Origin: Thiomonas intermedia
GTDB lineage: Bacteria > Pseudomonadota > Gammaproteobacteria > Burkholderiales > Burkholderiaceae_C
DNA: 64,000 nt
Reading direction: 5' to 3'
Assembly (NCBI RefSeq): GCF_002028405.1
Contig: NZ_CP020046.1
Span: 3,038,001-3,102,000, forward strand
The position numbers were made by a program, and so were the translations under genes. The notes under the pieces were generated by a model, which was not told where the DNA came from, ran no database searches, and saw nothing but the letters and a program-made list of their open reading frames with translations. Positions 1-64,000 of the stretch are shown here, in pieces (position 1 is the stretch's first letter; every line of letters begins with the position of its first letter).

Positions 1-1061
1 GTGCGTTCACGGGAAGTGCGGCCGCACTGATGGCCGTTCGCTTCGTCCAAGGCATTGGACTGGGGGGTGAGGTCCCCATTGCAGCGGCTTACATCAACGA
101 GTTGTCGTGCGCAAAGGGGCGGGGCAGGTTCTTCATCTTGTACGAACTCATCTTTCCGCTGGGGCTACTGGCAGCCGCGCAAATCGGCGCATTTATCGTG
201 CCTCGGCTGGGGTGGGAATCAATCTTCATCGCAGGTGGAATCCCTGGACTGGTGATTCTTTTCCTCATGGTGCGGTTGCCCGAATCTCCGCGATGGCTGA
301 TTGCCAAAGGGCAATTTAAGGCGGCAGAAGGGGTAATCGAAAAGATTGAAGCCAGCACCTCGACCCGAACTCTGGACACGCAAGTGCACAGGGATGAGAT
401 CGAAGTGCGTATTGCAAACCTCACCGCGGAATTGAGCGGGCAGAGGAAGGCATCTTGGCGTGAACTCTTCTCACCGCTTTACCGCGCACGAACATTGACC
501 GTATGGGTCCTCTGGGCCGCTGCCTACTTTGTGGCGAACGGGATCAACAATTGGTTGCCGACGTTTTACCGGACGATCTATCACCTGCCATTGAAGGAAT
601 CACTCCATCTGGCCTCCTTGACCAATGTGTTGAGCGCCTGCGCGGTCGTTGTATGCGCACTGCTCGTCGATCGGATTGGCCGGCGCCGCTGGGCAATGGC
701 GAGCTTCCTAATCAGCGGCGCACTCCTCGCGGCGCTCGCCGTGATTGGCGCGCAAACCCCGTGGTCAGTCGTGGTGCTGGCTTCGAGTGCCTATGCCGTC
801 ATGGGGACCACCACCGTGCTCTTGTATCTCTATACGCCGGAGATCTATCCGACGCGCATGCGTGCGATGGGAACGGGGTTGGCAACGTCTTGGCTGCGAC
901 TTGCCTCAGCGACGGCTCCCGCAATCGTCGGGTTCGTGCTTCCCCGGCGAGGTATCGCTGCGATTTTCCTCATGTTTGCCGTGACCACTCTCGTGGGCTT
1001 TGTTGCCGCGACACGGATGGTCGAGACAACAGATCGCCAGCTTGAAGACATTTCACCGTGA
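1..1061 (+). CDS. MFS transporter, sugar/metabolite:H+ symporter type (5' end cut off by window)
   Basis: Inner-membrane major facilitator that probably imports a small organic acid or sugar with protons. The reading frame is open to the left edge (codons from base 3, no stop), so the first ATG at 30 is internal and the N-terminal helices lie outside the window. Visible family marks are the RFVQGIGLGGE loop, the PESPRWL motif after the sixth helix, DRIGRRRW in the second half, and PEIYPTRMRAMG near the end. Several hydrophobic helices are evident. The porin gene follows 94 bp downstream in the same direction, so the pair could form an outer/inner membrane uptake route. The substrate cannot be read from the sequence. 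It lies on the island side of the integrase at 3064. Confidence 0.85.
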   Translation, partial: AFTGSAAALMAVRFVQGIGLGGEVPIAAAYINELSCAKGRGRFFILYELIFPLGLLAAAQIGAFIVPRLGWESIFIAGGIPGLVILFLMVRLPESPRWLIAKGQFKAAEGVIEKIEASTSTRTLDTQVHRDEIEVRIANLTAELSGQRKASWRELFSPLYRARTLTVWVLWAAAYFVANGINNWLPTFYRTIYHLPLKESLHLASLTNVLSACAVVVCALLVDRIGRRRWAMASFLISGALLAALAVIGAQTPWSVVVLASSAYAVMGTTTVLLYLYTPEIYPTRMRAMGTGLATSWLRLASATAPAIVGFVLPRRGIAAIFLMFAVTTLVGFVAATRMVETTDRQLEDISP

Positions 1062-1155
1062 GGCGCTTGCCTCCCGGTTGTAGAGCATTTTCTCGTCGGC
1101 GACATGCGCTGAAGCGCTTCGCTTTCGGTTTCTCACAGTCCCCATCACACCACCC

Positions 1156-2322
1156 ATGAAAAACTATCCCACCACATTGGCTCGCCCGATCGTTTCAAAA
1201 GTCCTTAAGACCGCGCTGCGTAGCGCTGCCGTCGCGGCTGCATGCGCCGCCGCATATGCGCCGGCCAGCGCGCAATCGTCCGTGCAGTTGTACGGCAACA
1301 TTGACGTCGCGATCACGCGTGCCACAGGCGTAAAAGGGGGCAGCGTAACCAAAATGGCCAGCGGCACTGACTTCCCCAGCCAGGTCGGCATAAAAGGGCG
1401 TGAAGATCTGGGCGGAGGGCTTTCCTCCTTCTTCGACATCGCCACAGGTTTTTGCTCCGCCGGCGCTAGCTCGGCGAGCAACCCATACTGTACCGGCGGC
1501 AGCTTCATGGGGCGAACCTCCATGCTAGGTCTGCAAGGTGACTTCGGCCGCATTGCGGCGGGCCGGTTTCTCCTGCCTGTTTACCTTAACGCTGGGGCGG
1601 TCGACCCCTTCCACAATGGCACCACCGGCGCCATCACCAACCTGAACCGTGCGGCATCGGCTTTTAATTTCCTGCGCGCATCGCAACTGGTTGAATACAC
1701 CACGCCCAATCTGCACGGCGTTACCGCCAATGCCGTCTACGGCTTTGGCGCACAACCTGGGTCGACGTCGGCCAATCAACTCTATAACCTAAGCGTTCGT
1801 TATGCGAGCGGCCCGCTGATGGTTGGTGCCGCCTATCTACGGCACAACCAATTGGTGAGTGCAACCCAAGCCAGCGCTGCTCTGCCCGTCGGTTCTGTGG
1901 AGGCTGTGAAGGTTGTCCAAGCCTTCGGCTCTTACGACTTCGGCCATTTCAAGCTCGGCGGAATGTTTCAGACGTTCCGTAGTAATTTGCCGGCTGCGCT
2001 GTTTGAGCCAGTGTCGACCAGCACCGCGGGTCTCGACACTCGATTTTGGATGCTCGGGGTTTCCGTGCCAGTTGGGCCTGGCACCATTGCTGCCTCTTAC
2101 TCCGACGCCAAAGACACGAATGTGGCGAACAGCGACGCGCACATGTACGCAGTGGGTTATATCTACAGACTGTCTAAGCAGACCTCCATTTACACCGATG
2201 TGAGCCGCATCTCCAATGGAGCACAATCCTTCTATGGCGTACACGATGCGTCAAACACAGACACTGGCCTCCTAGGGACGAACGCGGACGGATTTTCCGT
2301 TGGCATGCGCCATGTGTTCTGA
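1156..2322 (+). CDS. Outer-membrane porin, Burkholderiales type (OmpC-like)
   Basis: Trimeric beta-barrel porin for diffusion of small solutes across the outer membrane. The 388-residue product has a signal peptide with an Ala-rich core ending ASA-Q near residue 40. The mature start, SVQLYGNIDVAI, is typical of this family. Alternating strand patterns follow and the protein ends in MRHVF, with the C-terminal Phe needed for outer-membrane assembly. Length is normal for the family. It follows the MFS gene and precedes a 10-bp stem-loop at 2441-2473. Its composition looks less GC-rich than the core genes, consistent with carriage on a mobile island. Confidence 0.9.
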   Translation: MKNYPTTLARPIVSKVLKTALRSAAVAAACAAAYAPASAQSSVQLYGNIDVAITRATGVKGGSVTKMASGTDFPSQVGIKGREDLGGGLSSFFDIATGFCSAGASSASNPYCTGGSFMGRTSMLGLQGDFGRIAAGRFLLPVYLNAGAVDPFHNGTTGAITNLNRAASAFNFLRASQLVEYTTPNLHGVTANAVYGFGAQPGSTSANQLYNLSVRYASGPLMVGAAYLRHNQLVSATQASAALPVGSVEAVKVVQAFGSYDFGHFKLGGMFQTFRSNLPAALFEPVSTSTAGLDTRFWMLGVSVPVGPGTIAASYSDAKDTNVANSDAHMYAVGYIYRLSKQTSIYTDVSRISNGAQSFYGVHDASNTDTGLLGTNADGFSVGMRHVF

Positions 2323-2440
2323 GCGGCCAATGCAAACCGCTTTTGCGAAGGCCCCGGGCTGGCTCGACAGGTATGTCGATCCGCGCAGTCCGCGCTTCCA
2401 GACACAGGTAGGCGCGGTCAACGACCATTGACATGTATTA

Positions 2441-2473
2441 GCTCCGGCGCCAAGTTTCCCTTCGCGCCGGAGC
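2441..2473. terminator. Perfect 10-bp stem-loop downstream of the porin gene
   Basis: GCTCCGGCGC (2441-2450) pairs exactly with GCGCCGGAGC (2464-2473) around a 13-base loop. No T-run follows on the + strand, so it may be an RNA-stabilising or factor-assisted end rather than a classical terminator. Between 2323 and 2640 I see no gene. Confidence 0.4.
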
Positions 2474-2641
2474 GCAAGTGCATGTCGTGCGACGCGCGAA
2501 GGAACACTCGCTTCTTGGACGCGACAGCCTCGGCTTCGCGCGCAATGTAATTGCGCAGGCAACGTGTCATGGCGCAAACAATCGGGCAATCGTCGATGCA
2601 TGCTTGGCCTTGGATAGCCGTACGCGGCGTCGCTACGGTTC

Positions 2642-2897
2642 TCAGTTTCCTTTGAACACCTTCCGCATGGCGTCGATCTCGAGTACCGAGTTCGACAGCA
2701 GCTTCTTGAGCTTGGTGTTCTCCGCCTCCAACCCCTTGCGCCGCTGCGCGTCCCACACCTTCGTGCCGCCAATCTTGACCTTCAATGTATCGTCGCTTGG
2801 CGCACAGAAACCATGATTGCGGCACAGAAACTTGACCGGCAATCCAGCATGGGCCTCACGCAGGAAGCCAATGAGCTGGTCCTCGATGCAGCGGATA
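2642..2897 (-). pseudogene. IS3-family transposase OrfA remnant
   Basis: The minus-strand reading IEDQLIGFLREAHAGLPVKFLC...HGF, then KVWDAQRRKGLEAENTKLKKLL and VLEIDAMRKVFKGN before the stop, matches the helix-turn-helix and leucine-zipper part of IS3-group OrfA proteins (usually EEQIIGFLREAEAGLPVKELCRKHGF... then LEAENARLKKLLAE). No ATG fits the expected N-terminus; the frame runs on into unrelated sequence. The OrfB integrase that should follow is absent, so this is a decayed fragment. It lies between the porin and the integrase, as expected in a mosaic island. Bases 2898-3063 hold no gene I recognise. Confidence 0.7.
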
Positions 2898-3063
2898 TTT
2901 TCCCTGCACACCTGAGTTGCTGATTGGGGTGAAGGACCGATCTGGGCTGCGTTGCTGACTTTGCGGTGATCGTCCGCTAATGGCTGCTTTGGCCGAATAC
3001 GCGCCCCTCGCTCGATCTGCGCAACCGGGCATCGCAGTCGGCAGTCCGCCGGCCTGGCCGCCG

Positions 3064-4284
3064 TCAGCTTGCAGCGTCCCGTCCGTCCAACGCGGCGGCC
3101 TCTCCGGCATCCGCCGACCCTTCCAAGTAGTCCCCCCACGCCTGCATCAACGCCCGGCGCTTGTCGAACAGATCCCCGCGGCGGTACGCCGCCTCCACCG
3201 CATTGCCGATGGCATGCGCCAGCGCCATCTCAATCACCTGCTGCGGAAAGTGCGTGCTCTCCGCCGCCCAATCGCTGAAGCTCGACCGGAAGCCATGCAC
3301 CGTCAGTCCCGGGCGCATGCCGCGCAACAACTCCAGCATCGCCATATTGCTGATCGTCGGCTTGCGGGCTCCCCAGAACACCGCATCCGAGCCCTCCTGA
3401 CGGGGCAAGGCGGACAGTAAGGCCACGGCTTGCTGCGATAGCGGCACCCGGTGCTCCACCTGCGTCTTCATGCGCGCGGCCGGAATGACCCACAACGCCC
3501 GTGCCAGGTCGATCTCCTCCCAGCGCGTCCCAATCACCGTGCCCGTGCGCATCGCCGTCAGGAGGGTGAACTGCAACGCCCAGGCACTCATGCTGGAGCG
3601 CTGCCGCAACGCCGCCAGGAAGGCGGGCACCCCCCGCCAGTCCATCGCCTCGAAATGCTTCACCCGGCGCTTCTTGCTGATCCTCGGCAACAACGCGTCC
3701 AGATGGCCCCGCCACGCCGCCGGATTCTCCCCCGTGCGCAAGCCCCGCGCCTTGGCCGCCGACAGCACGGCTTCGATGCGTTGCCGCAGCCGCGTGGCCG
3801 TCTCATGCTTGGTCTGCCAGATCGGCGACAGTGCGGCCAGCACCGCATCGGTGCCCACCTCTCCCACCGGCTGGCGGCCGAACTGCGGAAACGCATAGGT
3901 GCGCAGCGTGTTGATCCACTGATCCCCATGCTTGGGATTCTTCCACCCCGGCTTCATCGACTCCCACAACTGCAGGGCCACCGATTCAAACGTCTCGACC
4001 TTGATGTCACCCGCGGGAGCCGCCTTCACGCGCACCGCCACCGGCTCACCCCGTTTGACCTTGGCGCGCAACTCCGCTGCTCGGGCCACCGCATCAGCCA
4101 GCGTCAGGTCCCCCAGCCCACCGAGTGAATATTCGCTCGCCCGGCCATTGACCATCGAGCGGAACGTCCACAGACTCGACCCGCCGCGCACGCGCAGATA
4201 CAACCCAGTCGCAACCCGGTGCAGACCGTCCACCCTGGAGAGCTTGCGCACCTCCTGCGCCGTCAGTTGTCCCTTGGTCATCAC
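3064..4284 (-). CDS. int: P4-type tyrosine recombinase (integrase)
   Basis: Site-specific integrase of a genomic island or prophage-like element. It has 406 residues, normal for P4-type integrases: an N-terminal DUF4102-like arm-binding region (residues 5-90), a core-binding helix bundle (95-205) and a catalytic domain (210-375). The catalytic residues are all visible: Arg246 in AMRTG, His330 and Arg333 in HGFR, His357 in ALAHAIGN, and nucleophile Tyr367 in EAAYRRG. The enzyme is therefore probably intact. Its start codon faces the tRNA-3'-end-like sequence at 4441-4457, the usual arrangement of an island integrase beside its attachment site. Start at 4284 or 4281 (two consecutive ATGs). Confidence 0.93.
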   Translation of the reverse strand: MMTKGQLTAQEVRKLSRVDGLHRVATGLYLRVRGGSSLWTFRSMVNGRASEYSLGGLGDLTLADAVARAAELRAKVKRGEPVAVRVKAAPAGDIKVETFESVALQLWESMKPGWKNPKHGDQWINTLRTYAFPQFGRQPVGEVGTDAVLAALSPIWQTKHETATRLRQRIEAVLSAAKARGLRTGENPAAWRGHLDALLPRISKKRRVKHFEAMDWRGVPAFLAALRQRSSMSAWALQFTLLTAMRTGTVIGTRWEEIDLARALWVIPAARMKTQVEHRVPLSQQAVALLSALPRQEGSDAVFWGARKPTISNMAMLELLRGMRPGLTVHGFRSSFSDWAAESTHFPQQVIEMALAHAIGNAVEAAYRRGDLFDKRRALMQAWGDYLEGSADAGEAAALDGRDAAS

Positions 4285-4440
4285 AGTCTCCGCCGAGTTC
4301 GAATGTCCACAAAATTGTCATCAAAAACAGCGGCACTGTCACCCCCTTTGGGAAACATGGGGAAACGCGGATGTGATACAAGTTATTGAAAATAAAAGAG
4401 AAAATGAACTTCTCGGAACGAGGCGGAACAAAGGCTAGAC

Positions 4441-4457
4441 AGACTCCCTTTCCGCCA
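4441..4457 (+). other. Probable att site: tRNA 3'-end remnant
   Basis: The stretch ending CCCTTTCCGCCA looks like the acceptor stem plus CCA of a tRNA, with a serine-type G discriminator. It is followed immediately by a perfect terminator. There is no T-arm or anticodon arm upstream, so only the last 12-17 bases of the tRNA are present, as left at the distal junction of an element integrated into a tRNA gene. The adjacent P4-type integrase supports this. The intact tRNA should lie left of the window. Confidence 0.5.
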
Positions 4458-4463
4458 AAACAT

Positions 4464-4495
4464 AGCCCAAGTGACTGATTCACTTGGGCTTTTTT
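4464..4495 (+). terminator. Rho-independent terminator after the tRNA remnant
   Basis: AGCCCAAGTG (4464-4473) and CACTTGGGCT (4481-4490) form a perfect 10-bp stem with a 7-base loop, followed by TTTTT. It probably belonged to the original tRNA gene. Confidence 0.85.
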
Positions 4496-4508
4496 ATGGG
4501 CTCAGACT

Positions 4509-4907
4509 ATGAAGCCGCTTGACCCGATGAGCCACTGCCCCTGTGGGAGCGGCAGGTCGCTGGATAACTGCTGCGGACATCTTCTCGCTGGCCTGGAAGC
4601 CGCACCCACGGCTGAAGCATTGATGCGCTCCCGCTATGTGGCGTATGCATTGGGGTATGGAGATTACGTGCTGGCGACCTGGCATGTGTCGACGCGGCCC
4701 GACAGTCTGGAACTCGGGACGGAGCCCAGGCCCAGATGGATCGGGCTTTCGATCAAGCGTCACGACTTGCACGGTGAGGATCGAGCCGTTGTGGAGTTCG
4801 TGGCGCGCTACAAGGTGGGTGGTCGGGCGCATCGCATGCAGGAGTCGAGCCGATTTGTGCGAGAAAACGGCGACTGGTTCTATGTCGACGGCGAGGTTTC
4901 CCCCTAG
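4509..4907 (+). CDS. YchJ family SEC-C motif protein
   Basis: Small zinc-binding protein of unknown role, UPF0225/YchJ family. The N-terminus CPCGSG...DNCC is the SEC-C zinc motif. The C-terminal part, with VVEFVARYK, ESSRFVRENGDWFYVDGEV, is the NTF2-like YchJ core. The start is uncertain: ATG 4509 gives 132 residues, while the ATG at 4527 (MSHCPCGSG) fits family members better. It is the first gene on the chromosomal side of the island boundary, directly after the tRNA terminator, and is convergent with the oxidase gene that follows. Confidence 0.85.
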   Translation: MKPLDPMSHCPCGSGRSLDNCCGHLLAGLEAAPTAEALMRSRYVAYALGYGDYVLATWHVSTRPDSLELGTEPRPRWIGLSIKRHDLHGEDRAVVEFVARYKVGGRAHRMQESSRFVRENGDWFYVDGEVSP

Positions 4908-4941
4908 TTCGGCCCAGTAGGCGCGGCCGTGCCGGGCATGT

Positions 4942-6183
4942 TCACCCTGGCCACCGTTGCGGCAGATAGGGCGAGGGGTCGACCCGTGGCGTCTCGCCGC
5001 AAATCATCTCGGCCAGCAGTCGCCCGCTGATAGGGCCAAGGGTGAAACCCTGATGGGCATGGCCGAAGTTGAGCCACAGTCCGGGGTGGCGAGGCGCGGG
5101 GCCGATGACGGGCAGCATGTCGGCTGTGCATGGACGCGACCCGACCCAGGCCGGATCAGGGCGGGGAGGACCGAGGTCGAGCAGTTCGCTCGCCATGGCT
5201 TCGGTTTTGCGGAGCTGTATCGGCGTTGGTGGCGCATCGATGGGGGCGAACTCGGCACCGGTGGTCAACCTCAGCCCGAGGCGCATGGGCGCGAGCACGT
5301 AGCCGCGTTCGGCGTCGAGCAGGGGCTGGCGCAATCCTAGGGATTGGGGATAGTGCTGGTGGTAGCCGCGCTTGATGAACAGGGGGTAGCGATAGCCCAG
5401 ATCACGGAGGCACTGTTGCGACCACGGCCCAAGGGCGATCACGGCCTGCTCGGCTTCAATGTGGCCGCCTTCGCCCTGAATCGACCATCCCGCGCCACTC
5501 GCCCGCAATGTCTTTGCATCGCCACGCAGGAGGCGACCGCCACGCGCAGCGAACAGCGCCGCGTAACGCTGCACCAGCGCTCCGGGGTCTTGGACAGCCC
5601 ACGGATCGAGCCAGTGCACCGCACCGGCCAGTTCCTGGCGCAATGTCGGCTCGGAGCGAGACAGCGCTGCTTTGTCCTCGGCAGTAAATCGCACGCCGAA
5701 CTGGTCTTGCAGACGCTGTGCGCGTTCCACGGCCCGAGCGAATGCGCGCGGTGTGCGGAAGACGAAGCGGAACCCATCGCGCTGGACCAGTTGCTCGGCC
5801 TGCGCAGCAGCAATCAGTGGTGCATGCTCTTCGAGGGCGTAAGCGATCAGGCGGCTGTAACTCTGGGTGGCATGGGCATGCGCGGCGGGGCGCGATTGGT
5901 GGAAGTATTGGATCAGGGGAATCGCCATGTGGCGCAGGCCCCGCGCGTGCCAATGCACCTCGGCGCCGCGTCCCAGGGCGGCCCGCAGCACGAAGTTCAG
6001 CTCGCGGGGGAAGGCATAGGGCTCGACGGCCTCACGCTGGATGAGGCCGGCATTGCCGTAGGAGGTCTCTTCGCCGGGCCCGCGGCGATCGATCAACGTG
6101 ACATCAACGCCCCGCTGCTGCAGGTGCAGGGCGGTGCAGGTGCCCACCATGCCGGCGCCGAGTACCAAGACAGTCTTGCCCAT
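4942..6183 (-). CDS. FAD-dependent amino-acid oxidoreductase, DadA/D-amino-acid dehydrogenase-like
   Basis: Flavoprotein of the DAO family, most like the D-amino-acid dehydrogenase small subunit, which oxidises D-amino acids to 2-oxo acids and passes electrons to the respiratory chain. The protein has 413 residues. The Rossmann fold starts at once with VLVLGAGMVGTCTALHL, followed by DRRGPGEETSYGNAGLI. The C-terminus has GSRPCTADMLPVIGP and LNFGHAHQGFTLGPISGRLLAE, the FAD-closing motif of DadA. I place the start at 6183 (MGKTVLVLG); the frame is open 96 bases further upstream, but that extension is not conserved-looking. The exact substrate is not determined. Confidence 0.85.
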   Translation of the reverse strand: MGKTVLVLGAGMVGTCTALHLQQRGVDVTLIDRRGPGEETSYGNAGLIQREAVEPYAFPRELNFVLRAALGRGAEVHWHARGLRHMAIPLIQYFHQSRPAAHAHATQSYSRLIAYALEEHAPLIAAAQAEQLVQRDGFRFVFRTPRAFARAVERAQRLQDQFGVRFTAEDKAALSRSEPTLRQELAGAVHWLDPWAVQDPGALVQRYAALFAARGGRLLRGDAKTLRASGAGWSIQGEGGHIEAEQAVIALGPWSQQCLRDLGYRYPLFIKRGYHQHYPQSLGLRQPLLDAERGYVLAPMRLGLRLTTGAEFAPIDAPPTPIQLRKTEAMASELLDLGPPRPDPAWVGSRPCTADMLPVIGPAPRHPGLWLNFGHAHQGFTLGPISGRLLAEMICGETPRVDPSPYLPQRWPG

Positions 6184-6390
6184 GTCGTTAGCTCTTGTTG
6201 GGGATGATTGATCGTGAATGGCGAAGGCTGAAGACTCATGGGCAACGCCGGGCCTAGTGACCTCTGCGCTCAACCTCACGAAACCCAGGGGGCGGCTTCA
6301 TTCTTCAACGTGCCGATTCTCAACAGGGGTTCCAGCATACGTGGGCAGGAGGCCAGGACAGGCTGTGCGCGTACACGGGGTGAGGTCGGT

Positions 6391-6409
6391 TCGCAGGATA
6401 ATCCTGCGA
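6391..6409. promoter_or_regulatory. Perfect 9-1-9 inverted repeat upstream of the GGDEF gene
   Basis: TCGCAGGATaATCCTGCGA is an exact palindrome with a one-base centre, 110 bp before the start of the diguanylate cyclase gene. It lies in the 336-bp gap 6184-6519, which otherwise holds no gene I can support. It could be an operator; the binding protein is unknown. Confidence 0.4.
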
Positions 6410-6519
6410 TAGAAGAACTTCCCTGAAGTGATGGCTTTCTGCCGTCTGATCGACGCACCGATTCGCAGCCATGAGGGTGCAGACGCTTTTTCACTAGGCA
6501 CTCGCCAACGGCATTGGCC

Positions 6520-8706
6520 ATGAGCACACCAGAGACGCAGAACGAACAGGCGCCGGGCTACCCAGATTTCTCTTCGCAGGGAAGGCTTTCGGCCGGATTG
6601 AATCCGGCGGGCGAGGTGTCCGCCGATCAGGCGCGCGCCGTGCTCAAGACCATTCCCGTTGGATTCGCCGGCGGGGTCGTTCCTGCGGGCGTGATGGTCT
6701 GGTTGATTCATCCGGCAGGCGCGGGCACGATGAGTCTGTGGCTCTGGTTTGCCTGGATGGTGATGGCGCACGGCCTGCGCGTGGCGCTGTGGATCGCCGC
6801 ACGCCGCGATCTTGCCTTCACGGAGCACGCGGCGCATTGGCTGATTCGGTTGCGCCTGGGCGTCCTCGTGCTCGGACTGTCGTGGGCGGCGCTGCCGGTG
6901 CTGCTTTCGCCGGTCACGCCATTCGATGAACTGCTCGTGGCCACGGTGATCGCCGCGGTGTGCGGGGCGGGCGTGGCGCAGCAATCTTCCGACGCCCCTT
7001 CGGCCTTGCTGTTCATGGGGCCCCCGGCCGTCAGTTTGAGCGTCCGGCTGCTCGGGTCGTCGGATGCGACGCTGCAGACCGTCGGCATTCTTTCCTTGCT
7101 CTACTTTGTGTTCCTTGGACTGGCGGCGCGCCGGATTCACGCCTCGTTCCGGGAACTCTCGCTGCTGCATGCCCAGGCCAAGCGTCAGTCATTGCACGAC
7201 GCGCTCACCGGCCTGCCCAATCGCACCGCGTTTCACCAGCGCCTGCAGGAGGCGATTGCTCGTGCCCGCAGGCGGGGCACCGAGGTGGCCGTGGGCTATA
7301 TCGATCTCGACGGATTCAAAGAGGTCAACGACACCCATGGCCACGAAGCCGGGGATCGACTGTTGCGCGAAGTCACGCGTCGCTGGCGGCATGCCCTGCG
7401 GGAGACCGAGCTGATCGCGCGCTTGGGAGGCGACGAATTCGCCATTCTGATCGAAGAGGTCGACCCGCGCGAGGCGGTCGATCAGTTATCCACGGTCTTC
7501 GGTCGTCTGGAGACGGTGATGACGGAGCCCGTGTTTGTCTCCGCGCATCAGACCGCCGTCATCGGCATGACGATGGGGGTGTCCCGCTACCCCCAGGACG
7601 GCTCGGAGCCCGATCTGCTGCTGCGTGCGGCAGATGCGGCCATGTATCAGCTCAAGTTGCGCAAGGCCACGCGAACATCCTGGTGGCAACTGGGCGTGCA
7701 GTCCAGCGCCGCGGAACCAGCCCAGACGCAGACGACGGATCCCTATGGCGACAGCGCCAAAGGTATTCTCGCCGATGCCGTGGAACTCCTGGGCCGAGCG
7801 AATCCGCACTTCATCGAGGCGTTCTATGCCGAACTCGAAGCGGACCCCCGTTCAAGAGCCTTGCTGGCTGGGCTGGATGCGCCGCAATGGGCCCACCTGA
7901 AACAGCACCAAAGCGCCTATCTGGCCATGCTGATCGACCCCCAGGCTTCGCGCGAAGCACTGGTTCAGCGCGCATGGCAAATCGGTGAGGTGCATAGCCT
8001 GAGCGGTGTTTCGCCCGCCTTGTTGGCGAGGGCTTCGGTCCGGTATCGCACGCTGATTGATCAACATCTGGATCTCGTGGGATGGCCTCTGATACGTCGT
8101 CATCCCCTGCTTTCCCTGGTGGAGGCCCGCCTCGACGATGCACTGCAGGCCCAGTTCGCGGCATCAGACGCCGTCGCTCAGTCCTATCTGGACGTGTTGG
8201 CCATGCCACTCCTGGCGCGGGACGAGCGATGGAATGACGCGTTGCAGGAACGCCTGGATGCGATGGCCGGATTGCCCGGCGTTGCGGGTGTCGCCTGGTA
8301 TGCCGTGCGCGCCGATGCGACGCTTGGACTGGAGCGAACGGCCAGCGCACATCAGCCTGATGCGTTCGCCCGGTTCTTCGATGCCTTGGGCGCGGCCGGT
8401 GGCGAGACCGAGCGGCGGCAGCCTGACGGTGCAAGCGTCTCGGCATGGCGAACGCGCCGCTTGGCCCGGGTCGATGTCTGGTCGGTGGACGAGGCGGACA
8501 GCTATGCCCGTACGCTCGCCCTCGGCCTGGACATCCGCTGCAGTGCGGCCATTCCCCTGATGAATTCAGCGGGCGAAGTGTGGGCGGTTCTGGCGCTGTA
8601 TGGGAACTATCCGGGTCAGTTCGCGCCGGCATCGATGCAGCAGTGGATGCTCGGCGTGCAACACCAGATAAGCTCGCTCAGGATTCGCGCCTGCGCGGAT
8701 CATTGA
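6520..8706 (+). CDS. Diguanylate cyclase with GGDEF, globin-sensor-like and GAF-like domains
   Basis: Membrane-bound c-di-GMP synthase with an unusual domain order. Of 728 residues, about 45-205 hold six or so membrane helices. Residues 222-385 are GGDEF, with DALTGLPNR and an intact GGDEF at 303-307; the I-site position reads RETE instead of RxxD, so product inhibition may be lost. Residues 415-520 resemble a globin-coupled sensor: QIGEVHSLSGVSPALL fits the proximal-His helix, with His492. Residues 560-725 look like a GAF domain (GLDIRCSAAIPLMNSAGEVWAVLALYG). No EAL is present. ATG 6520 is preferred over TTG 6514. The gene ends overlapping the end of the HD-GYP gene by 7 bp, tail-to-tail, so a synthase and a hydrolase of c-di-GMP are paired. 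The globin call rests on motif reading and is moderately sure. Confidence 0.85.
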   Translation: MSTPETQNEQAPGYPDFSSQGRLSAGLNPAGEVSADQARAVLKTIPVGFAGGVVPAGVMVWLIHPAGAGTMSLWLWFAWMVMAHGLRVALWIAARRDLAFTEHAAHWLIRLRLGVLVLGLSWAALPVLLSPVTPFDELLVATVIAAVCGAGVAQQSSDAPSALLFMGPPAVSLSVRLLGSSDATLQTVGILSLLYFVFLGLAARRIHASFRELSLLHAQAKRQSLHDALTGLPNRTAFHQRLQEAIARARRRGTEVAVGYIDLDGFKEVNDTHGHEAGDRLLREVTRRWRHALRETELIARLGGDEFAILIEEVDPREAVDQLSTVFGRLETVMTEPVFVSAHQTAVIGMTMGVSRYPQDGSEPDLLLRAADAAMYQLKLRKATRTSWWQLGVQSSAAEPAQTQTTDPYGDSAKGILADAVELLGRANPHFIEAFYAELEADPRSRALLAGLDAPQWAHLKQHQSAYLAMLIDPQASREALVQRAWQIGEVHSLSGVSPALLARASVRYRTLIDQHLDLVGWPLIRRHPLLSLVEARLDDALQAQFAASDAVAQSYLDVLAMPLLARDERWNDALQERLDAMAGLPGVAGVAWYAVRADATLGLERTASAHQPDAFARFFDALGAAGGETERRQPDGASVSAWRTRRLARVDVWSVDEADSYARTLALGLDIRCSAAIPLMNSAGEVWAVLALYGNYPGQFAPASMQQWMLGVQHQISSLRIRACADH

Positions 8707-9761
8707 AGCCGAATACCGGAGATCTGCAAGATGTCTTCGGGCGACGCGAGGAACACGGCAACCAGCTTGGGATCGAGGTGCCTTCCCGCCTGCTCCGTCA
8801 GATACGCCCGCGCCCTGTCGTGAGGCCAAGCCTCTTTGTAGGGACGTTTGGACGTCAGCGCATCGTAGACATCGGCTACCGCAAGAATGCGCGCGGCCAG
8901 CGGAATCTGTTCGCCCGCAAGGCCATCGGGATAGCCCGAACCGTCGTATCGCTCATGGTGTGATCGCGCGATGTCGGCCGCCAATTGCATGGGCATCGAG
9001 TCACTGCCGGCCAGCATGGCATGGCCGATCGTGGTGTGCGTCTTCATGATGGCCCATTCCTCAGGCGTCAATGGGCGTTTGGCCAGAAGGATGCTGTCGG
9101 GAATGGCGACTTTGCCAAGGTCGTGCAAGGGGGCGGCGAGTTCGATGATGTTGCAGAAATTCTCGTCACAGCCTAATTGACGCGCCAAATAGGCTGAAAA
9201 TTTTCCGATACGTTGTAAATGCGCACCCGTGTCCGTATCCCTCTGCTCTGCGACTTTCGCCAGTCGAAACAGGGTTTCCATGTTTTTTGTTTCGAGTTCT
9301 ATGGTGATTTTATAGATTTTCTTGGATAGATTTTGCGAATAGGAACGCATCGCCAATTGGAGCCGCCGCATATTCAGCAGATTACGGCAGCGCGCTGCAC
9401 ATTCACGATAATCCAGGGGACGGCTCAAATAATCGTTGGCCCCGGCGTCGAGTGCGGCGTACCGCACGTCGATATCGTCCGACGAGGTGACGCAGATGAT
9501 CGGAGAGTCATGCAGATGCTGCAGTGCACGAATTCGGCGAATGAGTGAGATGCCGTCGAGTTCGCGCATGTGATAATCTGTAATCAGAAGATCAACATCG
9601 CAGACCGAGGCATGCTGCAATGCATCAAGAGGGTTGGAAAACGTCTTGACGTCGGCGCCTGGGCAAACGCCCGCCATGATTTCAGCCAGCAAAAGGCAAT
9701 TCGCTTGCTGATCATCAACGATCAGGATCTGCGGTGTTTTTTCCCAGTTGGATTCCATCAT
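8700..9761 (-). CDS. rpfG: RpfG-like response regulator with HD-GYP c-di-GMP phosphodiesterase domain
   Basis: Two-component output protein that hydrolyses c-di-GMP when phosphorylated, normally by RpfC in DSF signalling. It has 353 residues. The receiver domain (10-130) has DD at 16-17, phospho-acceptor Asp62 in LLITDYHM and Thr92; the usual KP loop reads SRP, with Arg114 in place of the conserved Lys. After a coiled linker, the HD-GYP domain (165-345) shows HDLGKVAIPD with His213-Asp214, HHERYDGSGYP at 268-278, and RILAVADVYDALT. The catalytic set looks complete. Two ATGs (9761, 9758) are possible starts. It diverges from the ACP gene with only 31 bp between start codons, and rpfC- and rpfF-like genes lie nearby, which supports the RpfG assignment. 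Confidence 0.88.
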   Translation of the reverse strand: MMESNWEKTPQILIVDDQQANCLLLAEIMAGVCPGADVKTFSNPLDALQHASVCDVDLLITDYHMRELDGISLIRRIRALQHLHDSPIICVTSSDDIDVRYAALDAGANDYLSRPLDYRECAARCRNLLNMRRLQLAMRSYSQNLSKKIYKITIELETKNMETLFRLAKVAEQRDTDTGAHLQRIGKFSAYLARQLGCDENFCNIIELAAPLHDLGKVAIPDSILLAKRPLTPEEWAIMKTHTTIGHAMLAGSDSMPMQLAADIARSHHERYDGSGYPDGLAGEQIPLAARILAVADVYDALTSKRPYKEAWPHDRARAYLTEQAGRHLDPKLVAVFLASPEDILQISGIRLQ

Positions 9762-9792
9762 TCTTCGTGACTACTCAATTCTGATTTCTGCC

Positions 9793-10050
9793 ATGACTAC
9801 CTTGCGGACCGAACACGACGTTATTGAAAAGATCAAGGAAATCGTTCTTTCGACCTTCGATATGGATCTTTCGAAAGTGCCCTCTGACGCACCCATTGCC
9901 GATGCGGGTCTGGATTCGATGGCCATGCTTGACGTCATCATAGGTCTCGAGGACGCGGTTGGACATAAATTTAACGATGTGTCACTCCCCAGGGCGCCGA
10001 CTTTGCAGGACGTCGCCCAAATGGTGCTGCGCAATGTCGAAAGCGTCTGA
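9793..10050 (+). CDS. Acyl carrier protein, dedicated to the rpf-type locus
   Basis: 85-residue acyl carrier protein. The phosphopantetheine site is DAGLDSMAML with Ser42, preceded by a normal first helix (VIEKIKEIVLSTF) and followed by VIIGLEDAVGHKFND. It is distinct from a housekeeping AcpP, which usually reads GADSLDTVEL. ATG 9793 is chosen because the only in-frame alternative upstream is a TTG inside the rpfG region. There is no clear Shine-Dalgarno. The ketoacyl synthase gene starts one base after its stop (TGA-a-ATG), so the two are translationally coupled. Inference: it carries the acyl chain used to make or extend the RpfF substrate. Confidence 0.85.
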   Translation: MTTLRTEHDVIEKIKEIVLSTFDMDLSKVPSDAPIADAGLDSMAMLDVIIGLEDAVGHKFNDVSLPRAPTLQDVAQMVLRNVESV

Positions 10051-10051
10051 A

Positions 10052-11275
10052 ATGACGGATATTGTGATAACCGGCGTCGGGGTTATCTCTCCGATCGGAA
10101 ATTCCCCGTCGGCGGTTGTTGAAAGTCTGCAGAATCTGCGTTCGGGTATTGGTTTGTTCGAATCGCCCATGCTCGACAAACGCTTCGCGGTCGGGCGGGT
10201 GCTGGAGGATTTCAGCGAGCGCTTCACACGCATCGAACGACCCTTTCTGGATCGAACCACCCAGCTCGCGATCGTCGCGGCGGAAAACGCGTCGAAGGAC
10301 GCTGGTGTCGAGCATTTTGCAGCCTATGGCGAGCGGGCCGGGGTGTTCTACGGCACGGTGAGGGGAGGGGGGGCCACCGAGTGGGAGGCGGCCCGCCAGT
10401 TCTACGTCGAGCGCAAACCGAGTGCGCGGCCCTACGTCATCATGAACGTCATGGCCAATGCACCCACGGCACAGATCTCGATCCGCCAGCAAGTCACGGG
10501 TCCGACGGCAAGTCACACCTCGGCCTGTTCGTCATCGGGCAATGCCATCGCAGATGCTTGTCGCCATCTTCAGTGCGGCGAACTCGACATCGCCTTGGTC
10601 GGCGGGGCGGAGGCTACCCTGGAGCCCGGGTTTCTCTGGGCCTGGGACGGTCTGCGCGCCTTGGCCGCGGTGGATGAGGACGATCCGTCGCGCAGCTGCA
10701 AACCCTTTTCCACCGCGCGCACGGGGCTGGTTCTGGGGGAAGGCAGCGTGTTCTTCGTACTGGAGTCGCGCGAGCATGCGCAACGTCGCGGCGCGCGCAT
10801 CCACGCGGTGATCGAGGGGTGGGGCGTGGCCTCGGATGCCTATCACATTGGCTCACCGCATGCGCGTGGGCAGATTGGGGCCATGCGCGCGGCCCTGCGC
10901 AAGGCCGGCCTCGCACCGGCGGAACTCGACTACATCAATGCGCATGCCACAGCCACGCGCGGTGGCGATCCGGTCGAGGTCTCGGCCATGAAAGAGGTCT
11001 TGGGCGACGCCGCCATGACGGTTCCCATCAGTGGCACCAAGGCCTTGCATGGGCATCTGCTCGGTGCAGCCAGTGCCATGGAGGCGCTGGTCTGCATGCT
11101 GGCTATCGAGCACGGCTTTCTCCCCGGCACGGCCCACCTCGACGACCTCGATCCTGAGTGCGAGGGGCTCCATCATCTGCAGCAGACCCTCATGGGCCGT
11201 GAGGTGCGACATGCGCTCACGCTGTCCGCAGGCTTCGGGGGGACGAATGTTGCGCTGGTTCTGGGGCGGCCCTGA
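10052..11275 (+). CDS. Beta-ketoacyl-ACP synthase, FabF/FabB-like
   Basis: Decarboxylating condensing enzyme that elongates an acyl-ACP with malonyl-ACP. The 407-residue protein has the Cys-His-His triad: Cys159 in TSACSSSGNAI, His298 in NAHATATRGGDP, and His335 in KALHGHLLGAASA. It ends with the Gly-rich SAGFGGTNVALVL. The start MTDIVITGVGVISPIG is typical; the frame also runs back through the ACP gene, but that part is not the protein. Its sequence is clearly off the housekeeping FabF pattern (for example TSACSSSG for the usual ACATS). Co-transcription with the ACP and location inside an rpf-type cluster suggest a special acyl chain rather than bulk fatty-acid synthesis. It is convergent with rpfC, with a 70-bp gap. 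Confidence 0.9.
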   Translation: MTDIVITGVGVISPIGNSPSAVVESLQNLRSGIGLFESPMLDKRFAVGRVLEDFSERFTRIERPFLDRTTQLAIVAAENASKDAGVEHFAAYGERAGVFYGTVRGGGATEWEAARQFYVERKPSARPYVIMNVMANAPTAQISIRQQVTGPTASHTSACSSSGNAIADACRHLQCGELDIALVGGAEATLEPGFLWAWDGLRALAAVDEDDPSRSCKPFSTARTGLVLGEGSVFFVLESREHAQRRGARIHAVIEGWGVASDAYHIGSPHARGQIGAMRAALRKAGLAPAELDYINAHATATRGGDPVEVSAMKEVLGDAAMTVPISGTKALHGHLLGAASAMEALVCMLAIEHGFLPGTAHLDDLDPECEGLHHLQQTLMGREVRHALTLSAGFGGTNVALVLGRP

Positions 11276-11345
11276 TCGATCTGACCAAGACTGAAAACCA
11301 GTCTCCGGTGTTTGAATGGGGCGGGCTTCGGCCGCGCGCGGCGGT

Positions 11346-13565
11346 TCAGAAGCTCGCGGCGATCTGGGTTTGCTCGGTCAGAATGCGGTCGATCGCGGCC
11401 AGGGTGTTCGCCGCCTCGGTCCGCAGGTCGGCCCGCATCCTGGCCGACTGAGATTCAAGTTGCGCGTCGTCGCCCCGCATGATCGCGAGGCCGACATTGG
11501 CCAGGCGCAGGGCACCAATCTCCAGACAGACGCCTTTCAAGGCATGCGCGGCGTCGCGCGCGGCGCCGGCATCCTGGTGTTGCAGCGCGGCGGTAATGGC
11601 CTCTGTCGAGCGGCTGATGTCGGCCTTGGCGCGACTGAGCATCTCGACCAGAAAGTTCTTGGAGCGTCCGAGTGATTGCAGCTTCTGGATCACGGTCGGG
11701 TCGATATACATCACCGAAACGGCACGAAGATGTTTTCCGGTGTTGACGCCGTCCTCGGCGTGTCGCGAGGAACTCGGAGGCGTTGCGCGAGCCTGGGCTT
11801 CGGACTCTGCCTGGCGTGCGGCGGGCGGCGTTTCGCTCGAAATCGCCCGCCGAAGATCGGCAATACGGATCGGCTTGGTGAGCACACCCCGTGCTCCGGT
11901 TTCCGACAGCTTGCGTTCCGTCACCAGGGTGGCGTCCGCGGTGAGGAAGAAGGCAGGCGCGGGCTGGGCGCACCCCATGCGATAGATCTGCAGCACCTGG
12001 GTTCCATCCATGTCGCCCAGGTTGTAATCGAGCAGAAGCAGGTCGAAGCGGTCGCCGTGCGACAGGGTTGCCAGGGCGCCGGCTCCGCTCGTCGAGGTGA
12101 CAACCGAATGGCCGTCCTGTTGCAGCAACTCCTTCAGCAGGAACAGATTGGTCGCGTTGTCGTCCGCGAGCAGAATGCGTCTGCCCGTGGCGACGGGCGC
12201 AGACTCGATCGACTGGGGCGCGAGCGGTGCGGCAGAGGGCGTGAGCGCGGGGGCGCTGCTTGCTTTTTCGAGGTGGAGATCGAACCAGAAGTGGCTTCCG
12301 CTCCCCGGGGTGCTCGCCACGCGGAGGGCTCCGCCCATCAGTCGGACAGCCTCCTGGCTGATGGCCAGGCCCAGACCTGTTCCTTCCGAGGCATGGCGTT
12401 TTCCGTCCTCGGCCTGGACGAAGGGGCTGAAAATCTTCGCCTGATCCGTGGCAGAAATCCCGATTCCCGTATCGTGCACACCGAACCGTATGACGTACTC
12501 GGTCTGGGTTTCCGACAGCAGAATGAGATTCAGGCTGACACTGCCGACCTCGGTGAACTTGACGGCATTGCCCGCCAGATTGATCAGCACGCGCGACAGC
12601 CAACGCTCGTCGACCAGAACCTGAGAGGCAAGCCGCGGATCGATGCTGGCCTGAAACAGGAGCCCCTTGGCCTGGGCACGCGCTTCGATCGAGGCCCGCA
12701 CGATCTCCAGCATGCCTTCCAGCGCATGAGACGCGGGGGAAAGCGCCATCTTGCCTGCGGTCAGCTTGCTCTGGTCGAGCAGGTCGTTGATGTCGGCTAG
12801 CAGGTGTTCGCTGAGGTTGAGAATGGTCTTGGACAGATCTGCGCTGCGTACCGACGGGGCTTCGACACGCAGCAGTTCGGCCGCGTGGGTAATCCCGCCC
12901 AGCGGCGTGCGGAGTTCGTGGCTGACCCGCGCCAGCAACTCGCTCTTGGCACGGCTTTCCTGTTCCGCAAATTCGATGGCAGCCTTGAACTGGCGTGTCA
13001 ATTCGCCGGCATACCAGGGGACGATGACGACGGCCAAAATCGCCGAGCCCCAACCGATCATGTGTGAAGCCCAGTAGGGGGACATCACGGGCACCAGACA
13101 GGCGAACAAGAACGAAGCGCCCTGCGACACGCGCAACACTTTGCGACTCCCGGTGCGCATCCCGTAGCCGATGGTCGAGAAATTGAACAGGGGCGTGAAC
13201 AGAATGCCGAAGGGGCCTGTGACCATGACCCAGCCGAACACCCAGGCGGCATCGAGGATGGCCGTGGTGAAAAGCAGGCCTTCGGACATCTGCGTGGTTT
13301 TGCGCTGAATACGGTAAACGACCAGGGCGTACACGACATGCAGCACCGCCACTGCGATCTGCGGCGCGCTCAGCCAGCCGTAGAGCGCGCCGAGGGTGCA
13401 GAACGTCAGGACGAGTGCGGTCACCATCCAGAGTCGAAGCTGCGCCTGACTCTGGAGGGCTTTGCCGAAGTCGAACGTGAAGGACGTTTTCACTGTGCGT
13501 ACTGCGGTTCTCGATTCCCGCGGGTGTGTTTGAACAGACATCGTGCGATACGGCGTGGATCTCAC
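11346..13565 (-). CDS. rpfC: RpfC-like hybrid sensor histidine kinase (TM-HK-REC-HPt)
   Basis: Membrane sensor kinase that in known rpf systems detects DSF fatty acids and phosphorylates RpfG. It has 739 residues, close to Xanthomonas RpfC. Domains: five or six membrane helices (about 45-190) with almost no periplasmic domain; HisKA with ARVSHELRTPLGG, His216; HATPase with N-box LAGNAVKF and G-boxes DTGIGI and GTGLGLAI; receiver domain with Asp513 in LLLLDYNLGDMDG; HPt with His674 in AHALKGVCLEIGA. The start is uncertain between GTG 13565 and ATG 13541. It is convergent with the ketoacyl synthase and divergent from rpfF. All phosphorelay residues are present, so it is probably functional. The ligand is inferred from context. 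Confidence 0.88.
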   Translation of the reverse strand: MRSTPYRTMSVQTHPRESRTAVRTVKTSFTFDFGKALQSQAQLRLWMVTALVLTFCTLGALYGWLSAPQIAVAVLHVVYALVVYRIQRKTTQMSEGLLFTTAILDAAWVFGWVMVTGPFGILFTPLFNFSTIGYGMRTGSRKVLRVSQGASFLFACLVPVMSPYWASHMIGWGSAILAVVIVPWYAGELTRQFKAAIEFAEQESRAKSELLARVSHELRTPLGGITHAAELLRVEAPSVRSADLSKTILNLSEHLLADINDLLDQSKLTAGKMALSPASHALEGMLEIVRASIEARAQAKGLLFQASIDPRLASQVLVDERWLSRVLINLAGNAVKFTEVGSVSLNLILLSETQTEYVIRFGVHDTGIGISATDQAKIFSPFVQAEDGKRHASEGTGLGLAISQEAVRLMGGALRVASTPGSGSHFWFDLHLEKASSAPALTPSAAPLAPQSIESAPVATGRRILLADDNATNLFLLKELLQQDGHSVVTSTSGAGALATLSHGDRFDLLLLDYNLGDMDGTQVLQIYRMGCAQPAPAFFLTADATLVTERKLSETGARGVLTKPIRIADLRRAISSETPPAARQAESEAQARATPPSSSRHAEDGVNTGKHLRAVSVMYIDPTVIQKLQSLGRSKNFLVEMLSRAKADISRSTEAITAALQHQDAGAARDAAHALKGVCLEIGALRLANVGLAIMRGDDAQLESQSARMRADLRTEAANTLAAIDRILTEQTQIAASF

Positions 13566-13960
13566 CGGACTCCGCCGCAGTCCTCGCCGGCGCGCGCCCT
13601 GGCGGGCGGCCGCACCGGGGCGGATGAAGGTGAAAAGATCGTAAGGACCGGCGCCAGGGAATGGCGGCGGGTTTCCGCTTTGAAAGGCCGTTTATGAGAA
13701 AAAGTTCGCATTTCCATCAAGTTTCGAACAGGCCTCCGTTATCCTTGATGCGTCGCAGCAGCCACAGGCACGGAGAGGGCGGTGTGCACGAGGCGTGTCG
13801 CCGTTGTCCGGAATGCCAGGTTGACTGCGCCGACCTGTTTTGTTCATGAGATTCACCTTCCGGCGCGTCGTGGCGTGAGGCGAGGGTTTTGGGTCATCGA
13901 ACCTTCGCCGGGTGATGGCTGGCCGTTTTTCCCGCTTTGCAGACAAGATTCGGAGCCCCA

Positions 13961-14884
13961 ATGCGTTTGAATACTTCTGTCGTCTCACTTCCCCTGCGCA
14001 GAATGCAGCGTGCCACGGACAGTGCGGGCCCGATGCCCGTACGCAGTCTCGGTCGAGTCGATCTGGAGTTCGATGCGTCGCAGAGCAGCATGTGGATCAC
14101 CATGCGAGCCCGCGAACATCGCCCGCTGAATTTCTCCCGCGAACTGCTGGATGCTTTCGAGCAGGCGTTTTCAGCCTACGAAAGCAATGGGGGGGTCTGG
14201 CAGGAAGACGATCTCGAAGGGCTGCCGATTCACTATGCCGTGCTGCGATCGGACCATCCGACGTATTTCAATGTCGGCGGCGATCTCGGCTACTTCCAGT
14301 CGTGCATCGAACGAGGCGATTTCGCGGCGCTGCGCGCCTATTCCATGCGTTGCCTGGACATGACGTACCGCTGGTTTGGCGCCGTGACGCAGCGTGCCAC
14401 CACCATTGCCCTGGTCCAGGGGCGTGCCTTGGGAGGCGGGTTCGAGACGGCGCTGGCTTCCGACTATGTGATTGCCGAGGAGAGGGCCGAGTTCGGTCTG
14501 CCGGAGGTGCTGTTCGGGCTCTTTCCCTGCACCGGTGCGATGAGCCTGTTGACGCGTCGTATCGGGCTGTCGGCGGCCGAGAAAATGATGCAGGGCGGGC
14601 AGGTGTATTCAGCGGCTGCGCTGCACGAGATGGGCGTCATCGACCATGTCTGTCCAAGCGGTGAGGGCGAGCGGTTCACACGCGACTTCATCGCGTCGCA
14701 TGCCAGGGTCCGCCCCGCCCGCCACGCTCTGCAACGCGCCAAACGCCGCATGATGCCTCTGGATCGCGAAGAGATGACCGCGGTGGTGGAAGACTGGGTC
14801 GATGTGGCGCGGCAACTGCGGCCCGAAAATCTTCGTGTGCTTGATACCCTGATCCGCATGCAGGGCAACGAATCCAGACGATAG
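13961..14884 (+). CDS. rpfF: RpfF-like DSF synthase (enoyl-CoA hydratase/crotonase fold)
   Basis: Makes cis-2-unsaturated fatty-acid quorum signals by dehydrating 3-hydroxyacyl-ACP and cleaving the thioester. The 307-residue crotonase-fold protein keeps both catalytic glutamates of RpfF at the diagnostic 20-residue spacing: Glu162 in ALGGGFETALA and Glu182 in GLPEVLFGLFP (Xanthomonas RpfF uses Glu141/Glu161). The oxyanion-hole segment HPTYFNVGGDLGYF is also RpfF-like. ATG 13961 is chosen because CGGAG lies at 13951-13955; an ATG at 13937 adds eight residues without a clear ribosome site. The 395-bp gap to rpfC (13566-13960) holds no gene I recognise and should carry divergent promoters. Synteny with rpfC and rpfG makes the call strong. 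Confidence 0.92.
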   Translation: MRLNTSVVSLPLRRMQRATDSAGPMPVRSLGRVDLEFDASQSSMWITMRAREHRPLNFSRELLDAFEQAFSAYESNGGVWQEDDLEGLPIHYAVLRSDHPTYFNVGGDLGYFQSCIERGDFAALRAYSMRCLDMTYRWFGAVTQRATTIALVQGRALGGGFETALASDYVIAEERAEFGLPEVLFGLFPCTGAMSLLTRRIGLSAAEKMMQGGQVYSAAALHEMGVIDHVCPSGEGERFTRDFIASHARVRPARHALQRAKRRMMPLDREEMTAVVEDWVDVARQLRPENLRVLDTLIRMQGNESRR

Positions 14885-14920
14885 CGGCAGCCCGCCGCCC
14901 GAAGATGCCGACGTGCGCGA

Positions 14921-15706
14921 TCAGGCGTCGGGCCCAGCCGCCTGGGCGCCGACCAGCGATTCATAGCTGGCGTAGTAAGACAGGATGTAGGCCAGGAACA
15001 GGGCGATGACCACGGGCATGCTCAAGGTGGCCGCCAGCGTCTCGCTGGCCCCCAGCAGGCTGGCGACCAACACGATGAGTGTGGGCAGGCTGAGGAACAG
15101 CAGCAGCCACTGCACCGCATAAAGCGCGAAGGCCTTGATGTTGCGCACGCACAGTACAAAGCTGTAGAACAGCGCCTTGACGGGCGGCATGCCATGCCAG
15201 ACCACGAGCGGCGGGGCCAGCCAGAAGGCCAGCGACACCGGGACATAAGCCAGTGTCGCCGCAATGGCCCCCATGCGCAGGCCTCCGTCGGCAATCGTGC
15301 TTGCAGGTGGTTTGTCGCCCAGGAGCAGCAGGCGAAGCATGGCCCCTCCGTCGAACAGCGACCCCACCCCCAGCACCAGCAGCACGGCAAGGGTGTAGAG
15401 CACCGCCAGAATCACCATGTGGCGCAGCGCCACAGGGCCAGCGCGAAACCCGGTGAGCAGCACCGTCGGCCAGACGGGTTGTTGCTGCGCCATCTGACGG
15501 CTGGCCTGCAGAAAACCGAGGGTGCCGAACTGCACCACGAGCAGGGGAAACACCAGGCCGATGTAGGGAAGCGCCGAAATGAAACCCGTCACGACGATAT
15601 AGGCCACGATCATCAGCAGCGCGGCCCAGGGCTGCATGGCCAGGCGGCGAAAGCCGCTTTTTACCCAAAGCAGGCCTTCGCGGGCAGTCACGGTGCGCAG
15701 TTGCAT
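14921..15706 (-). CDS. BPSS1780 family membrane protein
   Basis: Integral inner-membrane protein of about 261 residues and unknown function, recognised from a family common in Burkholderiales. It begins MQLRTVTAREGLLWVKSGFRRL, followed by about six hydrophobic helices and loops such as YVPVSLAFWLAPPLVVWHG and the C-terminal FLAYILSYYASYESLVG. ATG 15706 is chosen over the longer open frame (to 15808) because the extension is not hydrophobic or conserved-looking. It stands convergent to rpfF and upstream of thrB on the same strand, separated from it by 70 bp. Confidence 0.7.
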   Translation of the reverse strand: MQLRTVTAREGLLWVKSGFRRLAMQPWAALLMIVAYIVVTGFISALPYIGLVFPLLVVQFGTLGFLQASRQMAQQQPVWPTVLLTGFRAGPVALRHMVILAVLYTLAVLLVLGVGSLFDGGAMLRLLLLGDKPPASTIADGGLRMGAIAATLAYVPVSLAFWLAPPLVVWHGMPPVKALFYSFVLCVRNIKAFALYAVQWLLLFLSLPTLIVLVASLLGASETLAATLSMPVVIALFLAYILSYYASYESLVGAQAAGPDA

Positions 15707-15776
15707 GGCAGAAAGAAGAGCAGGAGATGGAGGTCGGATGAGCTGCCATGGTATCGGCAGCCTTGAGGATCCGGTT

Positions 15777-16718
15777 TCAGTCGGACACGAGACGCTGGCG
15801 CAGGACACGCTCGAAATGCGTCGGATCGTGAGGGGTGAGCAGATGGGCGTCGCGGGGCAGGTGATAGTCGGCCAGGCGCGAGGTCCAGAAGCGCAGCGCG
15901 GCGGCGCGCAGGGCGTCGGGCAGCAGGCTGCGCTCGGCGTCGCTCAGGGGCCGCACGGCCAGATAGGCTTGCATCAGCGCGTCTCGGCGGGAGGCATCAA
16001 ACGCGCCGGTCTCCAGATGAATGCACCAGTCGTTGAGGGCCACGGCCAGATCGAACAGCCAGGTGTCGACCCCGGCGAAGTAGAAATCGAACACGCCGGA
16101 AAGGGTGTCGCCCTCGAACAGCACGTTGTCACGGAACAGATCGGCGTGCACGGCACTGCGGGGCAGCGAGGCATACGCGGCCGAGGCGGCCGTGGCGGTC
16201 TGGTGCGCCAGCTCGGCACTGATGAGGTCGCGCTGATCCGCCGAGAGATAGGGCAGGATCTCGGGGATGGTGCGGCTTTGCCAGGCGAGCCCGCGCAGAT
16301 TGGGCTGCGTGCCCGCGTAGTTGCGCGCGGCCAGATGCATGCGCGCCAGCCAGTGGCCCACCTGCGCGCAATGCGCCGGCTGAGGCTGCAACTGGCTGCG
16401 GCCTTTCAGTCGCGTGACCAGCGCGGCCGGTTTGCCTTTGAGCGCATGCAGCGTCTGCCCCGTCCGGTCGGGCATGGGGTCGGGCACGGGAATGCCATGC
16501 GCGGCGAGGTGGTGCATCAGTCCGAGGTAGAACGGCAACTGCCCGGGCCGCAGCCGCTCGAACAGCGTGAGCACGAACCGTCCCTGCGTGGTCGTCAGGA
16601 AGTAGTTGGTATTTTCGATCCCGCTGGCGATACCCTGCAGGTCGGTGCGTGTGCCCAGATCGAAGCGTGCCAGCCAGGCGTCGACCTCTGCTTCATCGAG
16701 CGGTGTGAAAACGGCCAT
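15777..16718 (-). CDS. thrB: Homoserine kinase, APH-fold type
   Basis: Phosphorylates homoserine to O-phosphohomoserine in threonine biosynthesis. The 313-residue protein is the aminoglycoside-phosphotransferase-fold version found in many beta- and gammaproteobacteria, not the GHMP type of E. coli. Motifs: MAVFTPLDEAEVDAWL start, GIASGIENTNYFL nucleotide loop, catalytic HADLFRDNVLF, and metal-binding GVFDFYFAG. ATG 16718 matches family members; the frame is open upstream but only as a shadow. The DUF2782 gene lies 49 bp upstream in the same direction, an arrangement common in Burkholderiales next to polA. Confidence 0.92.
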   Translation of the reverse strand: MAVFTPLDEAEVDAWLARFDLGTRTDLQGIASGIENTNYFLTTTQGRFVLTLFERLRPGQLPFYLGLMHHLAAHGIPVPDPMPDRTGQTLHALKGKPAALVTRLKGRSQLQPQPAHCAQVGHWLARMHLAARNYAGTQPNLRGLAWQSRTIPEILPYLSADQRDLISAELAHQTATAASAAYASLPRSAVHADLFRDNVLFEGDTLSGVFDFYFAGVDTWLFDLAVALNDWCIHLETGAFDASRRDALMQAYLAVRPLSDAERSLLPDALRAAALRFWTSRLADYHLPRDAHLLTPHDPTHFERVLRQRLVSD

Positions 16719-16767
16719 GAACGGGAATTGGAAAGAAAGGGCGGGCCGAAGGGACGGCCCGTCGGGG

Positions 16768-17115
16768 TTACTTGAAGGTGAACACCTTCCACTGCGCCTG
16801 CCCTTCCATGTGGGCCGGATCGGTGTTGGACGAGACCGATGGCGGCACCACGTTGTAGGCCGCGCCGCCATGCAGGGGTTGGACCTTAATGGAGGTGGTG
16901 GCTCCGCGCACCTGTTGTTCCTGAATGCGCACGGCGCGATCCTGGGTGACGTTCTCGCGCACAAGCGGTTCGGGAAACTTGGGCTTGGGTTGGGTATCCG
17001 TCAGCGGTGCAGCAGGCTTGGACTGCGCGTGAGCGACCTGCGCTGGAAAAACGCCGGCAAGCAAGGAGGACACGCCAAGGGCGCAAAGGACTGGAGCGGA
17101 GCGGAGCGTCTTCAT
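16768..17115 (-). CDS. DUF2782 domain protein, exported
   Basis: Small exported protein of 115 residues and unknown function. It has an N-terminal signal peptide (MKTLRSAPVLCALGVSSLLAG... cleaved near AHA-Q) and the DUF2782 core with VRENVTQDRAVRIQEQQV and AYNVVPP. It is divergent from polA with only 34 bp between start codons and lies upstream of thrB, the usual conserved context for this family. Confidence 0.75.
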   Translation of the reverse strand: MKTLRSAPVLCALGVSSLLAGVFPAQVAHAQSKPAAPLTDTQPKPKFPEPLVRENVTQDRAVRIQEQQVRGATTSIKVQPLHGGAAYNVVPPSVSSNTDPAHMEGQAQWKVFTFK

Positions 17116-17149
17116 GCGTCGATTTTACGGCGCGCCCGATAATGCGCGG

Positions 17150-19918
17150 ATGAATTCCGATGCGCACTCCGACACTGCCCCCATCCTGCTGCTGGTGGAC
17201 GGCTCCAGCTACCTCTACCGTGCCTTCCATGCCATGCCCGACCTGCGCGGCCCGGAGGGCCAGCCCACCGGCGCGCTCTACGGCATGGTGGCCATGTTGC
17301 GGCGGCTGCGCGAGCAGTATCCGGTCGCCAAGGGCTACCGCTACGCCGCCTGTGTGTTCGATGCCAAGGGGCCGACCTTCCGCAACGCCCTGTACGACCA
17401 GTACAAGGCTCACCGTCCACCGATGCCTCCCGAGCTGGTGGCGCAGATCGAGCTGATCTTTGAGGCCGTGCGGCTGATGGGCTGGCCGCTGCTGGAGGTG
17501 CCGGGGGTGGAAGCCGACGACGTGATCGGCACCCTGGCCGTGCGGGCGCACGCGCAGGGCATCCGCACCCTGGTCTCTACGGGCGACAAGGACATGGCCC
17601 AGCTCGTCAACGACCACATCACCCTGGTCAACACCATGAGCAACGAGATGCTCGACGAGGCCGGGGTGCTGGCCAAGTTCGGCGTGGCGCCGAACCGCAT
17701 CGTCGACTATCTCACCCTGGTCGGCGATGCGGTGGACAATGTGCCCGGCGTGGACAAGGTCGGCCCCAAGACCGCGGCCAAGTGGCTGGCGGAGTATGGC
17801 TCGCTCGATGCCTTGGTTGCGCAGGCCGAAACCGTGAGCGGCGCCGCGGGCAAGAACCTGCGCGCCGCGCTCGAGTGGCTGCCCACCGCGCGCAAGCTGG
17901 TGACCATCCACACCGATTGCGACCTGGACGGCTACGCCCAGTCCTTCGACCCGGATCTGCGCCCGGCACCGGAAGATGCGCAGGCGCTGCTGCCCTTCTT
18001 CACCCGCAACGGCATGCGCCGCTTTAGCGCCGAGATGAAGGCGCAGACCGTGAGCGAGGAAGCCGCCCGCCAGGTGTCGCTGCTGGAAGACGATCCGCCC
18101 GCGGAGAAGAGCGCGCCAGGCACTTACGAGACCATTCTCGACTGGGCCCGCTTCGAGGCCTGGCTGGCCCGCATCGACGCAGCCGAACTCACCGCCCTCG
18201 ACACCGAAACCGACTCGCTCGATCCGATGCGCGCGCGCCTGGTCGGCATGTCCTTGAGCGTCACGCCAGGCGAGGCCGCCTATCTGCCTCTGGCCCACGC
18301 CTACCCCGGCGCGCCCGAGCAGTTGCCGCTGGCCGAGGTGCTCGAACGCCTGCGGCCCTGGCTGGAGAACGCCGACAAACCCAAGCTCGGGCAGAACGCC
18401 AAGTACGACCGCCATGTCTTGGCCAACGCCGGCCTCACCGTGCGAGGCTATGCCCACGACACCCTGCTGCAGAGCTATGTGCTGGAGGCGCACAAGCCGC
18501 ACAGCCTCGACAGCCTGGTGAGCCGTCACCTCGGCCGCGACGACACGCTGAGCTACGAGCAGGTCTGCGGCAAGGGCGCCAAGGCCATCACCTTCGATCA
18601 GGTGGCTCTTGACGTGGCCACGCGCTACAGCGGCGAAGATGCCGATCTCACCCTGCAGGTGCATCGCAGGCTCTGGCCGCGCATCGAAGCGGACGAGGGG
18701 CTGGCGCGCATCTACGCGCTGGAGCTGCAGGTCAGCGAGATCCTGCAGCGCATCGAGCGCACCGGCGTGCTGGTGGACGGCGATCTGCTGCGGGCGCAGA
18801 GCGGCGAGCTCGGCGCCAAGATGCAGGCCCTGGAAGCCCAGGCCTTCGAGCTGGCCGGAGGCGCCTTCAATCTGGGCAGCCCCAAGCAGATCGGGGAAAT
18901 TCTGTTCGAGCGCCTGCAACTGCCGGTGCAGAAAAAGACCGCCTCCGGCGCCCCGTCCACCGACGAGGAAGTGCTGGAGAAACTGGCCGAAGACTATCCG
19001 CTGCCCCGCGTCATCCTCGACCACCGCAGCCTCTCCAAACTCAAGAGCACCTACACCGAAAAACTGCCGCAGATGATCAACCCCGACACCGGCCGGGTGC
19101 ACACCAACTACGCGCAAGCCGTGGCGGTGACCGGGCGGCTGGCCTCCAACGATCCGAATCTGCAGAACATTCCGGTGCGCACGGCGGAGGGGCGGCGCAT
19201 CCGCGAGGCGTTCGTCGCGCCCAAGGGCTGGCTGATCGCGTCGAGCGACTACTCGCAGATCGAGCTGCGCATCATGGCCCACATCTCCCAGGACGCCGGT
19301 CTGCTCGCCGCGTTCGCCGCAGGTGAAGATATTCACCGCGCTACCGCGGCCGAGATTTTCGGCGTCACGCCGCTGGAAGTCAGCCCCGACCAGCGCCGCA
19401 TGGCCAAGGTCATCAACTTCGGGCTGATCTACGGCATGAGCGCCTTCGGCCTGGCACGCAACCTCGGCCTGGAGCGCAGTGCGGCCCAGCTCTACATCGA
19501 CCGCTACTTCGCCCGTTATCCGGGCGTTGCGGCCTATATGGACCGCACCCGCAAGCTGGCGGCGGAGCAGGGCTATGTCGAAACCGTGTTCGGCCGTCGC
19601 CTGTGGCTGGCCGACATTCACGCCAGCGGGCCTCGCCGGGCCGCGGCCGAGCGCGCCGCCATCAACGCGCCCATGCAGGGCACCGCGGCCGACCTCATCA
19701 AAATGGCGATGATCGCCGTCGACGCCGCGCTCGTCCGCGAAAAGCTGCGCACCCGCATGGTGATGCAGGTTCACGACGAACTGGTGCTCGAAGTGCCCGA
19801 GGACGAGACGCATTGGGTGCGCGAGCACATTCCCCGCCTGATGGCGGGCGTCGCCCAGCTCGACGTGCCTCTGCTGGCCGAACTGGGCATGGGCGCCAAC
19901 TGGGAGCTGGCGCACTGA
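17150..19918 (+). CDS. polA: DNA polymerase I
   Basis: Repair and Okazaki-fragment polymerase, 922 residues. Residues 8-300 are the 5' nuclease (LLLVDGSSYLYRAFHAMP, VEADDVIGTLA, STGDKDMAQL). Next comes the 3'-5' exonuclease, which keeps its acidic residues (ALDTETDSL, YSGEDADLT), so proofreading is likely active. The C-terminal polymerase has motif A SSDYSQIELRIMAH, motif B RRMAKVINFGLIYGMS and motif C QVHDELVLEV. ATG 17150 fits homologues; GATAAT at 17138-17143 just upstream could be a -10 element, which would give a nearly leaderless mRNA. The gene ends 10 bp from the convergent FAH gene. Confidence 0.97.
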   Translation: MNSDAHSDTAPILLLVDGSSYLYRAFHAMPDLRGPEGQPTGALYGMVAMLRRLREQYPVAKGYRYAACVFDAKGPTFRNALYDQYKAHRPPMPPELVAQIELIFEAVRLMGWPLLEVPGVEADDVIGTLAVRAHAQGIRTLVSTGDKDMAQLVNDHITLVNTMSNEMLDEAGVLAKFGVAPNRIVDYLTLVGDAVDNVPGVDKVGPKTAAKWLAEYGSLDALVAQAETVSGAAGKNLRAALEWLPTARKLVTIHTDCDLDGYAQSFDPDLRPAPEDAQALLPFFTRNGMRRFSAEMKAQTVSEEAARQVSLLEDDPPAEKSAPGTYETILDWARFEAWLARIDAAELTALDTETDSLDPMRARLVGMSLSVTPGEAAYLPLAHAYPGAPEQLPLAEVLERLRPWLENADKPKLGQNAKYDRHVLANAGLTVRGYAHDTLLQSYVLEAHKPHSLDSLVSRHLGRDDTLSYEQVCGKGAKAITFDQVALDVATRYSGEDADLTLQVHRRLWPRIEADEGLARIYALELQVSEILQRIERTGVLVDGDLLRAQSGELGAKMQALEAQAFELAGGAFNLGSPKQIGEILFERLQLPVQKKTASGAPSTDEEVLEKLAEDYPLPRVILDHRSLSKLKSTYTEKLPQMINPDTGRVHTNYAQAVAVTGRLASNDPNLQNIPVRTAEGRRIREAFVAPKGWLIASSDYSQIELRIMAHISQDAGLLAAFAAGEDIHRATAAEIFGVTPLEVSPDQRRMAKVINFGLIYGMSAFGLARNLGLERSAAQLYIDRYFARYPGVAAYMDRTRKLAAEQGYVETVFGRRLWLADIHASGPRRAAAERAAINAPMQGTAADLIKMAMIAVDAALVREKLRTRMVMQVHDELVLEVPEDETHWVREHIPRLMAGVAQLDVPLLAELGMGANWELAH

Positions 19919-19928
19919 TCGCCCTCGC

Positions 19929-20633
19929 TCAGACGATGCGCACCTGAAGCGGCGCCAGGCCGTCGATCGAGCCGTGCAGCACCTGGCCGCGGGTGAGGGC
20001 GCCGACGCCATCGGGCGTGCCGGTGAAGATCAGGTCGCCGGGCTTCAAGGCGAACAGGGTCGAGAGCCGGGCGATGGTTTCATCCACCGACCAGATCATC
20101 TGTTCCAGGCGACCCTGCTGGCGCAGGGCGCCATCGACCGTCAGTGCTATGGCGCCGGTCATGGGCGGGGCGTCGGGTTGACGCGGGGTGATCGGGCCGA
20201 CGGGCGCCGACTGATCGAAGGCCTTGCCGATTTCCCACGGGCGGCCCTGCGCCTTCATCTGTCCCTGCAGATCGCGTCGGGTCAGGTCGAGGCCGACGGC
20301 GTAGCCGTAGATATGCCCGGCGGCCTGGTCCACCGGGATGTCGCTTCCCCCCTTGCCCAGGGCGACGACGAGTTCGATCTCATGGTGCAGATCCTGGGTG
20401 GCGCTCGGGTAGGCAATGCCGCCTGTCTGCCCAGCAGGGATAGCGATCACTGCATCGGCATCGCCGGGCTTGCAGAAGAAGAAGGGCGGCTCGCGGTTCG
20501 GATCGGAACCCATCTCGCGGGCGTGGGCGGCGTAGTTGCGTCCGACGCAATACACACGACGCACGGGATAGGTCTGAGCGCTGCCTACGACGGGCAACAG
20601 GGCGGGGGAGTGGGGCGGAAAGACAGTCTGCAT
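19929..20633 (-). CDS. Fumarylacetoacetate hydrolase family protein
   Basis: Metal-dependent C-C bond hydrolase or isomerase of the FAH superfamily, 234 residues, most like fumarylpyruvate hydrolase or acylpyruvase (YcgM) types. Visible: RVYCVGRNYAAHAREMG, PFFFCKPGDA, metal ligands in HHEIELVVALG, YGYAVGLDLTRRDLQ, and the C-terminal GDLIFTGTPDGVGAL. ATG 20633 is preferred to TTG 20648. The specific substrate is not clear; no aromatic degradation genes lie nearby. Confidence 0.88.
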   Translation of the reverse strand: MQTVFPPHSPALLPVVGSAQTYPVRRVYCVGRNYAAHAREMGSDPNREPPFFFCKPGDADAVIAIPAGQTGGIAYPSATQDLHHEIELVVALGKGGSDIPVDQAAGHIYGYAVGLDLTRRDLQGQMKAQGRPWEIGKAFDQSAPVGPITPRQPDAPPMTGAIALTVDGALRQQGRLEQMIWSVDETIARLSTLFALKPGDLIFTGTPDGVGALTRGQVLHGSIDGLAPLQVRIV

Positions 20634-20753
20634 GGCAAGAGCTGGCAAGAAAAGAATGGACTCAGTGTAGGCAGCGCAGGCGATGCGGTGCGGGCTTTTC
20701 GAGCGTGGTTCACGCCCTGTTACAGCTGCGAGTAAAGCGTTTCAGCAAAGCGC

Positions 20754-20810
20754 TTGATTCATGTCAGTACGGACGCCTAGGATTTGGGTAACGATAAACA
20801 TTCCTATTTA
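20754..20810 (+). promoter_or_regulatory. Possible FNR-like and Fur-like sites before feoABC
   Basis: TTGATtcatGTCAG at 20754-20767 resembles an FNR box (TTGAT-N4-ATCAA) with a weak right half. GATAAACATTCCTATTTA at 20793-20810 loosely resembles Fur hexamers. Both lie 70-120 bp before feoA, where anaerobic and iron control would be expected. The matches are partial. Confidence 0.3.
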
Positions 20811-20876
20811 GATCCGTATTCGATCCGTAGAATGCCATCAAGCCCGTCCGCCCCACTCCATCTCTCCGTTTCTGCC

Positions 20877-21143
20877 ATGTCCACCCTCTCTGAGATCATT
20901 TCCCTGGCGCAACTCACGCCGGGTCAATGTGCCGAAGTCGTCGAAGTCGACGGCGGGCGTGCCATGACCCAGCGCATGCTCATGCTCGGCATCCGGCGCG
21001 GCACCGGGCTGTGCGTGGTGCAGGGGCCGAGCAAGCGCGGCGTGGTCGTGCGCGTCGGCGGGGCGCGCATCGCTCTGGGGCGCGGCGTGACCGAGCAGAT
21101 TCGCGTGCAGCCTGGGGCCGCACGCACCGGGGAGGTTGCATGA
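20877..21143 (+). CDS. feoA: Ferrous iron transport protein A
   Basis: 88-residue SH3-like accessory protein of the Feo ferrous-iron uptake system. It shows LAQLTPGQCAEVVEVDGG, RMLMLGIRRGTGLCVV and GARIALGRGVTEQI, the normal FeoA fold. ATG 20877 (MSTLSEI) is preferred; earlier in-frame ATGs at 20784 and 20832 would add a non-conserved extension. Its stop overlaps the feoB start (ATGA), so the two are coupled. Confidence 0.9.
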   Translation: MSTLSEIISLAQLTPGQCAEVVEVDGGRAMTQRMLMLGIRRGTGLCVVQGPSKRGVVVRVGGARIALGRGVTEQIRVQPGAARTGEVA

Positions 21144-23500
21144 GCGCCTGTCACGATGGCGGCTGCGCGCCCGAAGTTCAGCAGACGCAGCGCGGGCGTC
21201 AGGTCGTGGCGCTGGCGGGCAATCCCAACTGCGGCAAGACCACCATCTTCAATCTGCTCACGGGGGCGCATCAGCATGTGGGCAATTGGCCCGGCGTGAC
21301 GGTGGAGCGCCGAGCGGGTTCTGCCAGTGTGGCGGGCCGCAAGCTGTCCGTGGTCGATCTGCCGGGCGTCTACAGCCTGCTCGGGGGCGGCGGCGTCGAT
21401 CAGCGCGTCGCCCGGGAGTATCTGCTGGGCGACGAGGTGGATCTGGTGGTCAACATCGTCGATGCCTCCAACCTCGAACGACATCTGGCGCTGACCGCCG
21501 AATTGCTCGAAGTCGGCAAGCCCATGGTGCTGGCGCTGAACATGGTGGACGAGGCTCAGGCCCTGGGGCTGGAGCCGCAGGTTCAGGCTTTGTCGGAGCA
21601 TCTGGGCATTCCCGTGGTGGCGCTGGTCGCCCGCAAGGGGCGTGGTCGCAAGGAATTGCTCCACACCATGGACCGCGCTCTGAGTGAGGCCGTAGCAGCA
21701 CGGGCTCCCGGCTACGGCGCGGCGGTGACGCAGGCGCTGGAGACCGTTGCGTCTGCACTGCCGGGGGCGCAGACCGGCACGGCCGCGCGGCGGTTCGAGG
21801 CGCTGCGACTTCTGCAGGATCTGGCCGAGCCGCCGACTCAGGCGTTGCAGGCCGTGGTGCAGCGCGAGCAAGCGGCGGTGGAAGCGGCCGAAGGCGAGGC
21901 CGCAGTGGACTGCATTGCCGCGGCGCGCTTCGGCTGGGCGCACGAGGTGGCGTCGGCAGCGCTGCAGCGCCGTGGCCAGCCCGGCTTGCGCCAGCGCTTC
22001 ACTGAAGTGCTCGACCGGGTGGTGCTCAACGAATGGCTGGGCGTACCGATCTTTTTGTTGGTGCTCTATCTCGTGTTCGTGGTGAGCTTCTCGGGCGGCA
22101 ATATCTTTCTCGATTTTTTCGATCAGGCGTCCTCGGCCTTGCTGATCGGCGGCGTCGGTCATGTGCTGCTGCAGCTCGGTCTGCCGGACTGGGTGGTGCA
22201 GGTGGCGGCGGGAGGGGTTGGAGGCGGACTCAATCTGGTCATCGCCTTCATTCCGCCGATCGGCCTGACCTTCCTCTTTCTCGCCCTGCTCGACGATTCG
22301 GGCTATATGGCGCGCGCCGCCTATGCGATGGATCGATTCATGCGGCGCATGGGTCTGCCGGGCAATGCCCTCGTGCCCATGGTCATCGGCTTCGGCTGCA
22401 ATGTGCCGGCCATCATGGGTTCGCGCATCATCGAAGACCCGCGCGGGCGGGCGTTGACCGTGCTGATGCAGCCCTTCATGTCCTGTTCGGCCCGGCTCAC
22501 CATCTACATGGCCTTCGCCGTGGTGTTCTTCCGCGAAAGCGGGGGGCAGGTGGTGTTCCTGCTCTACGTGCTCGGCATCGTGGTGGCCCTGTTGACGGCG
22601 TGGATGTTGGGGCGCACGGCCATGAAGGGCGAGCCCATGCCCTTTGTCATGGAGCTGCCGCCCTATCGCCTGCCCAGCGTGCGCAGCGTGGTGCTGCAGA
22701 GCTGGCAGCGGCTGAAGGTTTTCATGTTCCGCGTGGGCAAGGTGATCGCCGCCATTGGCCTGGTGCTGTTCATACTTCCGGGCGTCGGCTGGACCAGCCA
22801 GGGGCTCAAGACCACGGACATCGACCATTCCCTGCTGGCGCAGGGCAGCCAGGCGCTCACGCCGCTGTTCGCGCCCATGGGCATCACCCGCGACAACTGG
22901 CCGGCGGTGTCCGGGTTGGTGGCCGGTGCGGCGGCCAAGGAGGTGGTGATCGGCACGCTCAACGGCATCTACCAGCGCCAGCAGGCGGCCGACGCGATGC
23001 AGACCTATCGCCACCCGGATGTCTTGAACAAGCTGGGCGCGGCACTGATGACCATTCCCGACAACGCCAAAACCTTCATCAGCACGCTGACCGACCCCCT
23101 GGGCCTGCACGATCTGAACTCCACCAAGGACGCCGAGGCGGCGTCGGGTGCGACCAACGAAACCCTGGCGGGACTGGCCGCCGCGTTCACGCCGCTTTCC
23201 GCTTTCGCCTACCTGGTCTTCGTGCTGCTTTATGTGCCCTGCGCCAGCACCATGGGCGCGCTGCGCCGCGAGGTGGGCTGGGGGTGGATGGTGTTCTCCA
23301 TCGCCTACGGCATCGGGCTGGCCTGGGCGGCGGCCACGGTGATCTACCAGGCCGGCACGTTCGCGCAGCACCCGGCCAGCTCGGCCGGCTGGATCGGCGG
23401 ATGCCTGCTGGCGTTCGCCCTGCTCGTCATCGGCCTGCGGCAGTATGGCCGCCATGGCGGCCTGGGTTCGACCCCGGCTTTGGAAGGCGCATCGGCATGA
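21140..23500 (+). CDS. feoB: Ferrous iron transporter B
   Basis: Main inner-membrane Fe(II) permease, 786 residues. The N-terminal G-domain has G1 GNPNCGKT, G2 GVTVE, G3 DLPG and G4 NMVD. After the helical domain come the Gate and core membrane regions, with GFGCNVPAIMGSR and the cytoplasmic-facing SCSARLTIYM. The C-terminus ends in further helices. The start is fixed by GGAGG at 21131-21135 and the ATGA overlap with feoA. It is the middle gene of feoABC. Confidence 0.96.
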   Translation: MSACHDGGCAPEVQQTQRGRQVVALAGNPNCGKTTIFNLLTGAHQHVGNWPGVTVERRAGSASVAGRKLSVVDLPGVYSLLGGGGVDQRVAREYLLGDEVDLVVNIVDASNLERHLALTAELLEVGKPMVLALNMVDEAQALGLEPQVQALSEHLGIPVVALVARKGRGRKELLHTMDRALSEAVAARAPGYGAAVTQALETVASALPGAQTGTAARRFEALRLLQDLAEPPTQALQAVVQREQAAVEAAEGEAAVDCIAAARFGWAHEVASAALQRRGQPGLRQRFTEVLDRVVLNEWLGVPIFLLVLYLVFVVSFSGGNIFLDFFDQASSALLIGGVGHVLLQLGLPDWVVQVAAGGVGGGLNLVIAFIPPIGLTFLFLALLDDSGYMARAAYAMDRFMRRMGLPGNALVPMVIGFGCNVPAIMGSRIIEDPRGRALTVLMQPFMSCSARLTIYMAFAVVFFRESGGQVVFLLYVLGIVVALLTAWMLGRTAMKGEPMPFVMELPPYRLPSVRSVVLQSWQRLKVFMFRVGKVIAAIGLVLFILPGVGWTSQGLKTTDIDHSLLAQGSQALTPLFAPMGITRDNWPAVSGLVAGAAAKEVVIGTLNGIYQRQQAADAMQTYRHPDVLNKLGAALMTIPDNAKTFISTLTDPLGLHDLNSTKDAEAASGATNETLAGLAAAFTPLSAFAYLVFVLLYVPCASTMGALRREVGWGWMVFSIAYGIGLAWAAATVIYQAGTFAQHPASSAGWIGGCLLAFALLVIGLRQYGRHGGLGSTPALEGASA

Positions 23501-23558
23501 GCGCGCCGGGCCGCTCCCAAGCGCTCATCCCGCAGCGCGCAGCGCGGAGGATTGCCTT

Positions 23559-23867
23559 ATGAGCGCGGTTCTGTTCGATGTGCGCGATGCGCTGAAGGCG
23601 CGGCAGATGGCTTCGGTCGCTCAGATCGCCGCCGATTTGAGCCTGCCGACGAGTGCCGTGCAGGACATGCTTGCCCACTGGGTGCGCAGGGGTCTGGCGG
23701 CTGAAGTCGCGTCGGGAGCGACGGGGGGCGGCTGCGGCAGTGGCGCCTGCGGGGGGTGCGGCCAGTGCGCCTCGCCTTCGCCGGCCCAGGCGCTCTATGT
23801 GTGGCAGGGGCCGGGCAAACTCCAGTCTGCGCCGCATCCGGTGTTCGCTCTGCGGCCCGCCGCCTGA
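23559..23867 (+). CDS. feoC: FeoC-like winged-helix protein with Cys-rich tail
   Basis: 102-residue small protein 58 bp after feoB. The N-terminal half (LFDVRDALKARQMASVAQIAADLSLPTSAVQDMLAHW) is a winged helix of FeoC type. The middle carries Gly-rich clustered cysteines, CGSGACGGCGQC, which could bind an Fe-S cluster as proposed for FeoC. A good ribosome site (GCGGAGG) precedes ATG 23559. It probably tunes FeoB activity or stability in response to iron or oxygen. Confidence 0.8.
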   Translation: MSAVLFDVRDALKARQMASVAQIAADLSLPTSAVQDMLAHWVRRGLAAEVASGATGGGCGSGACGGCGQCASPSPAQALYVWQGPGKLQSAPHPVFALRPAA

Positions 23868-23985
23868 CGCCTACCACGGCGCACACGGGCGCGCGGCTGC
23901 AAGGTCTTGCATCAGGGTCTAGGCTTTCGGTGATGTCTTTTTTGCGCACCCGGTGGGCGCGCTTTGTCATTGACCGGAGAGTCCC

Positions 23986-24987
23986 ATGCACACCCCCATG
24001 ATCTATCGCCATCTCGGCCGCAGTGGCCTGCAAGTCAGTCTGTTCTCGCTCGGTTCCTGGGTGACGTTTCACAACCAGGTCGATGCCTCCGGCGTGCGGG
24101 AGATGATGGCTGCCGCGCGTGATGCCGGCGTCAACTTCTTCGACAACGCCGAGGTCTATGCCAACGGCCAGAGCGAAAGCCTGATGGGCGAGGCGCTGGC
24201 CCAGCTCAAGTGGCACCGCCTCGATTACGTGGTTTCGAGCAAGTTCTTCTGGGGCCTGGACGCGGGCACGGCCGAGAAGCCGCGGATCAACGGCCGCAAC
24301 ACCCTCAACCGCAAATACCTGATGCAGGCGGTGGACGGCAGTCTGCAGCGGCTGAAGCTCGATTTCATCGACCTGATCTACTGCCATCGGCCCGATCCGC
24401 ATACCCCGATCGAGGAAACCGTCTGGGCGCTGCACAACGTCATCGAGCAGGGCAAGGCGCTCTATTGGGGCACCAGCGAGTGGAGCGCCGACGAAATCCG
24501 CGCCGCTTACGAGATCGCCGAGCGGCATCACCTGCACAAGCCCGTGATGGAGCAGCCGCAGTACCACCTGTTTCATCGTTCGCGCGTGGAACAGGAGTAC
24601 GCCCGCCTCTACACCGACCTCGGCCTTGGACTCACCACCTGGAGTCCTCTGGCTTCGGGTCTGCTGACGGGCAAGTACCGGAACGGCGCGCCCGCAGGCA
24701 GCCGTGGCGCCATGCAGAGCGTGAGCTTTCTGCGCGATGGCCTGCTCGACGCCGACCGCAACGCCGCGGTGCAGCGCTTCGAGGCCCTTGCGAAGCAGAT
24801 CGATTGCAGCGTGGCCCAGCTCGCACTGGCCTGGGTGGCGCACAACCCGCGGGTGAGTTCGGTGATTCTGGGCGCGTCGCGGCTGTCGCAACTGGAGGAG
24901 AACCTGGGCGCGCTGAACGTACTGCCCAGGCTCACGCCGGACGTGCTCAGCCAGATGGATGCCATTTCCGCGCCACTGGCAGCCTGA
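23986..24987 (+). CDS. Aldo/keto reductase, Kv-beta/YghZ-like
   Basis: NADPH-dependent aldo/keto reductase of 333 residues. Catalytic positions are present: Asp and Tyr in [11 protein letters not shown], Lys in VSSKFFW, and His in YCHRPDP. The cofactor end [20 protein letters not shown] is typical of the potassium-channel beta-subunit branch. It stands alone, 118 bp after feoC and convergent with the YkgJ-type gene. The natural substrate is unknown; related enzymes reduce small aldehydes such as methylglyoxal. Confidence 0.9.
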
Positions 24988-25009
24988 TCGGCTGCCGCCA
25001 CGCGCCATC

Positions 25010-25288
25010 TCAGGGCGCCGTGTCGCGCTCCAGCGCGCTCAGCCAGCGCAAGGCGTGCTCGCGATGGTCGCCGCACATCTCGGCGCCGGGCTGCAGGCCG
25101 CTGCAGACGCTCGGCCGTTCCGGCTTGCCGAACAGGGCGCAGCGCAGATCGTCCAGGAGCTGCACGCAGGGCACGCCTGCGGGCTTGCCCTGGGGCATGC
25201 CGGGAATGGGACTGCTGATCGACGGTGCGATGCAGCAGGCCGCGCAGCCCGGCCTGCACTCAGCCGCGCTTGAGGTGTGACCGGGCAC
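25010..25288 (-). CDS. YkgJ-type zinc/iron-chelating cysteine-cluster protein
   Basis: 92-residue protein starting at GTG 25288 ([19 protein letters not shown]). It carries the CxxGCxxCC cluster followed by further cysteines ([31 protein letters not shown]), the pattern of the YkgJ/UPF0153 family thought to bind metal. It begins 5 bp after the wrbA stop on the same strand, so the two are likely one operon. Without the GTG start no ATG gives this product, and automatic calling could miss it. Confidence 0.75.
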
Positions 25289-25293
25289 GTCGA

Positions 25294-25896
25294 TCAGCCG
25301 AACAGCTTGCGGGTGATTTCGGCGACGTGCTTGCCCTGATAGCGGGCGATGTCGAGTTCGTTGGCGCTCGGCTGGCGGCTGCCGTCGCCTTTGCTCAGCG
25401 TCGTGGCGCCGTAGGGCGAGCCGCCGCTGACGGCGTCCATGTATGTCAGCCCGGCGCAGGCGTAGGGCACGCCCACGACCACCATGCCGTGATGGAACAG
25501 CGTGGTGTGGAAGGAGGTGATGGTGGTTTCCTGACCGCCATGCTGCGTGGCGGTGCTGGCGAACACGCTGCCGACCTTGCCCACCAGCTTGCCTTGCTGC
25601 CACAGCGCGCCGGTCTGGTCGAGGAAGTTGCGCATCTGGCCGCACATATTGCCGAAGCGCGTGGGCGTGCCGAAGATCACCGCGTCGTAGTCCGCCAGAT
25701 CGGCGGGCTGGGCGATGGGGGCCACCTGATCGGTCTTGGCATGGATGGCGGCCACGGTTTCGGCCGGCATGGTTTCGGGCACGCGCTTGATGTCCACGGT
25801 GCAGCCCGAGACGCTGCGGGCGCCTTCGGCCACGGCCTGGGCCATGGTTTCCACATGGCCCCAGGTGCTGTAGTAAAGAACAAGAATCTTCGCCAT
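25294..25896 (-). CDS. wrbA: NAD(P)H:quinone oxidoreductase, WrbA type
   Basis: FMN-containing quinone reductase that prevents one-electron redox cycling. The 200-residue protein has flavodoxin-like [48 protein letters not shown] and [16 protein letters not shown], all WrbA signatures. The start at 25896 has GAGGAGATC just upstream. It is followed by the YkgJ-type gene. Another FMN reductase lies at 27998 under possible LysR control. Confidence 0.94.
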
Positions 25897-26028
25897 CGTT
25901 GATCTCCTCATGAAAGGGTGTGAGCAGGGGGAGCAGGCCGGTTCGGCACGCTGCTCGGCATTGTGGTCTGCCGGTGGTGTTTGTGCAGGGCAGGGGTGAT
26001 CATGCGGGGTCGGCCCGAATCGAACCCT

Positions 26029-26937
26029 TCATGCCGGTAGATCCTTGCCCAGGCGCTCGGCCAGAAAGTCCACCAGCGCCCGCACGGCCGGCAGCAGACC
26101 CCGGCGCGAGGCGAACACCGCGTGGATGATTTCAGGCCGCGGCGCCCAGCCGGGCAGCACATGGCTGAGCTGGCCCTGGGCGAGCTGCGCCTGCACCATC
26201 ATCAGCGGAAGCTGCACGATGCCCGCACCGGCCACGGCCGCCTCGCGCAGCGCGGGCATGCTCGACGACACCAGCCGCGGCTGATGGCGGATCGCGGCTT
26301 GTGCCCCTTCCGGTCCATGCAATTCCCAAGTCTGGGTCACGCCGAGCTGGCTGCCCAGTGCCAGGCTGGGCAGACCGGCCAGGCCGGCGGGTGCCTGCGG
26401 CACCTGCGTATGGGCCAGCAGGGCCGGACTGGCCACCAGCACCTGCACCCTCTCGGCGAGGGTGCGCAGCACGAGATCGCTGTCGTCGAGCGGCGGGGGG
26501 CGCACGCGCAAGGCCACGTCGATACCTTCGGCCACCACGTCCACGCGCCGGTTCGTGGCGTCGAGCTGCAATTGCACCTGCGGGTAGCGCACCAGGAAGG
26601 CCGCCACCATGGCGCCGACCTGCGCATCGAGCAGGGCCACCGGGCAGGTCATGCGCACCGCGCCACAGGGCTCGGCGTGGGTGCGCGCGATGGCTTCGTC
26701 GGCGGCTTCCGCCTCGACGAGCATGGCCTTGCAATGGGTGTAATAGGTCTGGCCGAGTTCGGTGACGGCAAAGCTGCGGGTGGAACGCTGGATCAGCCGG
26801 GCCCCGAGTTGGGCCTCAAGCCGGGCGATCCGGCGACTCAGCGTCGATTTCGGCAGACCCAGCGCACGCCCGGCCGGCGCGAACCCGCCTTGCTCGACCA
26901 CCTGCACGAAGTAATACAGATCGTTCAAATCACGCAT
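26029..26937 (-). CDS. LysR-type transcriptional regulator
   Basis: 302-residue LysR regulator. The N-terminal helix-turn-helix is seen in MRDLNDLYYFVQVVEQGGFAPAGRALGLPKSTLSRRI..LEAQLGARLIQRSTR. The effector domain follows from about residue 90. ATG 26937 is chosen; a further in-frame start at 26973 is less likely. It is divergent from pirin with a 118-bp gap that contains repeated ATTGTTCCA boxes, so it probably controls pirin and the FMN reductase downstream. A quinone or electrophile effector is a guess from the neighbours. Confidence 0.92.
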   Translation of the reverse strand: MRDLNDLYYFVQVVEQGGFAPAGRALGLPKSTLSRRIARLEAQLGARLIQRSTRSFAVTELGQTYYTHCKAMLVEAEAADEAIARTHAEPCGAVRMTCPVALLDAQVGAMVAAFLVRYPQVQLQLDATNRRVDVVAEGIDVALRVRPPPLDDSDLVLRTLAERVQVLVASPALLAHTQVPQAPAGLAGLPSLALGSQLGVTQTWELHGPEGAQAAIRHQPRLVSSSMPALREAAVAGAGIVQLPLMMVQAQLAQGQLSHVLPGWAPRPEIIHAVFASRRGLLPAVRALVDFLAERLGKDLPA

Positions 26938-26943
26938 GGGGCA

Positions 26944-27002
26944 ATTGTTCCACCAATAGAACGATGAAGGCAATTTTTGTGACTACCGGAGACATTGTTC
27001 CA
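26944..27002. promoter_or_regulatory. Candidate LysR operator between LysR gene and pirin
   Basis: ATTGTTCCA occurs at 26944-26952 and again at 26994-27002, exactly 50 bp apart (about five helical turns). The first copy pairs with GAACGAT at 26960-26966 as an imperfect dyad (ATTGTTC, 8 bases, GAACGAT). This fits a primary LysR site plus a second site near the pirin promoter. Confidence 0.45.
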
Positions 27003-27055
27003 TCCCTATGCTTGCGTCATCACGGGGCAGGGCCCCGGATTCCAGGAGAAACAGG

Positions 27056-27922
27056 GTGAAAACGCTTCAAGGCATTTACAGCAACCCGCGCCAACATTGG
27101 GTTGGCGACGGCTTTCCCGTGCGTTCGCTGTTCAGCTACAGCAGCCATGGCGTGCAACTCAGTCCCTTTCTGCTGCTCGACTACGCCGGCCCTGCGCAGT
27201 TCGCGCCCGGCACGCAGCCGCGCGGCGTGGGCGAGCACCCGCACCGGGGCTTCGAGACCGTGACCATCGTCTATCAGGGCGAGGTGGACCATCGCGACTC
27301 GACCGGGGCCGGTGGCCACATCGGCCCGGGCGACGTGCAGTGGATGACCGCTGCCGCAGGCATCCTGCATGACGAGTTTCACTCCCAGGCGTTCACCGAG
27401 CGAGGCGGCACGCTGGAGATGGTGCAGCTCTGGGTCAACCTGCCGGCCAGGGACAAGCTGTCGCAGCCGGGCTATCAGACCCTGCTCAGCCGCGACATCC
27501 CCGACGTGGCCTTGCCCGAATCGGCCGGGCGGGTGCGCGTCATCGCCGGGGCCTATGACGGGCACCGCGGTCCGGCGCGGACCTTCACGCCGATGGACGT
27601 GTGGGACGTGCGGCTCAACGCCGGCGCGCAGACCCGCTTCGACATTGCCGCCGGGCGCACGCTGGCGCTGGTGGTGCTGCATGGCGCGGTGAAGGTGAAC
27701 GGTGACGCGGTGGTGCGTGCGGCGCAGTTCGGGCTGCTCAGCCGTGAAGGCGAAGGCGTGCTGGTTGAGGCGCAGGACGATGCCACGGTGCTGCTGCTCA
27801 GCGGCGAGCCGATCGACGAGCCCATCGTCGGCTACGGGCCGTTCGTGATGAACACCCAGGCCGAGATCCATCAGGCCATGCAGGACTTCAACAGCGGCCG
27901 TTTCGGTCAGATCGCGGCGTAA
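27056..27922 (+). CDS. Pirin family protein
   Basis: 288-residue cupin protein; several pirins act as quercetin dioxygenases or redox regulators. The N-terminal cupin has the metal-binding HPHRGFETVTIVYQGEVDHRDSTG and ILHDEFH. The C-terminal cupin contains MDVWDVRLNAGAQ, and the protein ends FVMNTQAEIHQAMQDFNSGRFG. GTG 27056 is chosen because AGGAG lies just before it; earlier in-frame codons give a non-conserved extension. The FMN reductase follows 75 bp downstream, probably in the same transcript. Confidence 0.9.
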   Translation: MKTLQGIYSNPRQHWVGDGFPVRSLFSYSSHGVQLSPFLLLDYAGPAQFAPGTQPRGVGEHPHRGFETVTIVYQGEVDHRDSTGAGGHIGPGDVQWMTAAAGILHDEFHSQAFTERGGTLEMVQLWVNLPARDKLSQPGYQTLLSRDIPDVALPESAGRVRVIAGAYDGHRGPARTFTPMDVWDVRLNAGAQTRFDIAAGRTLALVVLHGAVKVNGDAVVRAAQFGLLSREGEGVLVEAQDDATVLLLSGEPIDEPIVGYGPFVMNTQAEIHQAMQDFNSGRFGQIAA

Positions 27923-27997
27923 GCGCCCTGGCACGACGCGCGGCCCTGGAGGGATTCCAGGGGCCGCGCCCAATCGGTCAACAAAACGGTGACGAGC

Positions 27998-28591
27998 ATG
28001 GACACATTGCGACTTCTCATTCTTCCCGGCAGCGCGCGTACCGGCGCGCTCAGCGGCCGACTGGCGGCCTTTGCGGCGCGGGCGGCCGGGCAACAGGGTT
28101 TGCAGGCCCGCGTGTTCGATTTGCGCGCGCTGGATCTGCCGCTCTACGACGGCGATCTGGAGGCGGCGCATGGCGTGCCCGTCGGCGCACTGGCCTTGCA
28201 GGCCGCGCTGCTCGAAAGCGACGCCGTGCTGCTGGTCACGCCGGAATACAACGGCTTTCCGACCCCGCTGGTGATCAACGCCTTCGACTGGCTTTCGCGC
28301 ATTCCGGCCTCCGAGCAGCATCCGGCCGGGCTGGCGGCCACGGCCAACAAGCCGGTGGCCCTGCTGTCGACCTCGCCCGGACCGTTGGGCGGTCTGCGGG
28401 CGATGAACACGCTGCGGCAATATCTGCAGATGGCCTTTGCCATGCTGGTCGTGCCCCAGCAATACGCCCTGGGCCGGGCGCACGAGGCCTTCGACGAGCA
28501 GGGCGCGCTGGCCGACGTGCGTGCGGCGCAAAGCGTGCAGGGCGTGCTCGACGCCCTGAGCAACCTGGCTCGCGCCCTGCGCCAGGTGTGA
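27998..28591 (+). CDS. NAD(P)H-dependent FMN reductase
   Basis: 197-residue flavodoxin-fold reductase of the FMN_red/ArsH-like branch. Flavin-binding GSARTGALSGRL near the start and the TPEYNGFPTPLVINAFDWLSR segment are diagnostic. It likely reduces quinones, azo compounds or free FMN. ATG 27998 or the GTG nine bases upstream could start it. It follows pirin on the same strand, giving a small quinone/redox cassette with the divergent LysR gene. Confidence 0.88.
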   Translation: MDTLRLLILPGSARTGALSGRLAAFAARAAGQQGLQARVFDLRALDLPLYDGDLEAAHGVPVGALALQAALLESDAVLLVTPEYNGFPTPLVINAFDWLSRIPASEQHPAGLAATANKPVALLSTSPGPLGGLRAMNTLRQYLQMAFAMLVVPQQYALGRAHEAFDEQGALADVRAAQSVQGVLDALSNLARALRQV

Positions 28592-30733
<2,142 letters not shown>

Positions 30734-30735
30734 GC

Positions 30736-31851
30736 ATGGCGAACCCGACTTCGGCCAGGGTGGCTGTTGCCGGAGCAGGCCTTGCGGGGCGGCTGCTGGC
30801 GTGGCGGCTGCTCGGCGCGGGGGTGTCGGTCACGCTCGTCGACGCGCGGGCGCGCACCGATAGCGATCACGCGGCCGGTGTGGCCGCGGCCATGCTGGCG
30901 CCTTATGCCGAGCTGGTGGTCAGCGACGCCCATCTGTTCGCGCTGGGCGAACAAGCGCTGGCCCTCTGGCCGCAGTGGCTGGCCGAGCTTCGGGCGCAGA
31001 CCGGCAAGACGGTGGATTTCCGCCACGAAGGCTCGCTGGTGGTGGCCCATGCGCCCGACCATGCCGGGCTCGCGCACTATGCCGATCTGATCCGCTACCG
31101 CCTGCCCGCCGGTGATCGGCGCGAGGCGGTGCGGTCGCTGGATCGCGCGGGTATCGCCGAGTTGGAACCGTCGATGGCAGGGCGTTTCGAACGCGGCCTG
31201 TGGTTGCCGCAGGAGGGCCAGCTCGACAACGGACAGCTGCTCGACGCGCTGGAGGACGCCATTCTGCAAGGCATGGCGCGGGTCGGAGGGCAGTGGCTGG
31301 AGCGCACGACCGTGGATCGCGTGGAGGCGCAAACCATCCACACCCGCAACGGCGCGGTGCTAGGGGCCGATGCGGTGGTGGACTGTCGTGGCGTGTACGC
31401 CGACTGGCCGGGCCTGCGGGGGGTGCGCGGCGAAGTGCTCACCGTGTCGTGTCCCGAGGTGACGCTGCGCCGCCCGGTGCGGCTGATCCATCCGCGCTAC
31501 ATGCTCTACATCGTGCCGCGCAGCGGCGGCCGCTTTGTCATCGGCGCCACCGAACTGGAGTCGCAGGACACCGGGCCGATCACGGTGCGCTCGATGCTCG
31601 AACTCGCCAGCGCGCTCTACAGCGTGCATCCGGCCTTCGGTGAAGGACACATCGTGCGCGCGGCGACCAGTCTGCGTCCGGCCACCGACGACCATCAACC
31701 GGTGTGGGCGCAGCGCGACGGCGTGTGGCACCTCAATGGCCTTTACCGCCATGGATTTCTCGTCGCGCCGGCCATGGTGCAACAGGCCGAGCGCACCTTG
31801 CTGAACTTGCTGGCCACCGAGCCCGCGCACGATGTGGAGATGAGGCGATGA
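30736..31851 (+). CDS. thiO: Glycine oxidase (thiamine biosynthesis)
   Basis: FAD enzyme that oxidises glycine to the imine used for thiazole synthesis. It has 371 residues: FAD motif VAVAGAGLAGRLLAWRLLGAG, then DHAAGVAAAMLAPYAEL, central HEGSLVVAHAP, and C-terminal RAATSLRPATDDHQPVW with LNGLYRHGFLVAPAM. It begins 2 bp after thiC and overlaps thiS by ATGA, which fixes its place in the operon. The frame continues far upstream through thiC, but that is a shadow. Confidence 0.9.
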   Translation: MANPTSARVAVAGAGLAGRLLAWRLLGAGVSVTLVDARARTDSDHAAGVAAAMLAPYAELVVSDAHLFALGEQALALWPQWLAELRAQTGKTVDFRHEGSLVVAHAPDHAGLAHYADLIRYRLPAGDRREAVRSLDRAGIAELEPSMAGRFERGLWLPQEGQLDNGQLLDALEDAILQGMARVGGQWLERTTVDRVEAQTIHTRNGAVLGADAVVDCRGVYADWPGLRGVRGEVLTVSCPEVTLRRPVRLIHPRYMLYIVPRSGGRFVIGATELESQDTGPITVRSMLELASALYSVHPAFGEGHIVRAATSLRPATDDHQPVWAQRDGVWHLNGLYRHGFLVAPAMVQQAERTLLNLLATEPAHDVEMRR

Positions 31852-32078
31852 ATACACCCACCGAACCCCTGGCCGGCCTGAGGCTGCACCTCAATGGCGA
31901 GGCGCTGGCCACGCACTGCGCCACACTGGCCGAGCTGCTCGCCGAGCGCGGTTACGACACGACCCGCGCCATGGCCTGCGCCGTGAACCAGCAGTTCGTG
32001 CCGCGCACCGGCTGGGCGGGTCTGCCGCTGAATGCGGGGGATCGGATCGAGGTCGTCTGTCCTGTGGTGGGAGGGTGA
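31848..32078 (+). CDS. thiS: Sulfur carrier protein ThiS
   Basis: 76-residue ubiquitin-like sulfur carrier. It has [37 protein letters not shown] and ends in the required CPVVGG di-glycine, which becomes the thiocarboxylate. The start overlaps the thiO stop. No thiF is seen in the window, so the adenylating enzyme must be elsewhere. Confidence 0.92.
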
Positions 32079-32079
32079 C

Positions 32080-32937
32080 ATGATTTTGAACGATCCGGCG
32101 CGATCCGCCATGAGCGCAGCAACGCCGGGCTCGGCCTTGCTGACTCAGCCCGATCTCTTGCAGGTGGGCGGTGTCGGCCTGAACAGCCGTCTCTTTCTGG
32201 GCACGGCGCGTTATCCGTCCCCCAGCGTGCTGGCGGATGCCGCCCAGGCCGCGCAGGTCGAGGTGCTCACGGTATCGCTGCGGCGACTGGCCCCGCAGAG
32301 CCAGTCCGGACAGGCCTGGTGGCAGCGCATTCAGTCGCTCGGGGCGCATCTGCTGCCCAACACCGCGGGCTGTCACAGTGCCGACGAGGCCATCACGCTG
32401 GCGCACATGGCGCGCGAAATTTTCGGCACGCCCTGGATCAAGCTCGAAGTGATCGGCGACGACTACACCCTGCAGCCCGACCCCTGGGGCACCGTGGCGG
32501 CGGCGCAGACCTTGGTGCGCGAGGGTTTCGCCGTGTTTGCCTACACCACGGACGATCTGGTCACGGCGATGAAGCTGCGCGACGCGGGGGTCGCCGCCAT
32601 CATGCCCTGGGCCGCCCCCATCGGCACCGGCGCCGGCCCGCGCAACCTGCCGGCACTGCGCACCCTGCGCGAGCGTCTGCCCGACAGTGTGCTGGTGGTC
32701 GATGCCGGCATCGGCGCGCCCCATCATGCGGCGCAGGTGATGGAGCTGGGCTTTGATGCCGTGCTGGTGAACACCGCGGTGGCCGAGGCCGGCGACCCGG
32801 TGGCCATGGCACGCGCTTTTACACTGAGTGTGCGGGCCGGCCGTCTGGCCCACCGCGCGCTGCCCATGCGCATGCGCGAGGTGGCCCAGGCGTCGACGCC
32901 CATGGTGGGTGTGCCGTTCTGGCATCAAGGGAGTTGA
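32080..32937 (+). CDS. thiG: Thiazole synthase
   Basis: Forms the thiazole phosphate from deoxyxylulose phosphate, dehydroglycine and ThiS thiocarboxylate. It has 285 residues. Visible: [34 protein letters not shown], the Schiff-base lysine in [22 protein letters not shown] and [20 protein letters not shown]. The phosphate loop reads [15 protein letters not shown], a variant of the common MPLGSPIGSGQG. ATG 32080 follows GGGAGG and is 1 bp after thiS. Last thi gene of the first cluster. Confidence 0.95.
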
Positions 32938-32941
32938 ACGC

Positions 32942-33520
32942 GTGAAAAAAGGACGTCTGGAAGCCTTCAGCGATGGCGTGTTCGCCATCATCATCACCAT
33001 CATGGTGCTCGAACTGAAAGTGCCGCATGGCGAGCGGCTCGAGGCCCTGCTGCCGCTCTGGCCGGTCTTTCTCAGCTATGTGCTCAGCTTCGTCTACGTG
33101 GGCATTTACTGGAACAACCATCATCACCTGTTTCAGGCGTGTGACCATGTCTCGGGACGGGTGCTTTGGGCCAATCTGCACCTTCTGTTCTGGCTGTCGC
33201 TGTTTCCCTTCGTCACCGGCTGGATGGGCGAGAACCACTTCGCCGCATGGCCGGCGGCGGTGTATGGCGTGGCTCTGCTCATGGCCGCGGTGGCCTACTG
33301 GCTGCTGCAAAAGACGCTGATCGCCGTGGAGGGCGAGCGCTCGGTGCTTCGGCGCGCCCTGGGTCAGGACTGGAAGGGCAAGCTGTCGCCTGTGCTCTAC
33401 ATCGCAGGCATCGGGCTGACGCTGTGGCAGCCGTGGCTGTCATTGGCGCTGTATGTGGCGGTCGCCTTGCTCTGGCTGGTGCCCGACCGCCGCATCGAGC
33501 GCACACTCAACAGCCACTGA
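32942..33520 (+). CDS. TMEM175/DUF1211 family membrane protein
   Basis: 192-residue membrane protein with four to six helices. The N-terminus RLEAFSDGVFAIIITIMVLEL carries the FSDGVFAI signature of bacterial TMEM175 channels, which conduct K+ or protons. It starts at GTG 32942, 4 bp after thiG, so it is probably co-transcribed with the thiamine genes although no thiamine role is known for the family. Confidence 0.85.
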   Translation: MKKGRLEAFSDGVFAIIITIMVLELKVPHGERLEALLPLWPVFLSYVLSFVYVGIYWNNHHHLFQACDHVSGRVLWANLHLLFWLSLFPFVTGWMGENHFAAWPAAVYGVALLMAAVAYWLLQKTLIAVEGERSVLRRALGQDWKGKLSPVLYIAGIGLTLWQPWLSLALYVAVALLWLVPDRRIERTLNSH

Positions 33521-33588
33521 CCACAAAGCGCTAGCGTTCCTGGGCGGTCAGTGGCTTGTCTAGAACCGGTCAACGCGACGTCCGAGGA

Positions 33589-34212
33589 TCAGGGATGGTT
33601 GTAGGGATAGCGGCTGTCGGGGCGATTGCCGTGTTCATGGTCGGGCCGACCTGGGCCGGCGCCATGTCCCTCGCCAGGGTGCGGGCCGGGAGGTCCGCCC
33701 TGAGGACCATGATGGGGCGGAGCCGGATGGTAGGGCGGGCGCCCAGGCGCTGCAGCGTGGACGGGCGGTCGCCCGGGGGCGGCATGAAAACGCTTCCAGT
33801 GCGGATCGTGGTCATAGCGGTGCGCATGAGCCTGGGCGCGCTCCCAGTCGCGGTCGTGGAACTTGCGCAAACCCGGCGGAATGCGAGCGGCCGGATGCCA
33901 CGGGCCGCCGTAATGCGGACCGGTGTACCAGCGGCCACCGCTGTTGTAGTAGTACACCCCGCTCAGGTAGAACAAGGGTTGCGCCACGCCCAGCGCGACA
34001 TAGCCGCTGAACTCCGGCAGCCACACCATGGTGGGCGGTGCCGCCACGACCACCGGGGGGGGCGCATAGACCGCCTGCGGCGCCACGTACACGGGCGGAG
34101 GCGGTGTGCCAATGGTGAGCTGCACGCTGACGGGAGGGCCTTCGGCATGCGCAGACAGAGTCCATGCGCACGCGCTCAGGAGGACAGTGGAGACAACGAG
34201 TTTAGGTTTCAT
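33589..34212 (-). CDS. Secreted proline/histidine-rich protein, unknown function
   Basis: 207-residue protein with a clear signal peptide (MKPKLVVSTVLLSACAWTLSAHA-E). The mature part begins with a Pro/Val-rich region (PPPPVYVAPQAVYAPPPVVV), then WYTGPHYGGPWHP, and ends in about 90 residues rich in Pro, His, Gly and Arg (HPAPPHHGPQGGPPG and similar). Related short secreted proteins are common in Burkholderiales but uncharacterised. The His-rich tail may bind metals; that is only a guess. It sits between two thiamine genes on the opposite strand. Confidence 0.75.
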   Translation of the reverse strand: MKPKLVVSTVLLSACAWTLSAHAEGPPVSVQLTIGTPPPPVYVAPQAVYAPPPVVVAAPPTMVWLPEFSGYVALGVAQPLFYLSGVYYYNSGGRWYTGPHYGGPWHPAARIPPGLRKFHDRDWERAQAHAHRYDHDPHWKRFHAAPGRPPVHAAAPGRPPYHPAPPHHGPQGGPPGPHPGEGHGAGPGRPDHEHGNRPDSRYPYNHP

Positions 34213-34349
34213 GGGGATTCCAACGGATGGGTTGGCGGAACGTTGACAGCGGGGTCAACTGCGGTGTGCCAGCCTAGCCTAGCAAAAGAACTGAATCGGC
34301 CCCACACGACGGACGTCCTTACACTGCAACGATCTGGGAGAACTCGACA

Positions 34350-35864
34350 ATGACCACGACCCCTTACCTTCTCACCATAGCCGGCCACGATCCCACGGGG
34401 GGCGCCGGGCTGTCGGCGGATCTGGCGACCTGGCGTGCACTGGGCTGGCGCGGGGCGAGCATCGTCACGTCGATGACGGCGCAGAGTTCCTACGGTTCGC
34501 AGGCTGTGCAGGCAGCCGAGGTCGGCATCTTGCGCGGCAGTCTGCGAACCTTGCTCGCCGATGGCGAGCCCGCGGCCGTGAAGATCGGCATGATCGGCCA
34601 CGCCGCGCTGGCCGAGGAGGTGGCACAGTTTGTCGAGGCGCGTCAGTGCCCTGTGGTGTGGGATCCGCAACTGGCTTCGGCCGACGCAGCCGAGCCCTGG
34701 ACCAAGGCACATGGCGGCGGGCTCGCCATGCGTCTGGCCAAGCGTGCCGACCTCATCACGCCCAATCGCACGGAGGCCAGTGCCCTGCTCGATCTACCGG
34801 TCTGGGACATGGGGCCGCCCCCGGCCACCTGGGTCACCGCCATCCGTAGTCGCTGGCTCGACGTCGGCGCGCCCCACCGCGCCGTGGTGGTGAAGGGCGG
34901 CAATGCCTGGGGCGCGCACAGCACCGACTGGACCATCACGCGCAACACGGTCCTGCCTCTGGTCAGCCGGCGCCTGCCGCGCAGCGCGCAGGGTTCGGGC
35001 TGCGTCCATGCGAGCGTGAGCGCCGCGCGTCTGGCCGAGGGCTGGAGCGTGCTCGACGCGGCGTCGGAGGCTCAATTGCGCACGCATGCGGGCATCGATC
35101 AGGCGATTGCCGCCGGGCCGGGCCGGCCGATGACGCGCACCGACGCCAGGGCCGACAGCGACGATCTGCCCTGGCAGCCGCTGCCTGGGCAATCCGAAGA
35201 ACCGTTTCCCGATTTCGCCCGACTTTCGGGCCAGATCGGCTTCTATCCCGTGGTGCCCGATGTGGACTGGGTGCTGCGGCTGCTGGAATGGGGCGTCTGC
35301 ACCATCCAGCTTCGCATCAAGGAGGCCGAGGGCGCCGTCCTGCGCATGCAGATCCGCGCAGCGGTGCAGGCCGCGCGGGAGGTTCCGGGCACGCAACTGT
35401 TCATCAACGATCACTGGCGCGAAGCGATCGAGGTCGGTGCCTATGGCGTGCATCTCGGGCAGGACGATGTGCACACGGCCGACCTGAGCGCGCTGCACGC
35501 GGCCGGGCTGCGGCTTGGGCTGAGCACCCACACGCCGGCCGAGATGGCCCGTGCCCATGCGCTGCGGCCGTCGTACATCGCGCTCGGGCCGGTGTTTCCC
35601 ACGACGTTGAAGGCCATGCCCTATCGCCCGCTGGGCCTGGAGCGTCTGTCGCAATGGCGTCAGTGGCTGTCCCCGCGTTACCCGGTGGTGGCGATTGGCG
35701 GCATCAGCCTCGATCAGATGGCCGCGGTGCGGGCCACTGGCGTGTCGGGCGCGGCGGTGGTCAGCGCCGTGACGCAGGCGCTCAATCCGCGGCTTGCCGT
35801 GCGTGAAGCCCTGCATATCTGGCCGGCCTGTGCCGACGAGGCGGTGGCGCAGGCGATGGTCTGA
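34350..35864 (+). CDS. thiDE: Bifunctional HMP-phosphate kinase / thiamine-phosphate synthase fusion
   Basis: 504-residue fusion of two thiamine enzymes. Residues 1-270 are ThiD-like (LLTIAGHDPTGGAGLSADL, TPNRTEASALLDL, GSGCVHASVSAARLAEGWS), phosphorylating HMP-P. Residues 310-495 are ThiE-like (IQLRIKEAEG, LFINDHWREAIEVGAYGVHLGQDD, LGPVFPTTLKAMPYRPLG, AIGGISLDQM), joining HMP-PP and thiazole-P. The thiE half is not truncated. It is separated from thiCOSG by the TMEM175 and secreted-protein genes and has its own 137-bp upstream gap (34213-34349), where no riboswitch is visible. The 251-bp gap after it (35865-36115) holds no gene. Confidence 0.93.
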   Translation: MTTTPYLLTIAGHDPTGGAGLSADLATWRALGWRGASIVTSMTAQSSYGSQAVQAAEVGILRGSLRTLLADGEPAAVKIGMIGHAALAEEVAQFVEARQCPVVWDPQLASADAAEPWTKAHGGGLAMRLAKRADLITPNRTEASALLDLPVWDMGPPPATWVTAIRSRWLDVGAPHRAVVVKGGNAWGAHSTDWTITRNTVLPLVSRRLPRSAQGSGCVHASVSAARLAEGWSVLDAASEAQLRTHAGIDQAIAAGPGRPMTRTDARADSDDLPWQPLPGQSEEPFPDFARLSGQIGFYPVVPDVDWVLRLLEWGVCTIQLRIKEAEGAVLRMQIRAAVQAAREVPGTQLFINDHWREAIEVGAYGVHLGQDDVHTADLSALHAAGLRLGLSTHTPAEMARAHALRPSYIALGPVFPTTLKAMPYRPLGLERLSQWRQWLSPRYPVVAIGGISLDQMAAVRATGVSGAAVVSAVTQALNPRLAVREALHIWPACADEAVAQAMV

Positions 35865-36115
35865 AGCGCGCGATTCTGCGGTTCAAAGATGAAGCTCCGC
35901 TGAAATTCAGCAGGTTCTTCGCGTCAGAATTGTGAGATCAGGTCGCTCGCGTAAACGAATGCAATAAACCGGAGGTTTGGTTTGCATTGACATACTCGCT
36001 GGACTATCGTCGTTTCAGGATCGCTCAGCCGCGCTGACCTTGCATTGCGGTGATTGCGGTCGCCGGGGCCGGGCTTCTCTGGCTTCGGATCGATAACTCA
36101 CACGAGGAGAACGAC

Positions 36116-37408
36116 ATGAGTGCAGCCAAACCGCGGGTTCTGATTCTGGGCGGCAATTTCGCCGGCCTGGGCAGTGCACAAGAGATCCGGAAGTACGCGG
36201 GCGACAGCGTCGACATCACCGTGATCGACCGCAAGCCCTATCTGCTGTATGTGCCCAATATTCCGGCCGAGGTGTTCGAGAACCGCAACCCGCAACTGAC
36301 CATGACCATGGACATCCTCGAGCCGCTGCACGACATTGGCGCGCGCTTCATCCAGGGTGAGGTCACCGCACTCGATGTGGACGCCAAACGGGTGGACTAT
36401 GTGCCGAGCGAGCGGCCGGGCGCGGCCCCGACCGCCACGACTTATGACTATCTGGTGGTCGCGCTGGGCAACCGGCTGGCCTTCGACAAAATCGAGGGTT
36501 TCGCGCAGTTCGGCCACACCGTCACCGACAACACCTATGGCGAGGCGCTGCGCCAGTTCTTGATGCACGACTACAAGGGCGGCCCCATCGCCATCGGCTC
36601 GGCGCGGTTCACCCAGGGCGACGGCGCCAAGGGGCTGGCGCCGTATCCAGGCGGCAGCATTCCGGCGGCTGAAGCGGCCTGCGAAGGTCCGCCAGTGGAA
36701 ACCATGCTGGCCTGCGCCACCTGGCTGGGGCAGCACGGCAAGGGCGGGCCGGACAAGATCACCGTGTTCACGCCCGCGGCGCTGATCGCCGAGGATGCTG
36801 GCGAAAAGGTCGTCGGTCAGTTGCTGGACATCGCCAGCGGCATGGGCTTTCACTACCTGAACAAGACTCACGATATCACGCGGCTGACGGCCGATGGCGT
36901 CGAGTTCGCCAACGGGCAGTCGGTCGAGGCCGAGTTGAAGATCATCTTTCCCGACTGGACGCCACATGCCTTTCTCAAGGGCTTGCCGATCAGCGACAGC
37001 GAAGGCTTCATCATCACCGACCTGCTGATGCGCAACCCCAAGTACCCCACCGTTTTCGCGGCTGGCGACTGCGCTGCGGTGACCGTGCCCAAACTGGGCG
37101 CCATCGGCCACCAGCAGGCCGAGATCGTCGGCAAGCAGATCGCCAAGGACATGAAGCGCCTCACCGCGGAACAGGCCGATGCCGCGCTGCAGCCCGTGGT
37201 CTATTGCATTGGCGACATCGGCAACAGCCAGGCGTTCTACATCCGTTCGAACTCCTGGTTCGGCGGCGACACCCAGGTTCTCAAGCTGGGACACATTCCC
37301 TACATGCTGAAGATGCAGTACAAGAACCTGTTCTTCCGCACCAAGGGCAAGATGCCCCCGTGGGGGCTGGACGCAGCCCGCGTCATGGCCGAAAAGATCG
37401 CGGCCTGA
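36116..37408 (+). CDS. sqr: Sulfide:quinone oxidoreductase-like flavoprotein
   Basis: 430-residue FAD/NAD-fold protein of the SQR/flavocytochrome-sulfide-dehydrogenase group, expected to oxidise sulfide and reduce quinone at the inner membrane. FAD motif VLILGGNFAGLGSAQEI, second dinucleotide motif around DYLVVALGNRL, and C-terminal FAAGDCAAV. Candidate redox cysteines are Cys189 (EAACEGPPVE, aligned by eye with the proximal SQR Cys), Cys200, Cys319 and Cys364. ATG 36116 has AGGAG upstream. The DUF1641 gene follows 22 bp downstream, a pairing typical of sulfur oxidisers. Confidence 0.85.
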   Translation: MSAAKPRVLILGGNFAGLGSAQEIRKYAGDSVDITVIDRKPYLLYVPNIPAEVFENRNPQLTMTMDILEPLHDIGARFIQGEVTALDVDAKRVDYVPSERPGAAPTATTYDYLVVALGNRLAFDKIEGFAQFGHTVTDNTYGEALRQFLMHDYKGGPIAIGSARFTQGDGAKGLAPYPGGSIPAAEAACEGPPVETMLACATWLGQHGKGGPDKITVFTPAALIAEDAGEKVVGQLLDIASGMGFHYLNKTHDITRLTADGVEFANGQSVEAELKIIFPDWTPHAFLKGLPISDSEGFIITDLLMRNPKYPTVFAAGDCAAVTVPKLGAIGHQQAEIVGKQIAKDMKRLTAEQADAALQPVVYCIGDIGNSQAFYIRSNSWFGGDTQVLKLGHIPYMLKMQYKNLFFRTKGKMPPWGLDAARVMAEKIAA

Positions 37409-37430
37409 GCCGAACCCCCGGGAGACGACA

Positions 37431-37952
37431 ATGGACATGACCGATGGAATGAAGACCCCCACCGCAACCCCGCCAGCACTCAACGCCTCGCAGTGGGCTG
37501 CGCTGGGCCGCATGGCCGACCGCTATGCGCAGGCCGAAGAACTGGGCAGTTTCGCGGTGAAGCATCTCGGCGGCGAGATGACGGAGGCCGTGCTGACACT
37601 GAGCGATTTGTTCAAGGACCCCAAGCTGCTGCCTGCGTTGCGCGAGCTGCTGTCGACGCTGGTGACGCTGCACGAAGTGGGCGCGCTAAGGCAACTCCGC
37701 GACAACGCCATTCTTGCCGCCGAAGGGCTGCGCGATACCGATCTCAACGCCACCATGACGCAGATGCTCAAGCTGCCCGACAAGATCGGCTCGGTGATCG
37801 ATCAGGCCACGCAGGGTTCTTCCGACAAGGCCTTGGGCGGCTTCGGCGGCTTGATGCACATGCTGCGCGACAAGGACGTGCAGCACGGCATCCAGACCCT
37901 GGCTCGCATGGCCGGGGCACTCAGCCCGCCTTCTGAGAAGACCGCACACTGA
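37431..37952 (+). CDS. DUF1641 protein, partner of SQR
   Basis: 173-residue protein of the DUF1641 family, mostly helical and without signal peptide or membrane helices. It has the family pattern LLPALRELLSTLVTLHEVGALRQLRD. It follows the sqr-like gene by 22 bp and is probably co-transcribed. Such genes recur next to SQR-type flavoproteins; a role as regulator or subunit is suspected but not shown. Confidence 0.85.
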   Translation: MDMTDGMKTPTATPPALNASQWAALGRMADRYAQAEELGSFAVKHLGGEMTEAVLTLSDLFKDPKLLPALRELLSTLVTLHEVGALRQLRDNAILAAEGLRDTDLNATMTQMLKLPDKIGSVIDQATQGSSDKALGGFGGLMHMLRDKDVQHGIQTLARMAGALSPPSEKTAH

Positions 37953-37965
37953 CGGCGCCTCGGGC

Positions 37966-39612
37966 TCAGGCGGTCGGCTGGTGTCCGGGTGGTACGGGTG
38001 TGGAGAACTGCTCGCGCAGCCGGTTTTTGAGAATCTTGCCGGTGGCGCCCAGGGGGATGGCGGGGACGAACACCACATCGTCGGGGATCATCCATTTGGC
38101 CACCTTGCCGGAGTAGAAGCGCAGCAGTTCGTCGCGATCCAGCGTGCTGCCCTCGCGCCTGACCACGACCAGCAGCGGCCGTTCGTCCCATTTGGGGTCG
38201 GGACGGGCGATGCAGGCCGCCATGGACACCCCCGGGTGCGCCATGGCAATGTTTTCCAGTTCGATGGAACTGATCCACTCGCCACCTGACTTGATCACGT
38301 CCTTGGTGCGGTCGGTGATCTGGATGTAGCCGTCGGCGTCGATGGTGACGACGTCGCCTGTCGGGAACCAGCCGTCCAGCAGCGGGCTGGGCGTCTCGCT
38401 GCGGAAGTAATCGCTAGCAATCCACGGGCCGCGCACCAGCAGATTGCCTGCGGACTTGCCGTCCCAGGGCAGGTCGGCGCCGTGGCCGTCGACCACCCGC
38501 ACATCCACCCCGAAAATCGGCCGGCCCTGCTTGATCTGCACCGCGAACTGCGAGGCCTGGTCCAGCTTCAGATGTTTGTTCTTCAGACTGCACAGGGTGC
38601 CCAGCGGGCTCATTTCGGTCATGCCCCAGGCGTGCAGGACATGGATGCCGAGCTCTTCCTCGAACGCGCGGATCATGGCCGGTGCCGCCGCCGCGCCGCC
38701 GATCACCGTGCGCTGGAGCGAGGGAATGCGGACCTTCTGCTCGCGCATGAAGTTGAGCAGTCCCAGCCAGACGGTGGGCACCCCCGCGGCCAGGGTCACG
38801 CCTTCGTCGCGCATCAGCTCGAACAGCGACTTGCCATCGAGCGCCGGGCCGGGGAACACCAGCTTGGCGCCCGTCAGCGCTGCCGCGTACGGAATGCCCC
38901 AGGCGTTGACGTGGAACATGGGCACCACGGGCAGCACGCTGTCGCGCGCCGACAGATTCATCACATCGGGCAGCGCTGCCGCGTAGGCGTGCAGCACGGT
39001 GGAGCGATGGCTGTAGAGCACGCCTTTCGGGTTGCCCGTGGTGCCGCTGGTGTAGCAGAGCGACGAGGCGGTGTGCTCGTCGAACACGGGCCAGGGGTAG
39101 GGGGTGGGCTGGGCCGCGAGCAGGGCGTCGTAGCTCAGAAGGCCCGGCAGGGTCGCCGCGAGTTCGGCGGGCAGGGCGTCGGGTTCGCACAGCGCGACCC
39201 AATGCCTGACCCCGGGGCAGCGCGCGGCAACCGCCTTGACGATCGGGGCAAAGGTGAGATCGAAGCAGACCGCACGGTCGTCGGCGTGGTTAATGATCCA
39301 GGCGATCTGGTCGGGATGCAGGCGGGGATTGAGGGTGTGCAGGATGCGTTTGCTGCCCGAGACCGCGTAATACAGCTCGAAATGCCGGTAGCCGTTCCAG
39401 GCCAGCGTGCCCACGCGGTCCTGGACCGCAATGCCCAGCGCGTCGAGCGCGTGGGCGCCTTGCGCGGCACGCTGCTGAATCTGGGCATAGCTGGTGCGGT
39501 GGATGTCGCCCTCCACCCGGCGCGAGACGATTTCACTGTCGCCGTGGTAGCGGGTGGCGAAATCGAGCAGGCTGGAAATCAACAAGGGATGGTCTTGCAT
39601 CAGGCCCAGCAT
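37966..39612 (-). CDS. Acyl-CoA synthetase (AMP-forming), fatty-acid/DmdB-like
   Basis: 548-residue ANL-family enzyme that activates a medium- or long-chain acid to its CoA thioester. Motifs: [66 protein letters not shown] and the catalytic Lys in [11 protein letters not shown]. It is closest in pattern to FadD3 or methylthiopropionyl-CoA ligase types. ATG 39612 has AGGAG upstream; starts at 39645 and 39696 are less likely. It is monocistronic and ends 14 bp from the DUF1641 gene, convergent. Confidence 0.92.
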
Positions 39613-39747
39613 GGCAGTCTCCTGTTGTGAGGTGTTGCGGGCCATTGTTGCACCAGAGTCGGGGCCGCCGGAAGGAGGCTTGTCCGCCTTGCGCAATCGT
39701 CACAGACGTCTGCGATCATGGCGGCCAGCCCCACTTTCTCCGCTGCC

Positions 39748-40764
39748 ATGACGCTTGCCGTTTCGCTGTTCGCCCAGGGCCAGTCCGGCCTGATCTGCGG
39801 CTATCTATTCGATGCCCAGGGCCAGGGGCGGGCGATGGATCTTCTGGAAGCCTCGCACTGGCTCGGTGACACGGCCACGCAGGACGGCGCCTTCGTCTGG
39901 CTGCACTTCAACGCCGCCAACGTTGCCGCGGAAAAGTGGCTGCTGGCGCATCTTCCCCTGGCCGATCATTGTTTCGAGACGCTGCGTGAAGGGGTGCGCT
40001 CCACGCGGCTGGAGGTGGTGGACCAGGCGCTCGTGGCCGTGGTGAACGATGTGGTGTACGACTTTGCGCAGCGGGAATCGTTGCAGGTGGCCACGCTCTG
40101 GATGAGCGTGGAGCGCCACCGCGTCATCAGCGTGCGCATGCAGCCGTTGCGCGCAATCGATCGCCTGCGCATCGCGGTCAAGGCCGGCGAGGAGTTTGCG
40201 TCGCCGCTGTCGCTCGTCGATCATCTCCTGCGGGACCAGGCCGACGAGCTCATCGCCATTCTTCGCGAGGCGGCCACCAAGGTCGATGCCATCGAGGATC
40301 GGTTGCTGGCGGGCCGACTCGGGCGGCGCCGGGTTCAGCTCGGTGCGCTGCGCCGCAATCTGCTGCGACTGCAGCGACTGCTGGCGCCCGAACCGGCGGC
40401 GATATTCCGTCTGCTCAGCCGACCACCTCGCAGTCTGGGCGTTCAGGACTGGGAGGAGCTGCGGCATTCGACCGAAGAGTTCTCGCTGGTGCTGCGCGAT
40501 CTGGTGGCACAGCAGGAGCGCATCAAACTCTTGCAGGAGGAGATCGCCGCCAGTCTGGAAGAGCGCACCGGCCGCACCCTGTTCGTGCTAACCGCCGTAA
40601 CGGTGGTGGCGCTGCCGATGAATGTGATCGCCGGCCTGTTCGGCATGAATGTGGGCGGCATTCCCTTTGCCGACGACAAGGCAGGATTCTGGACCATGGT
40701 GGCCGTGGTGCTGCTGGCTTCGGCCGTTCTGGCGTGGCTGCTGTTTCGTCGTCGCGATGACTGA
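39748..40764 (+). CDS. CorA/ZntB family divalent metal transporter
   Basis: 338-residue 2-TM-GxN transporter. The large cytoplasmic N-domain is followed by a long helix with coiled-coil character and two C-terminal membrane helices carrying the pore motif GMN in GLFGMNVGGIP. Length and the charged RRRDD end fit CorA or ZntB; magnesium or zinc specificity cannot be decided. ATG 39748 is chosen over 39718. Confidence 0.9.
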   Translation: MTLAVSLFAQGQSGLICGYLFDAQGQGRAMDLLEASHWLGDTATQDGAFVWLHFNAANVAAEKWLLAHLPLADHCFETLREGVRSTRLEVVDQALVAVVNDVVYDFAQRESLQVATLWMSVERHRVISVRMQPLRAIDRLRIAVKAGEEFASPLSLVDHLLRDQADELIAILREAATKVDAIEDRLLAGRLGRRRVQLGALRRNLLRLQRLLAPEPAAIFRLLSRPPRSLGVQDWEELRHSTEEFSLVLRDLVAQQERIKLLQEEIAASLEERTGRTLFVLTAVTVVALPMNVIAGLFGMNVGGIPFADDKAGFWTMVAVVLLASAVLAWLLFRRRDD

Positions 40765-40842
40765 GTGAGAGGCTTGCTTCGCGTGCCAGGTCAGCGCCGG
40801 GCAGGGGAGAGACGATTTCTCCACTGCTCTGGGGGGCGGTGT

Positions 40843-41697
40843 TCAGCGCCGCACTTCGACCAGCCACATCGACCCGTTGGCTTTCACACTCTTCTTCGAG
40901 GACCACTGCGGGTCGAGCACGGTGCGCGCGGCGGCCACTCGAACCCACGCATAGGCGCCGGAGCACTGGTTGTAGCCGTTGTCGTTCTGCCCCCCCAGCG
41001 TCCAGCCGGACGGGGCGAAGTACGGGTTGTAGGGATCGCGCGCGGAGCTGCTGTAGTCGGCCGGGCCCCAGAACGACACCACGATGCTGCCCGCAGCGGT
41101 GGTTTCCAGCGGAGTGCGCAGGCCGTAAGGCGTCGTGTTGCTGAAACCCCAGGCGCCGATGCCGCTGGCGCCACTGAGGACGACGACATAGAGGCTGGCC
41201 TCATCGGCACCGTGGCCTTGGGCTTTCACCAGACTCCAGGTCTGCCCGGGGCCGCCTTTGACGTCGCGGCCCACAAACAGCGCCGTGCCGGCCTTCTGGT
41301 CGGAATAGGTCTGCATGGGACCGAGGCGCGAATAGACGTTGCCCTGGTTGTCCTGCACCGCCTGGAGCGTCGCGGGGGACTGCGCCAGCACCTGCACCAG
41401 CGCCAGAGCGCCTTGCGCCGGGATCGTCACCGGCGGAGTCGTCAACACGGGGAGTTCGGTGCCTGCGGAGTTCGCCGCGTAGGCCTGTGCGACCACGGCG
41501 GCGGGGCGTGCCGACGATGATGCCGGGGCCTGGGTGTAGGCGGTCGCCGCAGCCAGATAGCCTGGCACACCCGCGGCTCCGGCGATGGATGGCGTTGCGG
41601 AACGGTTGCCGCAGGCAGCCAGGGTGATGGTCATGAGTGCGACGAAAAGGCCACGCAGCGGTCGGCTGGGAAACGGCACAGCGAGCTCCTTGTTCAT
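40843..41697 (-). CDS. Predicted lipoprotein of unknown function
   Basis: 284-residue protein with a lipoprotein signal: hydrophobic LFVALMTITLAAC, lipobox LAAC with Cys29. The mature region is Ala/Ser/Pro-rich at first, then contains VYSRLGPMQTYSDQ, SLYVVVLSGASGIGAWGF and SIVVSFWGPADYS, which look like a beta-sandwich. No family recognised. It stands between CorA and the DUF4239 gene, on the same strand as the latter. Confidence 0.7.
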   Translation of the reverse strand: MNKELAVPFPSRPLRGLFVALMTITLAACGNRSATPSIAGAAGVPGYLAAATAYTQAPASSSARPAAVVAQAYAANSAGTELPVLTTPPVTIPAQGALALVQVLAQSPATLQAVQDNQGNVYSRLGPMQTYSDQKAGTALFVGRDVKGGPGQTWSLVKAQGHGADEASLYVVVLSGASGIGAWGFSNTTPYGLRTPLETTAAGSIVVSFWGPADYSSSARDPYNPYFAPSGWTLGGQNDNGYNQCSGAYAWVRVAAARTVLDPQWSSKKSVKANGSMWLVEVRR

Positions 41698-41778
41698 CTG
41701 GCCAGTGGGCGTGCGCCAGGCGCAACGGCGCGCATTCCAAGAAAGTGCCAGCCCCTTGCGAGACTGGCCTGCACAGTC

Positions 41779-42543
41779 TCAACGTGCCGTCCGAAAACTG
41801 TGCAGGGTGTCGATCAGCAATTGGTCGGCGGCATCAACGCGAATGAAGCCCAGGCGGGGGTATTCAATGTCGTGAATGACAAACACGGTGACCACCAGCA
41901 CACCCGCGAACACCACGATCTGCAGCCAGGGAAGGCGGCTCTCGGAGGACATGGACACGCCGGCAAGCAGCGCCGACATGAGGGCGAGCACAAAGAGCAT
42001 CAGGTCAATGATGCGGGGAGGATGGTTGTGCGTGGCGGCCATCCGGGTGGTGGTGATGTCGAACATTTCGTTGAGCGCGCTGGCCACCAGACTCAGGACA
42101 GCGGTGTTGCCCGTGGCCAGCGCGGCACCCGTGGCCTCGGTCCAGATTTTTTGCTGCAGTTGCGCGCTTTGCATGGCTGCCTTGCGCCGTGCCTCGGGGG
42201 ATTCAGCCTGATAGCTGTCGATCCGGGACTGCACATACTGCTGCATCGCCAGGCGCAGGCCAGCCTGGCGATCCGGCGGCAACAGATCCAGTCTCAGATA
42301 GGCCGTGCCGATGGCGTTGGCCTCTTGGGTGATGAGCGCCCGGCGTTCTTCAAAGCGGGACGTGGCGCCCGAGAAGGCGAAGGCGAGCAGCAGGCCCAGA
42401 AGTCCGAATACCGCACCACTGAGCGCACCGGCATCCGCCCCACGCCCGAGGCGCTTGCCAAGCACGAAACCCAGTTGCACGCTGACAAGCAGGCCCACCA
42501 GCAAGAGCGCGGAGTAGAGCCAGTTGCTGTTCATCTCGTTCAC
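41779..42543 (-). CDS. DUF4239 (bestrophin-like) membrane protein
   Basis: 254-residue membrane protein with two N-terminal helices (LYSALLLVGLLVSVQLGFVLG; GAVFGLLGLLLAFAFSGATSRFEERRALITQEANAIGTAYLRLDLLP) and two C-terminal helices. The FEERRALITQEANAIGTAYLRLD segment is the hallmark of DUF4239. Function unknown; weak resemblance to bestrophin anion channels is known for the family. It lies 81 bp upstream of the lipoprotein gene and 27 bp after fabI, on the same strand. Confidence 0.8.
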   Translation of the reverse strand: MNEMNSNWLYSALLLVGLLVSVQLGFVLGKRLGRGADAGALSGAVFGLLGLLLAFAFSGATSRFEERRALITQEANAIGTAYLRLDLLPPDRQAGLRLAMQQYVQSRIDSYQAESPEARRKAAMQSAQLQQKIWTEATGAALATGNTAVLSLVASALNEMFDITTTRMAATHNHPPRIIDLMLFVLALMSALLAGVSMSSESRLPWLQIVVFAGVLVVTVFVIHDIEYPRLGFIRVDAADQLLIDTLHSFRTAR

Positions 42544-42570
42544 CTGAGCTGATTGGGAACCGGCGTGTGC

Positions 42571-43383
42571 TTAGTCGGAGCCCAGCGCCGCCATGCCGCC
42601 GACCACGGCGTGCATGCCCGCATCGACGTGCAGGATCTCGGCGGTGATGCCCGCGGCCAGCTCGGAGAGCAGGAAGGCCGAGGCGTTGCCGACCTGCACG
42701 GTATCGACATTGCGGCGCAAGGGGGCGTTGGATTCGTTGAACTTGAGCATCTTGCCGAAGTCGGCAATGCCCGAGGCAGCCAGGGTCTTGATCGGTCCGG
42801 CGCTTACGCCGTTCACCCGCATGCCACGGGGGCCCAGCGATTCGGCCATGAAGCGCACCGTGGCTTCGAGGGCGGCCTTGGCCACGCCCATGGTGTTGTA
42901 GTTGGGCACCACGCGTTCGGCGCCGAGATAGGTCATGGTGATGAGCGAGGGCATGTTCCCGGCCTCGACCGATTTGGTCAGCAGCGGCAGCGCGGCCTTG
43001 GCCAGCGCGGGAAAGGAATAGGCCGAAATGTCGTGGGCGATGCGGAAGCCTTCGCGGGAGAGGCCGTCCATGAAATCGCCGGCAATCGCCTCGCGCGGTG
43101 CGAAGCCAATGGAGTGCACCAGGCCATCGAGCTGGGGCCAATGGGCGGCCAGACCGCTGAAGGTGGCGTCGATCTGGGCGTCGTCGCTCACATCGCAGTC
43201 GAACACCAGAGCGCTGCCGAACTCGGCGGCGAATTCGGTGATGCGCTGCTTGAACCGTTCGCCCACATAGGTGAACGCCAGCTCGGCGCCCTCGCGGTGG
43301 CAGGCCTGAGCAATGCCGTAGGCGATGGAACGGTTGGACAGCAGGCCGGTGATGAGAATGCGTTTGCCTTGAAGGAATGCCAT
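42571..43383 (-). CDS. fabI: Enoyl-ACP reductase I (NADH)
   Basis: Last step of each fatty-acid elongation round; triclosan-type target. The 270-residue SDR protein has [17 protein letters not shown] at the N-terminus and the active-site [12 protein letters not shown] (Tyr-x6-Lys), then [16 protein letters not shown] 43383 is the family start; the frame continues upstream only as a shadow of the yejA gene. It is divergent from yejA with a 75-bp gap. Confidence 0.97.
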
Positions 43384-43458
43384 GATCGGGTGCTTTCGAG
43401 GGTGAAGCCGTGTTGCAGGGTTTGCCGCAGCCAGCGGCAAGTCGTGCAGAATTCTCGC

Positions 43459-45402
43459 ATGGCCCACGCTCTGTCCCGTCCGCTGTCGCCCGCGCGCCGC
43501 CGCCTGCTGCAAAGTCTGCCCGCAGGCCTGTTCCCCATGGCCGCAGTCTGGGGCGCTGAGCCTTTGCATCCGGCCTACGCGCTGTACGACCAGCCGAAGT
43601 ACCCGCCGGATTTCACCCATTTCGACTACGTCGACCCCGCGGCCCCCGTGGGCGGGCGCATCGTGCTGACGCCGCCGACGGTCGGTGCCAGTTTCGACAA
43701 GCTCAATCCTTTTACCCTCAAAGGCATGGCCGCGCCCGGCCTGAACACGCTGGTGTTCGAAACGCTGATGACCTCCAGCTGGGACGAGCCCAACACCGTT
43801 TACGGCCTGCTGGCTGACGACATCGCCGTGGCGGACGACGGCCTGTCCGTGCAGTTCCATCTCAACGCCCTGGCCCGGTTCTCGAACGGCGACCCCGTGA
43901 CCGCGTCGGACGTGGCCTACAGCTTCAACACCCTGGTGAGCGCCGCGGCCGCGCCGCAGTTCGCCAGCATCTATGCCGATGTCGCCGGGGTGAATGTGCT
44001 CGCTCCGCGGCTGGTGCGCTTCAGGTTCAGGCGGCGCAATCACGAGATGCCCATTCTGCTGGCCGGCCTGCCGGTGTTTTCGCCCAAGTGGGCGGGGCGG
44101 CGGGCGTTCAACGACGTGATCGACGCCCCCATCGCCAGCGGGCCTTACCGCGTGGCCCGCACCGCGCAGCAGCGCGACATCACCTACGCGCGCCGCAGCG
44201 ATTACTGGGGATGGCAGTTGCCGGCGCGGCGCGGGCAGTTCAATTTCTCCGAAGTGGTCTACAAGCTGTACCTCGACGGCACGGCAAGACTGGAGGCCTT
44301 CAAGGCCGGTGAGTACGACCTGCTGCAGGAATTCATCGCCCGCAACTGGGCGCGGCAATATCGCGGTCCGGGTTTCGACAGCGGGGCGCTGAAAAAGCTG
44401 GAACTGCCCAACCACAATCCGGCGGGATTCCAGGGCTTCGTGGTCAATCTGCGGCGGGCGCAGTTTCAGGACGTGAGGGTCCGGCAGGCGTTGGTCCTGG
44501 CGCTCGACTTCCAGTGGCTCAACCGCATGCTGTTCTACGGCGCCTACAAGCGCATCGAAGGCTATTTCGCCAATTCGCCCTTCGAGGCGCACGGCCTCCC
44601 GGGGGCGGACGAGTTGGCCTTGCTGGAGCCCCTGCGCGCCAAGTTGCCGCCTGAGGTCTTTGGTGCCTTGCCGAGGATGCCATCGACGGCGCCGCCGCCG
44701 GGCCGCCCCAAGGCGGGGTGCGCCCCCTCTGGGGGCAGCGCAGGCGAAGCCGGAGCGTGGGGGCAAACATGCCCACCGAACAGTCTGCGCGGCAATCTGC
44801 TCAAGGCGCGCGCGCTGCTGGAGCAGGCGGGATGGCATTGGCGCGATGGCGCACTGCGCAATGCTGCGGGGCGTGCCCTGGTCATCGACTATCTCGACAA
44901 TCAGGGCTCGATGTCGCGCATCATTTCGATCTATGCCCAGGCGCTGCAGCGTCTGGGCATCCAGCTCAACTACCGGCTGGTGGATGTCGCGCTCTATCAG
45001 CAGCGCATGGACACCTTCGACTTCGACATGACCACCGTGCGTTTCGGTGGCAGCACCAGTCCGGGCAATGAGTTGTTCGACCGTTTCGGCTCCCGCGCGG
45101 CAGCGGTGCAGGGTTCCGACAATGTCTGGGGCTTGCGCGATGCCGCGGTGGATGCACTGATCGAACACGTCGTGGCGGCCACGACCATGCAGGCCCTGCA
45201 GACGGCCTGCCGCGCGCTCGACCGCGTGCTGGTCTGCGGCTGGTACTCGGTGCCGCAGTGGTACAGCAACACCTTCCGCGTGGCGATTGCCGCGCACAAG
45301 TTTGCCTGGCCCAAGACCCTGCCGCTCTACTACCAGCCCGAGGGCTGGGCGGCGCAATGTTGGTGGTCCGATCCCACAGCCCCAAACGGAGGGTCCGCAT
45401 GA
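43459..45402 (+). CDS. yejA: Extracellular solute-binding protein family 5, YejA-like, with an internal repeat insertion
   Basis: Periplasmic peptide-binding protein of the YejABEF microcin-C/oligopeptide transporter, 647 residues. An Arg-rich N-region with a hydrophobic stretch gives a signal peptide ([20 protein letters not shown]). The mature part starts [21 protein letters not shown], typical of YejA. Around residues 411-439 an unusual stretch, [20 protein letters not shown], interrupts the normal path between [10 protein letters not shown] and [14 protein letters not shown]; at DNA level it is a GC-rich dispersed repeat inserted in frame. Stop overlaps yejB (ATGA). Confidence 0.92.
44690..44775 (+). 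repeat. GC-rich palindromic repeat inserted in frame in yejA
   Basis: The stretch contains CCGCCCCAAGGCGG (near-palindrome), then CGCCCCCTCTGGGGGCAGCG and GCGAAGCCGGAGCGTGGGGG. I recognise this general pattern as an intergenic repeat frequent in Comamonadaceae-type genomes. Here it is inside a coding region and keeps the frame open. Boundaries are approximate. Confidence 0.6.
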
Positions 45403-46457
45403 ATCTCTGGGCTTACCTACTCAAGCGCGTGCTGTTGATGATCCCCACGCTGCTGGGCGTGCTCACGATCACCTTCATCGTGGTGCAGTTCGTACCGGGC
45501 GGGCCGGTGGAACAGATGGTGTCGCAACTGCGCGGCAAGGACGGCGGGGCGGCGGGCGAGGCCGCGGCAGCGCAGGGCATCTACCGCGGGGCGCAGGGCA
45601 TATCGCCCAGGCAGCTGGCGGAGTTGCGCCAGCTTTACGGCTTCGACAAGCCACCGCTGGAGCGCTATGGGCAGATGCTGTGGCAGTTCGCGCATTTCGA
45701 CCTGGGACGCAGCTACTACCACCACGAGGCGGTGTGGACGCTGATCAAGGAACGCCTGCCCGTGTCCATTTCGCTTGGGTTGTGGAATTTCCTCCTGACC
45801 TACCTGATCTCGATCCCGCTGGGCATTGCCAAGGCGGTGCGGCATGGCAGCCGCTTCGATGTCTCCACCAGCATCGTCGTGCTGGTGGGCTATGCCATAC
45901 CGGGCTTCGTGCTCGGCGTGCTGTTGCTGGTGCTGTTCGCCGGAGGAACGTGGCTGCAGTGGTTCCCGCTGCGCGGTCTGGTGTCGGACAACTGGGCCCA
46001 GTTCGGCCTGTGGCACAAGATCACCGACTACTTGTGGCATATCACCTTGCCGGTGCTCGCGTCCACGGCCGGGAGTTTCGCCATCATCACCATGCTGACC
46101 AAGAACGCCTTTCTCGAAGAGATCCGCAAGCAATACGTTCTCACGGCCCGGGCGAAGGGGCTGGGCGAGCGCACCGTGCTGTGGCGACATGTGCTGCGCA
46201 ATGCGCTGGTGCCGCTGGTGACCGGATTTCCGGCGGCCTTCGTCGGCGCCTTTTTTGCCAGCTCGCTGCTCATCGAGACCTTGTTCTCGCTGCCGGGACT
46301 GGGCCTTTTGTCCTACGAGGCCGTGATGCGGCGCGACTATCCCGTGGTGATGGGTTCGCTCTACCTGTTCACCCTGATCGGGTTGTTCACCAAGCTGCTG
46401 GCCGATCTGAGCTACGTCTGGGTCGATCCGCGCATTCAGTTCGGAGCGCTGCGGTGA
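45399..46457 (+). CDS. yejB: ABC transporter permease, YejB-like
   Basis: 352-residue inner-membrane permease of the peptide/microcin-C importer. The N-terminal helix [30 protein letters not shown] is the DppB-type signature. The EAA-type loop [30 protein letters not shown] contacts the ATPase. The start overlaps the yejA stop after CGGAGGG, and the stop overlaps yejE. Confidence 0.96.
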
Positions 46458-47521
46458 GCACAGCGGCCACGACTCGGGCCACGCCAGGTCGGCATCCCTT
46501 TCTGAGCCAGGGATGGCGCAGGTTCAAAGCTCATCGCCTGGGGCGCTGGAGTCTTTGGCTGTTTCTGCTGCTGTTCGGTCTGAGCCTGATGGCGCCGCTG
46601 ATCAGCAACGACCAGCCCTTGCTGGTGCGTTACGACGGACGGTTCTACCTGCCGCTGCTGCACAGCTATCCTGAAACCACTTTTGGTGGCGACTTTCACA
46701 CCCCGACCGACTACCTCGACCCCTACATCCGCAGCCGCTTGTCGGCGCCCGGCAACTTCGCGCTGTATCCGCCCATTCCGTTCAGCGCGACCAGCATCGA
46801 CTACTATGCGCAGCGACCGTTCCCCTCCTCGCCGTCCGCGCGGCACTGGCTGGGTACCGACGATCGCGGACGCGATGTGCTCGCGCGGCTGATCTACGGC
46901 TTCCGCCTTTCGGTGCTGTTCGCCCTGGCGCTGACCGCAACCGGCACGGTGCTGGGCATGCTCATCGGCGCCGTTCAGGGCTATTTCGGCGGGCGCATCG
47001 ACCTGTCGGTGCAGCGCGTCATGGAAGTCTGGGGGGCGATGCCCGAGTTGTATCTGCTCATCATTTTCTCTGCCGTGTTCGCGCCCGGTCTGGCCTTGCT
47101 GCTGGTGCTGCTGTCGCTTTTCGGCTGGATGGGTCTGGCCGATTATGTGCGCGCCGAATTTTTGCGAAACCGCCAGATGGACTATGTCCGCGCGGCCCAG
47201 GCGCTGGGGCTGTCGCATGGGCGCATCATGTGGCGGCACATCCTGCCCAACAGCCTCACGCCGGTCGTGACCTTCCTGCCGTTTCGCATGAGTGGCGCCT
47301 TGCTGGCCCTGACCAGCCTGGATTTTCTGGGCCTGGGTGTGCCGCCGCCCACGCCCAGCCTGGGCGAGCTGCTGGCCCAGGGCAAGGCCAATCTGGACGC
47401 CTGGTGGATTTCCGCGGCGGCCTTCGGCGCGCTGGTCACCATCCTGCTGCTGCTCACCTTCATCGGCGAGGCGCTGCGCGACGCCCTCGACCCTCGTCAC
47501 ACCCGCACCGGATTGGAATGA
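46454..47521 (+). CDS. yejE: ABC transporter permease, YejE-like
   Basis: 355-residue second permease. Starts at GTG 46454, overlapping yejB. After the first helix comes the periplasmic segment typical of YejE (PLLHSYPETTFGGDF, TDYLDPYI), then HWLGTDDRGRDVLARLIYGFRLSV and the EAA loop MDYVRAAQALGLSHGRIMWRHILPNS. Stop overlaps the yejF start (ATGA). Confidence 0.95.
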   Translation: MSTAATTRATPGRHPFLSQGWRRFKAHRLGRWSLWLFLLLFGLSLMAPLISNDQPLLVRYDGRFYLPLLHSYPETTFGGDFHTPTDYLDPYIRSRLSAPGNFALYPPIPFSATSIDYYAQRPFPSSPSARHWLGTDDRGRDVLARLIYGFRLSVLFALALTATGTVLGMLIGAVQGYFGGRIDLSVQRVMEVWGAMPELYLLIIFSAVFAPGLALLLVLLSLFGWMGLADYVRAEFLRNRQMDYVRAAQALGLSHGRIMWRHILPNSLTPVVTFLPFRMSGALLALTSLDFLGLGVPPPTPSLGELLAQGKANLDAWWISAAAFGALVTILLLLTFIGEALRDALDPRHTRTGLE

Positions 47522-49128
47522 ACCCTATGGCGTCAACGCCCTTGCTCAGCGTGCGTGGTCTGCAGGTGCGGTTTGGCGACCAGACCGTGGTGCACGACCT
47601 CGATCTCGATGTCGCCGCCGGTGAGAAGGTCGCACTCGTCGGCGAATCCGGATCGGGCAAGACCGTGTCGGCGCTGGCCGTGCTGCGTCTGCTGAGCGAC
47701 GCCCGGCAGACGGGCAGCGTGCGTTTCGATGGCCGCGAGCTGAGCAGCCTGAGCGAGCGCGCCATGCGGGCTCTGCGCGGCAAAGACATCGCCATGATCT
47801 TTCAGGAGCCGATGACCGCGCTCAATCCGCTGCATCCCGTCGGGCGGCAGATTGCCGAGGTGCTGGAATGGCACGAGGCACTGCCGCGGCGCGCGGCCTG
47901 GGCCCGCGCGGTGGACCTGCTGGCCCAGATGGGCCTCGACCAGCCCGCGCGCCGGGCGGCCGATTATCCGCATCAGCTCTCCGGCGGCCAGCGCCAGCGG
48001 GTGATGATCGCCATGGCGCTGGCCTGTCGGCCGCGCCTGCTGCTGGCCGATGAACCGACCACGGCGCTCGATGTGACCGTGCGGCGCCAGATCCTGGATC
48101 TGCTCGATGCCCTGCAGGCCGAATACGGCCTGGCCCTGCTGTTCATCACCCACGATCTTCCTCTGGTGCGGCGCTACATGCATCGGGTGGCCGTGCTGCA
48201 AAAGGGTAGGGTGGTCGAGGCGGGGGCGGTCGCCGAGGTGTTTTCGGCGCCGCGCCATCCCTACACGCAGATGCTGCTGAACAGCCGACCGCGGCGCCAG
48301 GTCGCGACGCCCGAAGCCGTACCGCCCCCCGCGGTGCTGCTCCGGGCCAGGGAGCTGAATGTGCGGTTTGCGCAGAGCGGCGGATTCTGGCGCAAGCGCT
48401 GGCATACCGTCTTGCAGAACATCTCGCTGGAGTTGCCGGCTGGACAGACCCTGGGCGTCGTCGGCGAGTCGGGAAGCGGAAAGTCGACCCTCGCGCTGGC
48501 CTTGCTGGGGCTGCTTCCCAGGCAGGGCGGCGAGGTCAGCCTGCTGGGGCACGATCCGGGCAGGCTGGCCGCCGCGGCGCTGCGCCCCTTGCGCGCGCAG
48601 GCCCAGATCGTGTTTCAAGACCCGTTCGCCAGTCTTTCACCCAGGCGCAACGTGGCGCAGATCGTCGAGGAAGGGCTGGAGATTCATCGGCCCGCGTGGA
48701 GCGCCGAACAGCGCCGCGAACGGGTCGAGCAGATGCTGGCGGAAGTCGGGCTGCCCCTGTCCGCGGCTGAACTGCAGCGGTACCCCCATGCGTTTTCCGG
48801 GGGGCAAAGGCAACGCATCGCCATGGCGCGCGCCTTGATCCTTGAGCCCAGAATCCTCATTCTCGACGAACCCACCAGTGCGTTGGACGTGTCCGTCCAG
48901 CAGCAGGTGCTTGATCTGCTCAGCGCGCTGCAGCGCCGGCATGGGCTGTCGTATGTGCTCATCAGTCACGATCTGGCGGTGATCGGCGCACTTGCGCATC
49001 GCGTCCTGGTGCTGCACCGCGGCGTGGTGGTGGAAGAAGGCCCGGCAGAGGCCATCCTCCGCACGCCGCAGCAACCCTACACACAGGCCCTGCTCGCCGC
49101 ATCCGACCTGGACAACAGCGCAGCCTGA
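47518..49128 (+). CDS. yejF: Duplicated ABC ATPase, YejF-like
   Basis: 536-residue ATPase with two nucleotide-binding domains in one chain. Domain 1 has Walker A GESGSGKT, signature SGGQRQR and Walker B LLLADEP. Domain 2 has [15 protein letters not shown] and ILILDEP, plus the oligopeptide-ABC C-terminal regions ([16 protein letters not shown]). It energises YejBE; last gene of the operon. Confidence 0.96.
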
Positions 49129-49140
49129 CCCCTCGAGTGG

Positions 49141-49169
49141 TTGCCAAGAAGATGGCCTCTCCCTATAAT
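49141..49169 (+). promoter_or_regulatory. Near-consensus sigma-70 promoter upstream of rimP operon
   Basis: TTGCCA (49141-49146), a 17-base spacer and TATAAT (49164-49169) form an almost ideal housekeeping promoter. A transcript would start near 49176. The next gene, rimP, begins 335 bp later, behind a terminator at 49380. Confidence 0.75.
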
Positions 49170-49175
49170 CCACTT

Positions 49176-49405
49176 TTTTGCTGGCCGCAAGAATTTCCTC
49201 GAAATCCTAGAAAAAGAGCAGTCGAGAAGAAAAGCAGTCGCTTGGCCGTGGTAGGACGTGTGGTGAAGCGCGGCGTGTGCCGTGCCCAAGAGTCGCGATT
49301 GGTGTCATTTGGGCGCTGTGCGGCCGGGGCGAAACCGGGGCGCAGCGCATGAGCCTGTCCACTGCAGTGAGCAACAACTGGGCGACGTTATCGCCCTTTT
49401 TTTTT
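49176..49405 (+). ncRNA. Candidate leader RNA or small RNA before rimP
   Basis: About 230 bases lie between the strong promoter at 49141-49169 and the intrinsic terminator at 49380-49405. No convincing ORF fills it. It could be an attenuated leader of the rimP-nusA-infB operon, in which read-through is controlled, or a separate small RNA. The promoter, terminator and spacing are seen; the RNA is inferred. Confidence 0.4.
49380..49405 (+). terminator. Rho-independent terminator 105 bp before rimP
   Basis: GGGCGA (49380-49385), loop CGTTA, TCGCCC (49391-49396), then nine T. A 6-bp GC-rich stem with such a T-run should terminate efficiently. Being between a strong promoter and rimP, it may act as an attenuator. 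Confidence 0.85.
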
Positions 49406-49510
49406 GCTTGCGTAGTTTGAGAGTGCGGGCGGCGTGTCGAAGGGCGCGAAGTTGCGCCGAATTTTTGAAGTGTTTTTGAACGGATTTTTCATTGGCAAGC
49501 GGGCAAGCGC

Positions 49511-50074
49511 ATGAGTGCAGCACAGGCAATTGAGACGGCAGTCACCAGTCTTGGACTGGAACTCGTGGAGGTGGAACACCTGCCGCGCGGATTGCTGCGC
49601 GTGACAATCGATCACGCCGATGGCGCCCCGGTGACCGTCGAAGACTGCGAGCGGGTCACGCGTCAGCTGCAGTACGTGTTTGAGGTGGAGAACGTCGACT
49701 ATGGTCGGCTGGAGGTTTCGTCGCCCGGGCTGGATCGGCCTCTGCGCAAGCCGGAAGATTTCGTGCGTTTCGCCGGCCTTGAGATCGATGTCGTGCTGCG
49801 TGCGCCGTTTCAGGGGCGCAAGAAATACCGCGGCGTCTTGCTGGCGCGCGGCGAAGACGATGCGCAGGGTCGCTTCTCCATGGCCTTGTCGCCCCCTGAG
49901 GTGGATGGCAAGCGCAAACCCGGCGCCGCCAAGAAGAAGGTCAAGGCCGCCGAGCCGCTCGCTGCGGGTCTGGCCCTGGGGGAGGACACGGTGTCCGTCA
50001 TGAATTTCAGTCTGGCCGAGGTGCGCGATGTGCGCCTGGTGCCTGTTGTCGATTTTGGGAGTGGTCGAAAATGA
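49511..50074 (+). CDS. rimP: Ribosome maturation factor RimP
   Basis: 187-residue 30S assembly factor. N-terminal [22 protein letters not shown] and [18 protein letters not shown], and the Sm-like C-terminal part beginning [21 protein letters not shown], are diagnostic. A longer Lys/Ala-rich insert ([16 protein letters not shown]) is typical of betaproteobacterial forms. The stop overlaps the nusA start (ATGA). Confidence 0.95.
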
Positions 50075-51549
50075 GTCGCGAGATTTTGATGCTGGTGGAC
50101 GCCTTGGCGCGTGAAAAGAATGTCGATCGCGAAGTCGTCTTCGGCGCCGTCGAGGCTGCGCTGGCGTCGGCCACCAAGCGGTTGTACGAAGGCGAGGCCG
50201 ACGTGCGGGTGCAGATCGACCGCGACACCGGCGAGTACGAAAGTTTCCGTCGCTGGCATGTTGTGCCCGACGAGGCGGGTCTGCAATTGCCCGACAGCGA
50301 AATTTTGCTGTTCGAGGCGCGTGAGCAAATCCCCGACATCGAGTTGGATGACTACATCGAAGAGCCGATCGAGAGCATCGCCTTTGGCCGGATTGGCGCG
50401 CAGGCGGCCAAACAGGTCATTCTGCAGAAAATCCGTGATGCCGAGCGCGAACAGATCCTCAACGACTTTCTCGCCCGCAACGACAAGATTTTCAACGGCT
50501 CGGTCAAGCGCCTCGACAAGGGCGACATCATCGTCGAATCGGGCAAGGTCGATGCGCGACTGCGTCGCGGCGATTTGATCCCGAAGGAAAACCTGCGCGT
50601 GGGCGACCGTGTGCGCGCGGTGATCACCAAGATCGACCGCACCGCGCGCGGCCCGCAGATCGAGATCTCGCGCACCGCGCCCGAGTTCATGATCGAGTTG
50701 TTCCGTCTGGAAGTTCCCGAGATCGAGCAGGGGCTGCTGGAGATCAAGTCGTGCGCCCGTGAGCCGGGCGTGCGCGCCAAGATCGCGGTCGTGTCGCACG
50801 ACCGTCGCGTCGATCCCATCGGTACTTGTGTGGGCATTCGCGGTTCGCGCGTCACCGCGGTGACCAATGAGCTGGGCGGCGAGCGCGTGGACATCGTGCT
50901 GTGGTCGGAAGATCCGGCGCAGTTTGTGATCGGGGCGCTGGCGCCGGCGAACGTCTCGTCCATCGTGGTGGACGAAGAAAAGCACGCCATGGATGTGGCC
51001 GTGGACGAGGAAAATCTGGCGCTGGCCATCGGCCGCACGGGTCAGAACGTGCGCCTGGCATCCGAGCTGACAGGCTGGAAGATCAACATTCTCAGCGCCG
51101 AAGAATCCGACGCCCGCAACACGCAGGAAGTCGAGAAGATGCGCAGCCTGTTTGTCGAAAAGCTCGATGTCGATCAGGAAGTGGCCGACATCCTCATCGC
51201 CGAAGGGTTCACCAGCCTCGAAGAACTGGCCTATGTGCCGATCAACGAAATGCTGGAAATCGAGGCCTTCGACGAGGACACCGTCAACGAGTTGCGCGAA
51301 CGCGCACGCAACGCCCTTCTTACGCAGGAAATCGCGCGCGAGCAGAAGCTCGATGAAGTCGATCCGGCGCTCAAATCCCTCGAGGGTCTGGGCACCGAGG
51401 ATCTGGCCCTGCTCGCCGAAGCCGGCGTGTTGACCCTGGATGATCTGGGCGATCTGGCCACCGACGAGCTTGCGGGCATCCTCCGCACCGACGACGCCAG
51501 GGCCGCCGCGCTCATCTTGAAGGCCCGCGCGCATTGGTTCGACGCCTGA
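50071..51549 (+). CDS. nusA: Transcription termination/antitermination factor NusA
   Basis: 492-residue RNA-polymerase-binding factor. N-terminal domain [19 protein letters not shown]1 domain around [21 protein letters not shown]; two KH domains ([44 protein letters not shown]); and two C-terminal helix-hairpin repeats ([26 protein letters not shown]). Position between rimP and infB is universal. Confidence 0.97.
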
Positions 51550-51611
51550 AACCCAGACGAACCCGCCGCCCAATCTTCATACGTTTCAAGCCGTACTAGG
51601 ACACTCCATCA

Positions 51612-54509
<2,898 letters not shown>

Positions 54510-54530
54510 GGGGGCCGCAGCCAGACTGAG

Positions 54531-54893
54531 ATGAAGCGCGCCACGCCCAACCGGACCCAGCGTATCGCCGACCAGATCCAGCGCGATCTGGCCGAGCTGA
54601 TCCAGCGCGAGCTGCGCAACCCCAAGCTCGGTCTGGTGACCCTCACTGACGTGCAGCTCACGCCGGATTACGCCCATGCCAAGGTGTATTTCAGCGTGAT
54701 CGGCGCCGAGCCCGAGACGGCGCGTCAGTTGCTGAGCGACAAGGCCGGCTACCTGCACAGCCTGTTGTTCAAGCGCCTGCAGATCCACACCGTGCCCACG
54801 CTGCATTTCCTGTTCGATCCGACGACCGAGAAGGCCGCCGAGATGGATGGGCTGATCAAGCAGGCCTTGTCGCATCAAGCCAAAGACGACTGA
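54531..54893 (+). CDS. rbfA: Ribosome-binding factor A
   Basis: 120-residue KH-fold 30S maturation factor. [47 protein letters not shown] and the [21 protein letters not shown] end are standard. Starts 21 bp after infB. Confidence 0.96.
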
Positions 54894-54924
54894 CCCGGCG
54901 CTTTGCGCTCGGGTTCCGACCACC

Positions 54925-55949
54925 ATGAATGTTCAGAAAGCGCCCTGGGAGGCGGTCAACGGAGTGCTTCTGCTGAACAAGCCTCGCGGGCTGACCTCGC
55001 AGCAGGCCTTGTTTCGCGTGCGCCGACGCCTGCGGGCGGCGAAGGCCGGGCATGGCGGCACCCTCGATCCCCTGGCCGACGGCTTGCTGATGCTGTGCTT
55101 CGGCGCCGCGACCAAGTTCGCCCAGCGGCACCTCGAAGCCGACAAGCGCTATGTCGCCGTGCTGCAGCTCGGTGCCCGTACGACGACGGATGATGCCGAG
55201 GGCGAGGTCGTCGAGCGCCGCGCCGTGCGCGTGGACCGGGCGCAGGTTGATGCCGTTCTGCCGCGCTTCCTTGGTGCCATCAGCCAGACACCGCCTGTCT
55301 ACAGCGCGCTCAAGCGCGACGGCCGACCGCTCTATGCGTATGCCCGGGCGGGAGAGTCGGTCGAGGTTGCGCCGCGCACCGTGCAGATCCATGCCATCGA
55401 GCTGTCATCCCTGCAGGACGACAGGATGACGCTGGCCGTGCATTGCGGCAAGGGCACCTACATTCGCGCCCTGGCGCGCGATATCGGCGAGGCCCTGGGC
55501 TGTGGTGCCCATCTGGCGGCGCTCACCCGTACGGCGAGCGGTGCATTCCAACTGGAACAGGCCCTGGGGCTCGATGCGGCCGAGGCCCTGGATCAAGTCG
55601 GTTTGCGCCGTCAGTTGCTGCCGACCGATGTCCTGCTGCAGGCTTCACCCAGACTGGACCTCGACGCCGCGCAGACGCAGCGGTTCTTGCACGGCGCCCG
55701 CCTCAGTGGGCTGCCGTGCGGCGGGCTGATCAAGCCCGGCGAGGACGTGCGCATCTACGGACCGCTGGCGGCCGGACAGGCGGCGGTGCTGCTGGGCATC
55801 GGCGCCTTGGAGTCCGGCGTGTTGGCGCCGCGTCGCCTGCTGTGCGCCGATGAGCTCGCGCTCGACGCGGCCCCGGCTCAGCCAGAAACAGCCTCATCGA
55901 TCCCCATTTCACCCTTTCGAACCGAATCCCTCCATCAGGACGCCACACC

Positions 55950-55953
<4 letters not shown>
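54925..55953 (+). CDS. truB: tRNA pseudouridine-55 synthase
   Basis: 342-residue enzyme making pseudouridine 55 in the T-loop of tRNA. Catalytic Asp is in [35 protein letters not shown] and [16 protein letters not shown] follow, then a PUA-like C-terminus. The stop overlaps the typA start (ATGA). Confidence 0.96.
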
Positions 55954-57776
<1,823 letters not shown>

Positions 57777-57832
57777 TCGACGCTCGAACCCGGCGCGCGG
57801 ATCATGGCGACCCGACCCAGAGCTAGTGAATT

Positions 57833-57952
57833 TTTCGGACATGTCCGAAAGGCGCGTCAAACCGCTCCCGATCGAGGCGCAAAGCACAGCCATAGCGCGG
57901 GCTATGGCGAGCATTTGCAACGACGAGCTGGGGCGTTTTGACGTGCAAGGCG
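57833..57952. repeat. Large composite palindrome (interspersed repeat-like) between typA and EamA gene
   Basis: Begins with the perfect 18-bp palindrome TTTCGGACATGTCCGAAA (57833-57850). Then the segment 57853-57952 folds on itself: GCGCGTCAAACCGCTCC pairs imperfectly with GGGGCGTTTTGACGTGC, and the centre is CCATAGC-gcgg-GCTATGG. It fills most of the 188-bp gap. The whole looks like a repetitive extragenic palindromic element. Confidence 0.6.
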
Positions 57953-57964
57953 GGCACGGCTGAA

Positions 57965-58861
57965 ATGTTCACAAGCTCTCGGCCCCATTCGCGTGCCGTG
58001 CTCGCCATGGTCGGCGCCACGCTGCTTTGGAGCGTGGCGGGCGTGGTCACGCGCCATCTCCATCATCAGAACGGACTCGATCTGGTGTTCTGGCGCAGCG
58101 GCTTTGCCGCGCTCGGGGTGCTGGCCTGGCTGCTCTGGCGCCAGGGGCCCCGCGGTCTGGCGCGCGATGTGCGGTACGCCTCGCCGCTGCTGTGGCTTTC
58201 AGCCGTGTTCTGGGCGGTGATGTTCACCGCCTTCATGGTTGCCCTGACGCTCACCACCGTGGCGCAGACCCTGATTGCCGACAGTCTCAGTCCCTTGATT
58301 GCCGCCTTGCTGGGCTGGCTGATCCTGCGCCACGCCTTGCCGGCTCGCACCTGGCTGGCCATCGCGCTTGCGATCGCCGGCATGGGATGGATCGGCTGGC
58401 AGAACCTGCATCATGCGAATGGATCGACGCAGCTTCTCGGCATGCTGGTGGCGTTGGCCGTGCCGTTCAGCGCGGCCTCCAACTGGGTCAGCCTGCGCCG
58501 TGCCGGCACGGCGGTGCCGATGCAGGCGGCGGTGATGTTCGGCGCCTTGTTCTCCGTGCTGGCCGTGGTGTTTCCCGCCTGGCCCGTGGCGGTGGACCTG
58601 CACGATTTCCTCTGGCTCGCCTTTCTGGGCGTTTTCCAGTTGGCCATCCCGGGGCTGTTGGCGGTCTGGGCGGCACAGCGTCTGGCGCCCGCCGAAGTGG
58701 GACTGCTCGGATTGCTGGAGGTGGTGTTCGGTATCCTCTGGGCGTGGCTCGGCGCGGGGGAGCAACCGGCACTGGGAACGCTGATCGGCGGCGGGCTGAT
58801 TCTGTTCGCGCTCGTCGGCAACGAATGGTGGGGATGGCGGCGACTGAGATGGGCTACCTAG
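57965..58861 (+). CDS. EamA/DMT family transporter
   Basis: 298-residue inner-membrane protein with about ten helices in two EamA repeats (RAVLAMVGATLLWSVAGVVTRHL at the start; second repeat from about residue 155, ending LGTLIGGGLILFALVGNEWW). Family members export metabolites or amino acids; the substrate is unknown. ATG 57965 is preferred over TTG 57938. Its 3' end overlaps the next gene by 13 bp. Confidence 0.88.
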   Translation: MFTSSRPHSRAVLAMVGATLLWSVAGVVTRHLHHQNGLDLVFWRSGFAALGVLAWLLWRQGPRGLARDVRYASPLLWLSAVFWAVMFTAFMVALTLTTVAQTLIADSLSPLIAALLGWLILRHALPARTWLAIALAIAGMGWIGWQNLHHANGSTQLLGMLVALAVPFSAASNWVSLRRAGTAVPMQAAVMFGALFSVLAVVFPAWPVAVDLHDFLWLAFLGVFQLAIPGLLAVWAAQRLAPAEVGLLGLLEVVFGILWAWLGAGEQPALGTLIGGGLILFALVGNEWWGWRRLRWAT

Positions 58862-59781
58862 GCAGGTTCGAAGCATTCGGAAAGTGGAGTCTGTCGGCCC
58901 TGTTGACGGGACTGTTGATGACGGCTTGCGGCGGCGGCGGTTCTCCGGGATCGAGCCCGACGGCCGAGCAGCAGACCTCGCAAACGACGGCGACCACGGC
59001 GGCGCGCAGCACGCCCATGGGCGTGCTGGTGCCGCTTTACGGCTATCCGCTGGTTTCGAGCGGCAGCGGCGCCTCGTACGCGACTGCGGACAGCCCGGCC
59101 TGGACGCAGGTCGCGGCCGGTGCGGCCGTGGTGCCCACGGTGGCCATCATCAACCCGAGCAATGGCCCGGTCGCCTGCAGTTCACCGCCGTCCGCCACGC
59201 TGAGTGCGTTTGCGCACGGCATCGGCATATTGCACGCAGCAGGCGTGACCGTGCTGGGCTATGTCCGCACCTCCTATGGCCAGCGCGATCTGGCTCAGGT
59301 GGAGGCCGATGTGCAGACGTATGCGCAGTGCTACGGCGTCGACGGTGTGTTTTTCGACGAGGTATCGAGTCAGGCCAGCCAGGCGGGCTATTACGGCCAG
59401 GCCGCGGCTGCCGCGCGCGCAGACATCAGGCCGATCCGTGGCGAGACGGCGCTGGTCGCCATCAATCCGGGCACTTATCCCGACAGCACGATTGCCGCTA
59501 CGGCCGACATCACGGTCATGCACGAAAGCGCCGATCTCAATCTTGCGGCGGTGCCCGCCGGTCTGAGCCGCTATGCGCCTGCCAGGTTCGCCTACCTGGC
59601 GCTTGGGCTGAGCAATCTGCCGCAACTTCAAGCCAGCATGCTGTCCAGCCTGTACCGGCAAGGTTTCGGCTATGTCGATCTGACGGACCAGGGGGCTGGC
59701 GGCGACCCCTGGGCCGCACTGAGTACGCAGTACACGGCGATGATCCAGACCCTCCAGCAGTTGAACCAGGAACAGAACTGA
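58849..59781 (+). CDS. Spherulation-specific family 4 (spherulin-4-like) lipoprotein
   Basis: 310-residue predicted lipoprotein: LSALLTGLLMTACGGGG gives a lipobox with Cys near residue 26, followed by a Ser/Thr-rich linker. The domain from about 60 (GVLVPLYGYPL, VVPTVAIINPSNGP, GVTVLGYVRTSYGQRDLAQVEADV, YGVDGVFFDEVSS, ALVAINPGTYPD) has the TIM-barrel pattern of spherulin-4/glycoside-hydrolase-like proteins, with Asp-Glu in FFDEV as possible catalytic acids. It overlaps the EamA gene and lies before a GMC oxidoreductase and the EPS locus. Confidence 0.8.
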   Translation: MGYLGRFEAFGKWSLSALLTGLLMTACGGGGSPGSSPTAEQQTSQTTATTAARSTPMGVLVPLYGYPLVSSGSGASYATADSPAWTQVAAGAAVVPTVAIINPSNGPVACSSPPSATLSAFAHGIGILHAAGVTVLGYVRTSYGQRDLAQVEADVQTYAQCYGVDGVFFDEVSSQASQAGYYGQAAAAARADIRPIRGETALVAINPGTYPDSTIAATADITVMHESADLNLAAVPAGLSRYAPARFAYLALGLSNLPQLQASMLSSLYRQGFGYVDLTDQGAGGDPWAALSTQYTAMIQTLQQLNQEQN

Positions 59782-59817
59782 GGCCGCGGTAGCGCCAGGA
59801 CGAAGAAGGGGAGGGCG

Positions 59818-61404
59818 ATGAAGTACGACACCGTGATCGTCGGCGCCGGTTCGGCAGGCTGTGTTCTGGCGAATCGTCTGAGCGCCGATCCCAGCCATCA
59901 GGTCTTGCTGGTCGAAGCCGGTGGCTCGGATTGGCATCCCTACATCCGCATGCCTGCGGGCATTGCCAAGCTGGCGGGCCAGCCCCGCTTCAACTGGAAC
60001 TACACCACCGAGCCCGAGCCGCAACTGCATGGCCGGCGCCTGTGGTGGCCACGCGGGAAGGTGCTCGGGGGTTCGAGTTCGATCAACGCCATGTGCTACG
60101 TGCGCGGCGCGGCGCAAGACTATGACCGGTGGGCGGCCCAGACCGGCGAGACCGCCTGGTCCTGGTCGTCGGTACTGCCGCTGTTTCGCGCCATGGAGCG
60201 CAATACGCGAGGCGCCGACGCCTGGCATGGCGATCAGGGTGAGCTGGGCGTGAGCGATCTGCGCCACCACAACGTGCTGACCGACGCCTTTGTGGCCGCA
60301 GGGGTCTCCTACGGACTGAGCCGCAATCCTGATTTCAACGGCCCCGAGCAGGAGGGCGTCGGGCTCTATCAGGTCACCCAGCACGACGGGCTTCGGCATT
60401 CGAGTGCGGCCGCCTTCCTGAGGCCCGTTCGTGACCGCGGCAATCTCACGGTGATGACCCACACCCTGACCGAGCGAGTCCTGATCGAGCGGGGACGTGC
60501 CGTAGGCGTGACGGTGCGCCGACGCGGTCGGCCGAGCCAGCGCATCGAGGCCGGCCGCGTGGTGCTCAGCGGCGGCGCGATCAACTCGCCGCAACTGCTC
60601 CTGCTTTCCGGCATAGGCCCGGCCGACCACCTTCGCGACATGGGCATCCCCGTGGCGCTCGACCTCCCGGCGGTGGGCGAGAATCTGCAGGATCATCTCG
60701 ACATCTGCACCTTGACGGCCTGCACCCGGCCGGTGAGCTACGACAAGGTCAACGTCGTCTCCGCGGGGCTGCAATTCTGGCTGACGCGGCAGGGCGTCGG
60801 CACCTCCAATGCCGCCGAAGGCGGCGGCTTCATGCGCTCGCGGCTCGCCAACGATGGCCGCTGCGATCTGCAGTTCCATTTCGTGCCCGCCTTGCTCGAC
60901 GATCATGGTCGAGGGCGTCTGCCCGGTTACGGTTACACCCTGCATGCCTGCGTGCTGCATCCCCAAAGCCGCGGGCACATTCGGCTGCGCAGCGCCGACC
61001 CTGCGGCGCCCCCCATGATTCGGCCCAACTACCTGAGCGACCCGGAGGGCAGCGATCTGCAACGCATGTGTGAGGCCGCGCGTGCCTCCCGCGACATCCT
61101 GGCGCAATCGGCTTTCGATCCCTGGCGGGGCGACAACCTCTTTCCTGGAAAGCTCCTGGGGGCGGACGGCGATCTGCGCGAATTCATCCGCAGCAAAGCC
61201 GAGACCGTCTACCACCCCGTGGGCACCTGCCGCATGGGCGCCGATGTAGGCAGCGTGGTCGATCCGCAACTGCGCGTGCGCGGCCTGGAAGGGCTGTATG
61301 TGGTCGACGCCGCCATCATGCCCGAAGTGCCCACCGGCAATACCAACGCGCCCACCCTCATGATCGCCGAGAGGGCCAGCGTCTGGCTCAGGCACGGCGC
61401 CTAG
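59818..61404 (+). CDS. GMC family FAD oxidoreductase (alcohol/choline dehydrogenase-like)
   Basis: 528-residue flavoprotein. FAD motif YDTVIVGAGSAGCVLANRL, GMC signature 1 PRGKVLGGSSSINAM, signature 2 GGAINSPQLLLLSGIGP, and catalytic His in YHPVGTCRMG; ends VPTGNTNAPTLMIAERA. Probably oxidises an aliphatic or aromatic alcohol (AlkJ/BetA branch). ATG 59818 follows GGGGAGG, 36 bp after the spherulin-like gene, so the two may be co-transcribed. Confidence 0.92.
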   Translation: MKYDTVIVGAGSAGCVLANRLSADPSHQVLLVEAGGSDWHPYIRMPAGIAKLAGQPRFNWNYTTEPEPQLHGRRLWWPRGKVLGGSSSINAMCYVRGAAQDYDRWAAQTGETAWSWSSVLPLFRAMERNTRGADAWHGDQGELGVSDLRHHNVLTDAFVAAGVSYGLSRNPDFNGPEQEGVGLYQVTQHDGLRHSSAAAFLRPVRDRGNLTVMTHTLTERVLIERGRAVGVTVRRRGRPSQRIEAGRVVLSGGAINSPQLLLLSGIGPADHLRDMGIPVALDLPAVGENLQDHLDICTLTACTRPVSYDKVNVVSAGLQFWLTRQGVGTSNAAEGGGFMRSRLANDGRCDLQFHFVPALLDDHGRGRLPGYGYTLHACVLHPQSRGHIRLRSADPAAPPMIRPNYLSDPEGSDLQRMCEAARASRDILAQSAFDPWRGDNLFPGKLLGADGDLREFIRSKAETVYHPVGTCRMGADVGSVVDPQLRVRGLEGLYVVDAAIMPEVPTGNTNAPTLMIAERASVWLRHGA

Positions 61405-61473
61405 CGCCTTGGACGGCGTCTGGGCACCACCCTGTGAATCGGGGGGGGGAAGGCCTGCCCTCGGGGATGGACC

Positions 61474-61491
61474 TGTCATTCCCGAATGACA
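61474..61491. promoter_or_regulatory. Perfect 8-2-8 inverted repeat upstream of the EPS sugar-transferase gene
   Basis: TGTCATTCccGAATGACA is an exact dyad, 174 bp before the XrtA-type transferase gene, in the 260-bp gap 61405-61664. It could be an operator for the exopolysaccharide locus. A run of nine G or more just upstream (61441-61449) is also notable. No ORF of substance is seen in the gap. Confidence 0.4.
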
Positions 61492-61664
61492 ACAATGCTG
61501 CACGCAGCCTGGCAAACATGGATTTGTCGCCTGAATTGCCAAAAACTTCACATCAGTTCTCCTGCATACCGGCGCAAAATAAACCCACCGAAGTGCGATG
61601 GGAAACCTCATCTTGAAGCGCCCCGAGATCGCTTGCCAGCGAACCCCAACGATCAGAGTGAAAT

Positions 61665-63071
61665 ATGTTCAAGATTTTTAATCTTTATATTCCCGCGAAA
61701 ATGACCCTGGAGTTGCTGGTGGATGTGGCAATTTCCATTCTGGCATTCGGACTCGCAACCTGGACGGTCTATCTTTTGACTCCGGGCAGCCATGATTTTT
61801 CGTATTGGGTGAGACAAGGCTCCTATCCACTCGTTATTTATACCGGTCTGTCGGCACTTCTTTATACGGCGCTCGGGGTCTACAGAATCGATGCAGAAAA
61901 CAGCCTGCGCGACCTTCTTGGACGCACTTCAGTAGCTTTTGCGTTTGCATTTTTCCCGGTTTATTGGTTCACGCTGATGTTCACCGAGGCGGGAAGTTCA
62001 TTCAGGGTTCTGGCTTTTGCCTATCTTTATCAGATGGGTTTTCTGATTCTGTTTCGCTATATTCTTCTGCGCCAGTCTGCGCTGTCGGGCATGACGCGGC
62101 GCATCCTGATCGTGGGCAATGGCCGTGAAGCCCAGTCGCTTTCGCGCCAGGTTCAGGAACGGCATGGTGCCTCGTATACCATCGTCGGCTTTTATCCGAC
62201 TGAGAGCGGTGAGCAGGCGCAGGTTCAACTGAATGGCGATGTTTTCGACGGCACGACGCCGCTCGAGCAGGTCGTGCTGGAAATGCGGGTGGATGAAATC
62301 ATCATCGCTGTGCGCGAGCAGCGCGGCGGCGTGCTGCCGATACGCCAATTGCTCGAAGCGCGGATTCTTGGCACCCCCGTGCACAATCTGCCCACGTTTT
62401 ACGAGCGCCTCAAGGGCGAGGTTCCACTTGAAAGCATGAAGGCCAGCTGGTTGATCTACGGTGGAGGATTTACCCAGGGCTATATCCGGGCCCTGGCAAA
62501 ACGTCTATTCGACCTTTTCAGCGCCTGTATCCTGCTGCTCACCCTGTGGCCCATCATGCTTCTGGCCGCGTTGGCGATCAAAATCGAGGATCGCGGCCCT
62601 GTATTTTTTCAGCAGGAACGAGTGGGTCTTTTTGGCAAGACATTTCATTGCATGAAGTTCCGCAGCATGCGAACCGATGCTGAAAAAGACGGCGTGGCCA
62701 GGTGGGCGAGCACGAATGACAACCGGATCACCCGCGTGGGTGCTTTCATGCGAAAAACCCGAATCGACGAACTGCCGCAATTGATCAATGTCTTGCGCGG
62801 AGAAATGAGTATGGTCGGCCCACGACCGGAGCGACCGACGTTTGTCGATATGCTCGAGCGAGATATTCCGTTCTACGCCATTCGCCATAGCGTGAAGCCA
62901 GGGGTCACCGGATGGGCGCAGGTACGCTACGCTTATGGAGCGTCCGTCGAGGACTCCAGAAGAAAATTGCAGTTCGACCTTTATTACGTCAAGAACAATA
63001 GTGTCTTTCTCGATTTTTTTATTTTGTTCGAAACAGTGCGCGTCGTGATTTTTGGTGAAGGCGCAAGATAA
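61665..63071 (+). CDS. Undecaprenyl-phosphate sugar transferase, XrtA/PEP-CTERM EPS type (EpsB_2-like)
   Basis: 468-residue polyprenol-phosphate sugar transferase that starts exopolysaccharide repeat units on the lipid carrier. About five N-terminal membrane helices (10-130), a Rossmann-like domain ([15 protein letters not shown]), a further helix near 290, and the catalytic C-terminal domain with [71 protein letters not shown] and [10 protein letters not shown]. The pattern fits the TIGR03013 family found with XrtA exosortase loci. Local DNA is less GC-rich than the rest. First gene of an EPS cluster continuing past the window. Confidence 0.9.
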
Positions 63072-63096
63072 TATTATTTTTTTAAGAAAGAGAACG

Positions 63097-64000
63097 ATGA
63101 CAGTAGTTGCTGTAGTTGGATTGGGGTATGTCGGCCTTCCCTTGGCCGTCGAATTCGGGAAAAAATATCGCACCATCGGTTTTGATCTGTCCGTCGAGAA
63201 GATTGCGGCTTATTGCAAGCATGTCGATCCGACGGGGGAGGTCAGCCAGGAGAATCTCAGGCAGGCCACCTTGCTCGAACCGACGACCGATGCCTCGAAA
63301 CTGAAAGAGGCGGATTTTGTGATCGTGGCCGTGCCGACCCCCGTCGACGAGGCCCACAATCCCGATTTCAGCCCCTTGGTCGGCGCCAGCACATCGGTCG
63401 GCAAGTATCTCAAGCCCGGCGCCATCGTGGTGTACGAGTCCACGGTGTATCCGGGGGCCACGGAAGAAATCTGCGTGCCCATTCTCGAGAAGCAGTCCGG
63501 CCTGAAATGGAAGAAGGATTTTTTCGTCGGCTATTCGCCCGAGCGTATCAATCCCGGCGACAAGGAACACACGCTGACCAGGATCGTCAAGGTGGTCTCG
63601 GGCGACACCGCCGAAACCCTCGACACCGTGGCTGAGGTTTACAGCGCGGTCATCACGGCGGGGGTGCATCGCGCCCAGAGCATCAAGGTGGCCGAGGCGG
63701 CGAAAGTCATCGAGAACACGCAGCGCGATCTCAATATCGCCTTGATGAACGAGCTGTCGCTGATCTTCCATCGCATTGGCATCGACACGCTGGAGGTTCT
63801 CAAGGCGGCGGGCACGAAGTGGAATTTCCTGCCGTTCCGACCGGGGTTGGTCGGCGGGCATTGCATCGGCGTCGATCCTTACTACCTGACGCACAAGGCC
63901 GACATGCTCGGTTACCACCCGCAGGTCATCCTGGCGGGGCGCCGCATCAACGACGGCATGGGTAAGTACATCGCCGAGCAGACGATCAAGCAGATGAGTC
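63097..64000 (+). CDS. Nucleotide-sugar dehydrogenase, UDP-N-acetylhexosamine 6-dehydrogenase type (3' end outside window)
   Basis: Oxidises a UDP-N-acetylhexosamine to the uronic acid for surface polysaccharide. About 301 residues are visible before the edge. NAD motif [91 protein letters not shown]; catalytic Cys in [12 protein letters not shown]. This resembles TviB/WbpO rather than UDP-glucose dehydrogenase. ATG 63097 has AAGAAAGAG upstream and lies 25 bp after the transferase gene, so same operon. The frame stays open to base 64000. Confidence 0.92.

Follow-up and report, generated by a model that had tools for sequence, protein, structure and literature searches.

Among predicted attenuators, the rimP-leader is the most ubiquitous (Naville and Gautheret 2010, PMC2965389). 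Its general form is a GGGc...gCCC stem followed by a U-stretch, 4–130 nt before the gene; no antiterminator is visible, and NusA is the best candidate regulator (PMC2965389). Several Gammaproteobacteria carry a second terminator and an antiterminator upstream of the rimP-leader (PMC2965389). NusA of B. subtilis is autoregulated via NusA-stimulated termination in its own leader, according to a passage of a review (Mondal et al. 2016, in PMC12288461). For S. agalactiae, an RNA-seq study describes a short and a long transcript that share a start, the short one ending 31 nt after it, and suggests NusA feedback both in this species and in E. coli (PMC4448216). In a Herbaspirillum study, the legend of one figure mentions a rimP element (PMC6337395). 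No description of a rimP leader in Thiomonas was found in the openly accessible literature. The Thiomonas locus described here is probably a rimP-leader transcription attenuator, with NusA as its most likely regulator.

Promoter, leader and terminator of the Thiomonas locus

The window is the whole stretch of DNA that was analysed, 64 kb in length. Gene order is rimP, nusA, infB, rbfA, truB. The closest named RimP matches belong to a Thiomonas MAG (98%) and to T. bhubaneswarensis (88%). The features of the locus are as follows.

49141..49169, + strand: sigma-70-type promoter of the rimP operon, TTGCCA-N17-TATAAT, with a 17-nt spacer and 11/12 consensus matches
49176..49405, + strand: predicted leader RNA with the T-tract at its 3' end, ~230 nt if terminated; the start at 49176 is predicted
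49380..49405, + strand: rimP-leader terminator, GGGCGACGTTATCGCCC and T9, from stem search, conservation and genome pattern search
49511..50074, + strand: rimP, with Pfam RimP_N and RimP C-terminal domain
50071..51549, + strand: nusA, with Pfam NusA_N, S1 and KH_5
51612..54509, + strand: infB (IF2), with Pfam IF-2 and GTPase domains

The gene upstream of the promoter encodes a two-domain oligopeptide-type ABC ATPase and is co-directional with rimP; 12 nt separate its stop codon from the promoter at 49141–49169. The terminator stem, GGGCGA-CGTTA-TCGCCC at 49380–49396, has 6 pairs, 5 of them G-C, and a loop of 5. Nine T (49397–49405) adjoin the stem, and the distance from the T-tract to the rimP ATG is 105 nt. 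The strict pattern GGGC-N5..11-GCCC-T7 has one match in the own 3.34-Mb genome, at the rimP leader; the reversed control of this pattern has 0 matches in the same genome.

Taken alone, the window is weak evidence, because the counts in a scan of 48000–51000 are near shuffle expectation (one promoter-like site vs a shuffle mean of 0.4, four terminator-like sites vs 2.6) and the folding stability of the 230-nt leader is not unusual (z = −1.30).

Three further elements were seen in or near the leader. A second terminator-like site at 49443–49458 is almost intact in L028, a close relative; by eye, none was seen at L029–L036. Degenerate AGCAGTC-type repeats occupy an A-rich leader stretch (window 49216–49240), with four matches in the leader of L030; these repeats may form an array for protein binding or simply reflect slippage. 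A helix of UUGCU at the leader 5' end with AGCAA before the terminator, present in the window fold, was rejected: by eye it is lost in L031, L034 and L035.

Conservation in the genus, in Burkholderiales and in the class

Of 13 genus genomes, 11 gave a RimP match, and the leaders of these 11 were aligned. The −10 box, GGGCGAC...ATCGCCC and the T-tract hardly change among them. Conservation is also good in the −35 region and at the first bases transcribed, and the leader interior is variable in sequence and length. At L028–L036 the −10 box is TATAAT or TACAAT in 9/9 loci, with a TTG-type −35 in 8/9. A DNA search of 60 genomes gave matches in 11, the own genome included, all within the genus; except in the own and one close genome, they are confined to one or both ends of the query, on the promoter and terminator sides. 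The preliminary description of the locus (TTGCCA-N17-TATAAT, six-pair stem, nine T and a leader of ~230 nt before rimP) is confirmed. Lack of terminator conservation in relatives, which it had named as a refuting result, was not observed: in the 11 genus leaders the terminator is nearly invariant.

The best 80 of 117 stretches from a RimP search were kept. Upstream sequence is available for 79; L106 has none and is excluded from the counts. GGGC...GCCC with at least four T is present within 300 nt upstream of rimP in 79/79 of these loci, which are not mutually independent. As controls, the opposite strand of the upstream pieces carries the motif in 3/79 and the 300-nt pieces downstream of the rimP start in 0/395. 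The GGGC/GCCC part of the stem hardly varies across loci; the loop and flanks do. The near-expectation scan counts would suit a reading of promoter and terminator as chance consensus matches, but conservation refutes it (79/79 loci against 0/395 downstream pieces), and its probability is negligible.

Leader length was measured from the −10 box to the stem at 77 loci. The promoter was taken as the best match within 330 nt upstream of the stem, chosen without a null model; L053 was missed by the regex and L076 has no promoter under the rule, and both carry the terminator motif. Length is 176–251 nt in L028–L036. Long leaders occur outside the genus too (243 nt in L071 and L104, 290 nt in L040). 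In 16/77 loci the length is 23–29 nt, the minimal form. The distance to rimP exceeds 130 nt in 7/77 Burkholderiales loci.

These lengths bear on the other function that had been proposed for the leader, an independent trans-acting small RNA of ~230 nt. The leader has its own promoter and terminator, and genus relatives keep both ends. Its interior and length nevertheless vary greatly, from long genus leaders to the minimal form, in which hardly any sequence is left over for an RNA that has targets of its own, and no Rfam small RNA reaches the cut-off in the leader. With so little conservation of the leader body, an independent small RNA is considered improbable. The core device thus needs little beyond promoter and terminator, which also speaks against a small RNA as its general function.

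At gathering threshold, the whole window has a single Rfam match, away from the leader: a TPP riboswitch at 28648–28769 (+), with 61.5 bits, above the Rfam cut-off. At E up to 10, the leader has two weak matches, far under the cut-offs. 6S RNA (RF00013), considered for its size and promoter, was rejected: the only 6S-like match of the own genome is elsewhere, at C1:3269687–3269868 (−), outside the window (L016). This match has 44.5 bits vs a cut-off of 46.4, so standard annotation may miss it. There is no tRNA in the 64-kb window and therefore no metY-like gene in the Thiomonas leader, unlike in E. coli.

The gene upstream of rimP was taken as the best conserved upstream frame in an all-against-all comparison of 78 loci (L031 and L106 excluded). 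It lies on the opposite strand in 64/78 loci. It is co-directional in 12/78, as in the window, and is 1.4 kb away in one of these, L035; no conserved upstream frame is present in 2/78. The divergent frame of L050, the one tested, is enoyl-ACP reductase FabI (472 bits, cut-off 440). Where the terminator is kept between a divergent gene and rimP, rimP transcription is all that it can act on. In the window, with its co-directional neighbour, it could also end read-through from that gene. It is very improbable that the terminator is simply the ordinary end of the ABC transporter gene, with the promoter lying before it by accident. Co-directionality in the window and in 12/78 loci would agree with such an origin; retention of the motif in 64/78 loci with a divergent upstream gene largely refutes it, and in the window the promoter sits between the ABC stop codon and the terminator.

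In a class-level survey 131 of 143 genomes gave a RimP match, and the best 29 loci besides the own were examined. The motif is present in 17/29 by one rule and in 24/29 by a looser rule (within 150 nt; 420 nt allowed for the incomplete locus L124). By the looser rule it was not found in 5/29 (L121, L126, L128, L134, L136); L121 passes the other rule, with an interrupted T-tract. By eye, several of the class-level loci have GGGCC...GGCCCA and T, ~60–110 nt before the RimP match, and some also have a tRNA-like sequence upstream.

Other arrangements were noted by eye in Burkholderiales leaders. Ahead of the terminator, the Thiomonas FB-6-like group (L037, L038, L039, L041, L042, L047) has GCAAGGGCGAC or a close variant, which could pair with GTTGCCCTTGC after the T-tract, so that the whole terminator is enclosed. 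Several Roseateles-like leaders (L062, L064, L067, L073 and others) have an early element, CTTCACC, CTTCACT or CGCTGAC, with apparent complementarity to bases a short way ahead of the terminator, e.g. GGTGAA.

Probable attenuation and a candidate antiterminator

Good support for the idea that the rimP-nusA-infB operon is attenuated comes from the position and sequence of the motif in all 79 loci, from the 64 loci with a divergent upstream gene and from the published attenuator class (PMC2965389). RNA polymerase would start at a good sigma-70-type promoter, at the predicted start site, and would encounter, before rimP, an intrinsic terminator whose GGGC...GCCC stem is fixed and whose U-tract is long. 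A fraction of the polymerases would stop and release the leader RNA of ~230 nt; the others would read through into rimP-nusA-infB and probably rbfA-truB. NusA would strengthen this hairpin-dependent termination, and abundant NusA would give more termination and less RimP, NusA and IF2. Both attenuation and self-control by NusA had been proposed in the preliminary description; attenuation is supported by the conserved motif, and self-control remains plausible, with the B. subtilis case (PMC12288461) and the suggestion for S. agalactiae and E. coli (PMC4448216) as precedents. NusA feedback is the best-supported mechanism and is presumed for Thiomonas by analogy. The fold of the full window leader is strongly in favour of the terminator (0.98), which counts against this explanation. 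The results agree with the view that all the Burkholderiales loci examined retain an attenuator of the NusA/IF2 operon that is very widespread, minimal form included. Through the minimal form, in which only 23–29 nt separate the −10 box from the stem, NusA feedback could be tested with a simple reporter in many species.

The long leader of Thiomonas may contain a further element, with the following parts.

49234..49251, + strand: conserved interior block GCAGTCGCTTGGCCGTGG, from local alignment and pairing analysis
49237..49245, + strand: candidate antiterminator strand GTCGCTTGG, with 9 uninterrupted pairs to CTGGGCGAC
49378..49386, + strand: CTGGGCGAC, terminator 5' arm and flanking bases, partner of both the terminator and the candidate antiterminator

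The block is common to the window and six other genus leaders (7/11) and consists of GCAGTCGCTTGG and, after it, a tail that is similar among them. Within the block, GUCGCUUGG is able to pair with CUGGGCGAC, made up of the terminator 5' arm, two bases before it and one after. It is possible, though somewhat doubtful, that this strand holds the terminator 5' arm for as long as the 3' arm has yet to be transcribed. The balance between antiterminator and terminator would then depend on a factor, on translation or on how fast the RNA folds; such a device adds to the attenuator and is not opposed to it. On this tentative reading, held with somewhat less than even confidence, Thiomonas would have made the antiterminator-free rimP-leader a two-state RNA switch, in which GUCGCUUGG competes for the 5' arm as a second input beside NusA. 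A terminator thought to be controlled by protein would, if this is true, be combined with an RNA switch.

Support for the antiterminator is moderate and mixed, and the strand may have this function. The block is shared within an interior that otherwise aligns very little: in local alignment to the window, the scores are 17.5–21 in five leaders and 63.5 in L028, with shuffle maxima of 10–13.5 (60 letter shuffles each). It forms 9–10 uninterrupted pairs with the 5' arm; the L034 version forms 11, two of them differing on both sides. By the pair table, nine pairs form in 8/8 leaders having the block or the L034 version. Helix length is reached by 85, 114 and 230 of 20000 letter shuffles of the block (three versions) and by 1 to 18 of 300 whole-leader shuffles in seven of the eight leaders. 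For RNA that does not yet include the 3' arm, the predicted pairing is 0.87 in the window and ranges over 0.20–0.98 in the set of 8. Scored in the same way, 69 other Burkholderiales leaders gave none at ≤5/100 letter shuffles (lowest 9 and 10), a test with little power because many of these leaders are very short.

Other results weigh against an antiterminator. Duplex energy is not distinct from that of whole-leader dinucleotide shuffles in the window (p 0.395; 0.04–0.49 over 11 leaders) and is reached by 395, 459 and 1017 of 20000 block shuffles. In L028 the helix length is reached by 34/300 leader shuffles. Three of the 11 genus leaders (L029, L032, L035) are without the antiterminator helix, and the 8 with it amount to about four lineages, judged by similarity and without a tree. 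Two-sided changes are found at two positions. L034 is the only leader to show them, and because its element was selected for being the best helix there, homology is not established; one of these pairs is unformed in 5/8 leaders. Conservation of the block extends past its paired part. When the full leader is folded, the terminator prevails in 6/8, and the antiterminator dominates in L031 and L034.

Elsewhere in the interior, L029 shares a different 15-base segment with the window (12.5 vs a shuffle maximum of 11.5). Local alignment of L032, L034 and L035 to the window interior gave nothing above shuffles. A conserved upstream ORF was considered and rejected: of the starts considered, ATG or GTG preceded by a purine-rich triplet, only one, in L031, overlaps the block, hence these starts give no shared frame.

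Comparison with known systems

Rfam RF01770 (rimP) has by name the same gene context as the Thiomonas leader. The model has no match up to E 10 in 49100–49530, where its cut-off was not reached, and matches 0/40 family genomes (own included); the E. coli control was matched. RF01770 presumably covers the tandem form of some Gammaproteobacteria.

The ylxS(rimP)-nusA leader of B. subtilis resembles that of Thiomonas in having an intrinsic terminator ahead of the NusA operon; NusA dependence is reported for B. subtilis (PMC12288461) and presumed for Thiomonas. The gbs0413-gbs0418 leader of S. agalactiae likewise has a terminator before rimP (PMC4448216). It stops at 31 nt, in contrast to ~230 nt in Thiomonas; some other Burkholderiales leaders are short too.

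The general rimP-leader and the Thiomonas leader share the operon, the stem and the U-stretch, and the Thiomonas spacing of 105 nt is inside the range of 4–130 nt. The motif is leader-specific in the general form, and in Thiomonas its strict form is likewise single in the own genome. The Thiomonas leader differs in being long and in having a candidate antiterminator strand. It is a member of an already described kind of attenuator, to which the genus adds, as a candidate only, an antiterminator of its own.
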